From assembly GCA_024278055.1 (NCBI GenBank), contig JAJRTY010000025.1, positions 1 to 64,000 on the forward strand: a DNA stretch of 64,000 nucleotides, in the 5' to 3' direction. The notes below the pieces were generated by a model. It was not told the origin of the DNA. It worked only from the letters and a program-made list of their open reading frames with translations, and did not search any database. Both the position numbers and the translations under genes were made by a program. Of this stretch, positions 1 to 64,000 are shown in pieces. Position 1 is the stretch's first letter, and each line of letters opens with the position of its first letter. Source of the DNA: Alphaproteobacteria bacterium. GTDB taxonomy: Bacteria > Pseudomonadota > Alphaproteobacteria > Rhizobiales > JAJFHR01.

Positions 1-554
1 AACATGTAATTGAGTATTACATTGAGCAGGGCGCCGGAAATTGTCGCCGCCAGGATAAACCGGGCACATTCCAGTGACATTAAAAATGACCGCAGTCCGG
101 CAAGAACCATAGCCGGTAACAGGGACCAAACCGCCACGCGCATATAGGTGCCTGCCAGACCGGCAATTTCCGGTGATTGTCCCAGCACCAGAAAAATCTC
201 TTCGGCAAACCATAGCGGCACCATTGCAGCAGAACTATAGAGCGTTAAAATCCAAAGCCCCATGCGCACCGAGCGGCGCACCCTGGTCGTGTCTCCCGCG
301 CCAAGTGCGTTTGAGGCCAGAGGCACAACCGCAAAAGCCATACCGGCACCAATAATCCACATCAGGAAATAGAACTGACTGGCAAGAACGACTGCGGCGA
401 GCTCTGTTGCTCCGAGCCAGCCAACCATCACCGTATCGGTAACATTGATTGCCAAACCCGCCAGGTTGGCCCCCACCAGAGGCAGGCCAAAGGCAAGCGT
501 TGCCCGAAAATGGCTGGTCAGGGACAGGGCATCATCGCGAGATGGTTCAGGCAC
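1..554 (-). CDS. MATE-family multidrug efflux transporter, 5' part only
   Basis: The reading frame is open from a GTG at 554 to the left edge (184 codons), so the C-terminal half or more lies outside the window. The protein starts [20 protein letters not shown] and continues with long hydrophobic segments. Motifs such as [18 protein letters not shown], followed by a membrane helix and [10 protein letters not shown], are typical of the NorM/MATE family of inner-membrane Na+ or H+ coupled drug and metabolite exporters. The GTG start overlaps the stop of gpt by 8 bases, so the two genes are probably translated from one transcript. No other start fits as well. The substrate cannot be told from the sequence. 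Confidence 0.85.
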
Positions 555-1029
555 CGCCGTTAGCCGTGTGAATGATCGGCGGCACAGATTGCAATTCGGT
601 ATCCCAGGGAAACAATATCCAGGTGTCCTGGCTGACTTCGGTAATAAAACTGTCAACCAGCGGGCGGCCTGCCGCCTTGGCGTAAACGGTGGCAAAATGG
701 GCCTTGGGCAGAATTCCCCTGACCACCTTTGCGGTCCTGCCGGTATCGACCAGATCATCAATAATCAACCAGCCCTGGCCATCACCGGCAATGTCTTTCA
801 AAATATCGGGCTGAGTTTGCGTGTTGTCATCGCGGTAAGAGACAATGCAGATGGTATCAATCAGGCGCACATCAAGTTCGCGGGCAATAATCGCTGCCGG
901 CACCAGTCCACCCCTGCTCACTGCCGCAATCCCCTGCCACGGCCCCGCAGCCACCAGACGCCAGGCCAGGGCTTTGGAATCACGATGGAGCTGATCCCAG
1001 GAAACCGGAAATGTTTTCTGATCTGGCAT
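547..1029 (-). CDS. gpt: Xanthine-guanine phosphoribosyltransferase
   Basis: This enzyme salvages purines by joining xanthine, guanine or hypoxanthine to PRPP, giving the nucleotide and pyrophosphate in the cytoplasm. The PRPP-binding loop [12 protein letters not shown] and the upstream [17 protein letters not shown] are clear, and the C-terminal LFPWDTE matches the E. coli Gpt tail. From the ATG at 1029 ([18 protein letters not shown]) the protein is 160 residues, close to the 152 of E. coli. A GTG at 1041 would add four residues but fits the family less well. It lies just upstream of, and overlaps, the MATE transporter gene. Confidence 0.93.
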
Positions 1030-1180
1030 ACTTACCTGCACTTTATTTTTCCCCCCGGGATGTTTTCAACGCGAGACTATTGGCCCGCATTTTTGATTTG
1101 AGCGAAAATACAGGGAATCAAATTGAGATTACAGGTAAATCTTTCTCCACAACAGGAAACCGGGCAATTCAGACATCCAG

Positions 1181-2209
1181 CTATGACTGACCCCAGGTGT
1201 CTGTCAACCGATAACCTTGCGGCCACGGGTCGGCGGGATCCAGCATGTGTTGATGAATACCTGTTATCCAGGCTCGACCGGAAATTTCCGGGATAATCGC
1301 CTGCACATCACCAACATTGGTTGTCTTGATGATCCGACCGGTGAATGTCGATCCGATGATCGATGTGGCGGTGAATTTCTGGCTAAGTGTCATGAAACCG
1401 CGTTCGTGCAGTATGGCCATGCGCGCTGATACTGCAGTTCCGGTCGGGGAGCGATCGATCTTGCCCGGCTGGATAGCTACTGCTGAGCGTGCTTCCAGCC
1501 CCGCCGCTGTTTCACTGACCGGTCCGGCAAAAAGACAAAAGGAGAAATGATCCCATTGGGGGTTTTGCGGGTGGGTAAAATCCAGCTGCGCGTTTGCCGC
1601 ATTGGTGATCTTCACGCCCAGTTGGGCGAGATCACGCGCTTCACTTTCGACGAGACTAAAGCCGGAAGCTGCGGCATCAACGACGACGAAACTGTCGCCG
1701 CCATAGGCAGTGTCGACGTTGAGTGTGCCGATACCGTCAACTTCGAGTGTTGCATCCAGCTCCAGTGCAAAGCTTGGCACATTTTGCACCGCAATGCGCT
1801 CAGCCTTACCGTTGCGGCAATCAGCCCTGACACGAACCAGCCCGCCGGGTGCTTCCAGCACCATCTCGGTTACAGGTTCTTGCATCGTCACAATACCGCT
1901 TTCCAGCAGCACCGTTGACACACAGATCGAGTTGGACCCGGACATTGGCGGTGTATCTTCCGGCTCCATGATGATGAAAGCGGCATCAGCATCGCGGTGT
2001 TTGGGGGGCACGAGCAGGTTCACATGGCGAAACACCCCGCCGCGAGGCTCATTGAGCATGAAATTGCGTAAGGTTTCATCCGTGGCAATATGGTTTCTCT
2101 GCTCCCACAGCGTGTCGCCGGGGGGCGGTGCAACACCACCAACAATGACGTCGCCGACTTCGCCTTCAGCGTGGCAGGAAATAACGTGAATTATCTTGGA
2201 GCTGCGCAT
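1181..2209 (-). CDS. Proline racemase family protein with Ser90/Thr256 in place of both catalytic cysteines
   Basis: The fold is that of proline racemase, 4-hydroxyproline 2-epimerase and trans-3-hydroxyproline dehydratase. It is seen in [13 protein letters not shown] near the N terminus, MSGSNSICV around residue 90 and [12 protein letters not shown] around 256. The first catalytic position is Ser90 and the second is Thr256. The types I know are Cys/Cys, Ser/Cys and Cys/Thr, so Ser/Thr is odd and classical two-base racemisation is unlikely; a dehydratase or a changed activity is possible. I start at the ATG at 2209, which has GAGG seven bases upstream. A longer ORF to 2272 would run through a 14-bp palindrome and has no family match. 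It is divergent from the DapA-like gene. Length is 342 residues, normal for the family. Confidence 0.88.
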
Positions 2210-2245
2210 GGAAAACCTCAGGTATAATTCGCCACAGGATCGCCG

Positions 2246-2259
2246 GGCATGATCATGCC
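2246..2259. promoter_or_regulatory. Perfect 14-bp palindrome in a divergent promoter region
   Basis: GGCATGATCATGCC is a perfect dyad between the divergent starts at 2209 and 2405. Its place and symmetry suggest an operator for a dimeric regulator controlling both proline-racemase-type operons. No regulator gene lies in the immediate cluster, so the protein that binds is unknown. The link to regulation is inferred. Confidence 0.4.
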
Positions 2260-2404
2260 GGGCCCGATGCATTAAAAATTTTGTTCGAGCCGTGAATTTC
2301 GATCATTGATTCCACCTTTTTTCAAGACGCGCAGCATAGAGCGATATAGGATAAGACAGGGCAAAAAAATTACGAATAACAAACTGTTTATCCGGGAGAC
2401 AATC

Positions 2405-3313
2405 ATGCGGTTCGAAGGAATATATACACCAATTATCACTCCGTTCCACACTGACGGCTCAATTGACTGGGACAGCTATGCTGGTGTTATTGACTGGCAA
2501 ATTGAAAACGGTGTAGCCGGGATTATCGTTGGCGGATCGACCGGTGAATTCTATGCCCTGTCCAAAGAAGAGCGCATTGAACAATTCAGGTTTGCAGCCA
2601 AACGCATTGACGACCGGGTTGAACTGATGGCCGGTGTCAATGACATCCGGGTGGATGAGTGCCTGGAGATCACGGTTGCGGCGCGCGAGGCCGGAGCGCA
2701 ATCACTTCTGGTCGCAGCGCCGCCTTATTCAATACCGTCCGAGGCCGAACTGGCGCATCATGTGCTCAAAATCGCCGACATATCCGGCCTGCCAATCATG
2801 CTTTACAATTATCCCGGTCGTGTTGTGGTCGAGATGGGCGAAGAATTCCTCAACATCGTCTCACACAACCCGCAAATTGCCGGCATCAAGGAATCCAGCG
2901 GTGATTATACCCGCCTGCCATATCTCTCACGCAACTATCCCGGCATTGAACTGGTTGTGGGCGGTGAGGAGCAGGTTCTGGAATTTGCCGCCTGGGGGGC
3001 AAAAGCCTGGGTCTGTGCCAGCGCCAATATTTTTCCCTCTGAATGTGTAAAGTTTATGGACATTGTCGGCCAACAGGGTGATTTCGAGCGCGGAAAACGT
3101 CTGATGAGCGCGTTTATTCCGCTCATGAATATTCTCGAACAGGGCGGAAAATTCCTGCCATGCGTAAAGCTGGGCTGTAAGCTGCAAGGCCGCCCAGGTG
3201 GCATTGTGCGCCCGCCGCTCCTGCCCCTGGAAGATGCCTTGCGGCAGGAAATTACCGAAATCATTGCGGCAACAGGCGACAAAGTGAACGCAATCCTCGA
3301 CGAAAAGGGCTGA
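2405..3313 (+). CDS. DapA/NanA-family lyase, likely hydroxyproline-pathway deaminase or related
   Basis: A class I aldolase-type TIM barrel of 302 residues. The signature GGSTGEFYALS (about 43-53), the Tyr motif LYNYPGR (Tyr134) and the Schiff-base lysine in GIKESSGD (Lys162) are all present, so the enzyme should be active. Family members include dihydrodipicolinate synthase, N-acetylneuraminate lyase and pyrroline-4-hydroxy-2-carboxylate deaminase. Because the next gene is a proline-racemase homologue, the hydroxyproline-type deaminase is my preferred role, but the substrate is inferred only. The start is the ATG at 2405 after CCGGGAGACA; the frame is open further upstream without homology. 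It is the first gene of a four-gene plus-strand operon. Confidence 0.85.
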   Translation: MRFEGIYTPIITPFHTDGSIDWDSYAGVIDWQIENGVAGIIVGGSTGEFYALSKEERIEQFRFAAKRIDDRVELMAGVNDIRVDECLEITVAAREAGAQSLLVAAPPYSIPSEAELAHHVLKIADISGLPIMLYNYPGRVVVEMGEEFLNIVSHNPQIAGIKESSGDYTRLPYLSRNYPGIELVVGGEEQVLEFAAWGAKAWVCASANIFPSECVKFMDIVGQQGDFERGKRLMSAFIPLMNILEQGGKFLPCVKLGCKLQGRPGGIVRPPLLPLEDALRQEITEIIAATGDKVNAILDEKG

Positions 3314-3317
3314 GCAC

Positions 3318-4430
3318 ATGGCTGGACCTTTGGACAAAGAGGGCGATATCACCACTCTTTTTGACGGTGACAGGCTGTCCGTTTACAAGGATGCCATGGG
3401 CTGGGAAAAAACGGTGACGATGATCGAGGCTCATGCCGAAGGTGAAGTTGGCCGCATTGTCACCGGCGGTGTTCTCGACATACCCGGCGACACCATGCTG
3501 GAGAAGATGAACCACATCAATCAGGTCGACGACAGTTTGCGCCGGTTCCTGATTAACGAACCGCGCGGTTGTGCCCAGATGAGTACCAACCTGCTGTTCA
3601 GGCCCACCCATCAAGACGCCGATGCCGCCTACCTGATTTTGCAGGCGGATAAAGCGCATGCAATGTCGGGATCAAACAGCATCTGTGTGGTGACGGTGCT
3701 GCTGGAAACCGGGATGGTTGAGATGATCGAGCCGGAAACCATTGTCACGTTAGAGACACCGGCGGGGCTGGTGCGGGCGCGGGCTGCTTGTGCCAACGGG
3801 AAATGTCAACGTGTGACGCTCGACATGACCCCGTCTTATGCCGACCGGCTGGACGCTGTGGTGATGGTCGAAGGGCTGGGCGCGGTCAGTGTTGATATCG
3901 CATTTGGCGGTGTTTTCTACGGCCTCATTGACCCGGCGCAATTTGATCTTGCCATCACCCCTGAGAATGCCCGCAAACTGGTAGACATCGGCTGTCGGGT
4001 ACATCGCGCCATCAATGAGCAGCTGGAAGTATGCCACCGGCAACTGGAAGCGCTCAACGGTATTTCATATACGATGTTTGTTGGTCATGATAATTCCGGC
4101 AACCTGAAAGGTGCCACCATCCTGCCGCCCGGGCGCATTGACCGCTCACCGTGCGGCACCGGCAACTGTGCCCGCCTCGCCGTCATGTTTCAGCGTGGCG
4201 AGGTGAAAGTGGGTGAAAAACGTGTGGCGCGCTCAATTATTGACAGTGAATTCGAGATATCCATTACCGGTACAACGAGTGTTGCCGGACAGGCCGCCAT
4301 CCTGCCCCGGGTTTCGGGACGCGGCTGGATTCATGGCATTCACCAGATCGGCCTTGATCCATCTGACCCCTTTCCCCACGGCTTCATGGTCGCCGATTGC
4401 TGGGGTGATGCTTTCGATCTGTTAAGTTGA
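3318..4430 (+). CDS. Proline racemase family protein, Ser/Cys type (4-hydroxyproline epimerase or 3-hydroxyproline dehydratase class)
   Basis: Second proline-racemase paralogue of the window, 370 residues. The first active-site motif is MSGSNSICV with Ser117 and the second is DRSPCGTGNCAR with Cys279. The Ser/Cys arrangement is known from bifunctional enzymes that epimerise 4-hydroxyproline and dehydrate trans-3-hydroxyproline. It begins 4 bases after the DapA-like stop, so the two are almost certainly co-translated. The first 30 or so residues have no counterpart in its divergent paralogue; a later Met27 (3396) could be the true start. Together with the lyase it points to breakdown of a hydroxylated proline or similar cyclic amino acid. 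Confidence 0.88.
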   Translation: MAGPLDKEGDITTLFDGDRLSVYKDAMGWEKTVTMIEAHAEGEVGRIVTGGVLDIPGDTMLEKMNHINQVDDSLRRFLINEPRGCAQMSTNLLFRPTHQDADAAYLILQADKAHAMSGSNSICVVTVLLETGMVEMIEPETIVTLETPAGLVRARAACANGKCQRVTLDMTPSYADRLDAVVMVEGLGAVSVDIAFGGVFYGLIDPAQFDLAITPENARKLVDIGCRVHRAINEQLEVCHRQLEALNGISYTMFVGHDNSGNLKGATILPPGRIDRSPCGTGNCARLAVMFQRGEVKVGEKRVARSIIDSEFEISITGTTSVAGQAAILPRVSGRGWIHGIHQIGLDPSDPFPHGFMVADCWGDAFDLLS

Positions 4431-4473
4431 ACATCATGAAGGTTCTTACCCATCAACCACTGGAGTTGCGCAA

Positions 4474-5211
4474 ATGAGATTATCAGGAAAAAAAATTGTT
4501 ATGACCGCAGCCGGTGCAGGCATCGGCCGGGCCTCGGCTATTGCCATGGCCAAAGAAGGAGCGCAGGTCTATGCGACCGATATCGATGATAGTGCGCTGG
4601 CCAGTCTGTCGGAAGAAATGCCCAACCTGATTTGCTCACATCTTGATGTCACTGATGCGGCTGGTATAGCCGAACTGGCAGGCTCGATCCCGACACCTGA
4701 TGTGGTTTTCAACTGTGCCGGATACGTTCACAATGGCACAATCCTCGAAGCTGATGAGGCTGCATGGGAGCGGTCTTTTGCCATCAACGTGCGCGCGATG
4801 GGGCGGATGATTGAAACCTTCCTGCCGGCGATGATCAAAAACGGCGGCGGTTCGATCATCAACATGGCCACTGTGGCATCTTCCATAACCGGCGTTGCCA
4901 ACCGCTGCATCTATGGCGCCAGCAAGGGTGCTGTGCTGGGGTTGACGAAATCTGTGGCGGCTGACTTTGTCGGCGATGGCATTCGCTGTAACGCTGTGTG
5001 CCCGGGCACGGTGATGACACCTTCCTTGCAAGTTCGCTTGCAGGCCGGTGGAAACTATGAAGAAGCCTATGAAAAGATGCTCGACCGGCAGCCAACACGT
5101 GAAATGTCAAAGCCTGAAGATATCGCACCGATCGTTGTCTATCTGGCATCGGACGAATCAAAAGTCGCCACCGGGCAGTTCTTTGTGGTCGATGGCGGGT
5201 GGACCATATGA
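4474..5211 (+). CDS. Short-chain dehydrogenase, BDH2/DHRS6-like (candidate 4-oxoproline reductase)
   Basis: A 245-residue classical SDR. The NAD(P) loop TAAGAGIGRA is near residue 11, NCAG at 80, Ser136/137, Tyr147 and Lys151 (YGASK), and the C terminus ends in VVDGGWTI. From memory the closest well-known protein is human BDH2: the stretches NRCIYG, RCNAVCPGTV and TPSLQ with the following RLQAGGN match it position for position, including Tyr147 and Lys151. BDH2 was reported to be a cytosolic 4-oxo-L-proline reductase making cis-4-hydroxyproline, which suits the neighbouring proline-racemase genes. The main alternative is a sugar-acid dehydrogenase such as 2-keto-3-deoxyfuconate dehydrogenase. 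Its last bases overlap the next start as ATGA. Confidence 0.85.
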   Translation: MRLSGKKIVMTAAGAGIGRASAIAMAKEGAQVYATDIDDSALASLSEEMPNLICSHLDVTDAAGIAELAGSIPTPDVVFNCAGYVHNGTILEADEAAWERSFAINVRAMGRMIETFLPAMIKNGGGSIINMATVASSITGVANRCIYGASKGAVLGLTKSVAADFVGDGIRCNAVCPGTVMTPSLQVRLQAGGNYEEAYEKMLDRQPTREMSKPEDIAPIVVYLASDESKVATGQFFVVDGGWTI

Positions 5212-6137
5212 TTGCCAGGCCAGAAAATATCGGATTTGTCGGCCTCGGGGCCATGGGCTTTGGCATGGCGGCAAACTTATTGGCCAAACACGGTCAGCTT
5301 AACATTGTCGCCAACCGCAGCCGTGAGCCCGTCGACAGGCTTGTCAGCCAGGGGGCGAAGGAATTTGCCGACTATGCCGACCTTGCAGCCCACAGCGACC
5401 TGTTGATCCTGTGCCTGCCCAATTCGGAAGTGGTTGAGGTAGTTGTTGCCAAAATGGCAGATGGGCTTGCAGAGGGAAAAACCCTTATCGACACCGGCAC
5501 CTCGTCACTGCAATCGACGCAAAGTGTTGCAGAGGCAATGCAGGATCAAGGCGTTCACTTTGCTGAAGCACCAGTGACCGGCGGCATCAAACAGGCAGCA
5601 ACAGGGGAACTTGGCGCTCTGGTTGGCGCAACACCTGAGGTGTTTGAGATGATCGAACCTGTGCTGCAAAATTTTTGCACCTCAGTGCAGCATTTCGGCC
5701 CGGTCGGGGCTGGTGCGCGGGCAAAATTTGTCAATAATTACATGGTTATGGGCATTGTCGCGCTGGTCAGCGAAGCATTTCATGTGGCTGGTATGACTGG
5801 TTCTGACTGGGACAAGCTGTATGAAGTGGTCATCCGGGGATCGGCTGATTCCGGGGCCTTTCGCCGTATAATCGGCAATGCCAAAAACGGTGACTTTGAA
5901 GGCTATGTTTTTTCGATAGACGGCGCTTTGAAGGACATGACGTATATCACCGAGATGAACGCCTCTTTAGGACGGGCAACGCCGTTGAATATGGCTGTAC
6001 TGGACTTTTTTTCCAAAGCCGCCAAAGCAGGTCATGGTGATCGGCTTTTAAGTGAGCTGCTGCGGCCAGAAATTCGCGAAACCCTGTTTCAGCCGGATTT
6101 TAGAAATATTGAAATGCCGGAACAAAGCTCGTCTTAA
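5208..6137 (+). CDS. Beta-hydroxyacid dehydrogenase, 3-hydroxyisobutyrate dehydrogenase family
   Basis: An NAD(P)-dependent oxidoreductase of 309 residues. The N-terminal Rossmann motif is IGFVGLGAMGFGMAANL, the substrate loop is EAPVTGGIKQAATG and the catalytic lysine is in GARAKFVNNYM (Lys173). The family oxidises beta-hydroxyacids such as 3-hydroxyisobutyrate, tartronate semialdehyde products and 4-hydroxybutyrate. I chose the ATG at 5208, which overlaps the preceding SDR stop as ATGA and has GGCGGGTGG upstream; a GTG at 5199 is in frame but less likely. It is the last gene of the operon and is followed by a strong inverted repeat. The exact substrate is not shown by the sequence. Confidence 0.86.
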   Translation: MIARPENIGFVGLGAMGFGMAANLLAKHGQLNIVANRSREPVDRLVSQGAKEFADYADLAAHSDLLILCLPNSEVVEVVVAKMADGLAEGKTLIDTGTSSLQSTQSVAEAMQDQGVHFAEAPVTGGIKQAATGELGALVGATPEVFEMIEPVLQNFCTSVQHFGPVGAGARAKFVNNYMVMGIVALVSEAFHVAGMTGSDWDKLYEVVIRGSADSGAFRRIIGNAKNGDFEGYVFSIDGALKDMTYITEMNASLGRATPLNMAVLDFFSKAAKAGHGDRLLSELLRPEIRETLFQPDFRNIEMPEQSSS

Positions 6138-6177
6138 TCAGGGGTAGAGCATGTCCGTTTTGAACTATTACTTATAT

Positions 6178-6264
6178 CCGCCTTACCGGCGAAAGCCGGT
6201 ATCCAGAGGCAGCAGCAAGGTATGAATTTCTGGCGCTGGATACCGGCTTTCGCCGGTAAGGCGG
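6178..6264. repeat. Perfect 29-bp inverted repeat (REP-like, probable bidirectional terminator)
   Basis: The arms at 6178-6206 and 6236-6264 are perfect reverse complements separated by 29 bases. Each arm also folds on itself as ACCGGC-GAAA-GCCGGT. It lies between convergent genes, so it may end transcription from both sides. Closely related copies are at 36243-36272 and 35348-35365, which makes this a repeated element family. Confidence 0.85.
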
Positions 6265-6323
6265 GATGATGGATCAACCCTGACTTCATCGTCACTGACC
6301 TTAAAAATCGTCAGGCTCCAGAG

Positions 6324-7529
6324 TCACTTTTGGCAACAATTGGCTGCTTCAGCGGCTACGATTTCGGTAATTTCCCGGCAATCCTGTTTAGTAAATGTCA
6401 GCGGCACGCGCATGTCGCAGGTGGTGGACAGTGTGCGGATCGTATTTGGCAAGGGTTCCAATTCCCCCAGGTAGTGCCAGCTGTCATAGCGACTGGTAAA
6501 GGCTGTTGGTTCTTTGCCACCAAACCACTTGATTTCAACGCCGCGCGCAGCACAGCGCGCCAGAAAATCGGGAATGTTGTCGGCACCGATCCCCGGTGCC
6601 TGAAATTGAATTGAGGAGCCGACAAATTCTTCATACTGCTGGCGCTTAACTGTTTTCAGCCCCGGGGCTGAACCAAACCCGTCTTCAAGGATAGAGTAGC
6701 GCACATTCCAGCGGCGGACATTTTCTTCGAGGCCAGGCAATTGCGCGCGCAGGATAGAAGCACGCAGATTATCCAGCCGCGCCGAACAATTCGGGCTCTC
6801 GAGCCTGACTTTTTGAAAGATCTCTTCGCGCGGAATAGCGCCGTGCGATCCATACAGCATGTAAGATCCCGAGCCGATGACTGCGCGGGCGGCAAGTTCA
6901 GGATTATCAGTGGTAAGCAGCCCGCCTTCACCCGAATTCAGGTGCTTGTATGTCTGGGTCGAAAAACAGGCAACATCACCAAAGTTTCCCGATCGCGTGC
7001 CTTTCCATTTTGCCCCCATCGTATGGGCGCAATCTTCAATCAGAACAATGCCGAACTCTTTGCATATGGACATGATCGCATCCATGTCGGCAATGTGGCC
7101 GCGCATGTGCGAGATCAAAAAATAGTCAGCCGCGCTTGCTTCAGCTTTGGCGCGCAGGTCATTTAAGTCCGTGTGCCAGTTTTCATCAATTTCCACCAGA
7201 ACCGGTACGGCGCCAACTGCGAATATTGCGCCGGGAACCGGTGCAAGCGTATAGGCATTGGCCAGAACCTTTGCACCGGGGCCAACGCCTGCCGCCCGCA
7301 ACGCTATTTGCAGGGCCTGGCCACCCGATGTTGTTGCCAGACAGTATTTTGTCCCCTGCCATTTGGCGTATTCCTGCTCAAGCAGGGTTGCTTCAGACAC
7401 TTCTCCTTCAACCGTATTATATCTGTGCAACCTGCCGGTGCGCAGAATTTCGCCAACCCGGGCAATGGCTGGTTCGCAAATGGCTTCCTGCTGGGTAAAG
7501 GGTTTTTCAAGACGTCTGGTCATTGTCAT
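6324..7529 (-). CDS. DegT/DnrJ/EryC1/StrS-family PLP aminotransferase
   Basis: A fold-type I PLP enzyme of 401 residues. The PLP-contacting Asp is in LIEDCAHTMGAKW (Asp166) and the Schiff-base lysine in FSTQTYKHLNSGEGG (Lys195), so it looks catalytically complete. The family mostly aminates keto sugars, but some members act on other aldehydes or ketones. No sugar-nucleotide genes are nearby; instead the gene overlaps a HisD-type dehydrogenase by ATGA, as though the dehydrogenase makes the carbonyl that this enzyme uses or the reverse. It is the distal gene of the minus-strand unit LysR-HisD-DegT. Substrate unknown. Confidence 0.87.
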   Translation of the reverse strand: MTMTRRLEKPFTQQEAICEPAIARVGEILRTGRLHRYNTVEGEVSEATLLEQEYAKWQGTKYCLATTSGGQALQIALRAAGVGPGAKVLANAYTLAPVPGAIFAVGAVPVLVEIDENWHTDLNDLRAKAEASAADYFLISHMRGHIADMDAIMSICKEFGIVLIEDCAHTMGAKWKGTRSGNFGDVACFSTQTYKHLNSGEGGLLTTDNPELAARAVIGSGSYMLYGSHGAIPREEIFQKVRLESPNCSARLDNLRASILRAQLPGLEENVRRWNVRYSILEDGFGSAPGLKTVKRQQYEEFVGSSIQFQAPGIGADNIPDFLARCAARGVEIKWFGGKEPTAFTSRYDSWHYLGELEPLPNTIRTLSTTCDMRVPLTFTKQDCREITEIVAAEAANCCQK

Positions 7530-8908
7530 TCGTATCGCTGCTGATCACTGACTTCGAAAGGCCATTCCGTGTCGGGGAAGTATTTTTTCAATCGCCAGTC
7601 GCAGGCACGCGCATGACCGTCCATACCCTCGAGCCGGGAGATACGCGAGGCCGCAGCACTGAATTTCAGATTGGCTTCTTCGCTGATTTCCTGCCAGGTG
7701 AGAATTTTCAAAAACTTCATAACATTGAGGCCGCCGGTATATCTTGCAGCCTTTTTGGTTGGTAAAATGTGGTTGGTGCCCGAGCATTTATCACCATGGG
7801 TGACGGTGGCTCCTTCGCCCAGAAACAACGAACCGTAGTTTTTCAACCGCTGTTTCCACCACTCCAGATCCTCGGCAACAACCTGAAGATGTTCACTGGC
7901 GTAGCGGTCCGAGACCTCACAGACTTCTTCTCGATCCTCACACAGAATGATTTCACCATGCTCGTGCCACGCCGCCATGACCACGTCACCACTTGGCATG
8001 TCTGCGGCAATTTTGGGCATGATACGGGCGACAGTCTCGGCAAGCTGAGCTGAAGTTGTAAACAGCCAAACAGGAGAATCAGGTCCATGTTCGGCCTGCG
8101 AAGCCAGATCAATCGCAACTGTCATGGCATCAGCTGTGTCATCAGCAATGATTGCGCTTTCAGTTGGTCCGGCAAAAACATCGATGCCAACCTCACCGAA
8201 TAAGAGCCGCTTTGCTTCGGCAACATAAGAGTTTCCCGGGCCAACCAGAATATCCGCAGATCGTGTACCAAACAGGCCAAATGCCATCGAGGCTACCGCC
8301 TGCACTCCACCCATTTCGAGGATGATGTCGGCGCCTGCCAGATCCATCGCGTAAGCCACCTGAGGTGAAATTGATCCGCTTCGGGGGGGCGAGGCTGCAA
8401 CCACAAATGGTACGCCTGCAACCCTGGCCGTGGTAATACTCATGATCGCCGAAGCCACATGGGCGTAGCGTCCACCGGGCACATAACACCCGGCACAATC
8501 AACCGGCACAATGCGTTGGCCCAGGCGCACACCAGGTTCGGTTTCAATTTCAAACTCTTGCAAGCTTGCCTTTTGCGCCCGGGCAAATCGCTCAACCTGG
8601 GAATGGGAAAAACGGATATCATCTTTTTCCTGGTCGCTCACTTGTGCAATCAGACTGGCTTTTTTTTCTGGCGTTAAAACAAAACCTCCGTGCCAGTCAT
8701 CCAGATTTCGCGCATATTCTTCCACCGCAGGTTCACCGAGACTGCGGATGCGATCCAGCATCTCTTCTACGACCTCGCGAACCCCGCTGCCCGCTGAACC
8801 CTGTTTTGCCTGAGATTGTTTTTGGTATTCCATGTCCCAATTCCAAAATGTCGGTTGCGATAATTTTATAAAGCCCGCGACGGTGTTGCTATTCGTTGTG
8901 GAGTTCAC
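7526..8908 (-). CDS. Histidinol dehydrogenase family protein (HisD paralogue, HpsN-like), catabolic context
   Basis: A zinc- and NAD-dependent dehydrogenase that oxidises an alcohol to an acid in two steps. Zinc and catalytic residues of the family are visible: Gln and His in ASQAEHGPDS, the Glu-His pair in YASEHLQV, Asp in GDKCSGTNHILPT, and His in EGMDGHARA. It does not sit in a histidine operon. HisD paralogues in such settings include sulfopropanediol 3-dehydrogenase (HpsN), and the taurine-type importer next door makes an organosulfonate or amino alcohol possible, but this is inference. The frame starts with GTG at 8908 (460 residues); ATG at 8833 is an alternative that would give a more usual length. 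It follows the LysR gene and overlaps DegT. Confidence 0.85.
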   Translation of the reverse strand: MNSTTNSNTVAGFIKLSQPTFWNWDMEYQKQSQAKQGSAGSGVREVVEEMLDRIRSLGEPAVEEYARNLDDWHGGFVLTPEKKASLIAQVSDQEKDDIRFSHSQVERFARAQKASLQEFEIETEPGVRLGQRIVPVDCAGCYVPGGRYAHVASAIMSITTARVAGVPFVVAASPPRSGSISPQVAYAMDLAGADIILEMGGVQAVASMAFGLFGTRSADILVGPGNSYVAEAKRLLFGEVGIDVFAGPTESAIIADDTADAMTVAIDLASQAEHGPDSPVWLFTTSAQLAETVARIMPKIAADMPSGDVVMAAWHEHGEIILCEDREEVCEVSDRYASEHLQVVAEDLEWWKQRLKNYGSLFLGEGATVTHGDKCSGTNHILPTKKAARYTGGLNVMKFLKILTWQEISEEANLKFSAAASRISRLEGMDGHARACDWRLKKYFPDTEWPFEVSDQQRYE

Positions 8909-9016
8909 TCCCGGAGGCGAAAATTTTCCAGTCTATTTCACTATATTCAGATTTTTTAAATGAACACTTCCAAAAACATGGATGTCTGGGCGGGCAGAAG
9001 TATCTTTTTAAAGCCT

Positions 9017-9991
9017 TTAACCCTCGGCAATTTCAATGGCATCAGCCATGTGCGGTACAATTTCAGTAAATCTCGGCGCTACCTGTGTGCCGATCAGATG
9101 GCGGCAATCCTCGGCAAGGCGATCGGGCAAGTCACCGAGTTCAGCCCGCCGGGCAATGAGATAGATTGTGCGTGAAAATGCCGGAAATGGCACCTGGGCG
9201 ACATCAACCTGAGATATAAAACGCTCTGCATCCAGCAGGTTCAACGGCGTTGTCAAAGCCCAGCCCCTGGCCTGGCCAACCATTGCAATCACCGAACGTG
9301 AGGCTTCCAGGGCAAACCTGTGGGTCACATCAAAGCGCACGCGCTTCAGGTGCTGGGCGATGGTTTTACCCATGGGAATGGCCTCGGAATACTGAATAAA
9401 TGGCGCACCGGACAATTGTGCGCTTATGTCGCCATCATTCCTCAACAGCCCTTTGGCGGTTACAAGAATGAAGGGTTCACGCAAAATCGGTATGGTACGA
9501 AAATCGCTGATATTGTCCGGCACACTTGCTGATACGCAAATTTCGGCTTCGCGCTGCTGCAACATTTCTATCACATGATCAGAGCGGCCCGAATAGGCGT
9601 TGACGAAGCAATTGCGAAAACGGCGTTGCAAAATAGCCACCAGGGCCGGGGTCAATGAGGTATCAAGATCATCAATTATGGCCAGCGTCAGTTTTGGCAG
9701 ATTTACCAGATCGTGCTTGGCCAGTTCGGCGTGAGCCTTGGCGGTTGCATCAAGAATCCTATGGGCATGGGCATGCAGCAACTGCCCGGCCGGTGTCAAT
9801 TTCAGCGGTCGCGAGTTTCGATCGAAAAGCCTGGCTCCTACAGATTTCTCAAGGGATGTGATTTGCTGCGATACGCCCGATGAACTGCCGCCAATGCGGT
9901 TGGCGCCATCGCTGATCGAACCGGTTTCTTCGACAGCGACGAATGCGCGCAGACCGCGCAACGTCATCTCCGGATGGTTTTTACCTGCCAT
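9017..9991 (-). CDS. LysR-family transcriptional regulator
   Basis: A 324-residue LysR regulator. The N-terminal helix-turn-helix reads LRGLRAFVAVEETGSISDGA with VSQQITSLEKSVGARLFDR following, as in the family. The rest is a periplasmic-binding-protein-like effector domain (about 95-300) with FALEASRSVIAMVGQARGWAL. It is transcribed away from the ABC importer genes and towards the HisD/DegT genes, 108 bases upstream of them. This places it to control both units from the 232-base divergent region, where tandem operator-like repeats occur. The inducer is presumably the imported substrate or a product; that is inferred. Confidence 0.92.
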   Translation of the reverse strand: MAGKNHPEMTLRGLRAFVAVEETGSISDGANRIGGSSSGVSQQITSLEKSVGARLFDRNSRPLKLTPAGQLLHAHAHRILDATAKAHAELAKHDLVNLPKLTLAIIDDLDTSLTPALVAILQRRFRNCFVNAYSGRSDHVIEMLQQREAEICVSASVPDNISDFRTIPILREPFILVTAKGLLRNDGDISAQLSGAPFIQYSEAIPMGKTIAQHLKRVRFDVTHRFALEASRSVIAMVGQARGWALTTPLNLLDAERFISQVDVAQVPFPAFSRTIYLIARRAELGDLPDRLAEDCRHLIGTQVAPRFTEIVPHMADAIEIAEG

Positions 9992-10133
9992 TGTGCCCCT
10001 GTCTGCAAGTTGGTGACACTGGATACTAAATTGCAGCGCTTACCTGCGCGCACTGTAATAAGGTTTAGGATTTAAGGAAAGAAAATTCAATTATTTTAAA
10101 TCTAAACTGTTTTTCTTGACTTGCCTGCCAATT

Positions 10134-10173
10134 TTGACCGCCATTGGTCACATAAGCTTGACTGCCAATGGTC
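10134..10173. promoter_or_regulatory. Tandem operator-like direct repeats, likely LysR sites
   Basis: TTGACCGCCATTGGTC (10134-10149) and TTGACTGCCAATGGTC (10158-10173) differ at two positions and start 24 bases apart. Both have GAC-N8-GTC dyad symmetry. They lie between the LysR gene start at 9991 and the importer start at 10224. A LysR-type regulator binding tandem dyads would fit, but binding is not shown. Confidence 0.5.
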
Positions 10174-10223
10174 TCGAACCTTTGGGCAAGTGGGGAATTT
10201 TACCATCATAACGGGAGGAAGAA

Positions 10224-11246
10224 ATGAAATCCATCAAAGCCAGTCTTTACGGGGCAAGTTTAATCGCACTGATCGCCACAAGCTCAATGGTAGCAACAGT
10301 CGCATCAACAACAACAGTTAAGGCCCAGGAACTAACGGTTGCCTATTTCCTTGAATGGCCAACACCAAACCAGTTTGCGCAGGTCAAGAAAATCTACGAC
10401 GAGAAACTTGGTGTCAAAATCAAGTGGGTTTCTTTTGACGCCGGCACGGCAATGTCTGCCGCCATGGCGGGCGGCGATGTTCAGATTTCATTTTCTCAAG
10501 GTATCCCACCGTTCGTGGTCGCCGCTTCCGCCGGCCAGGACCTGCAAGTCGTTGATGTTGCCGTATCTTATTCGAGCAATGACAATTGCGTCGTGCGCAC
10601 CAGCCTGGAAATCGACAAGACCAACGCCAAAGAACTGGAAGGCAAACAGGTTGGTGTGCCTCTGGGAACCGCTGCACATTATGGATTTTTGAAACAGATG
10701 GAGCATTTTGGCGTCAATACATCGACCATGAAAATTGTCGACATGGCTCCGCCTGACGGTGCCGCCGCTTTTGCATCGGGAAATCTCGATATGGTGTGTG
10801 GCTGGGGTGGATCGCTGCGCCGGATGAAAGAGTATGGCAATATTTTATTGACCGGTGCTGAAAAAGAAGAACTTGGCATTCAGGTTTTTGACGCCACAAC
10901 AGTTTCCACCCAGTGGGCGAAAGAGAATGCCGAGCTGCTGGCAAAATTCCTCAAAGTTACTGCCGACATGAATGCTAAATATGCAGCCGGTGGTGTTGAC
11001 GAAATGCTGCCGGTGATTGCCAAGGCAGCCGGTATGGATGAAAAAGCCACCAAGGAAACATTGGATGGATTTGTTTTCCCAACCATCAAAGAGCAACTCA
11101 GCGCCAAGTGGCTGGGCGGCGGCACGCAAAAGTTTCTTAAAGAAGTTGGCGATTTCTTTGTCAAACAGGGAACCATCCCCAAAGCTCGCGACAGTTATGA
11201 GAGTGCTGTCGATACCAGCTATCTTGAAGCTGCTTCAAAAATGTAA
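10224..11246 (+). CDS. ABC transporter substrate-binding protein, taurine/nitrate type (TauA-like)
   Basis: A periplasmic binding protein of 340 residues. The first 35 residues form a Sec signal peptide with likely cleavage after VKA before QELTVAYFLEW. The mature part follows the TauA/SsuA/NrtA pattern: DAGTAMSAAMAGGDVQISF, GKQVGVPLGTAAHYGFL and a GNLDMVCGWGG segment. It would deliver a small organic anion, such as a sulfonate, to the importer encoded next. The ATG follows an excellent GGGAGGAAG site. A terminator-like hairpin follows the stop, which would give more of this protein than of the membrane parts, as is common for binding proteins. Ligand unknown. Confidence 0.88.
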   Translation: MKSIKASLYGASLIALIATSSMVATVASTTTVKAQELTVAYFLEWPTPNQFAQVKKIYDEKLGVKIKWVSFDAGTAMSAAMAGGDVQISFSQGIPPFVVAASAGQDLQVVDVAVSYSSNDNCVVRTSLEIDKTNAKELEGKQVGVPLGTAAHYGFLKQMEHFGVNTSTMKIVDMAPPDGAAAFASGNLDMVCGWGGSLRRMKEYGNILLTGAEKEELGIQVFDATTVSTQWAKENAELLAKFLKVTADMNAKYAAGGVDEMLPVIAKAAGMDEKATKETLDGFVFPTIKEQLSAKWLGGGTQKFLKEVGDFFVKQGTIPKARDSYESAVDTSYLEAASKM

Positions 11247-11275
11247 CCTTTTAACACGTTACAGATCATGAACTG

Positions 11276-11315
11276 ACGCAGTCCGTAAAACCCTTTACGG
11301 ACTGCGTTAATTTTA
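11276..11315 (+). terminator. Intra-operon terminator/attenuator hairpin
   Basis: ACGCAGTCCGTAAA at 11276-11289 and its exact complement at 11294-11307 form a 14-bp stem with an ACCC loop, followed by TTAATTTTA. It sits between the binding-protein gene and the ATPase gene and likely limits downstream transcription. Confidence 0.8.
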
Positions 11316-11357
11316 TGTTATCGTGAAGATTGCATCTAATTCGTTGGGAGGAATTTT

Positions 11358-12170
11358 TTGACACAATCCGCACAATCCAGTTTGCATATAGACCGGATTT
11401 CCATGACTTTCACCCTGCCCGGCGGCAACTCAATCGAAGCCTTGAAGGATGTTTCGCTTGAGTTGGCGGAAGGTGAATTAATGTCGGTCCTGGGGCCATC
11501 AGGGTGCGGCAAAACAACGCTTTTAAACATTGTTGCAGGCTTCCTTGCACCCACTGGAGGGCGGGTTGTGCTAAATGGTCACGAAGTTACAGGCCCCGGG
11601 CCGGAGCGTGGCATGGTGTTTCAGCAAGGCGCTTTATTCGAATGGATGTCGGTACGTAAAAATGTCGGCTTTGGCCCTGCCATGAAAGGCGTTGCGGCAG
11701 CGAAAATAAAACAGCGGGTGGATGAATTACTGGAAATTGTCGGCCTGCATGATTTTGGTGAAAAGGCTGTTTATGAACTTTCCGGCGGCATGCAGCAACG
11801 CGTGGCCCTGGCCCGGTGCCTGGCCAATGACCCCGACGTGATTTTGATGGATGAGCCGCTGGGCGCGCTTGATGCTTTGACGCGCGAAAAAATGCAGGGC
11901 CTGGTACTGAAACTGTGGAAAGAAACCGGTAAAACCATCATCCTGATTACCCATTCGGTGGAAGAGGCATTGCTACTTGGCGAGCGTCTTTTGGTCATGG
12001 CGCCGAGACCCGGGCGCATTCACAAGGAATACCGCCTGCCCTTTGCCGAAATGGGAGTGGCCACTGATTTGCGCGAGGTCAAGAAACGCAGTGATTATGG
12101 CGACAAGCGTGAGGAAATTCTTACGATGATCTGGGAGATGGAAGAAGAAATCATGGGCAGGAAGGAATAA
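11358..12170 (+). CDS. ABC transporter ATP-binding protein, taurine/nitrate type (TauB-like)
   Basis: The cytoplasmic ATPase of the importer, 270 residues. Walker A is GPSGCGKTT (46-54), the Q-loop is VFQQGALFEW, the signature is LSGGMQQR, Walker B is VILMDEPLGALD and the switch His is in ILITHSVEEA. These are all intact. The start is a TTG at 11358 placed seven bases after GGGAGGA; no ATG gives the conserved N terminus. It is four bases upstream of the permease GTG. With the binding protein and the interrupted permease it makes a TauABC-type importer. Confidence 0.9.
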   Translation: MTQSAQSSLHIDRISMTFTLPGGNSIEALKDVSLELAEGELMSVLGPSGCGKTTLLNIVAGFLAPTGGRVVLNGHEVTGPGPERGMVFQQGALFEWMSVRKNVGFGPAMKGVAAAKIKQRVDELLEIVGLHDFGEKAVYELSGGMQQRVALARCLANDPDVILMDEPLGALDALTREKMQGLVLKLWKETGKTIILITHSVEEALLLGERLLVMAPRPGRIHKEYRLPFAEMGVATDLREVKKRSDYGDKREEILTMIWEMEEEIMGRKE

Positions 12171-12174
12171 GGCT

Positions 12175-13446
12175 GTGTTGATCCTGGCAATCTACGTCAC
12201 AATTTTCATTGTCGCCTATGTGCTCTATGGGCTGGTTGCCGGACGCATGGTTTCGCGTGAAGGCTTTACGGCCCGCAAAACCGTTACTTTCGGTGATGAA
12301 AGTGCGGTTACCCCCAACCGGGCCGCATCAGTGATATCAATCATTTCAATCTTTTTGATCTGGGGGGCTTTTACCGGATCTAATTTAGTACCTGTGCATG
12401 TGCCCGGCCCGTTTGTTGGTGATACATCATTCACCTATACGGCAACCAATCCGCAAAACCAGAGTGATGACGCAACAGTTTATATCCGTGTCAGGCCAGT
12501 GGGAGAGAAGACCGAAAAACCTAAAATTTCCGACAAGCCCCAAGCAGGGTTTGCCAAAGATGATGCCATGAAGGTGGGGGCGTGGCGCAGCGGTCTTATT
12601 CGCGTCCAGAACAATGATGAGGGCGGCAAAGAAAAAGGCTATCGCGTAACCGCTATCAATGGCCAGCCAATAGCGCCAAAGCAATCTGTTGAGGTGGCCG
12701 ATGGCGTCGTCAATATGACGGCCAAGGGCAGTCTGTCTTTTGTTCCCGACAAAGGCTGGCAAATGGAGCCGATCTGGCTGCCGTCCCCGGAAGCTGTGGT
12801 TTCGCGCTTCATTGAAGTTTCCCGCGACGGCTATCAGAATGTAACGCTTCTGGAAAACGTCGGCTGGTCATTGTTCCGGGTAATCGTCGGCTTCATTCTT
12901 GGCTCTCTGGTCGGCATCCCCCTTGGCTATGCCATGGGCCTGAATAACTGGTTTCGCGGCTGGTTTGATCCCATTGTCGAGTTCATGCGGCCAATCCCGC
13001 CGCTGGCTCTTATTCCTTTGATAATTATCTGGTTTGGCATCTGGGAGCAGGGCAAAATCAGCCTGCTGTTTCTGGCCGCCTTATGGATCATGACGATTTC
13101 TGCACGCGCCGGTGTGTCAGGCGTCAATATTGCCAAGGTCCATGCTGCCTATTCACTGGGGGCCTCAAAGTTTCAGATACTTACCCATGTTATCATTCCA
13201 AACTCATTGCCGTAAATCTTCACCGGAGCAAGGGTGGCGATGGGTGTGTGCTGGGGTACGGTTGTTGCGGCTGAACTGGTTGCAGCAGAAAAAGGTGCCG
13301 GTAAAATGATTATCGCAGCATCCAAGTTTCAACAGACCGATATTGTTATCATGGGAATAATTCTAATCGGCATTATTGGATACGGCATCGATATTTTGAT
13401 GCGTATGGCCGAAAAAACCCTGGTACCCTGGAAGGGTAAAAGCTAG
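12175..13446 (+). pseudogene. ABC importer permease (TauC-like) with cadherin-like insertion, interrupted by in-frame TAA
   Basis: The frame runs from GTG 12175 to a TAA at 13213-13215 (346 codons) and goes on in the same frame to 13446, giving 423 codons if read through. After two N-terminal membrane helices comes a stretch of about 120 residues (roughly 80-200) with DTSFTYTATNPQNQSDDATV and later GSLSFVPDKGW, which look like bacterial cadherin/Ig-type beta domains. The transport core follows, with the EAA-type loop AAYSLGASKFQILTHVIIP. The stop falls at NSLP-stop-IFTGARVAMG, where relatives have Glu or a similar residue, so a single change such as GAA to TAA would explain it. Without readthrough the last two helices are lost and the importer should fail. 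Confidence 0.8.
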
Positions 13447-13553
13447 AGCATTTATGCCAGTCTGATTTATGTGAAAATGTCCTGAATAATTTAGCGGGAA
13501 TTTCAAGCCGGAGAACAATCTGGACATGGTTCCAGGATGCGGCCAGGCGCTTT

Positions 13554-13601
13554 CAGATCAAATTTCCAAGTTTTTCAAACAGATGGTGACAATTTGATCT
13601 G
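13554..13601. repeat. 11-bp inverted repeat overlapping the FNR box
   Basis: CAGATCAAATT at 13554-13564 is repeated inverted as AATTTGATCTG at 13591-13601, 26 bases apart. The right arm contains the left half of the FNR box. It could be a second half-site or a chance product of the FNR consensus. Confidence 0.45.
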
Positions 13602-13607
13602 CATCAA
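13594..13607. promoter_or_regulatory. FNR/FixK box upstream of ccoN
   Basis: TTGATCTGCATCAA is a perfect match to TTGAT-N4-ATCAA. A plausible -10 element TATAGA is at 13631-13636, which would put the start of transcription near 13643 and the box centre near -42. That is the spacing for activation by FNR, FixK or Anr under low oxygen, as usual for cbb3 operons. Confidence 0.88.
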
Positions 13608-13721
13608 TGAGTCGCTGTTCGCAAGTGCAATATAGATACTTTATTTTTTTAACCTGTGGTATGATTCGACATCTGATTGTATCGCACGGTTGATCTATTT
13701 TATAACGAGGGGCCAGGAAAA

Positions 13722-15344
13722 ATGGGGCTTACCGCTTATTTCACCTCTTTCGGTGTGGTGGCACTTGCTGCACTGGTATTGGTAGCCAAGGCTGAAGATG
13801 CCTTATTTGCTTTCCACGCATGGCTGGTCGTTGCCGCTTGTGCGATAGCCGTTATTTACCGATTGCGGAAGCTGGATTTTGTTCCCGGCAAAACGGTAGT
13901 GCCCGAAAGATATTTTGACAGCGTGGTAAGAGCCGGTGTCATCGCTACAGTTTTCTGGGGACTTGCCGGATTTCTTGTGGGCGTGGTGATAGCTCTGCAA
14001 TTGTCGTTTCCAGAATTGAACTTCGACACCTCGTTTACCAACTTTGGCCGTCTGCGTCCCTTACATACCTCGGCTGTGGTTTTTGCCTTTGGCGGCAATG
14101 CCCTGATTTGCACAAGTTTTTATACGGTCCAGCGCACCTGCTCGGCCCGGCTGGCATTTGGCAATCTCGCCTGGTTCGTGTTCTGGGGCTATCAGATGTT
14201 TATTGTGCTGGCCGCCACTGGTTATTTATTCGGAGCCACGCAATCGCGTGAGTATGCCGAGCCAGAGTGGTATGTGGATATCTGGCTGACGATCGTCTGG
14301 GTTGCCTATCTGCTGGTTTTTCTGGGAACACTGTGGAAGCGTAAAGAGCCGCATATCTACGTTGGAAACTGGTTCTATCTGGCGTTCATTATCACCATCG
14401 CCATGTTGCATATTGTCAACAACCTGGCAGTGCCGGTCTCGTTCTTTGGTGTGAAAAGCTATTCCCTGTTCTCTGGCGTGCAGGATGCCCTGACCCAATG
14501 GTGGTATGGCCACAATGCAGTTGGGTTCTTATTGACTGCCGGATTTCTCGGTATGATGTATTATTTTGTTCCCAAGCAGGCACAACGTCCGGTCTATTCA
14601 TACCGGTTGTCGATCATTCATTTCTGGGCGCTGATTTTCCTGTATATCTGGGCCGGTCCTCATCACCTGTTGTATACAGCCCTGCCGGACTGGGCGCAGA
14701 CACTCGGCATGGCATTTTCCGTTATGTTGTGGATGCCAAGCTGGGCAGGCATGATCAATGGTCTGATGACACTCTCCGGGGCCTGGGACAAGCTGCGCAC
14801 AGATCCTATCATCCGCTTCATGGTGCTGGCGCTGGCGTTTTACGGCATGGCAACTTTTGAAGGCCCGTTATTGTCTATCAAGGCGGTTAATTCCCTCAGC
14901 CATTATACCGACTGGACCGTTGGCCATGTGCATGCGGGAGCGTTGGGCTGGAATGGCATGTTAACCTTTGCTGCCCTTTACTACATGGTGCCAAGACTAT
15001 GGGGCCGCTCGGGCCTGTACAGCCTGCGCCTGGTCAATTGGCACTTTTGGCTGGCAACCCTGGGAATTGTGCTCTACGCCTCCTCCATGTGGGTTTCCGG
15101 CATCCAGCAGGGGCTGATGTGGCGGACATTTAACGAGCTTGGTTTCCTCGAATATTCCTTCGCCGAAACCGTTGCCGCTATGCATCCTTACTATGTCATA
15201 CGCGCTCTGGGAGGAGTGTTCTATCTCCTTGGTTCTTTCATTATGGCGTATAATCTGTGGCGTACGGTGACCAGCCCGACCACATCCAAATCACACGATG
15301 CCGTGCCTGCCGGTGCTACGGCAACATTGAGCGGGGGGGCTTGA
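13722..15344 (+). CDS. ccoN: Cytochrome cbb3 oxidase subunit I
   Basis: The catalytic membrane subunit, which reduces O2 to water at a haem b3-CuB centre and pumps protons. It is 540 residues with about twelve membrane helices. Haem and copper ligands are visible as His in [30 protein letters not shown] and [20 protein letters not shown] start at the ATG at 13722 after GGGGCCAGGA; a TTG at 13677 is in frame without homology. First gene of ccoNOQPGHIS, downstream of the FNR box. A complete and apparently functional gene. Confidence 0.96.
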
Positions 15345-15347
15345 ACC

Positions 15348-16073
15348 ATGTTTAGCCACAAAATCATTGAAACACGCTCAATGCTGCTGCTGATACTATC
15401 GCTGGTGGTCATCTCGATCGGCGGTATTGTTGAACTTGTTCCTCTGTTCTTCCTGCAAAATACCATAGAAAAGGTCGAGGGCATGAGGCCCTATACGCCG
15501 CTGGAACTGGCCGGTCGCAATATCTATATTCGTGAAGGCTGTTATTCCTGTCACAGTCAGATGATCCGACCCTTCCGCGATGAGGTTGCCCGTTATGGTC
15601 CCTACAGCCTGGCGGCTGAAAGCATGTATGACCATCCCTTTCAGTGGGGGTCAAAGCGCACAGGACCGGATCTGGCTCGTGTTGGCGCGCGGTATTCCGA
15701 TGAATGGCAGGTCAAGCACCTGAAAGATCCGCGCTCCCTGGTGCCGGAATCAGTAATGCCCGGCTATCCTTTTTTGGCCAACAACACACTGCGCACCGAT
15801 AATGCGGCAGCGCACCTGAAAACCAATGTCATTGTTGGCGTACCCTATACTGATGAGATGATAAAGTTCGCTGAAGCCGACATGCGCGCCCAGGCTAATC
15901 CCGATTCTGATGATGTTGAGGGTCTGGAAAAACGTTATGCTAAAATATCCGTACGCGATTTTGACGGCAACCCCAACAAACTGACCGAAATGGATGCCCT
16001 GGTAGCTTATTTGCAGATGCTGGGGACACTGGTTGATTTCGAAAAATACGAACCTGAAAAGAACCTGAGGTAG
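15348..16073 (+). CDS. ccoO: Cytochrome cbb3 oxidase subunit II (monohaem cytochrome c)
   Basis: Membrane-anchored c-type cytochrome of 241 residues that passes electrons to CcoN. An N-terminal helix (about 11-35) anchors it, and the haem c site CYSCH is followed by [10 protein letters not shown]. The ligand Met is likely in SVMPGYPFL. It begins three bases after ccoN. The length and the ending in [11 protein letters not shown] are normal for CcoO. Confidence 0.96.
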
Positions 16074-16078
16074 AGCTG

Positions 16079-16237
16079 ATGGAATATGAAGTATTGCGCA
16101 AGTTTGCTGACACCTGGGGTCTGCTTTTTCTGGTGTCTGTTTTTCTCTTTGTAATCGCCTGGGTTTTTCGACCGGGCAGCAAAAAGCTCTATGAAGATCA
16201 GTCCAATATACTTTTTCGCAACGAAAAGAAGGACTGA
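16079..16237 (+). CDS. ccoQ: Cytochrome cbb3 oxidase small subunit CcoQ
   Basis: A 52-residue protein starting MEYEVLRKFADTWGLLFLVS, with one membrane helix (about 14-30) and then RPGSKKLYED. This matches CcoQ, which stabilises the CcoNO-CcoP complex. It starts five bases after ccoO and ends just before ccoP. Confidence 0.9.
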   Translation: MEYEVLRKFADTWGLLFLVSVFLFVIAWVFRPGSKKLYEDQSNILFRNEKKD

Positions 16238-16241
16238 ATTC

Positions 16242-17114
16242 ATGAGCAAGATTGAAGTTGATGAATTTTCCGGCACCAAGACAACCGGGCACAATTGGGG
16301 CGGTATCAAGGAGCTGGACACGCCAATGCCGCGGTGGTGGCTGATATGTTTCTGGATCGGCGTTATCTGGGCAATTGTCTATATGGCGATTTATCTTTTC
16401 TACCCAATGATCACAGGGTCAACCAAGGGGTATTTTGGTTATTCTTCTTCACGTGCGGAATTCGCCCAGACCATGGTGGAAGTCGGAAAATCTCAGGAAA
16501 AGTTTCTGGTAAAGATAAAAAATCTGTCTCTGGAAGATATTCGCAACGATAAGGAATTATCCGAATTCGCCTATGCCGGTGGCAAATCAGCCTTTGCCAT
16601 CAATTGCTCCCAGTGTCATGGCTCGGGGGCCGCAGGTGCGCCCGGTTATCCAAACCTCAATGATGACAACTGGCTGTGGGGTGGCAGTCTGGAAGAAATC
16701 TCCACCATAATTACTCATGGCATACGCTTTGATCAGGATGAGAACACACGGATTTCTGAAATGCCCGGGTTTGGCCGCGACGAAATTCTTGATCGCAAAC
16801 AGATTGACCAGGTGGCGGATTATGTTTTGTCCCTGTCCAATCGCGAACACAATGCCGAAAACGCCAAGTTGGGACTTGCCGTTTACGAGGAAAATTGCGC
16901 AGCCTGTCACGGGGCCAAAGGCGAAGGTGATCGTGAGCAAGGGGCGCCACAATTAAACAATGTTCTGTGGCTCTACGGCAATAAGAAGTCCGATATCATC
17001 AGGCAGGTCACCTCACCGCGACATGGTGTTATGCCTGCATGGGGCGGACGACTTGATGGAACAACCATCAAGCAATTGACAATCTATGTGCATGCTTTGG
17101 GTGGCGGCGAATAG
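16242..17114 (+). CDS. ccoP: Cytochrome cbb3 oxidase subunit III (dihaem cytochrome c)
   Basis: Dihaem cytochrome c of 290 residues that receives electrons from soluble cytochromes. The N-terminal part has HNWGGIKELDTPMPRWW and a membrane helix, as in all CcoP. The two haem c sites are CSQCH (in NCSQCHGSGAAGAPGYP) and CAACH (in NCAACHGAKGEGD), each with a later Met. I start at the ATG at 16242 (MSKIEVDEFSG); the frame is open to 16191 but overlaps ccoQ. The spacing to ccoQ is four bases. Confidence 0.95.
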   Translation: MSKIEVDEFSGTKTTGHNWGGIKELDTPMPRWWLICFWIGVIWAIVYMAIYLFYPMITGSTKGYFGYSSSRAEFAQTMVEVGKSQEKFLVKIKNLSLEDIRNDKELSEFAYAGGKSAFAINCSQCHGSGAAGAPGYPNLNDDNWLWGGSLEEISTIITHGIRFDQDENTRISEMPGFGRDEILDRKQIDQVADYVLSLSNREHNAENAKLGLAVYEENCAACHGAKGEGDREQGAPQLNNVLWLYGNKKSDIIRQVTSPRHGVMPAWGGRLDGTTIKQLTIYVHALGGGE

Positions 17115-17197
17115 ATCCGGCGCTCCAGTACTGATGATAACAGCGCGTCCGTGAAAGAGTGATTTTGCCGACACCGCGCAATCCTGGGTAAAGCTGA

Positions 17198-18691
17198 ATG
17201 GTTGAGGTATTGAATACAATCGACAAGCAGATTGATCGCGTCGAAGTGGAGGCAGTAAACTCCAAGGGCAATCGTGCGCTTTTTGCCAAACGCAAGAAAA
17301 TATTTCCCAAGCGCGCCAGCGGCACCTTTCGACAGTTCAAATGGGCGGTGATGGTTTTCACCCTGGCAATATATTACTTCACGCCATGGATACGCTGGGA
17401 TCGGGGTGAATTTACACCTAATCAGGCGGTGCTGGTTGATCTTGATCAGGGCCGTTTCTATTTCTTTTTCATCACCATCTGGCCACAGGAGCTGTATTAC
17501 ATCGCCGGGCTGTTGATCATGGCCGGTGTCGGCCTGTTCCTTGTCACCTCAACCGTGGGCCGTGCCTGGTGTGGCTATACCTGCCCGCAAACGGTGTGGG
17601 TGGACCTGTTTTTGGTTATTTAACGCTGGATTGAAGGCGATCGAAATGCACGGATCAAGCTGGACAATGCCGGCTGGTCTGCCCCTAAAGTCTTCAAGCG
17701 GCTCTCCAAGCATGTTTTGTGGCTGGTGATTGCTATGATGACCGGCGGGGCCTGGGTATTCTATTTTGCCGATGCCCCTACTTTGCTGAAAAATCTGCTG
17801 ACGGGCAATGCCTCTTCCATTGCTTATTCAACCATTTTTGTTATGACTTCGATCACTTATCTGTTTGCCGGTTTCATGCGCGAACAGGTGTGTACTTTCA
17901 TGTGCCCGTGGCCGCGCATTCAAGGCGCGATGCTGGATGAACGCTCACTGGTTGTCACCTACAATGACTGGCGCGGAGAGCCACGTTCGCGTCATCAGAA
18001 AAAATCTGAAGTGAATGCGCAAAGCGGTGATTGTATTGACTGTAATCAATGCGTGGTTGTCTGCCCCATGGGTATAGATATTCGCGATGGTCAGCAGTTG
18101 GAATGCATTACGTGCGCGCTATGTATTGACGCCTGCAACGGGGTTATGGACAAGATCGGTCGCCCGCAAAATCTAATCTCATATTCAACTCTCAATGATT
18201 ATGAAGCAAATGTGAAAGGTGAGCGCACAAAAACCACCTGGCGTTCGTTTATTCACGGGCGCACAGTGATTTACTCTGCCATAATGGCAATCGCAGCGCT
18301 GTCTTTGCTCTATGTACTGGTCATGCGAAATCAGGTTGAGGTGAATGTTCTGCATAATCGCAATCCGATTTTTATACTGTTGTCCGATGGGTCCATACGC
18401 AATGGATACACGGTCAAAATACTGAACAAGAAGCTCCAGCCACAGGAATTTGTCATAAGTGTTGAAGGAATTCCGGGATTGGAAATGCAGGTTGCCGGAG
18501 CGGAGACGGATGCCCAAAAACAGGTGGTTCTCGAAGTGCCGGCAAACGACCTTGAATCTGTCCGCCTTTTCTTGCGCGCCACTCCATCGAACCTGAAGGG
18601 TGAACAAACCCCGTTCAATTTCATTGTCCGCAACAAAAACGATACAGAAAAGATTACCCATGAGGCAGTTTTTTACCAACCCAAAAATTAG
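17198..18691 (+). pseudogene. ccoG: cbb3 oxidase accessory ferredoxin-type protein CcoG, interrupted by in-frame TAA
   Basis: CcoG is a membrane iron-sulfur protein that reduces copper for cbb3 assembly. The frame opens at ATG 17198 and has AWCGYTCPQTVWVDLFLVI, then a TAA at 17621-17623 (codon 142), then RWIEGDRNARIKLDNAGW in the same frame through to 18691. Relatives have Glu at the stop position, so GAA to TAA is the simplest change. Downstream, CTFMCPWPRIQ and two 4Fe-4S motifs (CIDCNQCVVVCP and CITCALCIDACN) are intact, as are the later membrane helix and the C-terminal Ig-like domain. The rest of the sequence shows no other damage. Confidence 0.88.
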
Positions 18692-18706
18692 ATAGATGGA
18701 TAAGCT

Positions 18707-19201
18707 ATGAGCAATCAGGCAGATGACATAGAAAAAACAGGCCAGTTTACCGGCTGGCATATGGCAATAATCATGGTCGCTTTTTTTGGCGTTGTTGTCT
18801 CTGTCAATGGTTACATGGCCTGGATGGCGGTAGATTCATGGACCGGTTTGATGGCGCGTAACGGTTATGTGGCCAGTCAGGATTTTAACGCCGGCCTGGC
18901 TGAGCGCAAAAAACAGGACAGTCTCGGGTTTCAAAGCATTCTGCGCTACCGTGACAAAACTATGGTTTTTACCTTCCAGGACCGATCCGGCCAGCCTCTG
19001 AAGGGTTTTGAAATCACTCTTAAAGTTGGCAGACCCACTAACGAGAGAGAAGATCGGCAGTTTTTGATGAAAGAGGTTGCGCCGGGAACTTATCAGCAAA
19101 AACTACAACTGGCGCCAGGGCAATGGAATGCGGACGTTATCGCAATTAACGAAACCGGTGGCCGCTGGAAGCGTCTGGTACGTCTCGACGTCAAAAAATA
19201 A
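18707..19201 (+). CDS. ccoH: cbb3 oxidase assembly protein FixH/CcoH
   Basis: A 164-residue membrane protein with one N-terminal helix (about 17-38, GWHMAIIMVAFFGVVVSVNG) followed by a periplasmic domain with GFEITLKVGRP and PGQWNADVIA. This is the FixH pattern; FixH/CcoH is needed to assemble the oxidase and works with the copper pump CcoI. It starts 15 bases after ccoG and precedes ccoI. Confidence 0.9.
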   Translation: MSNQADDIEKTGQFTGWHMAIIMVAFFGVVVSVNGYMAWMAVDSWTGLMARNGYVASQDFNAGLAERKKQDSLGFQSILRYRDKTMVFTFQDRSGQPLKGFEITLKVGRPTNEREDRQFLMKEVAPGTYQQKLQLAPGQWNADVIAINETGGRWKRLVRLDVKK

Positions 19202-19224
19202 GCCCTTGCAAGAAGTTGTCGATC

Positions 19225-21396
19225 ATGAACATGCGTGAGGAAAATTTGCATCATATCCAGCTCTCTGTGCCCGATATGCATTGCGGCGGGTGCATGAGCA
19301 AGGTGGAAAAGACTTTAAATCTTCTCAAAGACGTGTCTTCAGCGCGCGCTAATCTATCTACCCGCCGGGTAACAATTACCTGGAAAAATGACACCTTGAC
19401 CCCGGAAAACCTGATCGAACACCTGGCCGGAAAAGGTTACAGCGCCCAAGCCATTGACGATATGGATGGTTTTGAAGATGAGCAGGAAAAAGCAGGTCAG
19501 GATTTGCTGCGTGCCCTGGCGGTTGCAGGCTTTGCTGCCGCAAATGTTATGTTGTTGTCGGTGTCGGTCTGGGCCGGTGCAAATGATGTCACGCGCGATC
19601 TGTTTCACTGGATCTCAGCACTCATTGCCCTGCCGACGATTGTTTACAGCGGCCGCGTTTTCTTTCGATCAGCCTGGACAGCTTTGAGCCACCGGCGCAT
19701 GAACATGGATGTTCCTATTTCCCTGGCCGTCATTCTGGCGGGTACCATGAGCCTGTTTGAAACCATGGCGGGCCGCGAGCAGGTATATTTTGATGCCGCC
19801 GTGACCTTGTTGTTTTTCCTGCTTGTCGGTCGATATCTCGATCACATGATGCGCACAAGGGCACAAAACTCCGCCACGCAATTGTTGAAGCTGGCCCCAA
19901 AAACCGCACTGACGGAAGATTTGGACGGAAAGCGCACCACAGTACCGGTTTCCTCTCTCGCAGTGGGGATGAAAGTTGTGGTGTTGCCAGGTGCAATCGT
20001 GCCGGTGGATGGCCGGATAGTTTCGGGAACAAGTGAGTTGGACCGCTCTTTGATTACCGGCGAAAGCCTGCCTGAACTGGTAAAGCAACATGATTTTGTT
20101 CAATCAGGTGTTATGAACCTGACGGCCCCCCTGGTTATTGAGGTAACCGCTGTTGGAAAGGACAGCTTTCTGGCCAGTGTTATCGCTTTGATGGAGGCTG
20201 CTGAACAACACAAGTCGCACTACGTACGCATTGCCGACAGGCTGGCTGCAATCTATGCGCCGTTTGTTCACATCGTTGCCTTGCTGACGTTTTTTGGCTG
20301 GCTATGGGTCACTCAGGGAGATTGGCAACAAGCCCTCCTGGTGGCGATTTCGGTTTTGATTATTACGTGTCCGTGCGCTCTGGCTCTGGCGGTCCCGGTG
20401 GTTCAGGTAGTGGCCAATGGCGTTTTATTTTCCAGAGGCGTTCTGGTCAAGGATGGGGCGGCTTTGGAAAAACTTGCCCAAATAGACAGTATTGTGCTGG
20501 ATAAAACCGGTACGGTGACCACCGGCAAGCTGATGTTGCAGGATATTGACGAGGTTGAGGCCGACCTGTTTGGCGTTGCTGCCGGACTTGCCTGCAACAG
20601 CACTCACCCTTTGTCGCGGGCGGTGACAAGGGCCGCTGTTGCGCGCAATATTGCGGTGATACCCTGCGACACTATACAGGAATATCCAGGGCAAGGCCTT
20701 GAAGGCCAGTGCCGGGGGCGCACGGTTCGCATGGGCAGCCGGGTGTGGTGTGGCGTTAAAGATGACATGACAGAAGATCCGAGCCTGATTGCCAGCCAAC
20801 TGTGGGTTAAAATCGGAAATAATCAACCCGTTGCCCTGACCTTTGTCGATCAATTGCGCGACGATGCCAGAAAAGTGGTTGAAAACTGGAAACTTCACGG
20901 TTTGGGCACCACCTTGCTGTCGGGTGACCGGCCTTCATCGGTGGCAGCGGTGGCACAAGCGTTAAGTCTTGATAATTTTGTTGCAGAAGCTTCTCCGGCA
21001 GACAAGGTTGACATTATCAAGAACATGGAAACATCCGGGTTGCAGGTATTGATGATTGGCGACGGCATCAATGATGCGCCAGCTCTTGCTGCCGCCCATG
21101 CATCCATGGCACCGGCAAGCGCATCGGACATCGGGCGTTCGGCGGCGGACGTAATTTTTCTTGGCGACCACCTGGCACCGGCTGCCTTTGCCTGGCGCAC
21201 TGCCCGGCGGGCACGGCGTTTGATACAACAGAATTTTGCATTGGCACTCTCCTATAATCTTGTTGCCATACCGCTTGCCATGGCAGGTCTGGCCTCGCCA
21301 CTGGTGGCCGCGGTGGCGATGTCTACATCCTCCGTAATCGTCACCCTGAATGCCTTGCGCCTGCGCTATCAGGCCGGTGGAGATATGAAGTTGTGA
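19225..21396 (+). CDS. ccoI: Copper-exporting P1B-type ATPase CcoI/FixI for cbb3 assembly
   Basis: Heavy-metal P-type ATPase of 723 residues that supplies copper to CcoN. The HMA domain has MHCGGC (near 16), the membrane metal site is ITCPCALALAVP, the phosphorylation site is DKTGTVTTGK, the HP motif is in NSTHPLSRAV and the hinge is GDGINDAPALAAA. All are present. I use the ATG at 19225 (MNMREENLHH); a TTG at 19216 is in frame. Its last four bases overlap ccoS. Confidence 0.94.
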   Translation: MNMREENLHHIQLSVPDMHCGGCMSKVEKTLNLLKDVSSARANLSTRRVTITWKNDTLTPENLIEHLAGKGYSAQAIDDMDGFEDEQEKAGQDLLRALAVAGFAAANVMLLSVSVWAGANDVTRDLFHWISALIALPTIVYSGRVFFRSAWTALSHRRMNMDVPISLAVILAGTMSLFETMAGREQVYFDAAVTLLFFLLVGRYLDHMMRTRAQNSATQLLKLAPKTALTEDLDGKRTTVPVSSLAVGMKVVVLPGAIVPVDGRIVSGTSELDRSLITGESLPELVKQHDFVQSGVMNLTAPLVIEVTAVGKDSFLASVIALMEAAEQHKSHYVRIADRLAAIYAPFVHIVALLTFFGWLWVTQGDWQQALLVAISVLIITCPCALALAVPVVQVVANGVLFSRGVLVKDGAALEKLAQIDSIVLDKTGTVTTGKLMLQDIDEVEADLFGVAAGLACNSTHPLSRAVTRAAVARNIAVIPCDTIQEYPGQGLEGQCRGRTVRMGSRVWCGVKDDMTEDPSLIASQLWVKIGNNQPVALTFVDQLRDDARKVVENWKLHGLGTTLLSGDRPSSVAAVAQALSLDNFVAEASPADKVDIIKNMETSGLQVLMIGDGINDAPALAAAHASMAPASASDIGRSAADVIFLGDHLAPAAFAWRTARRARRLIQQNFALALSYNLVAIPLAMAGLASPLVAAVAMSTSSVIVTLNALRLRYQAGGDMKL

Positions 21397-21554
21397 ATAT
21401 TCTTCTTCTGCTTATTCCCGCAGCCCTTGTGTTGGGCGGTCTTGGCCTTGCCAGTTTTATCTGGGCTTTGAAAAGCGGTCAGTTTGATGATCCTGATGGC
21501 GCAGCTGCACGTATTTTGTTTGATGATGAAGAAGAAGAAGATAATGAGCCTTGA
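21393..21554 (+). CDS. ccoS: cbb3 oxidase maturation protein CcoS
   Basis: A 53-residue protein starting with GTG, MNILLLLIPAALVLGGLGLA, then SFIWALKSGQFDDPDGAA and an acidic tail. FWALKSGQFDD is the hallmark of CcoS, needed for haem and copper insertion into CcoN. It overlaps the end of ccoI as GTGA. Confidence 0.93.
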   Translation: MNILLLLIPAALVLGGLGLASFIWALKSGQFDDPDGAAARILFDDEEEEDNEP

Positions 21555-21749
21555 TGAAATAAGGCGAAACTACGCGATGAAGATATGGTGCGGACACCGG
21601 AACAGGTGTGCAGCCGACCAGGCCATGGCAAATCAAGCCACGTCGACCACAGGTTGGAACAACGAAGATGCCCAGGCACCAAACCTGTCATAAGAATAAC
21701 TTATCGTATCCATCAGAAAATCCAACTTAAACTAATGGAAGTTTTCTGC

Positions 21750-21762
21750 TAGAAGGGTTCTA
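21750..21762. promoter_or_regulatory. Palindrome resembling an Irr (iron control) box
   Basis: TAGAAGGGTTCTA is a perfect dyad with a three-base centre. It resembles the TAGAA-N3-TTCTA core of the Irr box that controls haem and iron genes in Rhizobiales. KatG is a haem enzyme, so iron control is plausible but unproven. Confidence 0.35.
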
Positions 21763-21827
21763 TGAAGATGGTAAATGGCCAGGGCCCCAGCTGTCTCGCT
21801 TCACGACCACTACTGATGCCTTCGCCA

Positions 21828-21841
21828 TTGATCTGGATCAA
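21828..21841. promoter_or_regulatory. FNR/FixK-type box upstream of katG
   Basis: TTGATCTGGATCAA is a perfect TTGAT-N4-ATCAA match 76 bases before the katG ATG. The only good -10 (TATAAT, 21855-21860) would place the -35 region at about 21832-21837, inside the box, and the box centre near -32. This geometry suggests repression of katG by an FNR-type protein when oxygen is low. Confidence 0.65.
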
Positions 21842-21854
21842 CCTCCGGAGAACC

Positions 21855-21860
21855 TATAAT
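21855..21860 (+). promoter_or_regulatory. -10 element of the katG promoter
   Basis: A consensus TATAAT 57 bases before the katG start codon, with no clear -35 because the FNR-type box lies there. Confidence 0.55.
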
Positions 21861-21883
21861 CTTTACCCTTGAAACGATTTTAA

Positions 21884-24109
<2,226 letters not shown>

Positions 24110-24124
24110 ATCTAGCAAAAAACT

Positions 24125-24157
24125 TTGAACCGCTCCGGTTTTGCCGGAGCGGTTCAA
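24125..24157 (+). terminator. Terminator hairpin after katG
   Basis: TTGAACCGCTCCGG at 24125-24138 pairs perfectly with 24144-24157 around a TTTTG loop, 15 bases after the katG stop. A run of A precedes it and no long T run follows on the plus strand, so it may work in either direction. Confidence 0.75.
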
Positions 24158-24256
24158 TCTCGCACAGATCTCCGGCAAGCATTGCACCCGCCTAAAACAT
24201 TGATGTTCCGCGGGAAAATCAACGGCCTGAAAATATATACCAATGAAAGTTGGATA

Positions 24257-24346
24257 TGGCGGAGAGAGAGGGATTCGAACCCTCGGTATGCTTGCGCACA
24301 CAACGGTTTTCGAGACCGCCCCATTCAACCACTCTGGCACCTCTCC
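24257..24346 (-). tRNA. tRNA-Ser(CGA), reads UCG
   Basis: The minus strand folds as a class II tRNA: acceptor GGAGAGG pairs with TCTCTCC, the anticodon loop is CTCGAAA (anticodon CGA), a long variable arm contains TGTGTGCGCAAGCATA, and the T loop is TTCGAAT. The CCA end is encoded. It is 90 bases with CCA. Confidence 0.95.
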
Positions 24347-24403
24347 TGCACTTTACGTTCAATGACACAGTTTCAACGCTGCGTGAAGATGCTGGTTCAG
24401 TTT

Positions 24404-24901
24404 TTACCGTGACAAATGCGCGAATTGTTTGATTACCGCGGTATAAACATCACGCTTGAATGGCACAATAAGATCGATCAGCTGATCCATATCACTCCAC
24501 TTCCATTGATCAAACTCCTGTTCGAGCCCGTCATCGGCAGCAATATTGATTTCACTTTCAGGTCCGGTCAGCGCCATAGCGAACCATTTTTGTTTCTGGC
24601 CGCGATATTTGCCCTTGAGGGCAAATCCGACCACCTACTGGGGCAGGTCGTAATAGAGCCATTCATCTATCGTGGCAACGATCCTGGCGGAACTGACACT
24701 GGTTTCTTCTTTTAGTTCGCGCCAGGCCGCCTGTTCGGGTGTTTCGCCGTGGTCAATGCCACCCTGGGGCATCTGCCAGATATGGGTGTTGGCATCATCT
24801 TTCCATTTGGGGATGCGGTGGCCGACCCAGACCTGGCCGCGGGAATTCAAAAGCATAATGCCCACACATTCGCGATATGGCAGTTTTTCAGTTTCAATCA
24901 T
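24404..24901 (-). pseudogene. rppH: RNA pyrophosphohydrolase RppH, interrupted by in-frame TAG
   Basis: A Nudix hydrolase that removes pyrophosphate from mRNA 5' ends to start decay. The Nudix box GGIDHGETPEQAAWRELKEE is complete. Translation from ATG 24901 meets a TAG at 24637-24635 (codon 89), in WLYYDLPQ-stop-VVGFALKGK. The normal C-terminal half (YRGQKQKWFAMALTG, EFDQWKW, DLIVPFKRDVY) goes on in the same frame to 24404. Full length would be 165 residues, normal for Rhizobiales RppH. The stop likely replaces Glu (GAG to TAG). A product ending there keeps the Nudix helix but loses the last strands and helices. Confidence 0.87.
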
Positions 24902-24931
24902 GGGATACTCGATAAAGGGACAGGTAAATTT

Positions 24932-26091
24932 CTACGTCTGGCCAGCCGGAATTGTTGCCGATACAGGAACAAGAGTAATACCCTTGGCCTCCAGTGACTT
25001 TGACCACTCAACGATGCGCTCTATCGAAATCGGCAAGCCGGAGGCATATCCAATGGCAAGGCCGCGCCGCCGGGCTATGTTTTCCAGCTGCATCAAGGCT
25101 TTGTCTATAGCAGCTTTGGACGGGTTAACATCAATCAGGAGATCGGCAGTTGAAACGCCGAGGCCAATTTCGCGACCTACCTGTTTTGCCTTGCTGCGCT
25201 GGGAGGTACCATTATCAACAAAGATCAATCCGCGTCGGGAAATTTCGGCAAGGGTATTTCTCAAAGGTTCAGGTGTGGCGGTAAATTTGGCACCCATATA
25301 GTTGGTAACACCGGCGTAGCCGACGAACCTGGACATCAGCCATTTTAAGCGGCGCATGTTTTCCGCGTCAGGCAGATTGGTCAAAAGCGTATAGGGGCCA
25401 GGGTCATTATCAGGAAAATCATAGGGTTCCATCGGAATTTGCAAAAGCACTTCATGACCGTAATCACGGGCTTTTTTTATCCACGATTGCAGACCTTTGC
25501 CATAGGGCGCAAAGCCTAAAGTAACCTGCTCAGGCAGGCGTTTGATTGCAGCATTGGTACCCTTGGCGCTCAGCCCCATGCCACCGACAAAGATGGCAAT
25601 TCTAACCCGCGCTGCAGCTCCGGACGTATTGGCATCAGGTTTACGGGCATAGACCTGACTCGGGCGGCGGCCATCTTCGCCTATGCGAGGTAAGGGTCCT
25701 GTACTGGATTTTTCCACCAGGCCTTTAGCTGGCACAGGCGGCAACGCTGCAACTGTAGCTTCCAGGGTTTCAATGGTTATGTCCGCCACAGGTTCGGCGT
25801 CAGAGGAAGGGGGGGAGGTTCGGTATTTTTGGCAACTTTTGCAAGATCTTCCGGGCGTACGGTCTTGCGCATACCAAGTTTTTGAGTGTCAACTTTTGGC
25901 GTCTGGTCTTTCAGTTTGTCCAATTTTACGATGGCAACGGGCTCACCACCGAGAGGGTCATTTGATACCAGCACCCAACTCAGCAGACCAAACAAGGTAA
26001 TTGCAAACAGCGCCCAACTGGCAACAAGAATTTTTGATCGTTTTGGTGCAGTCGGCGCTTTAATCGTTTCGTTGGAGTCTTGCGATGTCAT
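24932..26091 (-). pseudogene. Divergent polysaccharide deacetylase family protein, frameshifted in a 7-base homopolymer
   Basis: The N-terminal part (from ATG 26091) has a membrane anchor SKILVASWALFAITLFGLLS, then a Pro-rich linker; it runs off frame at VAKNTEPPPLPLTP. The second part reads TSPPSSDAEPVADITIETL and holds the full domain with FVGGMGLSAKGTNAAI, LLQIPMEPYDFP and NYMGAKFTA. Adding one base to the G7 run at 25809-25815 (C7 on the coding strand) joins the two into one protein of about 386 residues. The family is periplasmic and membrane-anchored, and usually sits next to ctpA and envC as here; its exact role in envelope carbohydrate turnover is not known. Confidence 0.82.
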
Positions 26092-26189
26092 TTATCTTTG
26101 CTTTGTTCCCGGATGCAGGCACATCAGCCCATGTTTTACAAATTTGACACGCAGGGATTTACAAACTTAAACCTTTTGAGAAACAACAC

Positions 26190-27512
26190 TCAATTGGCGA
26201 TAGTGGTTTTCTTTTGTGTTGAATTTTCACTATTGATTTTTACACCGCGAAGCATAGCAAGCGCAAAGGCCAGCTGTTTGTCATCGGCTTTGTCCTTGGG
26301 AACAAATGCTGAAGATCCTTTTTTCTCTTCGCCTTCTTCCGACTTCAAATGGCCGGGAAGATCAGCTTCACCTTTCAAGGTTGTGCGGGCTTTTTGATCT
26401 TCGGGAACTTCCTGTTCAACAACCACATCAGGGGTAATTCCCTTGGCCTGGATGGATTGGCCTGAAGGTGTGTAATAGCGCGCTGTGGTTAATCTAATAG
26501 CACCGCTGTCACCGAGAGGAATAATTGTCTGGACCGAGCCTTTGCCAAACGAGCGCGTACCGATGATTTTTGCACGCTTGTGATCCTGCAAGGCACCGGC
26601 AACAATTTCAGAAGCAGACGCAGAACCGCCATTGATAAGGACAACAATCGGCTTGCCCTCTACCCGGTCACCGGAGCGCGCATTGTAACGCTGGGTTTCT
26701 TCAACATTGCGACCACGGGTTGAAACAATTTCGCCACGATCGAGAAACGTATCCGATACTGAAATTGCCTGATCAAGCAGGCCGCCGGGATTGTTTCTCA
26801 AATCAACCACATAGCCCTTGATCTCGGGACCAATTTTCTTTTTGAGCTCAACTATGGCTTTTTCAACACCCTTTTGGGTCTGCTCGGTAAAGGTGGTAAT
26901 GCGGATGTAGCCAACGTCATCTTCCTGACGGAAACGAACCGATTTAATGCGGATAATATCGCGAATGACAGTAATGTCGAAAGGCTCATCCTTGCCTTTG
27001 CGCACAATCGTCAACACCAAAGGCGTCTTGACGCGACCGCGCATCTTCTCGACTGCCTGGGCAAGCGTTAAGCCCTGAATTTTTTCTTTATCCAGATGAG
27101 TAATGAGATCGCCGGGTTTTACTCCTGCCCGGTCCGCAGGCGTGTCATCAATTGGGGTGACCACCTTGACGATACCATTTTCCATGGTCACTTCAATGCC
27201 AAGCCCGCCAAATTCGCCGCGGGTCTGCACCTGCATATCGCGAAAGCTTTTGGCGTTTAAATAACTTGAGTGCGGATCAAGCGATGTCAACATGCCGCTG
27301 ATGGCGGCATCAATCAATTTCGAATCGTCCGGTGCTTCGACATAATCCGACCGGACCCGGTCAAAAACATCGCCGAACAGGTTAAGCTGTTTGTAGGTAT
27401 CCGTATTGGCGGCATTGGCCGGACCTTGCGGTGCAACAGAATACATCAGGACCGCAGTAGCGGCTGCTCCCAGAAAAAGAGCGCCTAAAGTTGTTAAAAT
27501 TGATTTTCGCAT
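26190..27512 (-). CDS. ctpA: Carboxy-terminal processing protease (S41 family)
   Basis: A periplasmic serine protease that trims or degrades envelope proteins, 440 residues. A signal or anchor region (1-33) is followed by a PDZ domain with GLGIEVTMENGIVKVV (about 95-180) and the protease core. Catalytic Ser is in NGGSASASEIVAGAL and the Lys in SFGKGSVQTIIPL. The start is the ATG at 27512, which shares one base with the envC stop (TAATG). An upstream in-frame ATG at 27545 lies inside envC and is not needed. Tail is charged and low in complexity. Confidence 0.93.
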   Translation of the reverse strand: MRKSILTTLGALFLGAAATAVLMYSVAPQGPANAANTDTYKQLNLFGDVFDRVRSDYVEAPDDSKLIDAAISGMLTSLDPHSSYLNAKSFRDMQVQTRGEFGGLGIEVTMENGIVKVVTPIDDTPADRAGVKPGDLITHLDKEKIQGLTLAQAVEKMRGRVKTPLVLTIVRKGKDEPFDITVIRDIIRIKSVRFRQEDDVGYIRITTFTEQTQKGVEKAIVELKKKIGPEIKGYVVDLRNNPGGLLDQAISVSDTFLDRGEIVSTRGRNVEETQRYNARSGDRVEGKPIVVLINGGSASASEIVAGALQDHKRAKIIGTRSFGKGSVQTIIPLGDSGAIRLTTARYYTPSGQSIQAKGITPDVVVEQEVPEDQKARTTLKGEADLPGHLKSEEGEEKKGSSAFVPKDKADDKQLAFALAMLRGVKINSENSTQKKTTIAN

Positions 27513-28774
27513 TATCCACGAGCCTTTTTTACATTTCCCACCCACCAGGGCGTCGGGTCCAACGGGAACCCTTTTCGCCTGAATTCTATATAGAGAACCG
27601 GACGCTCATCTCCACTTATGGCACCAAGAGCAGTTCCCGGTGCCAGTTTTAACCCCATGTTCCCTACCGGTTCACCGGCCAGAACAAACTGGCCAACTTC
27701 CGTAGTGATTCGTTCCATACCTGCCAATAACACATGATATCCTTCACCAGCGTTAATGATCAAGAGTTGACCGTAGCCTCTGAACTTACCAGCATACACT
27801 ACCGTACCATCATTTGGCGAAATAACCTGCGCATGAGACCGTGAGGCTATAGAAAGCCCACGCACATTTCCACCAAAACCGTCTGGATCGCCGTAGTTTT
27901 TAACCCGTTCTCCTTGAACAGGGAAGCTTAAAGCCCTTCTATTCTTCGAGAACCTGACACCTGGCGTCAATTGTGTCAATCGAACCGGTGCGGAGCCTGC
28001 ATTTACCGTTGTTTTTTCCGGTTTCTTTTTTGCCGCCTGTCGCTTGAGTTTCGCCAATAAATCCTTGAGTGATTTTGCCTGCCTGCCCAGACTGGCCACC
28101 CGGCGATGTTCTATTTTAATTTCCTGTTCAGTGCGCTTGCTGGCAAGTCGTTTAATCTCCAGCAGTTTTTCAATTTCCTTGCGTTCAATCTCAAGCTTGG
28201 CGGTTGTCTCATTGAGATCTTTTTGTTCTATGGCAATCTCCCGGCGCAACCGGTTCAGATTACGAAGTTCGCGCGCCAGAGTATTTGCTTCCTGTTTTAT
28301 TTCCGGAATAATTTTTCCTAGTAACATAGCACTTCTTATGGCATCCAGCGCATTTTCAGGCTGCACGGCCAGAGCAGGTGGCGGTGAGCGTTCAATGCGC
28401 TGCAACCCGGCCAGAAGCTCCGCCAGTTTTTCTCTTTCAACAATAAGCCGCCGGTTTATTTTACCCTCATTTACGCTTAGTCTGGCCAATCGAAACTCGG
28501 TGGCAGTGGCCTGGGCTTCACGTGCCTGAAGCCGGGCAGCACCGGCGATAAGAAACTTTTTGAGCCGGATAGCTTCTTCTTTCAGGCGTTTACGCTGCTG
28601 GCCAAGCTGATTTTTACGCTTTTTTGCCTGGTTAAGCTCGCGTTCAATTTTTTCCAGATTCTGTTTTGGTTTTTCGCGGTTTTTCTTGGTCTGAGCATGG
28701 CCAGCCAGAGGACCAGATGCAAAAATCCCCAAGCCAATCACAATAGCGACTATATGTTTGCCTGTGATATTCAT
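27512..28774 (-). CDS. envC: Murein hydrolase activator EnvC-like (coiled coil plus degenerate LytM domain)
   Basis: Periplasmic protein of 420 residues that activates amidases to split the septal peptidoglycan. It has a signal peptide (1-27, cut near AGHAQ), long Glu/Lys/Arg-rich coiled coils (about 30-255) and a C-terminal M23/LytM domain (about 290-415). The LytM domain lacks the zinc-binding HxGxD and HxH residues: RGLSIASRSH and GEGYHVLLAGM are seen instead. This is normal for EnvC activators and is not damage. It is co-transcribed with ctpA. Confidence 0.88.
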   Translation of the reverse strand: MNITGKHIVAIVIGLGIFASGPLAGHAQTKKNREKPKQNLEKIERELNQAKKRKNQLGQQRKRLKEEAIRLKKFLIAGAARLQAREAQATATEFRLARLSVNEGKINRRLIVEREKLAELLAGLQRIERSPPPALAVQPENALDAIRSAMLLGKIIPEIKQEANTLARELRNLNRLRREIAIEQKDLNETTAKLEIERKEIEKLLEIKRLASKRTEQEIKIEHRRVASLGRQAKSLKDLLAKLKRQAAKKKPEKTTVNAGSAPVRLTQLTPGVRFSKNRRALSFPVQGERVKNYGDPDGFGGNVRGLSIASRSHAQVISPNDGTVVYAGKFRGYGQLLIINAGEGYHVLLAGMERITTEVGQFVLAGEPVGNMGLKLAPGTALGAISGDERPVLYIEFRRKGFPLDPTPWWVGNVKKARG

Positions 28775-28887
28775 TCCAACCGGTTCACCTAATGTTGCTC
28801 TCGATCATCATATGCGCCCACACTTGTTGCGCATAGAGTTGGTATTAGAAAACTTTTGATAAAATATTGCCGTCATAAAGAATAATT

Positions 28888-29376
28888 TCAAGGTCGGTGA
28901 TAAGGATGCCCGCTGAGCAGGGATATGGACCGGTACAGCTGCTCAACCAGGAGAATTCTGGCAATCATATGCGGCCAGGTCATTGGGCCAAATGACAGGA
29001 CCAGATCAGCGTCATTGACGATTGATCGATCGAGGCCATCGGGACCGCCAATCAAAAAGCTGGCCTGAGGAACACCATCATCGCGCCAGCTTTCAAGTTG
29101 AGTTGAAAACGCCACGCTGGACATGCTGCGCCCGCGTTCATCAAGCACTATGAGGCGTGAATTTTTAATCGGCATTTTTCTCAACCCCTGCGCCTCAAGA
29201 CGCTGGCGTTCGGACTTGTGCGGGTTCTTTGATTCAACAATTTCAGCCAGGTGGATAGGGCCCAGTCCGATTTTCGGCCCGACCTTGCTGCAACGATCAT
29301 AGTAACCCTTGAACAGCGCGGTTTCCGGTCCGCTTTTCATGCGCCCGACAGCGCCTATGAAAAGCTTCATGGACAT
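28888..29376 (-). CDS. rlmH: 23S rRNA (pseudouridine1915-N3)-methyltransferase RlmH
   Basis: A SPOUT-class methyltransferase of about 162 residues that modifies pseudouridine 1915 in helix 69 of 23S rRNA. The SAM-binding knot is visible in FLIGGPDGLDRS and LSFGPMTWPHMIARILLVEQLYR, with the usual HPYHR at the C terminus. I start at the ATG at 29376 (MSMKLFIGAVGRM); the ATG two codons later is possible. The frame is open to 29448, overlapping rsfS, without family support. Confidence 0.92.
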   Translation of the reverse strand: MSMKLFIGAVGRMKSGPETALFKGYYDRCSKVGPKIGLGPIHLAEIVESKNPHKSERQRLEAQGLRKMPIKNSRLIVLDERGRSMSSVAFSTQLESWRDDGVPQASFLIGGPDGLDRSIVNDADLVLSFGPMTWPHMIARILLVEQLYRSISLLSGHPYHRP

Positions 29377-29408
29377 CCGAATTCGCCTATCACGAAAAGT
29401 TGATCGAT

Positions 29409-29810
29409 TTAAACCGCCAGCTTCTCGCCCGGTGCGTGTTCTGACCACAATTTTTCGAGGTTGTAGAACTCGCGAACCTCCGGCCGGAAGATATGGACAA
29501 TGATATCAGCACCATCAATCAGCACCCAGTCGCAATGGGGCAGGCCTTCAAGGCGCGGGCGGCCATAGCCGTTTTCGCGCAGTGCGCGTGATACCTGGTC
29601 AGCCACCGCTCCTACATGGCGCTGGGAGCGCCCAGATGCCACCACCATATAATCGGCAATGGCGGTCTTGCCCGCCAGATCTACCACGACAACGTCCAGC
29701 GCCTTGGCATCTTCCAGAACAGTTTGAATGGTTTTCAGTTGATTTTCAGCAACATTGGTCTTGGCAGATGCATCATTGGTGCAGGCATCCGCTTTTTTAT
29801 CAGAGCTCAT
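29409..29810 (-). CDS. rsfS: Ribosome silencing factor RsfS
   Basis: A 133-residue protein that binds L14 of the large subunit and blocks joining to the small one in poor growth. The core has IADYMVVASGRSQRHVGAVA, LEGLPHCDWVLIDGADIIVHIF and REFYNLEKLW, as in the family. The first 20 residues are a variable, polar tail. Between nadD and rlmH as is usual in alphaproteobacteria. Confidence 0.94.
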   Translation of the reverse strand: MSSDKKADACTNDASAKTNVAENQLKTIQTVLEDAKALDVVVVDLAGKTAIADYMVVASGRSQRHVGAVADQVSRALRENGYGRPRLEGLPHCDWVLIDGADIIVHIFRPEVREFYNLEKLWSEHAPGEKLAV

Positions 29811-29962
29811 GGGCTTGGTGGTTCTCTTTCAATTTTGACCCAATTGTATGGCCACAATTCATTCGGGCACAGTAATAACACCCAAATTCAATAATAAGCG
29901 GGACAATAAACCTATTTACCACCTCATTTCAACAAAATCTGTACATTCAGGATTAATATTGA

Positions 29963-30556
29963 TTACTTTTGCGCCCTGATCGCGGTGGATGTGGTGTAAT
30001 CTACAGGTTGATTTATAAAGCACCAGGCCGGCGCTGGTTTGCCCGGCAAAAGGGCGGCATCTTCTTCTGCCAGTCTGAATTCCGCATAAAGTTGAGCTGC
30101 TTTTGACCCCAGAGCCGGTTTGGCAAAATCGGGACGATTGAAAACCGCTATGGGGATGGTTTCGACAATCACCCGCCAGTCTTTCCAGCGATCAAGGCCG
30201 GCAAATGCATCTGCTCCCATCAGCCAGACGAATTTCACCCCGGCGTAAAGCTGCAAAATCTGGCGGATGGTATCGACACTGTAGGTGATTTTTTGCTCAT
30301 GTTCGAAAAAAGACAACTCAATCTCCGGGATGTCAATCACTTCGCGGGCAGATAGCGCACGTTGGGCATAAGGGGCGTAGTCTTTAGCCTCCTTCAGAGG
30401 GTTTTGCGGTGACAATAACCACCACACGCGATCAAGCTGCAGGCGCTCGAGTGCGGTTTTTGAAATGTGCAGATGGCCACCATGGGCGGGATTAAAGGAG
30501 CCGCCAAAAAGGCCAATGCGCATGTTGGCGGCGGCAATGGGCTCAACGTCCCCCAT
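29963..30556 (-). CDS. nadD: Nicotinate-nucleotide adenylyltransferase
   Basis: Adenylates nicotinate mononucleotide in NAD synthesis; 197 residues. The nucleotidyltransferase signature GLFGGSFNPAHGGHLHIS is near the start, followed by VWWLLSPQNPLKE, FVWLMGADAFAGLDRWKDW and the ending DYTTSTAIR. I use the ATG at 30556, one base after the proA stop, because rhizobial NadD proteins have a similar short MxxVEP lead; MRIGLF at 30523 is the other choice. Confidence 0.92.
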   Translation of the reverse strand: MGDVEPIAAANMRIGLFGGSFNPAHGGHLHISKTALERLQLDRVWWLLSPQNPLKEAKDYAPYAQRALSAREVIDIPEIELSFFEHEQKITYSVDTIRQILQLYAGVKFVWLMGADAFAGLDRWKDWRVIVETIPIAVFNRPDFAKPALGSKAAQLYAEFRLAEEDAALLPGKPAPAWCFINQPVDYTTSTAIRAQK

Positions 30557-30557
30557 A

Positions 30558-31870
30558 TCAGGGGCGAACCTGGCCAGTACCGCGCACCACATACTTGAAA
30601 CTGGTCAGCTGCTCGACGCCAACCGGCCCGCGGGCATGCATTTTACCTGTGGCGATGCCGATTTCAGCTCCCATGCCAAATTCACCGCCATCGGCATACT
30701 GGGTCGAGGCATTATGCAGCACAATAGCGCTGTCAACATTATTGAGAAACTTCTCTGCAGCTTCAACATCATCAGTGACAATGGCGTCGGTATGACTGGA
30801 GCCAAAATTTTCAATATGATCGACCGCAGCATCAACACCGTCAACCAGTTGAACGGAAATGATCGTGTCGAGGTATTCAGTGGTCCAGTCACTGTCGCTG
30901 GCCTTCACCACCCGGTCATCAATGTTGCAGACCTGTTCAGGCCCGCGCACTTCACATCCAGCTTCCAGCAAAGCCTCAATAAGCGGGCTCAACAAAGTGG
31001 CCCTGGCATTTTCATCAATGAGCAGGGTTTCGGCAGCCCCACAAATGCCGGTGCGGCGCAATTTGGCATTGAGCGTAATCGCTTTGGCCATCTCCAGATC
31101 AGCCGCCTTGTCAACATAAACGTGGCACAGGCCTTCAAGGTGAGAGAACACCGGCACACGGGCGTCTGCTTCAACGCGGGCCACCAGACTTTTGCCGCCG
31201 CGCGGTATAATCAGATCGACCGTACCGTCAAGACCGGACAGCATGGCGCCAACAGCGGCGCGATCTGGCGTTGGCACCACCTGAATACAGGCTTCAGGCA
31301 GACCGGCAGATTTGAGCCCGTCTGTCAGGCACAGGCCAATGGCGGCACTTGAATTGAGGCTGTCGGAGCCGCCGCGCAAAATTGCCGCATTGCCGGATTT
31401 AAGACATAAGGCACCGGCGTCAGCGGTAACGTTGGGGCGGCTTTCATAAATAATGCCAATGACACCGATGGGGACACGGACACGGGAAATTTCAAGCCCG
31501 TTGGGTTGTACCCATTGCGACATAACCGAGCCGACAGGATCATCAAGGGCGGCGATATCGTCAATCGCCCGGGCCATCAACTCGACGCGTTCTTCATTCA
31601 ACGTCAGGCGGTCAACAAAGGATGCGGCCATTTGTTGTTCACGAGCGCGTTCAAGGTCAATAGCGTTGGCACTGAGAATGACATTTGCTCGTGCCCTGAT
31701 ATTTTGCGCCATGTTTACCAGGGCCCGGTTTTTCTGATCCGGCGACGCCAGTGCCAGAACCTTGGCAGCGACGCGGGCGGCACGCCCGAGTTTCAGCATT
31801 TCCGCCTGCACATTGTCGTTGGCGCCGGTCAACCTGGCATTATTATTGTCTGCATTGTTGTCTGCCAAAC

Positions 31871-31874
<4 letters not shown>
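30558..31874 (-). CDS. proA: Glutamate-5-semialdehyde dehydrogenase (gamma-glutamyl phosphate reductase)
   Basis: Second step of proline synthesis: reduces glutamyl-5-phosphate with NADPH. 438 residues with the ALDH-like fold, catalytic Cys in [15 protein letters not shown] and typical [19 protein letters not shown]. The start overlaps the proB stop as ATGA, so the two enzymes are co-translated. Nothing odd. Confidence 0.95.
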
Positions 31875-34062
<2,188 letters not shown>

Positions 34063-34093
34063 TCACCCGTTGCAACCGTCCGGCCCAAAAGAA

Positions 34094-34119
34094 AAGGGAG
34101 ATGGTAACCCATCTCCCTT
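34094..34119 (-). terminator. Rho-independent terminator after rpmA
   Basis: AAGGGAGATGG and its complement pair as an 11-bp stem with a 4-base loop, and on the minus strand the stem is followed by TTCTTTT. It separates rplU-rpmA from obgE. Confidence 0.85.
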
Positions 34120-34177
34120 AATTCTGCTTCAAATTCTATCACCGGGATCAGGTCACCGGCAAACTTTACATCACCAG

Positions 34178-34447
34178 CTATTCAGCAGCTTCGACCGGCG
34201 GGAGGACAGAAACAAATGTGCGTCCACCGCGAGAAGTTCTGAATTTTACATTGCCGGGGATTAAAGCGAAAATCGTATGATCCTTGCCCATGCCGACATT
34301 GTCACCGGGATGCCATTTAGTGCCGCGCTGGCGAATAATAATATTGCCGCCAATGACGCTTTCGCCACCATATTTTTTCACGCCCAGTCGGCGACCTTCG
34401 GAATCGCGACCGTTACGCGATGATCCACCTGCTTTTTTATGTGCCAT
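34178..34447 (-). CDS. rpmA: 50S ribosomal protein L27
   Basis: 89 residues, starting [20 protein letters not shown] and containing [18 protein letters not shown] and [17 protein letters not shown], the standard L27 sequence near the peptidyl transferase centre. There is no N-terminal prepeptide. It follows rplU by 33 bases. Confidence 0.97.
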
Positions 34448-34480
34448 TTCGTGGCTCCTTCAAAATCTTTTTTAACCGGT

Positions 34481-35146
34481 TTATTTCTCTTCGTCGAGCT
34501 TTTTGGCTTGAGACAACCAGTCTTCGCGCTCAATGCGGCCTTTAAAACTCAAAACCTCGTCAACCTGATCAATCTCAGCCTTGGTGAAAGCTGCCACTTG
34601 CGCATATGTGGTAATGCCAAGCGCATTCAGTTTCTTTTCAAGAACCGGACCGACGCCTGAAATTTTCTTCAGATCATCAGGTTTGCCTTCTGGCGCTTTA
34701 AACAGAGGCGCTGCATCAGCAGGCTTGTCGTCCGCTTTTTTGGCTTTGGGTGCAGCTTTCTTCTCTGCCGGTTTTTTAGTCTCAGGTTTGGCTTTTGCTT
34801 TTGGCGCAGCCTTCTTCGGCGCAGGTTTTTTGCCATCGGTCAAAATATCGGTGATCTCAACCAGCGTCAGGTCCTGCTTGTGACCGGCTTTGCGGCGGTA
34901 ATTCTTGCGGCGCTTCTTTTTGAAAACGACAATTTTCTTGCCCCGCGTCTGGCGCACGACCGTGGCCACAACCATGGCACCACTTACCAGTGGTGTGCCG
35001 ATTTCCATATTGCCTTCGGTGCCAACCATCAAAACGTCAGAAAACTCAACGCTGTCACCAGCATCACCTTTTAGTTTTTCAATGACGAGAACATCTTTTT
35101 CGGCAACTTTATACTGTTTGCCACCAGTCTTAATGACTGCGAACAT
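34481..35146 (-). CDS. rplU: 50S ribosomal protein L21 with C-terminal helix-hairpin-helix extension
   Basis: Residues 1 to about 103 are ordinary L21 ([20 protein letters not shown] ... [17 protein letters not shown]). They are followed by a Lys/Ala/Pro-rich linker (about 110-155) and a 60-residue domain with [20 protein letters not shown] and [20 protein letters not shown], a helix-hairpin-helix-like fold found in DNA-binding proteins. The total is 221 residues against about 103 in E. coli. Long L21 tails are known in Rhizobiales; their function is not known to me. It has a clear promoter and a leader hairpin. Confidence 0.95.
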
Positions 35147-35233
35147 CTGTTCGGTCCTTCAATTTCCGCGCCCTGTGGCGCCGCACTTCTTGCGGACTTG
35201 TATCTTGGCCTCGGGCAGCGCATACAAATATAA

Positions 35234-35252
35234 GGGGCGTAAAAACCGCCCC
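35234..35252 (-). promoter_or_regulatory. Leader hairpin upstream of rplU
   Basis: On the minus strand GGGGCG and CGCCCC form a 6-bp GC stem with a 7-base loop. It lies just after the predicted start of transcription and about 90 bases before rplU. It could be an autoregulatory L21 leader; no match to a known family is claimed. Confidence 0.4.
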
Positions 35253-35264
35253 GTATCGCGGCGC

Positions 35265-35292
35265 ACTATAGTCAATTTGTGCGTGGCGTCAA
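35265..35292 (-). promoter_or_regulatory. Sigma70-type promoter of rplU-rpmA
   Basis: TTGACG (35292-35287) and TATAGT (35270-35265) on the minus strand are spaced by 16 bases, about 120 bases upstream of the rplU start. The match to the housekeeping consensus is good. Confidence 0.65.
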
Positions 35293-35347
35293 GCCGTCGT
35301 TTGCTGGAGGGAAATAAATGACCCCAATCACGATTCTTATACCGTCA

Positions 35348-35365
35348 CCCCGGCGAAAGCCGGGG
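35348..35365. repeat. REP-like hairpin CCCCGGC-GAAA-GCCGGGG
   Basis: A perfect 7-bp stem with a GAAA tetraloop, the same core as the arms of the element at 6178-6264. Confidence 0.7.
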
Positions 35366-35516
35366 TCCAGAATGAGGCCTATACGGCAAATTGCAACAAA
35401 GGCTGAATGGTGGCAATGCGGACTTTTCTGCTGTTCATTGTATTCATGCAGACAGCCGCTTTCGGAAAATGCGGGGCCATAGCGCTCTCAGCATTAGCAG
35501 GTGAATTGGGATTTTT

Positions 35517-36032
35517 TCAGACGTCGAAAGGACTCCAATCGCGACCACCAACGGATCGTATTCCACTATCGCCGTTCGAAGTGCCGTAGAACAACTCACC
35601 ACCACAATCATAACATTTGTAGAAATCTAAAGCCTGATACGTGCGATTTTGGAATTGAAGGTACGCGATCCTTTTCTCGCCCATGCATTTTGGGCAAGCG
35701 TAGCGATCATCGTTACAAGAATTGTGTTCGGCCTTAAGTAGATGGGCTGATTTTCCTTTGCCGTATGCGACTTCTTCAAATTTTTCCAGTGTAGATCGCC
35801 ATGCATTGACCTCATCGACCTCTGCTTGCAATGTCTTGAGCTTCTGTGCAAGCTCAAACTCTCGCAGTTGCGCCTCACCGGCAATTGCGCGGGCCTCCAT
35901 CAATGCCTTTTCTACCTCGTTTAGCGCGGCCTTTGCATCCGGATCACCCTTTAGCGACTTCAAACCGGCAAGAGTCTCAACCGCCGTTTTCGCGCTATTG
36001 ATCACAGCCGGGAGGTCAATCACATCGATCAT
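35517..36032 (-). CDS. Hypothetical protein, coiled coil plus zinc ribbon
   Basis: 171 residues. The first half is helical with heptad-like spacing and Ala/Glu/Leu richness (EARAIAGEAQLREFELAQKL), probably a coiled coil from about 35 to 90. The second half has CPKC (about 114-117) and CYDCGG (about 140-145), four cysteines that should bind zinc, and ends VGGRDWSPFDV. Such proteins occur near phage and accessory genes, and I do not know the function. It lies between two REP-like hairpins, separated from rplU and the ATP synthase operon, which suggests a small inserted unit. Confidence 0.75.
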   Translation of the reverse strand: MIDVIDLPAVINSAKTAVETLAGLKSLKGDPDAKAALNEVEKALMEARAIAGEAQLREFELAQKLKTLQAEVDEVNAWRSTLEKFEEVAYGKGKSAHLLKAEHNSCNDDRYACPKCMGEKRIAYLQFQNRTYQALDFYKCYDCGGELFYGTSNGDSGIRSVGGRDWSPFDV

Positions 36033-36432
36033 AATTCATCTCCGAATCACTTTATGAGCATATCAAGAATTTTAGCATCATTTGACACCAAGTTGCAGTA
36101 AATAGCAGGACGATATGCCTGTGCTTAACGCTTTCCAGTCGCCCCGGCGTCGCTCACATTGCTGAAATCAAATTTAAACATCGACTAAGACGATGAAAGC
36201 GAATTATACCAAAGGCGTGGACGTTTGAACGATAGCTTACGTCCGTCTTACCGGCTTTCGCCGGTAAGACGGAACGATGGATCGAACCTCACCGCCACTG
36301 GTATTACCTGTCTTCTATTTTAAAGCGACAACTGAACCTGTCTCATACTATGCATCGAATTTGTTTTTGATTGTCGTCAAACGGTCGCCCAAAATGGGTT
36401 CTAAGCCACCGTTCGGTCGTGGCAAAAACAAC
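36033..36432. other. Intergenic region after atpC
   Basis: 400 bases between atpC and the zinc-ribbon gene, both on the minus strand. The only structure I see is the perfect hairpin at 36243-36272. No gene or RNA is recognised. Confidence 0.6.
36243..36272. repeat. REP-like hairpin, probable terminator of the ATP synthase operon
   Basis: CCGTCTTACCGGC and its exact complement form a 13-bp stem with a TTTC loop. Its right arm and flank (CCGGTAAGACGGAACGATGG) closely match the right arm and flank of the element at 6178-6264. Confidence 0.8.
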
Positions 36433-36831
36433 CTATAAAGCTGCCTGCAATTGCTGTAGATGATCGAGCACCTGTTGTGCTTCAGCACGGGCGTCATCAT
36501 CTTTGGCGTCGGCTACATCTTCCTCAGTGTTCTTGATTTCCTGAGCCAGGCGCTCGCGGTCAAGTTCTTCCATGGGGATGGCGGTTTCAGCCAGAATTAT
36601 CAGGCCGTCGCTGGCGACTTCGGCGAAGCCGCCGCGGACGAAGACCTTGAATTCAGCACCTTCTTCGTCTTTGAAGGTGATCACGCCGGGTTTAAGGGTG
36701 GTCAACACCGGCGCATGTTGCGGCATGACGACAAAGTCGCCCTCGGAGCCGGGAACCATGACTTCGCGTACGTCACCGGAGCGCAAAAGTCTTTCCGGTG
36801 AGACGAGTTCAAATTTGAGCAATTCAGCCAT
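36433..36831 (-). CDS. atpC: ATP synthase F1 epsilon subunit
   Basis: 132 residues. The N-terminal beta sandwich (FELVSPERLLRSGDVREVMV, GDFVVMPQHAPVLTTLKPG) and the C-terminal helical hairpin are standard. It links the rotor to the F0 ring and can inhibit ATP hydrolysis. Last gene of atpHAGDC; 19 bases after atpD. Confidence 0.95.
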   Translation of the reverse strand: MAELLKFELVSPERLLRSGDVREVMVPGSEGDFVVMPQHAPVLTTLKPGVITFKDEEGAEFKVFVRGGFAEVASDGLIILAETAIPMEELDRERLAQEIKNTEEDVADAKDDDARAEAQQVLDHLQQLQAAL

Positions 36832-36850
36832 AGTGCGTCACTTGTTTCCT

Positions 36851-38290
<1,440 letters not shown>

Positions 38291-38307
38291 TCATCTCGTC
38301 AAAGTTA

Positions 38308-39198
38308 CTAGAGCGCTTCTGCGCCGGATATAATTTCAATCAGTTCAGTCGTAATTTTCGCCTGCCGCGACCGGTTATAGGTCAACGTCAATTTATCAAT
38401 CATGTCGCCGGCATTGCGCGTCGCATTGTCCATCGCACTCATGCGTGCGCCCTGCTCACTGGCGGCATTTTCCAGCATCGCCCGGAAAATTTGTACGTTG
38501 ACATTGCGCGGCAGCAAAACTTCGAGAATTTCGCTTTCATCGGGCTCATATTCGTAGCACGCACTTGGGCCAGAGGATGCAGGCGCATGGGCATCTTCAT
38601 CAACACTGATCTGGGCTGGTATAAGTTGCAAGGCTGTCGGGATTTGTTCAATCACCGATTTAAACTCGGCGTAATAGAGCGTGCAGATATCAAACTCGCC
38701 AGCTTCAAACATCTCCAGGATTTTATCGCCAACACCTTGTGCATGGTCGAAACCAACGTTTTTCACCCTGATTTCAATCAATTCGATAATCTGGGCCGAG
38801 AACTGACGCTTCATGGCGTCATGGCCTTTTTTACCGACACAGAGAATTTTGACAGTTTTTCCCTGTGCCATCAGGGAGACGGCTTTTTCCCGGGCAATTT
38901 TTACAATCGAGGCATTAAAACCACCGCACAGGCCGCGTTCTGATGTGGAGACAACCAACAGATGAGTGTTGTCCTTGCCGGTTCCGGTCAGCAGTTTTGG
39001 CGCACCGTCATTGCCAACCAAAACACCGGCAACATTGGCCAGAACCTGGTTCATGCGCTGCGAATAAGGTCGTGCTGCCAGGGCTGTTTCCTGAGCACGG
39101 CGCAATTTTGCCGCTGCAACCATCTGCATCGCCTTGGTAATCTTTTGCGTCGCGGTGACGCTGGCGATACGATCCTTGAGCTCTTTGAGGTTGGCCAT
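38308..39198 (-). CDS. atpG: ATP synthase F1 gamma subunit
   Basis: The central shaft, 296 residues, with the coiled-coil ends [20 protein letters not shown] and [28 protein letters not shown] is present in the middle. It lies between atpA and atpD with 23 and 29 bases on each side. Confidence 0.96.
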
Positions 39199-39221
39199 CT
39201 ATGCCGTTTCCTTAACCTAAC

Positions 39222-40751
39222 TCAACCAAATGACTTTGAAAAACTGTCTGAAATCGACTTGAGTTTTTCATTTGTGGCATCAGACAAGGCTTTTTCCTTG
39301 CGGATGGTTTCCAGAAGATCGCCATGCTCTTCACGCACGAAGCGCAAGAAATCATCTTCAAATCGCGCCACATCCTTGACATCAATCTTATCAAGATAAC
39401 CGTTCACACCGGTGTAGATAACCACAACCTGCTCTTCCACTTTCAGCGGAGAGAACTGACCCTGCTTCAACAATTCAGTCAGGCGCGCTCCGCGGTTAAG
39501 CATGGCTTGCGTGGCGGCATCAAGGTCTGAGCCAAACTGGGCAAAGGCGGCCATTTCACGATACTGGGCCAATTCACCCTTAATCGGACCAGCCACCTGT
39601 TTCATGGCTTTGATCTGAGCAGCTGAACCCACGCGTGAAACCGACAGACCAACGTTCACAGCGGGGCGAATACCCTGATAGAACAGGTCGGTTTCAAGGA
39701 AGATCTGACCATCGGTGATCGAGATCACGTTGGTTGGAATGTAGGCCGAGACATCATTGGCCTGGGTTTCAATCACCGGCAGCGCCGTCATTGAACCTGA
39801 GCCATGATCTTCATTGAGCTTGGCTGAACGCTCGAGCAGACGACTATGAAGGTAGAACACGTCGCCGGGATAGGCTTCACGGCCCGGCGGGCGACGCAGC
39901 AACAAAGACATCTGGCGGTAGGCCACAGCCTGCTTGGACAGATCATCATAGGAAATCAGCGCATGCATGCCATTGTCGCGGAAATATTCCGCCATGGCAC
40001 AGCCGGCAAAAGGTGCGATGAACTGAAGCGGTGCGGGTTCGGAAGCGGTGGCGGCGACCACAATGGAATATTCCATGGCACCGTTTTCTTCCAGCACCTT
40101 GACGAACTGGGCAACAGTTGAGCGCTTCTGGCCTATAGCTACATAGACACAATAGAGCTTTTCGTTCTCATTATCACTCTCATTGACGGACTTCTGATTG
40201 AGAATGGCATCGAGAACAATGGCGGTTTTACCGGTCTGGCGGTCACCAATGATCAATTCGCGCTGGCCACGACCAACAGGAATAAGCGCATCAATCGCTT
40301 TCAGGCCTGTCTGCATCGGTTCATGCACAGATTTACGTGGCAGAATACCCGGAGCCTTAACATCAACAACACTGCGTTGTTTGGATTTAATCGGTCCTTT
40401 GCCATCAATCGGGTTGCCAAGCGGGTCAACCACGCGACCCAGCAATTCCCTGCCCACAGGCACGTCCACAATGGCACCGGTACGTTTTACCGTATCGCCT
40501 TCTTTAATGTCTCTGTCAGAGCCGAAAATAACGACGCCGACATTGTCGACTTCAAGGTTAAGCGCCATGCCGCGAATGCCACCGGGAAATTCGACCATTT
40601 CACCGGCCTGAACATTATCAAGCCCGTGAATACGCGCAATACCGTCACCTACCGACAGCACCTGGCCAATTTCGGAGACCTTAGCCTCTTTGCCAAAACC
40701 TTTAATCTGTTCTTTTAGAATTGCGGAAATTTCCGCAGCTTTAATATCCAT
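39222..40751 (-). CDS. atpA: ATP synthase F1 alpha subunit
   Basis: 509 residues with P-loop [16 protein letters not shown] and the [19 protein letters not shown] region (regulatory nucleotide site, with the arginine finger). It overlaps the atpH stop by one base (TGATG). Confidence 0.97.
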
Positions 40752-41311
40752 CAGCCAACCTCTTTCATGGCGATTTTCAAGCCGTCAAGCTTGGTTTTAA
40801 GTGAATTATCCACCATCCTGCTGCCAACCTTTACGATCAGGCCACCCAGCAAGGATGCATCTACATGGGGCACGAGTTTAACGTCGCGACCCACGACAGC
40901 TTTCAATTCCGATTTCACAGCGTTCATCTGCTTTGTCGTCAGCTTGGAAGCTGATGTGACTTCAGCGGTAATTTCTCCGCGATGCTGCGCCAGTAACATG
41001 GAAAAAGCCTTGATCATATCAGGCAGGGCAAAAAGCCTGCGGTTCGACGTGATCAGACTGACAAAATTCAGTGTTAATTTTGAAATTTTTACTTTTTTGA
41101 AAACAGCATTTAAGGCGCGCATTTGTTCATCGGTGGAAAACACCGGGCTTTTAACCAGACGGTTCAGGTCTTCGCTGCTCTCCAGCATTTCCTGAATTTT
41201 CCCAAGATCTTTCGAAATACTGTCGAGGGATTTGCTCTCCAACGCCAACTCAAACAGAGCGGTTGCATAACGTCCGGGCATTCCTGCCAGTATCGGGTCT
41301 TGTCCTGCCAC
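40751..41311 (-). CDS. atpH: ATP synthase F1 delta subunit
   Basis: Stator subunit (OSCP family), 186 residues, with [13 protein letters not shown] at the start and [25 protein letters not shown] near the end. First gene of the F1 operon; the 239 bases upstream (41312-41550) should hold its promoter. No clear terminator for priA is seen in that stretch. Confidence 0.95.
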
Positions 41312-41550
41312 TTAGAAATTCTTTCAACAATTATCTAAAAACCGACACCAGTCAGCGGTTAAATCTTTGAAAACACGTCACTTTTACAAAACTATGCGCA
41401 CCTGCGAGCGCTCAAAACGCCTGCTGCCGCGCATGATCTATCACACATGGCAGGCCCTTGCAATATGGACACTTGAATTGAATGCACAAAATAGACATTT
41501 TTCGCCCCCCATCCCTGCCTTGGGCGCGATTATACGCAATTGTCCCGGAA

Positions 41551-43740
41551 TTAAAAGAAACTTTGCGGATCAACATCTATTGAAAGCCGGAGGTTTGAGG
41601 GTATTTTAAGTGGTCTCAGCCATTGGGAAATATATTTCTGCATGTTGAAATCCCGCCTGGTTTTAACCAGCAGCCGATAGCGGTGACGCCCGCGAATAAC
41701 GGCAATGGGAGCAGGAGCGGGACCAAGTACGCGCGCGCCATCACCAGGAGGGGCGTTGCGGGCAAGTGTTCTGGCAAATTGTTCGACGCCGATCTGTGAC
41801 GTACCGGACAAAATGATGCTGGCCAACCTGCCATAGGGCGGAAAGCCGGAGCGTTTGCGGACTTCGCGCTCATGATCGTAAAAGGCATCACGATCGCCTT
41901 TAATCAAAGCATCAATGGCGGGATGTTCAGGACCATAGGTCTGTATAAAGGCGCGACCCGCGCGCTCTTCGCGCCCGGCGCGTCCGGCCACCTGGCGTAA
42001 AATCTGATAGGTGCGTTCAGCCCCACGCGGGTCACCCTGGCCAAAGCCGATATCGGCATCAATAATGCCCACTAAAGTGAGACCGGGGAAATGATGGCCT
42101 TTCGCGGCTAACTGTGTGCCGATTATAAGGTCAACCTTGTGCTCGGTGATGTCCACAAGCATATCGCTGAGGCTTTTGTGCGACGACATGTCGCTGGACA
42201 GAATGCTCAATCGGGCTTCGGGAAAGAGTTCGGCGGCCTCTTCAGCAATGCGCTCAACCCCGGGACCACAGGCAACAAGCGAACCTTGCGCCTGGCAAGA
42301 CGGGCATTCATCAGGCCGTTGTGCATTAAAACCGCAATGATGACACTGCAACTGGCGGCGGAAGCGATGTTCCACCAGCCAGGCCTCGCAGTCGGGACAT
42401 TTGAAGCGGTGGCCGCACCGCCTGCACAAGGTGAGCGGTGCATAGCCGCGACGGTTCAAAAACAACAAAACCTGTTCGCCCTCGCTCAAAGTTTCCGCCA
42501 TTGCTGCCACCAGACGCGGGGCAATCCATTTTTGCGGCTCGGGGCCTTCGGTTTTTAAATCAATAATATTCATTTGCGGATAGCTTGCTCCGGCATGACG
42601 CCGGGTCAATTGCACAGACTGGTAACGTTGATTGTCGACGTTGACGAGAGTTTCCAAAGCCGGGGTGGCAGAACTGAGCACAACCGGGAAATTTCCCAAA
42701 GTGCCACGCACTACGGCCATATCGCGGGCATGATATATCACCCCATCCTCCTGCTTGAAGGCGGTGTCATGTTCTTCATCAACCACAATCAACCCGAGAT
42801 CGCTAAACGGCAGGAACAATGCTGAACGCGCCCCGATAACAACCCTCGCCTCCCCCAAAGCAATTGCGCGCCAGGCGCGTTGGCGCATACGCGCCGTCAT
42901 GCCGGAGTGCCACTCAGCCGGCTTCACCCCAAAGCGTTGTTCAAACCTTTTAACGAAGCCTTTGGTGAGCGCTATCTCCGGCAGCATTAACAATACCTGC
43001 TGGCCACGTTCCACTGCAGCGGCAATGGCTTCAAAATAAACTTCCGTCTTGCCTGAGCCAGTGACGCCATCGAGCAGGGTTACGGAATATTTGCGTGCGG
43101 CTACGTTGGCGCGCAGAACTGTGGCGGCTTTTGCCTGCTCGGCTGAAAGCTGCACCTGGTGGGCACGCGGGTTGGGCTTATCGAAAGCTTTCAATGGTGG
43201 CAGGATTTCGCCCACAAGGGTTTTGGCGTCAATCAAGCCGCGCACAACGCTCAAGGTCACCCCGGCCAATTCGGCCAGTTCCGCCGGTCGCCGCAACATG
43301 CCACCGGCGGCGGCTTCAAGCACACGCTGGCGCTGAGGCGTTAGGCGCGCAGGTTCCGGCCCACCAATCCTGTAGCCCATTTGCGGCTTTGGCGGTGACA
43401 GGGCTTCAGTGGAGCGCAGACACATGCGCAGGACAGATCCCGGCGCACTTAAAGTGTAGCCGGCTACCCAATCAACAAACCGGCGCTGGATTTCAGGCAT
43501 CGGCGGGGTATCAAACCGCTCGGCTACATATTTAAGCCGGTCGCGGGAAATTTCCGGTTCTCCGCCCGCTTCTTCGATTGACCAAACCACGCCAGTCATC
43601 TGGCGCGGCCCCAGAGGAACGCGCACATAATGGCCTGATACCAGGTTCATGCCTGTCGGGACCAGATATGAATAGGCCACAGGCAATGCCAGCGGCAGCA
43701 ACACCTGCACGCAAACTTCTTCTCCTATATCCGTATTCAA
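41551..43740 (-). CDS. priA: Primosomal protein N' (replication restart helicase)
   Basis: A 3'-to-5' DNA helicase of 729 residues that reloads the replisome at stalled forks. Walker A is GVTGSGKTEVYFEAI, the DEAH-type box is VDEEHD, and the zinc-binding Cys set runs CRRCGHRFKCPDC ... CHHCGF ... CPSC (about 440-490). The helicase C-terminal motif GTQLAAKGHHFPGLTLVGII is intact. It is divergent from fsa, with a 161-base gap. Confidence 0.95.
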   Translation of the reverse strand: MNTDIGEEVCVQVLLPLALPVAYSYLVPTGMNLVSGHYVRVPLGPRQMTGVVWSIEEAGGEPEISRDRLKYVAERFDTPPMPEIQRRFVDWVAGYTLSAPGSVLRMCLRSTEALSPPKPQMGYRIGGPEPARLTPQRQRVLEAAAGGMLRRPAELAELAGVTLSVVRGLIDAKTLVGEILPPLKAFDKPNPRAHQVQLSAEQAKAATVLRANVAARKYSVTLLDGVTGSGKTEVYFEAIAAAVERGQQVLLMLPEIALTKGFVKRFEQRFGVKPAEWHSGMTARMRQRAWRAIALGEARVVIGARSALFLPFSDLGLIVVDEEHDTAFKQEDGVIYHARDMAVVRGTLGNFPVVLSSATPALETLVNVDNQRYQSVQLTRRHAGASYPQMNIIDLKTEGPEPQKWIAPRLVAAMAETLSEGEQVLLFLNRRGYAPLTLCRRCGHRFKCPDCEAWLVEHRFRRQLQCHHCGFNAQRPDECPSCQAQGSLVACGPGVERIAEEAAELFPEARLSILSSDMSSHKSLSDMLVDITEHKVDLIIGTQLAAKGHHFPGLTLVGIIDADIGFGQGDPRGAERTYQILRQVAGRAGREERAGRAFIQTYGPEHPAIDALIKGDRDAFYDHEREVRKRSGFPPYGRLASIILSGTSQIGVEQFARTLARNAPPGDGARVLGPAPAPIAVIRGRHRYRLLVKTRRDFNMQKYISQWLRPLKIPSNLRLSIDVDPQSFF

Positions 43741-43901
43741 ACTCAGCCCTCCGGCGTGACCTCTTAAAATATTGATATTTTTCGCCTAAAATGTGGAGTG
43801 TCGCCTGGGCGATAACAATCCCGGACTTGATTCGCGTGTTTTTACCGTAGCCATGAACATGTAACAGCCCCGGGCAACAACAAAGGTAAAAGACCTTAAC
43901 T

Positions 43902-44555
43902 ATGAAATTTTTTATTGATACTGCCGTTATAGATGAAATCCGCGAACTCAAGGATACCGGTATGGTTGACGGGGTGACGACCAATCCTTCGCTGATTGCC
44001 AAATCCGGCCGTGATTTCAAGGAAGTCATTGCCGAGATCTGTGAGCTTGTGGACGGCCCGGTGAGCGCCGAAGTTGCCGCTTTAGAGTCTGACAAGATGA
44101 TTGCCGAAGGCCGCACACTTAGCCGTATTGCCAAAAATGTCGCGATTAAAGTGCCGCTGACCTGGGACGGGCTTAAAGCGTGCCGGGTATTGTCCAACGA
44201 AGGCACGATGGTCAATGTGACCTTGTGCTTCAGTGCCAATCAGGCGTTGCTGGCAGCCAAGGCAGGCGCCACTTTTATTTCTCCCTTTATCGGTCGCATT
44301 GATGATCTGGGCTTAACCGGCATGGAACTGATTGAAGACATTCGCATCATTTATGATAATTATGAGGCGCTCAATACTGAAATTCTGGCTGCTTCAATTC
44401 GCTCACCGGTGCATGTTAAAGAAGCAGCACTGGCCGGAGCAGACGTTGCCACCATTCCCGCAGCAGTGCTCAAGGGCCTGGCGCAGCATCCATTAACCGA
44501 CAAGGGACTTGAAGCCTTCATGGCCGATTGGGCAAAGACCGGCCAGACTATTTAA
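43902..44555 (+). CDS. fsa: Transaldolase/fructose-6-phosphate aldolase family protein
   Basis: 217 residues starting [20 protein letters not shown], the short TalC/FSA class of transaldolase. The Schiff-base lysine is in [14 protein letters not shown], and [11 protein letters not shown] and [13 protein letters not shown] are typical. It transfers or cleaves C3 ketol units in the pentose phosphate pathway. In Rhizobiales it commonly sits beside priA and xerC as here. Transaldolase and true FSA activity cannot be told apart by eye. Confidence 0.93.
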
Positions 44556-44568
44556 ATTTTAAGGAAAC

Positions 44569-45537
44569 ATGACAAACACAGCGGCAAGTTTTCTGTATGC
44601 GGGCCCCGATATCTCGGTTGAAGCCCGGGCGTGGCTGCATTATCTGATTACCGAAAAGCGTGTGGCGGACAAAACCGTTGAGGCCTATACCCGCGATATC
44701 GAGCAGTTTTTTGGATTTCTGTTTGAGCATCTGGCCGGTGCCGCAAGTCTGAATGATCTGGCTGAACTAAGCCCGCGCGATTTCAGGGCTTTTCTGGCCA
44801 GCCGGCGAAGGGATGGTGCTTCAAGCCGTACTGTTGCGCGAAACCTTTCCGCCATCCGTTCCCTGTTTCGGTTTTTGGAGAAAAAAGGTACATTGGCCAA
44901 CCCCGGTCTGGCAGCGATCAGAAGCCCGAAAATTGCGCATTCGGTGCCAAAACCGCTCGGTGTTGATGCCGCCAGACGATTGGCATCACCCGACACTCTG
45001 GCTGCGGGGGCGAGTGAACAAAAATGGATACTGGCGCGCGATGCCGCCGTTTTTACTTTGCTGTATGGCTGTGGTTTACGCATATCGGAAGCTCTGGGCC
45101 TGTGTTTACGCGAAGCGCCAGTAAAGCCCGAACACCAGGTTTTGACCATTACCGGCAAGGGCAACAAGATGCGCCAGGTGCCGGTGTTGCCGGTGGCGCG
45201 TGAGGCGATTGCAAAATATCTCGAATTGTGCCCGCATGCACTTGTGCCCGAAGGCCCGTTGTTTGTGGGTCTGCGCGGCAAACGCCTGAGTGCGCGGATA
45301 ATCCAACTGGCAATTGCGCGCCTGCGCGGGGCTTTGGCCCTGCCGCATACCGCCACGCCCCATGCGCTGCTGCACAGCTTTGCCACGCATTTACTGAGTG
45401 CCGGCGGTGATCTGCGCGGCGTGCAGGAATTGCTCGGCCATGCCAGCCTGTCGACCACGCAGATTTATACCGAAGTCGATAGCGAACATCTGCTGAAGCA
45501 ATATAACAAGGCCCATCCGCGCGCCGGGGCAAAATAA
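44569..45537 (+). CDS. xerC: Tyrosine recombinase XerC with Leu at the second catalytic Arg
   Basis: Site-specific recombinase of 322 residues that resolves chromosome dimers at dif with XerD. The SAM-like N-terminal domain (about 18-105) is normal. Catalytic residues: first Arg in CGLRISEAL, Lys in TGKGNKMRQVP, His in PHALLHSF, the later His in LLGHASLSTTQ and Tyr in TQIYTEV. The HxLRH motif reads H-A-L-L-H, so the second Arg (residue 268) is Leu (CTG at 45370-45372). CGG to CTG would be one base. This should abolish cleavage if real. It follows fsa by 13 bases. Confidence 0.92.
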   Translation: MTNTAASFLYAGPDISVEARAWLHYLITEKRVADKTVEAYTRDIEQFFGFLFEHLAGAASLNDLAELSPRDFRAFLASRRRDGASSRTVARNLSAIRSLFRFLEKKGTLANPGLAAIRSPKIAHSVPKPLGVDAARRLASPDTLAAGASEQKWILARDAAVFTLLYGCGLRISEALGLCLREAPVKPEHQVLTITGKGNKMRQVPVLPVAREAIAKYLELCPHALVPEGPLFVGLRGKRLSARIIQLAIARLRGALALPHTATPHALLHSFATHLLSAGGDLRGVQELLGHASLSTTQIYTEVDSEHLLKQYNKAHPRAGAK

Positions 45538-45565
45538 GCTAGAGCTGAATTGAATTACCTGGGAT

Positions 45566-45655
45566 TTTTCGCACCGTCCCGGCCGTGAGCCGGGACCTCT
45601 GACATTCCGCTTGAACGCCAATAGGTCCCGGCTCAAGGCCGGGACGGTGCGAAAA
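45566..45655. repeat. 33-bp inverted repeat with one mismatch, bidirectional terminator
   Basis: Arms 45566-45598 and 45623-45655 pair over 33 bases with one mismatch and a 24-base loop. The outer ends are TTTTC and GAAAA, so either strand gives a GC-rich stem with T-rich end. It lies between convergent xerC and the small secreted-protein gene. The core CCCGGC-gtga-GCCGGG recalls but differs from the REP-like family. Confidence 0.85.
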
Positions 45656-45698
45656 ACGGGTGTTAACCTTGTTTGATTCTACTTTATCCCGAATTGCT

Positions 45699-46154
45699 CT
45701 AGCCACCCTGTCGGACCAGACGCACTTCCACATCAATGTCGCGCCTGCGCTCACTGCGATAGTTTACAATCAATTGTACATCAATCCTGTCGCCCACCAT
45801 CTTTATCCGTAAAAACCGATCTGCGGCAAAAGTGGAAAATGATGCCTGCAGGTCACCTTTGGGGCCGATGCGGGCGCGAACCAGGCCCCAGGCGCAATTG
45901 GCCGGGTAACACTTGGCCCAGGCGCGAACATACCAGCGTGCGCCGGGAACAATCAGGCCATCGTCAGTTTCTTCCTGGGTACACTGGTAGACTATATTGA
46001 GCTTGACCAGATCCTGAATGGCAGCCTCGGAATTAACCCAGGTGCCGGCAAGAGGGGCGTTGAAACAGGCTGTTTGAGCCCCGGCACCAGTCAAAGTGGA
46101 GAGGAGAAATCCTACAAAAACCAGCGCCGTCAGCTTCAATTGATGTCTAGACAT
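45699..46154 (-). CDS. Hypothetical secreted protein
   Basis: 151 residues from the ATG at 46154 (GAGG seven bases upstream). A signal peptide (1 to about 26, ending GAGAQ) leads to a mature domain with TWVNSEAAIQDLVKLNIVYQC and RWYVRAWAKCYPANCAWG. Four cysteines could form two disulfide bonds in the periplasm. Similar short domains occur in Rhizobiales but I know no function. It lies downstream of lpd on the same strand. Confidence 0.8.
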   Translation of the reverse strand: MSRHQLKLTALVFVGFLLSTLTGAGAQTACFNAPLAGTWVNSEAAIQDLVKLNIVYQCTQEETDDGLIVPGARWYVRAWAKCYPANCAWGLVRARIGPKGDLQASFSTFAADRFLRIKMVGDRIDVQLIVNYRSERRRDIDVEVRLVRQGG

Positions 46155-46223
46155 CACTCAACCTCACAAATTCAGGGGTTATTGTAGCAAGACATCCTGA
46201 ATCAGGGGTAAATTCGGGTTTCC

Positions 46224-47630
46224 TCAGCTGTGAATGGCGCGTTTATCCACGGCCATAGCGGCTTCCTTGACGGCCTCCGACAAGGTCGGGTGGGCATGAC
46301 AGGTGCGCGCAAGGTCTTCGGCTGAACCGCCAAATTCCATCAAGACACAAGCCTCATGGATCATCTCGCCAACAGCCGCCCCAATCATGTGGACGCCAAG
46401 AACACGGTCGGTTTTTTTATCTGCCAGAACTTTGATGAAGCCGTCAGTTTTGCGTATGGCCTTGGCGCGACCATTGGCGGTGAAGGCGAATTTTCCGACC
46501 ACATACTCAATGTTGGCTTCTTTGAGTTCTTCTTCGGTTTTACCAACCACGGCAACTTCGGGCATGGTGTAGACGACGCCGGGAATTACGTCATAATTTA
46601 CGTGACCGGCCTGGCCCACCAGCAATTCGGCAACGGCGACACCTTCATCTTCGGCCTTATGCGCCAGCATGGGGCCGGCGATTACGTCACCAATGGCGTA
46701 GATGCCATCAACCGAGGTTTTGAAATGTGCGTCCGTCTTGATGCGACCGCGCTGGTCGAGCTCGACACCGGCCTGCTCAAGCCCCAGGCCGGAAGTGTAC
46801 GGCACCCGCCCGATGGCCACCAGCATAACATCGGTTTCAATTATCGCAGCTTCGCCGCCTGTGGCAGGCTCCACTGTGACCTTCAGGCCTTCATCGGTCT
46901 TTTCAACACCGGTTACCTTGGTGGAAAGTCTTAAGGTCATCTTCTGTTTTTTCATGGTGCGGGCAAAGGTCTTGGCTATTTCGCCATCCATGCCCGGCAA
47001 AATTCTGTCGAGGAATTCAACCACGGTGACCTGCGATCCCAACCGGCGCCACACAGATCCCAGTTCCAGCCCGATGACACCGGCGCCCACCACCAGCAGG
47101 TGCTCAGGCACAGTGTCAAGTTCGAGTGCGCCAGTTGACGAGACGATCTGTTTTTCGTCGATATCAATGCCTGGCAGCTGAGCCACGTCAGATCCGGTGG
47201 CAATGACGATGTTTTTAGTTTCCAGGATTTCGCTGCCACCGGCATTGAGCGCGATTTCAACTTTGCCGGGAGCAACAATCCTGGCGAGCCCATGAAAAGC
47301 CGTAATCTTGTTTTTCTTCAACAGGTATTCAACACCGGCAACATTGGTATCAATAACGTTCTGTTTGTGGCCCATCATGGCGGGCAGGTCGAGTTCGGGG
47401 TCGGATACCTTGATACCCATGGCAGCAAATCCATGACCGGCTTCTTCAAACAGTTCTGAAGAATGCAGGATGGCCTTCGATGGAATGCAACCAACATTGA
47501 GGCAGGTGCCGCCATGGGTTTGGCGTTTTTCTACCACGGCCACCTTCAGCCCCAGCTGGCTTGCGCGTATGGCACATACATAGCCGCCGGGCCCTGTACC
47601 AATGACGATAAGATCGAATGCCTCAGCCAT
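46224..47630 (-). CDS. lpd: Dihydrolipoyl dehydrogenase (E3)
   Basis: FAD enzyme of 468 residues that reoxidises dihydrolipoamide of the 2-oxoglutarate dehydrogenase complex. The FAD motif is VIGTGPGGYVCAIRASQ, the redox pair is GGTCLNVGCIPSKA, the NAD motif is VVGAGVIGLELGSVW and the C-terminal base is in HAHPTLSEA. Last gene of the mdh-suc-lpd group, 21 bases after sucB. Confidence 0.96.
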   Translation of the reverse strand: MAEAFDLIVIGTGPGGYVCAIRASQLGLKVAVVEKRQTHGGTCLNVGCIPSKAILHSSELFEEAGHGFAAMGIKVSDPELDLPAMMGHKQNVIDTNVAGVEYLLKKNKITAFHGLARIVAPGKVEIALNAGGSEILETKNIVIATGSDVAQLPGIDIDEKQIVSSTGALELDTVPEHLLVVGAGVIGLELGSVWRRLGSQVTVVEFLDRILPGMDGEIAKTFARTMKKQKMTLRLSTKVTGVEKTDEGLKVTVEPATGGEAAIIETDVMLVAIGRVPYTSGLGLEQAGVELDQRGRIKTDAHFKTSVDGIYAIGDVIAGPMLAHKAEDEGVAVAELLVGQAGHVNYDVIPGVVYTMPEVAVVGKTEEELKEANIEYVVGKFAFTANGRAKAIRKTDGFIKVLADKKTDRVLGVHMIGAAVGEMIHEACVLMEFGGSAEDLARTCHAHPTLSEAVKEAAMAVDKRAIHS

Positions 47631-47651
47631 GGTTGCTCCTTGTTTGATTTT

Positions 47652-48902
47652 CTATAGATCGAGGACCAGACGCTGGGGGTCTTCAAGCTGCTCCTTGACC
47701 CGCACCAGGAAGGTGACAGCTTCCTTGCCATCGACAATTCTGTGGTCGTAAGAAAGAGCCAGATACATCATCGGTCTGATTTTTATTTCACCGTCCACAG
47801 CCATGGGGCGCTGCTGGATTTTGTGCATGCCCAAAATGCCTGACTGCGGTGCATTGAGGATGGGTGTCGACATTAAAGAGCCATAGACACCGCCATTGGA
47901 AATGGTAAAGGTGCCGCCCTGCATGTCTTCAATGCCAAGCTTGCCATCGCGCGCACGCGCGCCAACAACATTGATGGCTTTTTCTATACCGGCGAGGCTC
48001 AAATCATCGGCATCACGTATAACCGGCACCACCAGGCCTTTGTCGGTACCGACGGCAACGCCCATGTGATAATAGTTTTTGTAAACAAGATCGGTGCCGT
48101 CAATCTCGGCATTAACCGCGGGCACGTCTTTTAGAGCACCGATACAGGCTTTGACAAAAAAGCTCATAAAGCCGAGCTTGACGCCATGCTTTTTCTCAAA
48201 CAGCTCTTTGTATTGCTTGCGCACAGCCATGATGGCGGTCATGTCAACCTCGTTGAAGGTGGTCAGCATGGCGGCGGTGTTCTGGGCATCTTTCAGGCGC
48301 TTGGCGATCGTTTGGCGCAGACGTGTCATACGCACGCGCTCTTCACGCGGATCATCTTCTGCACCGACCGGGGTTTTGGCTTGTGGTGCGGGTGCGGATG
48401 CGGGTGCCGCAGCTGGAGCGGGTGCCGAAACCGAAGCTGATACTGGAGTTGGGCTGGCACTAACGCTGTCCATTACCGCCAGTATATCGCCTTTGGTCAG
48501 GCGGCCATCCTTGCCGGAACCTGCAACACTGTCGGGATCGATATTATTTTCAGCAACCAGCTTGTTGACCGCAGGAGAAAGCAGAGGAGCGCTAACGGCA
48601 ATTGGTGCTTCAACCGCAGCCGGCTCCGGTGCGGACGCTGCTATTGGTGCCGGGGCTACACCGGATCCTTCGCCAATGGCTCCCAGCAAGGCACCGACTT
48701 CGACGGTTTCACCATCTTTGACCAGAATTTCTGATAATACCCCGGCGGCAGGTGCGGGCACTTCAATAGTTACTTTATCGGTTTCAAGTTCCACCAGCGG
48801 CTCATCAACCGCTACTGCATCTCCAGCTTTTTTGAACCACTGGGCGATGGTGGCTTCGGTTACACTTTCACCTAATGTTGGAACCCGTATTTCTGTCGTC
48901 AT
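47652..48902 (-). CDS. sucB: Dihydrolipoyllysine succinyltransferase (E2 of 2-oxoglutarate dehydrogenase)
   Basis: 416 residues: lipoyl domain (1-75, lipoyl-Lys in [11 protein letters not shown]), an Ala/Pro-rich linker, E3-binding domain (about 110-145, [20 protein letters not shown]), a second Ala/Pro linker and the catalytic core from about 190. The active-site His and Asp are in [13 protein letters not shown]. It carries succinyl groups from SucA to CoA. Starts five bases after sucA. Confidence 0.96.
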
Positions 48903-48907
48903 AACCC

Positions 48908-51859
48908 CTAGTCTCCTAATGCGTCGTCTAAAAACGCCTGCAATTGTACTAAATGTCTTTTCATCTGTCCTGTAGCGGTCGCAGCTGTCGCCGGGCGCCC
49001 GGAATAACGGGGCCGTTTATGTTTGGCATCTATCTCATTGAGCACCCATTCCAGATTGGGCTCCATGAACGACCAGCCACCCATATTTTTCGGCTCTTCC
49101 TGACACCAGACAATTTCAGCTTGTGGAAATCTGCCCATCTCGTTGATCAGCGCTTTTTTGGGGAAGGGATAAAGCTGTTCGACACGCATAAGATAGATAT
49201 CATCGCGACCGCGTTTTTCGCGCTCATCATAGAGATCAAAATAAACCTTGCCCGAACATAAGACCAGGCGTCTGATCTTGTCGTCGTCAACCAGCCTGAT
49301 CTTCTGGTCTGGCAGAATTTGTGCATCATCCCACAATACGCGATGAAAACTTGCATCAGGCCCGAACTCGTCAATTGTTGAAATGACGCGCTTGTGACGC
49401 AACAAAGATTTCGGTGTCATCAATATCAGTGGTTTACGAAATTCGCGCTTCATCTGGCGGCGCAGAATATGGAAATAATTCATCGGTGTGGTGCAATTGG
49501 CGACCTGCCAGTTATCTTCGGCGCTTTGTTGCAGAAAGCGCTCGAGCCGGGCAGACGAATGTTCCGGCCCCTGGCCTTCATAACCATGAGGCAGCAGGCA
49601 CACCAGACCGGACATGCGCAGCCATTTGCGTTCACCGCTGGAGAGGAACTGATCGAATACCACCTGGGCGCCATTGGCAAAATCACCAAATTGTCCCTCC
49701 CACAGGGTCAACACATTGGGCTCTGCCAGGGAGTAGCCATATTCAAATCCCAAAACCGCTTCTTCCGACAGCATCGAATTGATGACCTCGTAGCGGCCCT
49801 GGTTTTCCGAAATATTCTGCAATGGCGTGTAGCGCGCTTCGGTAATCTGATCGGTGAGGACCGAATGACGCTGGGAAAATGTGCCACGTTCACAATCCTG
49901 CCCCGAAAGCCGGACCGGGTAGCCCTCGTTGACCAATGTGCCAAAAGCCAGAGCTTCGGCCATGGCCCAGTCTATGCCGATACCCTCATCAATCATTTTG
50001 CGCCGGTTGGCAAAAATGCGGGAAATCGTTCTGTGCGCATTGAAGTCTTCCGGGATCTCGGAAATCCTGTGGCCGACTTTTTTCAACACATCCAGATTAA
50101 CGCCGGTTATACCGCGTCTGGCATCATCATCATCAGGCAGGCCAAGGCCGGTCCATTTGCCATCAAGCCAGTCGGCCTTGTTGGGTTTATAGCTTTCGCT
50201 TGTTGCAAAGGCCTCCTCAAGAAGCGCCCGGAACTCGGCCTTCATGCCGGCAATTTCCTCAACCGTCACCACGCCTTCTTTGATCAGGCGTTCGGAATAA
50301 ATTGTCAGGGTGGTCGGATGCTTGCGAATGGCCTTGTACATCAATGGCTGGGTAAATGAGGGCTCATCACCTTCATTATGGCCAAAGCGGCGATAACAGA
50401 ACATGTCAATGACAACGGGTTTGTGGAACTTCTGCCGATATTCCGTGGCTATTTTCGATACATAGACCACAGCTTCGGGATCATCACCATTAACATGGAA
50501 AATCGGTGCTTCGATCATCTTGGCTGTATCAGAAGTATAAGGTGAGGAGCGTGAATGATGCGGGGCGGTGGTAAAGCCGATCTGATTATTGACAATGAAA
50601 TGAATGCTGCCGCCGGTGCGGTGACCGGTCAGCCCGGACAGACCGAAACATTCGGCGATAACACCCTGCCCGGCAAAGGCAGCATCCCCATGCAACAACA
50701 AGGGTAATACCTGGACGCGCTCTTTGTCTTTCAACTGGTCCTGCTTGGCCCGGACTTTGCCCAAAACCACAGGTGCTACAATTTCCAGATGAGAAGGATT
50801 GGCGGTCAAAGACAAATGAACATTATTGCCATCAAATTCACGATCAGACGACGTACCCAGATGGTATTTGACGTCGCCGGAGCCTTCGACATCGTCAGGA
50901 TTGGAAGCGCCGCCCAAAAACTCATGGAACAAAGCGGAATACGGTTTGCCCATGACGTTTACCAGCACATTAAGCCGGCCACGATGGGGCATGCCCAGGA
51001 TTATGTCGCGCACGCCAAGTTGACCACCGCGTTTTATAATCTGTTCCAGCGCCGGCACCATGGCCTCGCCGCCATCAAGACCAAAACGCTTGGTTCCGGT
51101 ATATTTTACATCGAGAAATTTCTCCATGCCTTCGGTTTCAACCAGCTTGCGCAAAATGGCTTTTTTGCCTTGCGGCGTGAAGGTGATTTCCTTGTCCGGC
51201 CCTTCAATTCTTTCCTGCAGCCATCGCTTGGCAGCGGGGTCTGATATGTGCAGAAATTCAATACCGATGGTGGAGCAATAAGTGCGGCGCAAAACCCGCA
51301 GAATTTCACGCACTGTTGCGGTTTCCATGCCAAGGACATTATCAATGAAAATGGGACGATCCATATCAGCTTCGGTAAACCCGAATGCTTCGGGTTTCAG
51401 TTCCGGGCTTGGACCCTTGTCATCGAGTTTCAACGGATCAAGATCGGCATCAAGGTGTCCGCGTATGCGATACGCCCGGATCATCATAATGGCGCGAATA
51501 CTGTCAATGGTTGCCGCACGCAACTCATCTTCCGAGCGGCGACCGGTGGCACTTTCAGTTCTTTTTTCGATTTTTTGTTTTAAGTCAGCTTCAAGGGCGG
51601 ACCAGTCGCTGTCCAGCGCACTGACCAGTTCACCATTTTCCTGTACCGGCCAGTCCGACCGCTGCCAACTGGGACCATCAGCGCTTTTAACCACTTGCGC
51701 CTTATCATCTTTCAGATTTGAGAAAAACTCCTGCCACTCTTGATCTACCGATGCCGGATCACGTTCATATTGAGCATATAATTGTTCAATAAAGGTGGCG
51801 TTGCCACCAAATAGAAATGACGTTTTGGCAAAATCGTCATTTGCCGAGCTTCTTGACAT
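48908..51859 (-). CDS. sucA: 2-oxoglutarate dehydrogenase E1 component
   Basis: Thiamine-dependent decarboxylase of 983 residues. [19 protein letters not shown] at the N terminus binds the complex; [37 protein letters not shown] and [16 protein letters not shown] are core active-site parts. I start at ATG 51859 ([10 protein letters not shown]); the frame stays open to 51970 with no family match. Order sucA-sucB-lpd is typical of rhizobia. Confidence 0.96.
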
Positions 51860-51989
51860 ACTTATTACCGGCCACAGGCCGCCTTCCTTGTCCGCCGCTT
51901 TAAGGAAATGGCACCTTCTCAGTTTCTTGTTTGAATAGCAACGAGAATCAATAATTCTTCGCAAAGTCAACAGTGGTGTTTCGGGTAAT

Positions 51990-52865
51990 CTATCCTTTCA
52001 GCACTTCAACAAGTGTTGTGCCCAGTGCTGCCGGGCTTTCAGCTACTGCAATACCGGCCTGACGCAAGGCTTCAATCTTGTCTTCGGCACCCCCTTTGCC
52101 ACCCGATACAATAGCGCCGGCATGGCCCATGGTTCTTCCCGGAGGCGCTGTAAGACCGGCAATAAAGCCTACTACCGGTTTTTTGACTTTTGAGCGGGCG
52201 AGAAATTCGGCTGCTTCTTCTTCTGCGGAGCCGCCAATTTCACCAATCATGATAATCGATTCTGTCGCATCATCGCCCAAAAACATATCCAGACAATCAA
52301 TAAAGCTGGTGCCATTTACCGGGTCACCACCAATGCCGATACACGTGGTTTGACCAAGATCAGCCGCTGTGGTCTGGGCCACGGCTTCATAGGTCAGCGT
52401 GCCTGAACGCGAGACAATGCCGACGCTGCCGGGACGATGAATGTGACCGGGCATAATACCAATTTTACATTGTCCCGGGGTGATGACGCCGGGACAATTA
52501 GGCCCGACGAGGCGGGTATTTGATCCCTGAAGCGCGCGTTTGACCTTGACCATGTCAATAACGGGAACACCTTCGGTTATGCAGACAACCAGCTCAATTT
52601 CAGCCGCGATGGCTTCGAGAATGGCATCGGCTGCAAATGGCGGCGGCACATAAATAACACTTGCCGTGGCTCCGGTCTGATCAACCGCATCACGCACAGT
52701 GTCGAATACCGGCAGATCAAGATGGCTCGAGCCACCTTTTCCCGGTGTTACCCCACCAACCATTCTGGTGCCGTAGGCAATCGCCTGTTCGGAATGAAAT
52801 GTGCCCTGACTGCCGGTGATACCCTGACAGATTACTTTGGTATTTTGATCAACTAGAACAGCCAT
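51990..52865 (-). CDS. sucD: Succinyl-CoA synthetase alpha subunit
   Basis: 291 residues with the CoA-binding [29 protein letters not shown] and the phosphorylated His in [12 protein letters not shown]. It makes GTP or ATP from succinyl-CoA with SucC. It overlaps the sucC stop by one base (TAATG). 130 bases separate it from sucA. Confidence 0.97.
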
Positions 52866-54034
52866 TAGTTTGCCCCTTTCACAGCAGCAACAATCTTCTG
52901 TGCGGCATCAGCGAGATTATCCGCCGCTATTATCGGCAGACCCGATGTGTTCATGATTTCCTTGCCAAGCTCGACATTGGTGCCTTCCAGCCTGACCACC
53001 AGAGGCACATTGAGGTTAAGTTCGCGTGCAGCGGCAACCACGCCCTCGGCGATAACATCACAGCGCATGATACCGCCAAAAATATTGACTAAAATGCCTT
53101 CGACCTTGTCATCGGACAGAATGATCTTGAAGGCTTCGGTGACTTTTTCCTTGGTCGCGCCGCCACCGACATCGAGGAAGTTGGCGGGCGATGAGCCGTA
53201 AAGCTTGATAATATCCATAGTCGCCATGGCTAGGCCCGCGCCATTGACCATACAGCCGATAGAGCCATCGAGACTGATATAGTTGAGGTCAAATTTTGAC
53301 GCCTGAACCTCTTTTTCGTCTTCTTCTTCTATATCACGCAATCCAGCAATATCCGCGTGACGGAAAAGCGCATTGGAATCAAAACCCATTTTAGCATCGA
53401 GGCAAATCAGATTTCCCTCACCGGTCACCACCAGGGGATTGACTTCGAGGAGGGAGGCGTCTTTTTCAATGAAGCATTTGTAGATTTTGCCGATCAGCTT
53501 AACGCATTGTTTGACCTGATCACCTTTGAGGCCCAATCCGTAGGCAATCCAGCGGCCGTGAAAGCCGCTGATGCCGCTGGCCGGATCAATGGTAAGGGTG
53601 TGAATTTTTTCCGGCGTGGCTTCAGCCACTTCTTCAATGTTCATACCACCTTCGGTGGAAACCACAAAGGCCACGCGCGAGGTGCCGCGATCAACCAGGA
53701 CGGAGAGGTACAGCTCTTTTTCTATCGTCGAGCCGTCTTCTATGTAAAGACGGTTGACGCGCTTGCCTTGTGCGCTGGTTTGAGGGGTGATCAGTTGCAT
53801 GCCAAGGATGGCTTCAGCAGCGGCGCGCACTTCGTCTATCGATTTCACCACCTTGACGCCGCCACCCTTGCCGCGTCCACCGGCATGAATTTGAGCCTTA
53901 ACCACCCAGATAGGTCCGCCGAGTTGTTCGGCAGCCTTCACCGCCTCATCGACACTAAATACTGCAATGCCTTTGGGCACCGGTATGCCAAATTCACCCA
54001 ATACAGCTTTGGCCTGATATTCATGAATGTTCAT
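52865..54034 (-). CDS. sucC: Succinyl-CoA synthetase beta subunit
   Basis: 389 residues starting [23 protein letters not shown]-grasp features ([51 protein letters not shown]) are intact. An open extension to 54220 covers the 35-bp inverted repeat and has no homology, so I use the ATG at 54034. Confidence 0.97.
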
Positions 54035-54130
54035 TGGTACTTTCCATTTCGATGCTGAACAACTGGCGTTAAGAGTTGCGTCTATATTACCAAGTGATTC
54101 TTCGCAATGTTTGAAGAGGATTTTCGTGGA

Positions 54131-54216
54131 CTTCCGGGCCAGCCCGCTCCCCCGCCCAACCACCCCCAGGGTATCCTTATCGGGTGGTTGGGCGGGGGAG
54201 AGGGCTGGCCCGGAAG
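54131..54216. repeat. 35-bp inverted repeat with one mismatch between mdh and sucC
   Basis: Arms 54131-54165 and 54182-54216 pair over 35 bases with one mismatch and a 16-base loop, very GC-rich. It lies 22 bases after the mdh stop and about 97 bases before the sucC start, on a shared strand. It could terminate or attenuate, or protect the mdh message. The sequence is unrelated to the REP-like family at 6178. Confidence 0.85.
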
Positions 54217-54238
54217 CCAAGACAACAGAGAAAACCCG

Positions 54239-55552
<1,314 letters not shown>

Positions 55553-56671
55553 ATGTCTACATTAAAAATCGCAGGGGTAGCTTCCCTCTTGACCATCTTC
55601 GGTCTTGGAACAGCTAATGCAGCAGATCCGCTGGTACCACCAGCACCGGCACCTAATGCCAACACAATCGAGCTGAAAATTTCAGGTCAGGTTAACCGCT
55701 CCGTACTTTGGGGTGACAATGGTGACATTGATGAAGTCTTCTACACTGATAGTGACAACTCCGGCACACGTTTCCGTTTTGTTGCCAAAGGTCGTTTGAA
55801 TGATGATGTAACTGCAGGTGCTACGATCGAGCTGCAGTTCGAATCAAACTCCTCAACTGACATTCGCTTCGGCGCAAATGGCGGCACAGGCGGCACGGCT
55901 TCCGGTGCAACTCCTGTTGGCGAGCGTATCGGCGAAGTTTGGTTGAACTCTGCTTCCATGGGTAAACTTTCTCTTGGTCAGGGCAATACTGCTTCAAACG
56001 GCACATCTGAAACTGATCTGTCCGGTACTGGCCTTGCTCAGTACTCACTTGGCGGCGGCGGCAATGAAGGCCTGCAGTTCCAGAACGGTGGTGTTTTAGG
56101 ATCGACTGTTGGTGCTAACTTCACCAACCTTGATGGCGGCTCACGTCGTGATCGTATTCGTTATGACACACCAACTTTCGCTGGCTTCAGACTTTCTGCT
56201 TCTGCTTCACAAGGCGGACGTAATGATGTTGCTCTGCGTTATGCTAACCAGTTTGCCGGTGCAAAACTTGCCGCATCAATTGGTTTCCAGAATGCAAGCG
56301 CTGTCGGTGCTACCAGTGAACGTCTCAATGGTTCAGTCTCTGTCCTTCTCGACAACGGCTTCAACCTGACATTCGCTGCTGGTGATGAAAATCGTAAAGT
56401 TGGCAACGACCGTAACTTCTTCTACGGTAAAGTCGGCTTCCGCACCAATAGTGTTTCAATGTATGGTAAGACATCATTCTCGATTGATTACTATGAAGGT
56501 GAAGACATCAACACAGCCACTTCAGGCACTTCAACATCATACGGCTTCGGCGCGGTCCAGAACCTGGATCCAATCGGTGCTCAGATGTACTTGAGTGTCA
56601 GAAATCATGAGCTTGATGGTGGTTCAGATGACGTTTTCGCTATCTTCACAGGTATGAGAATCAAATTCTAA
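55553..56671 (+). CDS. Outer-membrane porin
   Basis: 372 residues. The signal peptide MSTLKIAGVASLLTIFGLGT is cut near ANA before ADPLVPPAPAPN. The mature part alternates polar and aromatic residues as in a 16-strand beta barrel (LKISGQVNRSVLWGDNG, GRLNDDVTAGATIELQFES) and ends in FTGMRIKF with the terminal Phe needed for outer-membrane insertion. Codon use is richer in T-ending codons than in neighbours, as expected for a highly expressed gene. Substrate not known. Confidence 0.9.
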   Translation: MSTLKIAGVASLLTIFGLGTANAADPLVPPAPAPNANTIELKISGQVNRSVLWGDNGDIDEVFYTDSDNSGTRFRFVAKGRLNDDVTAGATIELQFESNSSTDIRFGANGGTGGTASGATPVGERIGEVWLNSASMGKLSLGQGNTASNGTSETDLSGTGLAQYSLGGGGNEGLQFQNGGVLGSTVGANFTNLDGGSRRDRIRYDTPTFAGFRLSASASQGGRNDVALRYANQFAGAKLAASIGFQNASAVGATSERLNGSVSVLLDNGFNLTFAAGDENRKVGNDRNFFYGKVGFRTNSVSMYGKTSFSIDYYEGEDINTATSGTSTSYGFGAVQNLDPIGAQMYLSVRNHELDGGSDDVFAIFTGMRIKF

Positions 56672-56699
56672 TCATCCTTATCTGATAGGATAAAACAAT

Positions 56700-56999
56700 A
56701 TGGTTCAGGCAGTGGTTAAAAAACGCAAGTTACGGGCAATCTTGATTGTATGTACCTTAGGAGTTTTGACCACTGCCTGCGCCGGCGGCAAAGAATTTGA
56801 GTATGAAGAAATAGATGCCATCGGCAAAGGCCCCGGGTTCCTTACCGGGCAGGCTGGTGAAGCAACCTTCAACCCCACAACCGGGGAGTTCACAATGGGC
56901 GACAGAACCGCCCTGACAGCTGCAAATAAACGTTCCGCTGAAATCAGACGCCGCCGTGCGCGGGCGCGGCGCAAGCTGGAAGGCGCAACCGGCAGTTAA
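56700..56999 (+). CDS. Small lipoprotein, hypothetical
   Basis: 99 residues with a charged start (MVQAVVKKRKLRAIL), a hydrophobic stretch and the lipobox LTTAC near residue 27. The mature part has GPGFLTGQAGEATFNPTTGE, and ends in an Arg-rich helix (RRRRARARRKLEG) that might bind peptidoglycan, LPS or nucleic acid. It starts 28 bases after the porin stop and may be in the same transcript. Function unknown. Confidence 0.8.
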   Translation: MVQAVVKKRKLRAILIVCTLGVLTTACAGGKEFEYEEIDAIGKGPGFLTGQAGEATFNPTTGEFTMGDRTALTAANKRSAEIRRRRARARRKLEGATGS

Positions 57000-57070
57000 A
57001 ACCTGGTTTTCGCTGCTGCATGCTCCACAAAATCAAAAAAATTCTATATAAATCGCTGATGGTCCACCAG

Positions 57071-57700
57071 TCATTTTCTTGATGACAAAGACCGGGCCAC
57101 GGAATTTCCAATCTTCTCAACCAGTTGCTTCAGCGCTTTGGTCGATGCTGCCGCGACCGGCTTATAACCATCAAGGCATTTACCGATGGTGAGTTCAGTG
57201 GAATTCTCAGCCCTCAACTGTTTATTGAACAATCTGCCTTTTCTCCTGAGCACTTGAAGGCGGGCGGAAATGGTCACTTTAGCCTGGCTTTCCTTGGTGA
57301 AAAATCCGGGGCTGACCAGAAGACCGGCGGCCAGGCTTTCAGCCTTTACTGTGATCAAGGCCCGGGCTTTGGCCGCTCTGATCTGCTTTTTTGTCAAAGC
57401 TGCGGGCACAATCTCAATTTCTTCCACCACATTGGCGAGTGTCTTTTGCACGGATAGCTCAAAATTTCGTTCGATTTCGACAATAAAATCGTGCGACGTA
57501 CATACGAGACCCCCAACCTCGACTTTTTGATTAAGCCCCGCGCTGGAAACAAGGAGAAGATATTTTCCCGGATAGGGTTTTTTGAAATCGTTGAGTGCTA
57601 CCTGAACCGGGGCCACGGAAGGTGCAACATAAAGCGCATTCCACGCGCAACCTGCCACCAGAAGGGATGAAAAAAGCGTTATTGTTACTTTTGGCCTCAC
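57071..57700 (-). CDS. Lipoprotein, hypothetical
   Basis: 209 residues with a lipobox LLVAGC at 15-20. The mature domain includes KPYPGKYLLLVSSAGLN, VEVGGLVCTSH and NSTELTIGKCLDGYKP; two further cysteines may pair. It has the look of an outer-membrane lipoprotein of the alpha/beta type, but I cannot name a family. It converges with the other lipoprotein gene and precedes zapE on the complementary strand by 39 bases. Confidence 0.82.
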   Translation of the reverse strand: MRPKVTITLFSSLLVAGCAWNALYVAPSVAPVQVALNDFKKPYPGKYLLLVSSAGLNQKVEVGGLVCTSHDFIVEIERNFELSVQKTLANVVEEIEIVPAALTKKQIRAAKARALITVKAESLAAGLLVSPGFFTKESQAKVTISARLQVLRRKGRLFNKQLRAENSTELTIGKCLDGYKPVAAASTKALKQLVEKIGNSVARSLSSRK

Positions 57701-57739
57701 CGGAATTCCTTACCCGTTTTCCAAAATACTACTCTTGTG

Positions 57740-58873
57740 CTACCCATTAATCAAAGCATGATTGTCGCCATGGCCAAGGCCGAGATAGGCTTGTGACTGC
57801 ATTTCCAACAGTCGCGATACTGTGCGGTCAAACTCAAATCGTTCTTTCCCCCGGGCATAGATATTGTCAGGGCTGGTTGCGGCAGACACCACCAATTTCA
57901 CACCATTGTCATACAGCGTATCGACAAGGGTTATAAAGCGCCGGGCCTCATTGCGCCGGTCTGCGTTCAGTTGCGGGATATGTTCCAGGATAATGGTGTG
58001 AAAGGTTCTTGCCAGTTTCAGGTAATCCGCAGCCCCCAGGGGCTTTTCACACAAGTCTGAATAGCTGAAGCGGGCAACACCATGGGCACTTGCCGGCACG
58101 ATCAGGTCGCGGCCGAGTATCTTCAACACCTGACGCTCACCTTTGGCATTGCCGGTAAGCCGGTGCCAGGCACGTTGAATATTGTCATCGGCACCCCTGC
58201 CCAAAGGTGTGTAGTAGGTGGTCAGGCCTTCAAAGTGCAGCATCCGGTAATCAACACCATGATCAAGATGGAGAACATCCAGGCGCTGCTTGAAAACCTC
58301 GATGAAGGGTAAAAACAAAGCCCGGTTGAGACCGTCTTCATATAGTGTGTCGGGGGCTCGATTGGAGGTGGCAACAACGACGACACCGTGGTCAAACAAT
58401 GCTGAAAACAACCGTCCCAGTATCATCGCGTCAGTAATGTCGTTGACAATAAACTCGTCAAAACACAGGACTTTCGCATCAGCTGCTATCTTGCCTGCCA
58501 CCGGGGCGATGGGATCATCGCCTTCGACTGTGCCGGCTTTATGTTTTTGTCGCCACTGATGAATCAGGCCATGAACATCGGCCATAAATTCGTGAAAATG
58601 AACACGTTCTTTGTAAGAACATTCCAGCACATCAAAAAACAGATCCATCAACATGGATTTGCCACGGCCAACGCCGCCATAGATGTATGCGCCCTTCAAA
58701 GGAAGTTGGCGCCGGCCCACAAGCCGGTCAAAAAAACCGGCATTACCCTCATAGTTCTTAAGTTGACTGCACAGGATATCAAGATGCTCAACAATGCGAT
58801 CCTGATTGCTGTCCTTATCGAGCTCACCACTGTCAACCTGGTCCCGGTATCGTCTCAGAAGTTCATTCGCCAC
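57740..58873 (-). CDS. zapE: Cell division ATPase ZapE (AFG1-like)
   Basis: 377 residues of the AFG1/ZapE AAA+ ATPase family, linked to Z-ring stability and in mitochondria to clearing respiratory proteins. Walker A is GGVGRGKSMLMDLFF, Walker B is VLCFDEFIVNDITDAMIL and a sensor follows in VVVATSNRAPDTLYEDGLNR. It lies two bases after sdhB on the same strand; the pairing with sdh genes is seen in many rhizobia. Confidence 0.93.
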   Translation of the reverse strand: MANELLRRYRDQVDSGELDKDSNQDRIVEHLDILCSQLKNYEGNAGFFDRLVGRRQLPLKGAYIYGGVGRGKSMLMDLFFDVLECSYKERVHFHEFMADVHGLIHQWRQKHKAGTVEGDDPIAPVAGKIAADAKVLCFDEFIVNDITDAMILGRLFSALFDHGVVVVATSNRAPDTLYEDGLNRALFLPFIEVFKQRLDVLHLDHGVDYRMLHFEGLTTYYTPLGRGADDNIQRAWHRLTGNAKGERQVLKILGRDLIVPASAHGVARFSYSDLCEKPLGAADYLKLARTFHTIILEHIPQLNADRRNEARRFITLVDTLYDNGVKLVVSAATSPDNIYARGKERFEFDRTVSRLLEMQSQAYLGLGHGDNHALING

Positions 58874-58875
58874 GA

Positions 58876-59655
58876 TCAGAACCGTCGTTCAACCATCAGT
58901 TTTTTAATCTCGGCAATGGCTTTGGCCGGATTGAGGCCTTTGGGGCAGGCTTTGGAGCAGTTCATAATTGTGTGGCAACGGTATAATCTGAACGGGTCTT
59001 CAAGATTATCCAGACGCTCACCGGTGGCTTCATCACGACTGTCGACCAGCCAGCGATAGGATTGCAGAAGGATTGCCGGGCCAAGATAGCGGTCTTCATT
59101 CCACCAGTAGCTCGGGCACGAGGTCGAACAGCAGGCGCACAGGATACATTCATACAACCCGTCAAGCTTCTTGCGGTCATCATAGCTTTGCCGCCACTCA
59201 TCTTCGGGTGCAGCCGTTGTGGTTTGCAGCCATGGTTCGATTGAGCGGTGCTGGGCATAAAAATTGGTCAGGTCAGGAACAAGATCCTTGACCACGGACA
59301 TATGTGGCAGGGGATAGACTTTTACCGCTCCGGTGACTTCATCCATACCCTTGGTGCAGGCCAGCGTATTGGTGCCGTCGATGTTCATGGAGCACGAACC
59401 ACAGATGCCTTCGCGACACGAGCGGCGAAAAGTCAGGGTCGGGTCAATTTCATTTTTGATTTTGATCAGACCATCGAGGATCATCGGTCCGCAACTATCA
59501 AGGTCAACGTAATAAGTGTCTACCTGGGGATTTTTGCCATCGTCCGGGTTCCAGCGATAGATTTTAAACTCCTTCAGGTTCGATGCACCTTCCGGTTTAT
59601 CCCAGATTTTACCCGGGTTGATTTTGGAGTTTTTTGGCAGAGTGAGCTCAACCAT
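58876..59655 (-). CDS. sdhB: Succinate dehydrogenase iron-sulfur subunit
   Basis: 259 residues with three clusters: 2Fe-2S in [21 protein letters not shown], 4Fe-4S in [15 protein letters not shown] and 3Fe-4S in [17 protein letters not shown]. It passes electrons from FAD in SdhA to quinone. Between sdhA and zapE. Confidence 0.97.
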
Positions 59656-59667
59656 TACAATGTTCCT

Positions 59668-61500
59668 CTAGTAGACCCGCGCCTTGGGTTTAATATAACT
59701 CACTTCATTGGTCAGGGTGAAATCATGCACCGGGCGATAATCTATTGAGACGCTTTTTTTGTTATCGTCGACGTAAGTCAGCGTGTGTTTCATCCAGTTT
59801 TCATCATCACGATCGGAAAAATCTTCGCGCGCATGGCCGCCACGACTTTCCTGACGATTAAGAGCACCCTCCATGGTGACAACCGCCTGAGTGATCAGAT
59901 TGTCAAATTCCATGGTTTCAATCAGATCTGAATTCCACACTAACGAACGATCCGTAACCTTGACATCATCGCTGGAGTGCCAGACGTCGTGAATAAGCTT
60001 TTGACCTTCTTCCAAAATCTCACCGGTTCTGAAGACAGCGCAATTGCTCTGCATGACCTTTTGCATATTGAGCCGCAATTTTGCGGTGCTGGTGCCACCT
60101 TCAGCAAAGCGAAAGCGGTCCAGTCGTGACAAGGCAAGCTCACCGGCATCATGGGAGAGTTTCGCGTGGGCCTGATTGGGCTCGAGGGTTTCAGCACAGC
60201 GCAAGCCGGCAGCGCGGCCAAAGACAACCAGATCAATCAGTGAATTTGATCCCAGCCGGTTGGCACCGTGAACCGACACACATGCAGCTTCGCCAATGGC
60301 CATAAGCCCCGGCACCACTGCATCAACATCGCCTTTGGTCGGCGAGATTACTTCGCCATGATAATTGGTGGGGATACCACCCATATTATAATGAACCGTC
60401 GGCAATACAGGAATGGGTTCTTTGGTAACGTCGACGCCGGAGAAAATACGCGCTGATTCAGAAATGCCGGGCAGACGTTCGGCCAGAATTGCCGGGTCGA
60501 GGTGATCGAGATGAAGATAAATATGATCGTTTTCGCGACCAACGCCGCGACCTTCGCGGATTTCAAGGGTCATGGCGCGTGAGACCACATCGCGCGAAGC
60601 AAGGTCTTTGGCGGAAGGTGCATAGCGCTCCATAAAGCGTTCACCTTCAGAATTCACCAGATACCCGCCTTCGCCGCGTGAGCCTTCGGTGATCAGACAA
60701 CCGGAGCCATAAATGCCGGTAGGATGAAATTGAACAAATTCCATGTCCTGCAGCGGCAGTCCGGCGCGCAGAACCATAGCATTGCCATCACCGGTACACG
60801 TATGGGCGGAAGTGCAGGAAAAATAAGTGCGGCCATAACCGCCGGTGGCAAGAATTGTTTTGTGGGCACGAAAACGATGCAGGGTGCCATCTTCCATATT
60901 GAGCGAGACGACGCCGCGACAGACGCCATCTTCCATCATCAGGTCAATGGCAAAATATTCGATAAAAAACTCAGCTGAATAGCGCAAGGCCTGACCATAA
61001 AGCGTGTGCAGGATGGCGTGGCCGGTGCGGTCAGCAGCAGCACAGGTGCGCTGGGCTGTGCCTTCACCATAATTGGTGGTCATACCACCAAAAGGCCGCT
61101 GGTAAATCTTGCCCTCTTCGGTGCGGCTGAAAGGCACGCCAAAATGTTCAAGTTCGTAGACAGCAGCAGGGGCTTCACGACAGAGATATTCAATTGCATC
61201 CTGATCGCCGAGCCAGTCCGAGCCCTTGACCGTGTCATACATGTGCCAGCGCCAGTCATCTTCGCCCATATTGCCCAAAGACGCTGATATACCGCCTTGC
61301 GCTGCCACCGTATGGCTGCGGGTGGGGAACACTTTGGAGATGCAGGCGGTTTTTAATCCGGCCTGACTGGCACCAAGAACAGCGCGCAGCCCGGCACCAC
61401 CGGCACCGACGACAATGACATCGTAGGAATGGTCAATAATTTCATAGGCGCGACCACCTATTGTGAATGTACTAGCACTACTCGCTCCAGTTTCTGTCAT
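59668..61500 (-). CDS. sdhA: Succinate dehydrogenase flavoprotein subunit
   Basis: 610 residues. FAD-binding [20 protein letters not shown], covalent FAD-His in [17 protein letters not shown], active-site [10 protein letters not shown] and [10 protein letters not shown], and [14 protein letters not shown] are intact. It oxidises succinate to fumarate. No oddities. Confidence 0.97.
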
Positions 61501-61507
61501 AGCTGTT

Positions 61508-61888
61508 TTAACTTCCGAAGCTTATTTTAAGGATTGCAAAGATACTCGCCAGACCAACAGCAATGCTGAAAAAATTGTTTGCCAGCAGCGTTATCACTTT
61601 CAGGCCTTCGCCATGCACATAATCCTCAATGATCACGGCCATACCGAGATACATATGGTAGACACCACTCAACACCATCAACAACATGGCAATGGCGACA
61701 ATGGGATGTGACAGATAAGCGATGAAGGCAGCATGATCGGCACCCGCCAACACCACAATAGAGATAACAAAAAACAAAAACAGCGGAATATTGGCAATTG
61801 AGGTTAAGCGCTGATACCAGAAATGCTCGGTTCCTGACCTTGCCGAACCAAGGCCTCTGACCCGGCTTAAGGGCGTCCTCATGTTCAT
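61508..61888 (-). CDS. sdhD: Succinate dehydrogenase membrane anchor subunit D
   Basis: 126 residues with three membrane helices. [20 protein letters not shown] at the start is typical of SdhD, as is [18 protein letters not shown], which includes the haem/quinone-site residues. The ATG at 61888 overlaps the sdhC stop as ATGA; the frame is open upstream without support. Confidence 0.92.
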
Positions 61889-62277
61889 GATAAAACTCCC
61901 ATCATCCAGTATCCTGCACCCCAGATAACCAGCGTTGTTACCACTGAAGCAATTATGGTCCACCGGGCGGTGAGTTCGGCTGTGGGCAGATCGAAGCCGC
62001 GACCGGTATCCCAGAATAGATGTCGCAGACCACCAAACATATGATGAAGCAGGGCCCAGGTATATCCAAACAGGATCAGGCGACCGAGATAGCTGCCCAT
62101 AAAGTCCTGAACATAGGCAAAATACTCAGGTCCGGTTGCCGCAGCAATCAGCCACCAGCACAACAAAAGCGTGCCTAAATAAAGTGCTACCCCGGTTAAG
62201 CGATGCACAATCGATAACACCATCGTCAGCATCGGTGTATAGATCTGAAGATGTGGCGAAAGAGGCCGGTCAGCCAT
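61885..62277 (-). CDS. sdhC: Succinate dehydrogenase cytochrome b556 subunit C
   Basis: 130 residues starting [20 protein letters not shown], with [14 protein letters not shown] (quinone-site Ser/Arg) and haem-ligand His in [17 protein letters not shown]. Three helices. First gene of sdhCDAB. The frame extends upstream to 62310, but the family starts at the ATG at 62277. Confidence 0.94.
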
Positions 62278-62402
62278 AGGAAAAATCCCGAAAATTCTCG
62301 TGCGAATCACCTCAATTTACCGGGTGAGTGGTATATGAAGTGTAATCAATGCTACCGGAGATAGCAAATCTGTCCATTGTACTTATGTAGAAAACCAATC
62401 CA

Positions 62403-63452
62403 TTATCGCGGCATGACCACCCAATAGTCAATGTCCAGAACAACGTCAGGAACATAATTCCCATCTAATTCGCCGGGAAACTCCTCAGCCGGGCAATCTT
62501 TGACAGCAAAGGTTCTGACCCGCATCAGCCCGACATCATTACGCAATGGCAATGTGGCTTTTTCCAAAATCTCTGACCAGGCATAGATCGTATCACCGGC
62601 AAAACAGGGGGCCACGTGTTTTCCGGCGTTTATTCCAGCTACCGAAAAAGCATTTGCCAGACCATTGAAACTAAGCGCACGGGCCAGCGAGATTATATGG
62701 CCACCATAAATCAACCGGCGTTTAAATCGCCCTGTGGTTGCCTGAAACTGGTCAAAATGAACCCGTGCGGTGTTTTGAAAGGCGCGGGCCGCCATCATAT
62801 GATCGGCTTCTTCAATGGTCATGGCGTCAACATGATCAATTTTCTCACCAACTGAATAATCGCCCCACGTGTAAGCGCTGCCGGAAAGATCGGTGTTGCA
62901 GGAATCTAACCTGACACCTTCAGGCAGTTGGGCGAGGTCTTCAGGTGCTATTGCTGCGGGCAGTTCGGGAATAACTGTTTCAGGCGCAGGTGAGGTTGCG
63001 TCCTTTTTTCTCACCATGACCCAACGCACATACTCCAGCACACATTTCCCCTGCTGGTTAAAACCTCTTGAGCGCACATAGACAATGCCGGTTTTGCCAT
63101 TGGAATTCTGCTTTAACCCGATGACTTCCGATTTTGCCTGCAAGGTGTCACCGGGATAGACCGGCATCAAAAACCGGCAATCGGCATAGCCGAGATTGGC
63201 CACCGCATTGAGTGAAATATCGGGTACGGTTTTGCCAAAAACAATGTGGAAGGTGAGAAGATCATCAATCGGTGCTGCGGGATAGCCTAAAGAGCGGGCA
63301 AACTCAATCGATGACTGAAGCGCAAAACGCGCCCCGAACAAACCGCCATAAAGGGCTACATCGCCGGATGTAACGGTTTTTGGTGTGGCATGTTGCAGGG
63401 TCTGGCCAACATGAAAATCTTCGAAAAAATTGCCCGGATTTGCTTTGCTCAT
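62403..63452 (-). CDS. mch: Mesaconyl-CoA hydratase (MaoC family)
   Basis: A double hot-dog protein of 349 residues that interconverts mesaconyl-CoA and beta-methylmalyl-CoA in the ethylmalonyl-CoA pathway. GNFFEDFHVGQTLQHATPKT, YGGLFGARF, and LIYGGHIISLARALSFNGL are close to Rhodobacter Mch (about 343 residues). It starts two bases after the lyase stop, and 125 bases separate it from sdhC. Methylsuccinyl-CoA dehydrogenase and other pathway genes are not in the window. Confidence 0.88.
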   Translation of the reverse strand: MSKANPGNFFEDFHVGQTLQHATPKTVTSGDVALYGGLFGARFALQSSIEFARSLGYPAAPIDDLLTFHIVFGKTVPDISLNAVANLGYADCRFLMPVYPGDTLQAKSEVIGLKQNSNGKTGIVYVRSRGFNQQGKCVLEYVRWVMVRKKDATSPAPETVIPELPAAIAPEDLAQLPEGVRLDSCNTDLSGSAYTWGDYSVGEKIDHVDAMTIEEADHMMAARAFQNTARVHFDQFQATTGRFKRRLIYGGHIISLARALSFNGLANAFSVAGINAGKHVAPCFAGDTIYAWSEILEKATLPLRNDVGLMRVRTFAVKDCPAEEFPGELDGNYVPDVVLDIDYWVVMPR

Positions 63453-63454
63453 GA

Positions 63455-64000
63455 TTAATCCACCTGGTCGCGCGACAGTTTTTCGATTTCCTGCCAGACG
63501 GCAAGCTTGCGTCTGGCCATATCGGCGTGCAGGCGTTCGACCATGGCACCATTGAGGGTGATGACACCTTTATCGCTATTTTCGGGCAAATCGAATGCTG
63601 CAATAATTTCCCGAGCCTGTTTTACCTCGTCTTCATCGGGTGAGAAAATTTCATTGCACGGTTCTATCTGTGTCGGGTGGATGAGGGTTTTTCCATCCAT
63701 ACCCAGAGATCTGCCGTGGATGCACTCGTTGCGAAAACCATCGAGATTGCGAAAATCATTATAAACACCATCAATGATTGTAATATCATAAGCGCTTGCG
63801 GCGGCCACACAAATGGACAACCAGCTTAACATCGGCACGCGGTCATCACTCAGATGTGCGCCGGTTTCCTTGGCCAGATCATTTGTTCCCAATATCCAGG
63901 TGGTGAGCCGGCTAGCGGGCAATCGAACGGTTTGGGCGATTTCCTTGACATTCAATATAGCCAGCGGGGTTTCAATCATCGCCCAAAGGCTCATGGTGGC
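63455..64000 (-). CDS. CitE-family malyl-CoA/beta-methylmalyl-CoA lyase, 3' part only
   Basis: The C-terminal 180 or so residues of a HpcH/CitE-type lyase; the frame is open past the right edge, reading ATMSLWAMIETPLAILN, so the start lies outside. WILGTNDLAKETGA, IIDGVYNDFRNLDGF (metal-binding Asp), MDGKTLIHPTQIEPCN and the closing ENSDKGVITLNGAMVERLH are typical. Next to Mch it should split beta-methylmalyl-CoA to glyoxylate and propionyl-CoA, and probably (S)-malyl-CoA too. Confidence 0.85.
   Translation of the reverse strand, partial: ATMSLWAMIETPLAILNVKEIAQTVRLPASRLTTWILGTNDLAKETGAHLSDDRVPMLSWLSICVAAASAYDITIIDGVYNDFRNLDGFRNECIHGRSLGMDGKTLIHPTQIEPCNEIFSPDEDEVKQAREIIAAFDLPENSDKGVITLNGAMVERLHADMARRKLAVWQEIEKLSRDQVD

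Follow-up and report, generated by a model that had tools for sequence, protein, structure and literature searches.

How a taurine-type ABC permease comes to carry a segment of the kind found in bacterial adhesins, and what that segment does there, are questions raised by one gene in the window, as the whole 64,000-nucleotide stretch of alphaproteobacterial DNA analysed here is called. A preliminary description, made from the letters alone, read the gene as two N-terminal helices, an insert with two strings typical of cadherin/Ig-like repeats, and the usual transport core. Both strings are present in the 346-aa frame (FTYTATNPQNQSDDATVYI at about residues 86-104 and GSLSFVPDKGW at about 185-195), and the AF2 model indeed has two helices ahead of the insert, with the permease core (BPD_transp_1) after it. 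The kind of transporter is already known; the permuted, apparently captured domain that it contains is a new variant.

The permease and its operon

The Pfam domain BPD_transp_1 (residues 247-346, E 3.7e-15) marks the permease as having the core of the NitT/TauT type. PRK10160 (TauC, NCBIfam) is the top model for the window frame (134.8 bits) and for a full-length Kiloniella relative, L034 (210.3 bits), and neither reaches the TauC equivalog cut-off of 342 bits. Core sequence, tauABC operon and taurine catabolism neighbours are shared with TauC proper (PRK10160; R. pomeroyi tauABC, SPO0674-0676), but the E. coli-type TauC model, with 275 positions, has no space for an insert of ~117 aa or for the extra helix TM0, and full-length insert-bearing relatives are ~422 aa long and score under the equivalog cut-off. 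The core is also homologous to NrtB and CmpB, the nearest permease cores with solved structures (8w9m, 9u9z); the match is limited to the core, and these ~280-aa chains likewise lack space for an insert.

Table 1. Features of the permease gene and its operon (positions in the window; residue numbers refer to the 346-aa frame)
Feature	Position	Strand	Remarks
Divergent LysR regulator, upstream	9017..9991	-	
tauA-type taurine-binding protein	10224..11246	+	TIGR01729, 174.4 bits (cut-off 304)
tauB-type ATPase, same operon	11358..12170	+	NCBIfam taurine ATP-binding subunit, 271.6 bits (cut-off 357)
TauC-type ABC permease ORF	12175..13215	+	GTG start, 346 aa, in-frame TAA end
Extra N-terminal transmembrane helix TM0	12178..12258	+	residues 2-28, AF2
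KTVTFGDES motif, between TM0 and TM1	12277..12303	+	predicted cytoplasmic
First core transmembrane helix TM1	12319..12375	+	residues 49-67, AF2
Insert part 1, beta-hairpin (Big_9 C-terminal strands F-G)	12406..12495	+	residues 78-107, GPFVGDTSFTYTATNPQNQSDDATVYIRVRP
Insert linker, canonical C-terminus to canonical N-terminus	12496..12546	+	residues 108-124
Insert part 2 (Big_9 strands A-E)	12547..12762	+	residues 125-196, GFAKDD...NND...GSLSFVPDKGWQ
Permease core: WLPSPEAV helix (periplasmic) and transmembrane core as far as the premature stop	12787..13212	+	
In-frame stop and still-open remainder of the frame	13213..13446	+	to TAG 13444-13446

Among 80 related loci, tauB is found in all and tauA in 76. 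In 34 loci a class III aminotransferase lies upstream, the type of enzyme that taurine-pyruvate aminotransferase (tpa) would be, and in R. pomeroyi tpa adjoins tauABC (PMC4334477). True xsc (sulfoacetaldehyde acetyltransferase) occurs at a few loci, and the window's own genome has it elsewhere. Judged from the gene sequences, the window operon would encode a type I ABC importer of the taurine class (TauABC, NitT/TauT), the neighbours pointing to taurine as its substrate. R. pomeroyi mutants in tauA (SPO0674) and tauC (SPO0676) show a growth deficit of ~92% on taurine (PMC10130141); the insert is present in two other Ruegeria species, and it is on these, not on the SPO0676 sequence, that the Ruegeria evidence rests. 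The position of the LysR gene is kept in Kiloniella L034 (809-1771, 72%) and in a Rhodobacterales MAG, L038 (795-1766, 62%), and LysR may be an alternative regulator of this operon; a MocR-type regulator is seen at other loci (n=13). The permease is followed by cbb3 oxidase-like genes (ccoN, ccoO, ccoP) and a ccoG-like gene (13677-17623, + strand), ordinary by translation.

The window frame ends early, with TAA at 13213-13215 as codon 347, ~76 codons short of its relatives. This in-frame stop is what would make the gene a pseudogene, its insert without current function in the window genome, but the frame beyond the stop is as conserved as the rest: against L003, from the same genus, the 76 codons comprise 53 identical, 22 synonymous and 1 nonsynonymous. 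Because of this conservation, the stop is probably very recent or an error in the MAG sequence, and loss of function in the window genome is somewhat unlikely. Intact copies of the permease exist, including in the same genus, and the state of the window copy has no bearing on the family.

Comparison of N-termini shows TM0 to be absent from the insert-bearing protein L010 and from the insert-free sisters L011 and L012; as L010 has the insert without TM0, the extra helix is separable from it. L010 (genome G040), whose insert retains the Big_9 pattern 'VLANDRD..LTITSV', is useful for putting the evolutionary steps in order. In the KTVTFGDES motif, K35, T36 and T38-E42 are invariant across 45 sequences, and KTVxFGDES occurs in L011 and L012 as well.

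Domain family and fold of the insert

The insert as a whole (residues ~78-196, window 12406-12762) lies between TM1 and a conserved 'WLPxPE' segment, flanked in the AF2 model by helices 49-67 and 205-218, and is predicted to be on the periplasmic side. A profile search of this region was among the checks suggested in the preliminary description. Scanned alone against Pfam, the window insert matches Big_9 (PF17963) with 24.4 bits, above the gathering score of 23.6, and 76 of 79 homologous inserts match this family at E <= 0.01. The matches to Big_9 and Cadherin_5 bear out the Ig/cadherin-like kinship that had been proposed, and identification of the insert as a Big_9 (bacterial Ig/cadherin-like) domain is virtually certain. 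Chance resemblance to Big_9 was considered and is ruled out by the 76 matches together with the rotation scan given below.

The insert would fold as an Ig-like beta-sandwich, the fold on which the preliminary description had staked its reading, and structure prediction does not refute that reading. In the AF2 model of the whole frame, residues 81-190 are all beta (pLDDT about 80-92); modelled alone from a 79-sequence alignment, the insert is all beta with eight strands (pLDDT 90.7, pTM 0.82). A Foldseek search of PDB with the insert model gives no match (best E 0.27, sequential alignment), and the full model likewise finds none to the insert, a result expected from a permuted fold and a sequential aligner. 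A profile of the natural-order insert alignment finds nothing significant among PDB sequences. Given the lack of a PDB match with Foldseek, the identity of the fold rests on the profiles and AF2.

Circular permutation

The insert does not follow the canonical A-G strand order of Big_9. In natural order, its first 25-26 residues align to positions 64-89 of the model and later residues to its start, so that the halves are reversed. Part 1 covers Big_9 63/64-88 of 89 and contains AF2 strands 82-91 and 97-107; for part 2, with AF2 strands within residues 130-191, relatives align to Big_9 2-55 (L010) and 17-63 (L084). When the halves are rejoined in canonical order, the Big_9 score rises in all five proteins examined, from 22-26 to 33-39 bits: from 22.2 to 32.8 for the window insert, 24.7 to 33.6 for L010, 25.7 to 38.9 for L009, 23.4 to 34.4 for L067 and 22.6 to 34.6 for L084. 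Two of the five rejoined inserts span the whole or nearly the whole model (1-89, in L009, and 2-88 of 89). A ten-step rotation scan of the L009 insert peaks at 38.7 bits with the cut in the linker, which differs among the aligned proteins in both length and sequence, and falls to minima of 25-26 bits at the natural order and adjacent rotations. A search with the de-permuted L009 insert picks up a solved RTX protein (36gk, E 9e-4), whereas the natural order retrieves no solved protein at E <= 0.01.

At the level of sequence, these comparisons show the insert to be a circularly permuted Big_9 domain, with the last two strands first, then a linker, then strands A-E. The plain Ig/cadherin repeat of the preliminary description thus stands as to family and fails as to strand order, the permutation having been missed. 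The breakpoint would lie in the turn 'P-x-x-G-W/F - x-G-x-x-S-F' between strands E and F, with both new ends leaving at one place. As the Big_9 order is permuted, domain databases see only half of the insert per match. Literature searches in which subscription papers were thinly covered found neither an Ig/Big_9 insert in TauC nor a permuted Big_9 domain.

Distribution and probable single gain

In a species-level genome scan, the best 80 loci, from Alpha- and Gammaproteobacteria, all carry the insert (63-80% identical where matched). The insert occurs in 9 of 101 genomes around the window's order, in 5 of 385 drawn evenly from the class and in 13 of 398 drawn from the phylum. In family f74, probably Rhodobacteraceae or a close equivalent, it is present in 46 of 101 genomes, and these are exactly the 46 whose core shares 71-85% identity with that of Kiloniella; all other core matches are at or below 50%, and no insert-free orthologue appears above 50% core identity. 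Since no insert-free orthologues are seen, the insert appears to be obligatory in the lineage. That it might be a quirk of the window genome is ruled out by its conservation in genomes far apart phylogenetically and by its presence in f74. The statement that taurine permeases normally lack such an insert therefore holds for E. coli-type TauC, but not in one large TauC clade, where the insert is the rule.

In a core-only tree, built without rows L025-L027 and L029-L031 (mis-extracted or very long), one branch parts insert-bearing from insert-free proteins (support 97/85), and 97% of the bootstrap trees require one insert change, a pattern that fits a single gain. In L011 and L012, the closest relatives without the insert, the loop has its normal short length. 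Against the orthologue from the same genus, the 117 codons of the insert comprise 83 identical, 27 synonymous and 7 nonsynonymous, a codon pattern indicating that the insert is under purifying selection.

Likely origin from an adhesin repeat

The natural-order profile of the insert matches successive ~103-aa adhesin repeats across the repeat boundary, in the same order of parts (for example, five repeats in a 7,695-aa frame, E 1e-9 to 1e-13). The matched tandem arrays sit in giant adhesins without transmembrane segments; the other strong matches are permeases of the same TauC family. An all-strand sequence pattern and an all-beta prediction are common to the insert and to Big_9 (PF17963), Cadherin_5 and CshA repeats, but the insert is permuted and occurs as one copy in an inner-membrane permease, whereas the Big_9 adhesins are secreted and carry a tandem array. 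Going by these alignments, the insert looks like a single repeat taken out of register from an adhesin array.

A TauC ancestor would have gained a single permuted Big_9 domain in the loop that follows the first core helix on the periplasmic side, most simply from a tandem adhesin array, with strands F-G coming from one repeat and A-E from the next. Capture out of register would explain the permutation without a separate event. With its order permuted, the domain would begin and end at the same loop (the 'P-x-x-G-W | x-G-x-x-S-F' turn), and this could let the domain sit between two membrane segments. In a different NitT/TauT-type permease, the same loop, before 'WLPKP', holds a long (~270 aa), unrelated and apparently helical insert (L025 frame 1, 652 aa; L026; G863, G906 and G917; frames of 644-652 aa). 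Periplasmic arms may be especially prone to arise in this loop.

Function

Three binding partners had been suggested for the insert: the substrate-binding protein, the cell wall and calcium. Docking of the binding protein is probably the best of these, and binding of calcium or of the cell wall finds no support here. In MalF, the P2 domain comes after the first core helix, a position that the insert would share. As the insert is predicted to be, P2 is a separately folding periplasmic domain of a type I importer permease, and it binds the maltose-binding protein MalE (papers cited in PMC3150292 and PMC8134467). No sequence relation between the two domains is apparent, and only one P2 is present in the MalFG heterodimer, whereas TauC is expected to form a homodimer with two inserts. 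Given this parallel, and since the insert is expected on the periplasmic side, the side on which the binding protein docks, docking of TauA is the best explanation: the insert would be an arm by which TauA is held or positioned on the TauC dimer. On these analogies no other function is as likely as a periplasmic dock, with the case for it about evenly balanced. For the explanation as a whole, a permuted Big_9 domain captured in a TauC loop and given a docking role, the balance is moderately favourable.

Mirror-tree comparison yields similar partial correlations of the insert with TauA (0.25), TauB (0.26) and the core (0.32), and TauA is not singled out. Such even co-variation with all subunits is also what a structural spacer, or a folding or stability element with no partner, might show, and the insert varies more between proteins than the core does (mean pairwise distance 0.45 vs 0.16). 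Invariant R65, Q123 and H2, however, are unlike the Big_9 pattern, selection on the insert is purifying and no losses were found, which speaks for a specific contact and makes a mere spacer unlikely. Less probable still is that the permuted Big_9 domain anchors the importer in the envelope, by contact with peptidoglycan or with a partner in the outer membrane, or gathers transporters into clusters. Big_9 is an adhesive building block, and the domain is predicted to be periplasmic and is fixed in the clade, but it stands alone with no partner repeat, matches no known wall-binding family in Pfam and is strictly tied to tauA-tauB operons.

Single-gene NitT/TauT permeases work as homodimers, and the two pieces of the insert belong to neighbouring domains in the adhesin array; both points would suit a domain swap, F-G of one TauC subunit pairing with A-E of the other. 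AF2, however, folds the monomeric insert confidently (pTM 0.82), and a swap is very unlikely. Calcium binding, whether for stiffening or for gating uptake by the calcium level of sea water, is the most improbable reading, since although Ca2+ sites between domains are common in cadherin-like RTX-adhesin repeats and 'DD' and 'ND' positions are conserved here (N74 and D75 are invariant in A2), these positions are part of the ordinary Big_9 pattern, inter-domain sites require a neighbouring repeat that is missing, and the conserved R65, W64 and H2 are not Ca2+ ligands.

Implications

With TauA docking as the preferred function, the fullest account remains tentative and falls somewhat short of even confidence: an adhesin repeat captured out of register would by accident have been permuted in a way that fits a membrane-protein loop, and would now be an essential docking arm in a large marine clade. 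Permuted domains of this kind are only half visible, so that similar captures elsewhere may be overlooked. The insert-free sisters L011 and L012, together with L010, which lacks TM0, offer a clean case for the origin and docking role of arms in ABC importers. The family illustrates how a domain from a tandem repeat can come to sit in a membrane-protein loop, its ends united by permutation. Taurine is a source of carbon, nitrogen and sulfur for marine bacteria, and the insert-bearing importer class is widespread among them.

Follow-up and report, generated by a model that had tools for sequence, protein, structure and literature searches.

A perfect FNR-type box before katG in an alphaproteobacterial genome, a candidate operator of a low-oxygen promoter

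The nearest measured case of a catalase gene with an FNR-family box over its promoter is katA of Pseudomonas aeruginosa. As the accessible part of PMC4974557 describes it, the distal promoter katAp1 answers OxyR, and the proximal promoter katAp2 has an Anr box that lies over the -35 region with its centre at -29; transcription from katAp2 in an anr mutant is given there both as significantly reduced and as abolished. For Rhodobacter sphaeroides, the accessible part of PMC2908626 reports that FnrL activates cbb3 and apparently represses low-affinity oxidase operons. The word 'catalase' occurs 0 times in the main texts of the regulon papers PMC2908626 and PMC4999443, and Caulobacter katG is described, in the available part of its source, as OxyR-dependent. 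Control of katG by FNR, FnrL, or FixK is reported in none of the titles and visible abstract openings listed from the open-licence literature, a range that leaves its absence unproven.

Here we analyzed katG in a 64-kb stretch of an alphaproteobacterial genome, called the window below. This genome (G000) was compared with a congener (G001) and a third genome of the genus (G002), which are the only ones marked as the same genus in the 88 rows listed out of 101. The reading that we favour, with a probability of about 0.5, is that the palindromic FNR-type box before katG (Table 1) would be the activating operator of a proximal low-oxygen promoter, P2, which would have been added to an older OxyR-type promoter, P1. 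A FnrL/FNR-type regulator, active at low oxygen, would bind the box and recruit RNA polymerase, and P2 would supplement the distal P1 in the oxyR-katG intergenic block, which would answer peroxide.

Table 1. Features of the window discussed in the text. Gaps are counted in bp from the end of the box; starts are predicted.
Feature	Coordinates	Strand	Remarks
FNR-type box before katG, TTGATCTGGATCAA	21828-21841		Palindromic; 0 mismatches to TTGAT-N4-ATCAA; identical in G001
Second perfect FNR-type box	13594-13607		Before ccoN; TATAGA at gap 23
TATAAT, possible -10	21855-21860	+	Gap 13 from box; start near 21867; identical in G001
TACCCT, possible class II -10	21864-21869	+	Gap 22 from box; start near 21876; identical in G001
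Conserved oxyR-katG intergenic block	21688-21740		ATAAG-N5-CTTAT at 21690-21704; 46/53 identical to G001
Stretch of ~30 bases that may remain from the first codons of the divergent oxyR-type gene	21657-21686	-	19/30 identical to G001 when anchored
katG frame	21917-24109	+	Broken by TAG at 22367-22369 (codon 151); intact in G001
ccoG frame	17198-18691	+	Broken by TAA at 17621-17623 (codon 142); open in G001

The window contains two sites that match TTGAT-N4-ATCAA with 0 mismatches, one before ccoN and one before katG, and base composition predicts 0.05 perfect sites per window and 0.0002 per 300-bp leader. Matches with up to 2 mismatches number 52 in the window vs 37.4 expected, so only the perfect sites carry weight. 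Across the G000 genome, perfect boxes number 17, where 2.7 are expected (Poisson P 4.5e-9), and the reversed control pattern has 0 matches; there are 22 perfect boxes in G001 and 21 in G002, with 1 and 0 matches to the reversed control, respectively. The ccoN gene of G001 is also preceded by a perfect box (the names of the cco genes, including ccoN, were read from translations without a family-model scan). Boxes of G000 stand upstream of hemN and ubiM, both of which score above NCBIfam cut-offs, and before genes for a universal stress protein and a ClC channel that score above Pfam cut-offs, the ClC start being 232 bp off. Others precede a gene of 190 aa that matches no family and an Hsp20-like gene that stays below cut-offs, among other places. 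Outside the window there are 15 boxes, and the coordinates place 7 of them in stretches that align to a box-holding stretch of G001 (L001, L005, L007, L009, L010, L011, and L013). Taken as sequence, the FNR-type site before katG is genuine, and several boxes of the genome precede typical FNR targets.

A candidate cognate regulator is encoded in G000 at L186, positions 2817-3572. The protein has a C-x2-C-x7-C motif close to the N-terminus, another Cys farther on, and ETVSR in its recognition helix, and it scores above the cut-offs of three Pfam models (Crp, HTH_Crp_2, and cNMP). Among NCBIfam models, FnrL fits it best, with 258 bits under a cut-off of 300 bits, so that the exact name of the regulator is not secured. 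A second Crp-family domain of G000 is present at a contig end (G000:C181). The FnrL-like protein is one candidate binder of the katG box.

When comparing the window with G001, we observed that the box is identical at 14/14 positions and TATAAT at 6/6 with the same spacing, while the 13 bases between them agree at 9/13. Identity in the flanks is 25/26 at 21861-21886, 61/77 at 21741-21817, and 22/30 at 21887-21916. In G002, no site with up to 2 mismatches was found within 350 bp of katG. We also scanned 146 katG leaders, made up of 68 loci from 66 of the 68 matching genomes (the 2 left out had weak matches) and 78 of the best 80 named loci (the other 2 were too short); start codons were chosen by rule, making distances approximate. 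A perfect box within 300 bp is present in only 3 of the 146 leaders (0.08 in shuffles), those of G000, G001, and G063, and the G063 box is inside the OxyR-type region (leader L207). This agrees with a preliminary description of the locus, which had called a perfect FNR/FixK site unusual before a catalase-peroxidase gene. Relaxing the match to at most 1 mismatch gave 12 leaders (1.6 in shuffles) and to at most 2 mismatches 44 leaders (18.4 in shuffles). Four one-mismatch boxes (TTGATCTGCATCGA, 234-294 bp before katG) were set aside, as their place and sequence suggest that they lie inside the divergent LysR-type gene. Among the genomes seen, the katG box of the window is confined to two, for which a gain in their ancestor would be the simplest reading.

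It is very improbable that the box is an older leader motif that happens to read as an FNR site or that serves another factor. Such an origin would fit the leaders of G002, G038, and G079, which at the aligned place have CTGGAT within a related stretch, and no box, as well as the location within OxyR-type regions of both the G063 box and a one-mismatch FNR-like palindrome in the G016 leader (L200), but it has to contend with the small number of perfect boxes expected per leader, the retention of all 14 bases in two species, and a genome that is enriched in such boxes. Two side observations came from the same scan. Upstream of katG of G003 (leader L202), the one-mismatch box TTGATCAGGAACAA is found at -123; TATAAA follows it at gap 20, and the box is perhaps an independent FNR-type katG site. 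Stretches in the leaders of G059 (L028, TTTAGAATAATTCTAAA) and G012 (L030, a similar stretch) resemble what we take to be an Irr-type box, which belongs to another regulator.

The preliminary description had located the box over the -35 region of katG and had taken this position to suggest repression in the absence of oxygen. The location holds, with a box centre near -32.5 relative to the start that the perfect, conserved TATAAT predicts. Repression does not follow from it, because a box over the -35 region alone does not tell activation from repression: the box of katAp2 overlies the -35 region and yet Anr activates. For TATAAT, no -35 hexamer with at least 4/6 matches was found at spacers of 14-20 bp (TTGATC, with 4/6 matches, is at spacer 21), and a scan of 21380-22000 found no sigma-70-like -35/-10 pair (0.6 in shuffles). 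We surveyed the register of 59 of the 60 boxes of G000, G001, and G002, of which 26 were by rule gene-facing and outside coding sequence, a rule under which some likely targets, hemN of G000 among them, are lost. Once the two boxes at katG and four boxes duplicated through orthology had been removed, 20 promoters were left. TA follows the box at exactly 22 bp in 8 of these 20 (P 4.5e-5), whereas other gaps reach 4 at most and average 1.08 when gaps 22 and 23 are left out. A gap of 22 is the class II register, in which the box is centred at -41.5. The hexamer in this register at katG is TACCCT, and the start that it predicts is the position at which, according to the preliminary description, the box would be an activator site. 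TACCCT is weak on the gap-22 matrix (6.8% of 500 background hexamers reach its score) and is outscored by TATAAT at gap 13 and TAATCT at gap 15; the matrix alone does not choose TACCCT over TATAAT.

P2 could use either of two registers, one being class II with TACCCT as the -10 element and the other the -35-overlapping geometry of P. aeruginosa katAp2 with TATAAT as the -10 element. The opposite sign, which we consider somewhat unlikely, would have FNR over the -35 region block the TATAAT promoter without oxygen or block P1 transcripts that pass the box. The centre near -32.5 is compatible with such a block, and a repressed promoter would likewise be expected to have a perfect TATAAT beneath an overlapping box, but TATAAT is without a clear -35 element, a gap-22 hexamer is present, and the nearest measured case with such geometry is activated. 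The weakness of TACCCT counts against activation as well, as does the broken state of the gene in this assembly, and to our knowledge the FNR family does not usually activate from a centre at -32.5. A precedent for a regulator of the FNR family that activates cbb3 and apparently represses other operons is R. sphaeroides FnrL, as far as the accessible part of PMC2908626 goes. We favour activation because of the gap-22 register, the missing -35 element, and the precedent of P. aeruginosa katA.

The intergenic block upstream of the box recurs in leaders from other families (L022, L026, L027, L035, and L043), where katG and a LysR-type gene are divergently oriented. In G001, the block begins at the start codon of the divergent gene, which has both LysR Pfam domains and which we labelled oxyR from its place. 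The block is a putative older, distal, peroxide-responsive promoter, P1. An oxyR-type gene is divergent from katG in both G001 and G002, and this arrangement is the usual one in relatives, consistent with the earlier statement that OxyR is the common control of such genes. No orthologue of the neighbouring oxyR-type gene was found in G000, where the best match is 47% identical and has an in-frame TAA. This LysR-type gene, the nearest to G001 oxyR, is located at about 3506-4414 of L183 (G000:C117). A short stretch next to the block may be a remnant of the first codons of the divergent gene, based on an anchored alignment; the unanchored local alignment was not significant (score 20, reached by 80 of 300 shuffles).

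Pairing the katG box with the cbb3 operon next door, as in the preliminary description, would give one regulator opposite effects. This pairing is not seen in the congener: the cco genes match G001:C36, where other genes follow cco, and G001 katG has the same box and is on the 5.1-kb G001:C66, adjoining the oxyR-type gene. We rejected cco plus katG as a conserved unit on these grounds. The window from 24929 on matches G001:C16, and in G002 a ccoI-like match runs off a small contig. A tRNA-Ser (cga) at 24257-24346, the only tRNA found in the window, lies after katG near the synteny breakpoint with G001. Farther along, a stretch of ~100 bp at 36202-36308 matches many scattered places in G001 and is a dispersed repeat.

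The assembled katG frame has an in-frame stop. Its C-terminal piece scores above the cut-off of the NCBIfam model for catalase/peroxidase HPI. The distal and proximal haem motifs begin at residues 95 and 261; the TAG falls between them, so neither fragment has both, and the assembly has no single open katG frame with the two. Full-length KatG is probably not the output in G000, given the stop at codon 151. The suggestion that KatG would be made only when oxygen returns is weakened accordingly, as the full-length protein may not be made. The stop may itself be an assembly error, the G000 assembly having 217 contigs and a contamination of 6.47. The gene is single copy and the only catalase found in G000; neither PF00199 nor PF05067 catalases turned up in G000, G001, or G002 (assemblies 97, 94, and 83% complete, respectively). 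Over 729 codons, katG of the window and katG of G001 differ by 131 synonymous and 40 nonsynonymous changes. The divergence of the neighbouring genes spans this level, and the stop, if real, would therefore be a recent one.

Other genes near katG are also interrupted. At places matched by ORFs of G001 in the window and its flanks, in-frame stops occur in 9/64 cases, with 5/10 between 12.1 and 26.1 kb and 4/54 elsewhere (P 0.003). The contrast becomes 5/10 vs 1/51 (P 0.0002) after dropping one presumed antisense ORF and two stops that fall no more than 20 codons from the start. The broken genes within 12175-26091 are ccoG, katG, and the genes at 12175, 24410, and 24935, the last of which is also frame-shifted. 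Recoding of one stop codon was rejected, since the five genes carry a mixture of TAA (twice), TAG (twice), and TGA (once) that no single reassigned codon explains. The cluster of stops is either local decay or locally poor assembly. We think it unlikely that the box has no output that matters in G000, having been inherited from a working promoter, as in G001, at a locus that is decaying. The TAG between the two haem motifs, the lack of an orthologous oxyR-type neighbour, and the stops in half of the compared genes around katG would speak for such a decay, but the divergence of katG makes any loss recent, the stops may be assembly errors, and the gene encodes the only catalase found.

If the box activates, as we favour, katG of this genus would be the second catalase to have come, independently, under peroxide-type as well as low-oxygen control, and the role of catalase in oxygen-poor cells would become testable in another class of bacteria. 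A broader proposal, which we regard as distinctly doubtful, is that the FNR family has a second activating position near -29 to -33 that replaces the -35 element and is used convergently at the unrelated catalases P. aeruginosa katA and this katG, so that an enzyme that removes peroxide is on hand when oxygen is low. As TATAAT and TACCCT are neighbours, the start directed by a single box could then also change with oxygen.

Overall, the locus combines features of several described systems. Like the divergent oxyR-katG promoter of Rhizobiales (PMC11975290), a group to which this bacterium presumably belongs, the window retains the conserved block, and G001 and G002 show the same gene order; the accessible part of that source describes control by OxyR and LsrB and does not mention an FNR-type box, and the window is without an oxyR-type gene. 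The alphaproteobacterial FnrL/FnrN/FixK regulons have the same type of box and include ccoN and hemN among their targets, according to the available parts of PMC2908626 and PMC4999443. The closest likeness is to P. aeruginosa katA as presented in the accessible part of PMC4974557, a catalase gene with a distal promoter of the OxyR type and a proximal FNR-family box over the -35 region; sequence elements that may correspond to the two are present before katG of the window and are kept in G001. The distance from start to start codon is 51 nt at katAp2 and is predicted to be about 50 (or 41) here. Unlike katG, KatA belongs to another enzyme family and another class of bacteria, its box is TTGac-N4-gtCAA with a centre at -29, and its starts and Anr dependence were measured, whereas those proposed for katG of the window are predictions. 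The box before katG would most likely be the activating kind of element already measured for another catalase.
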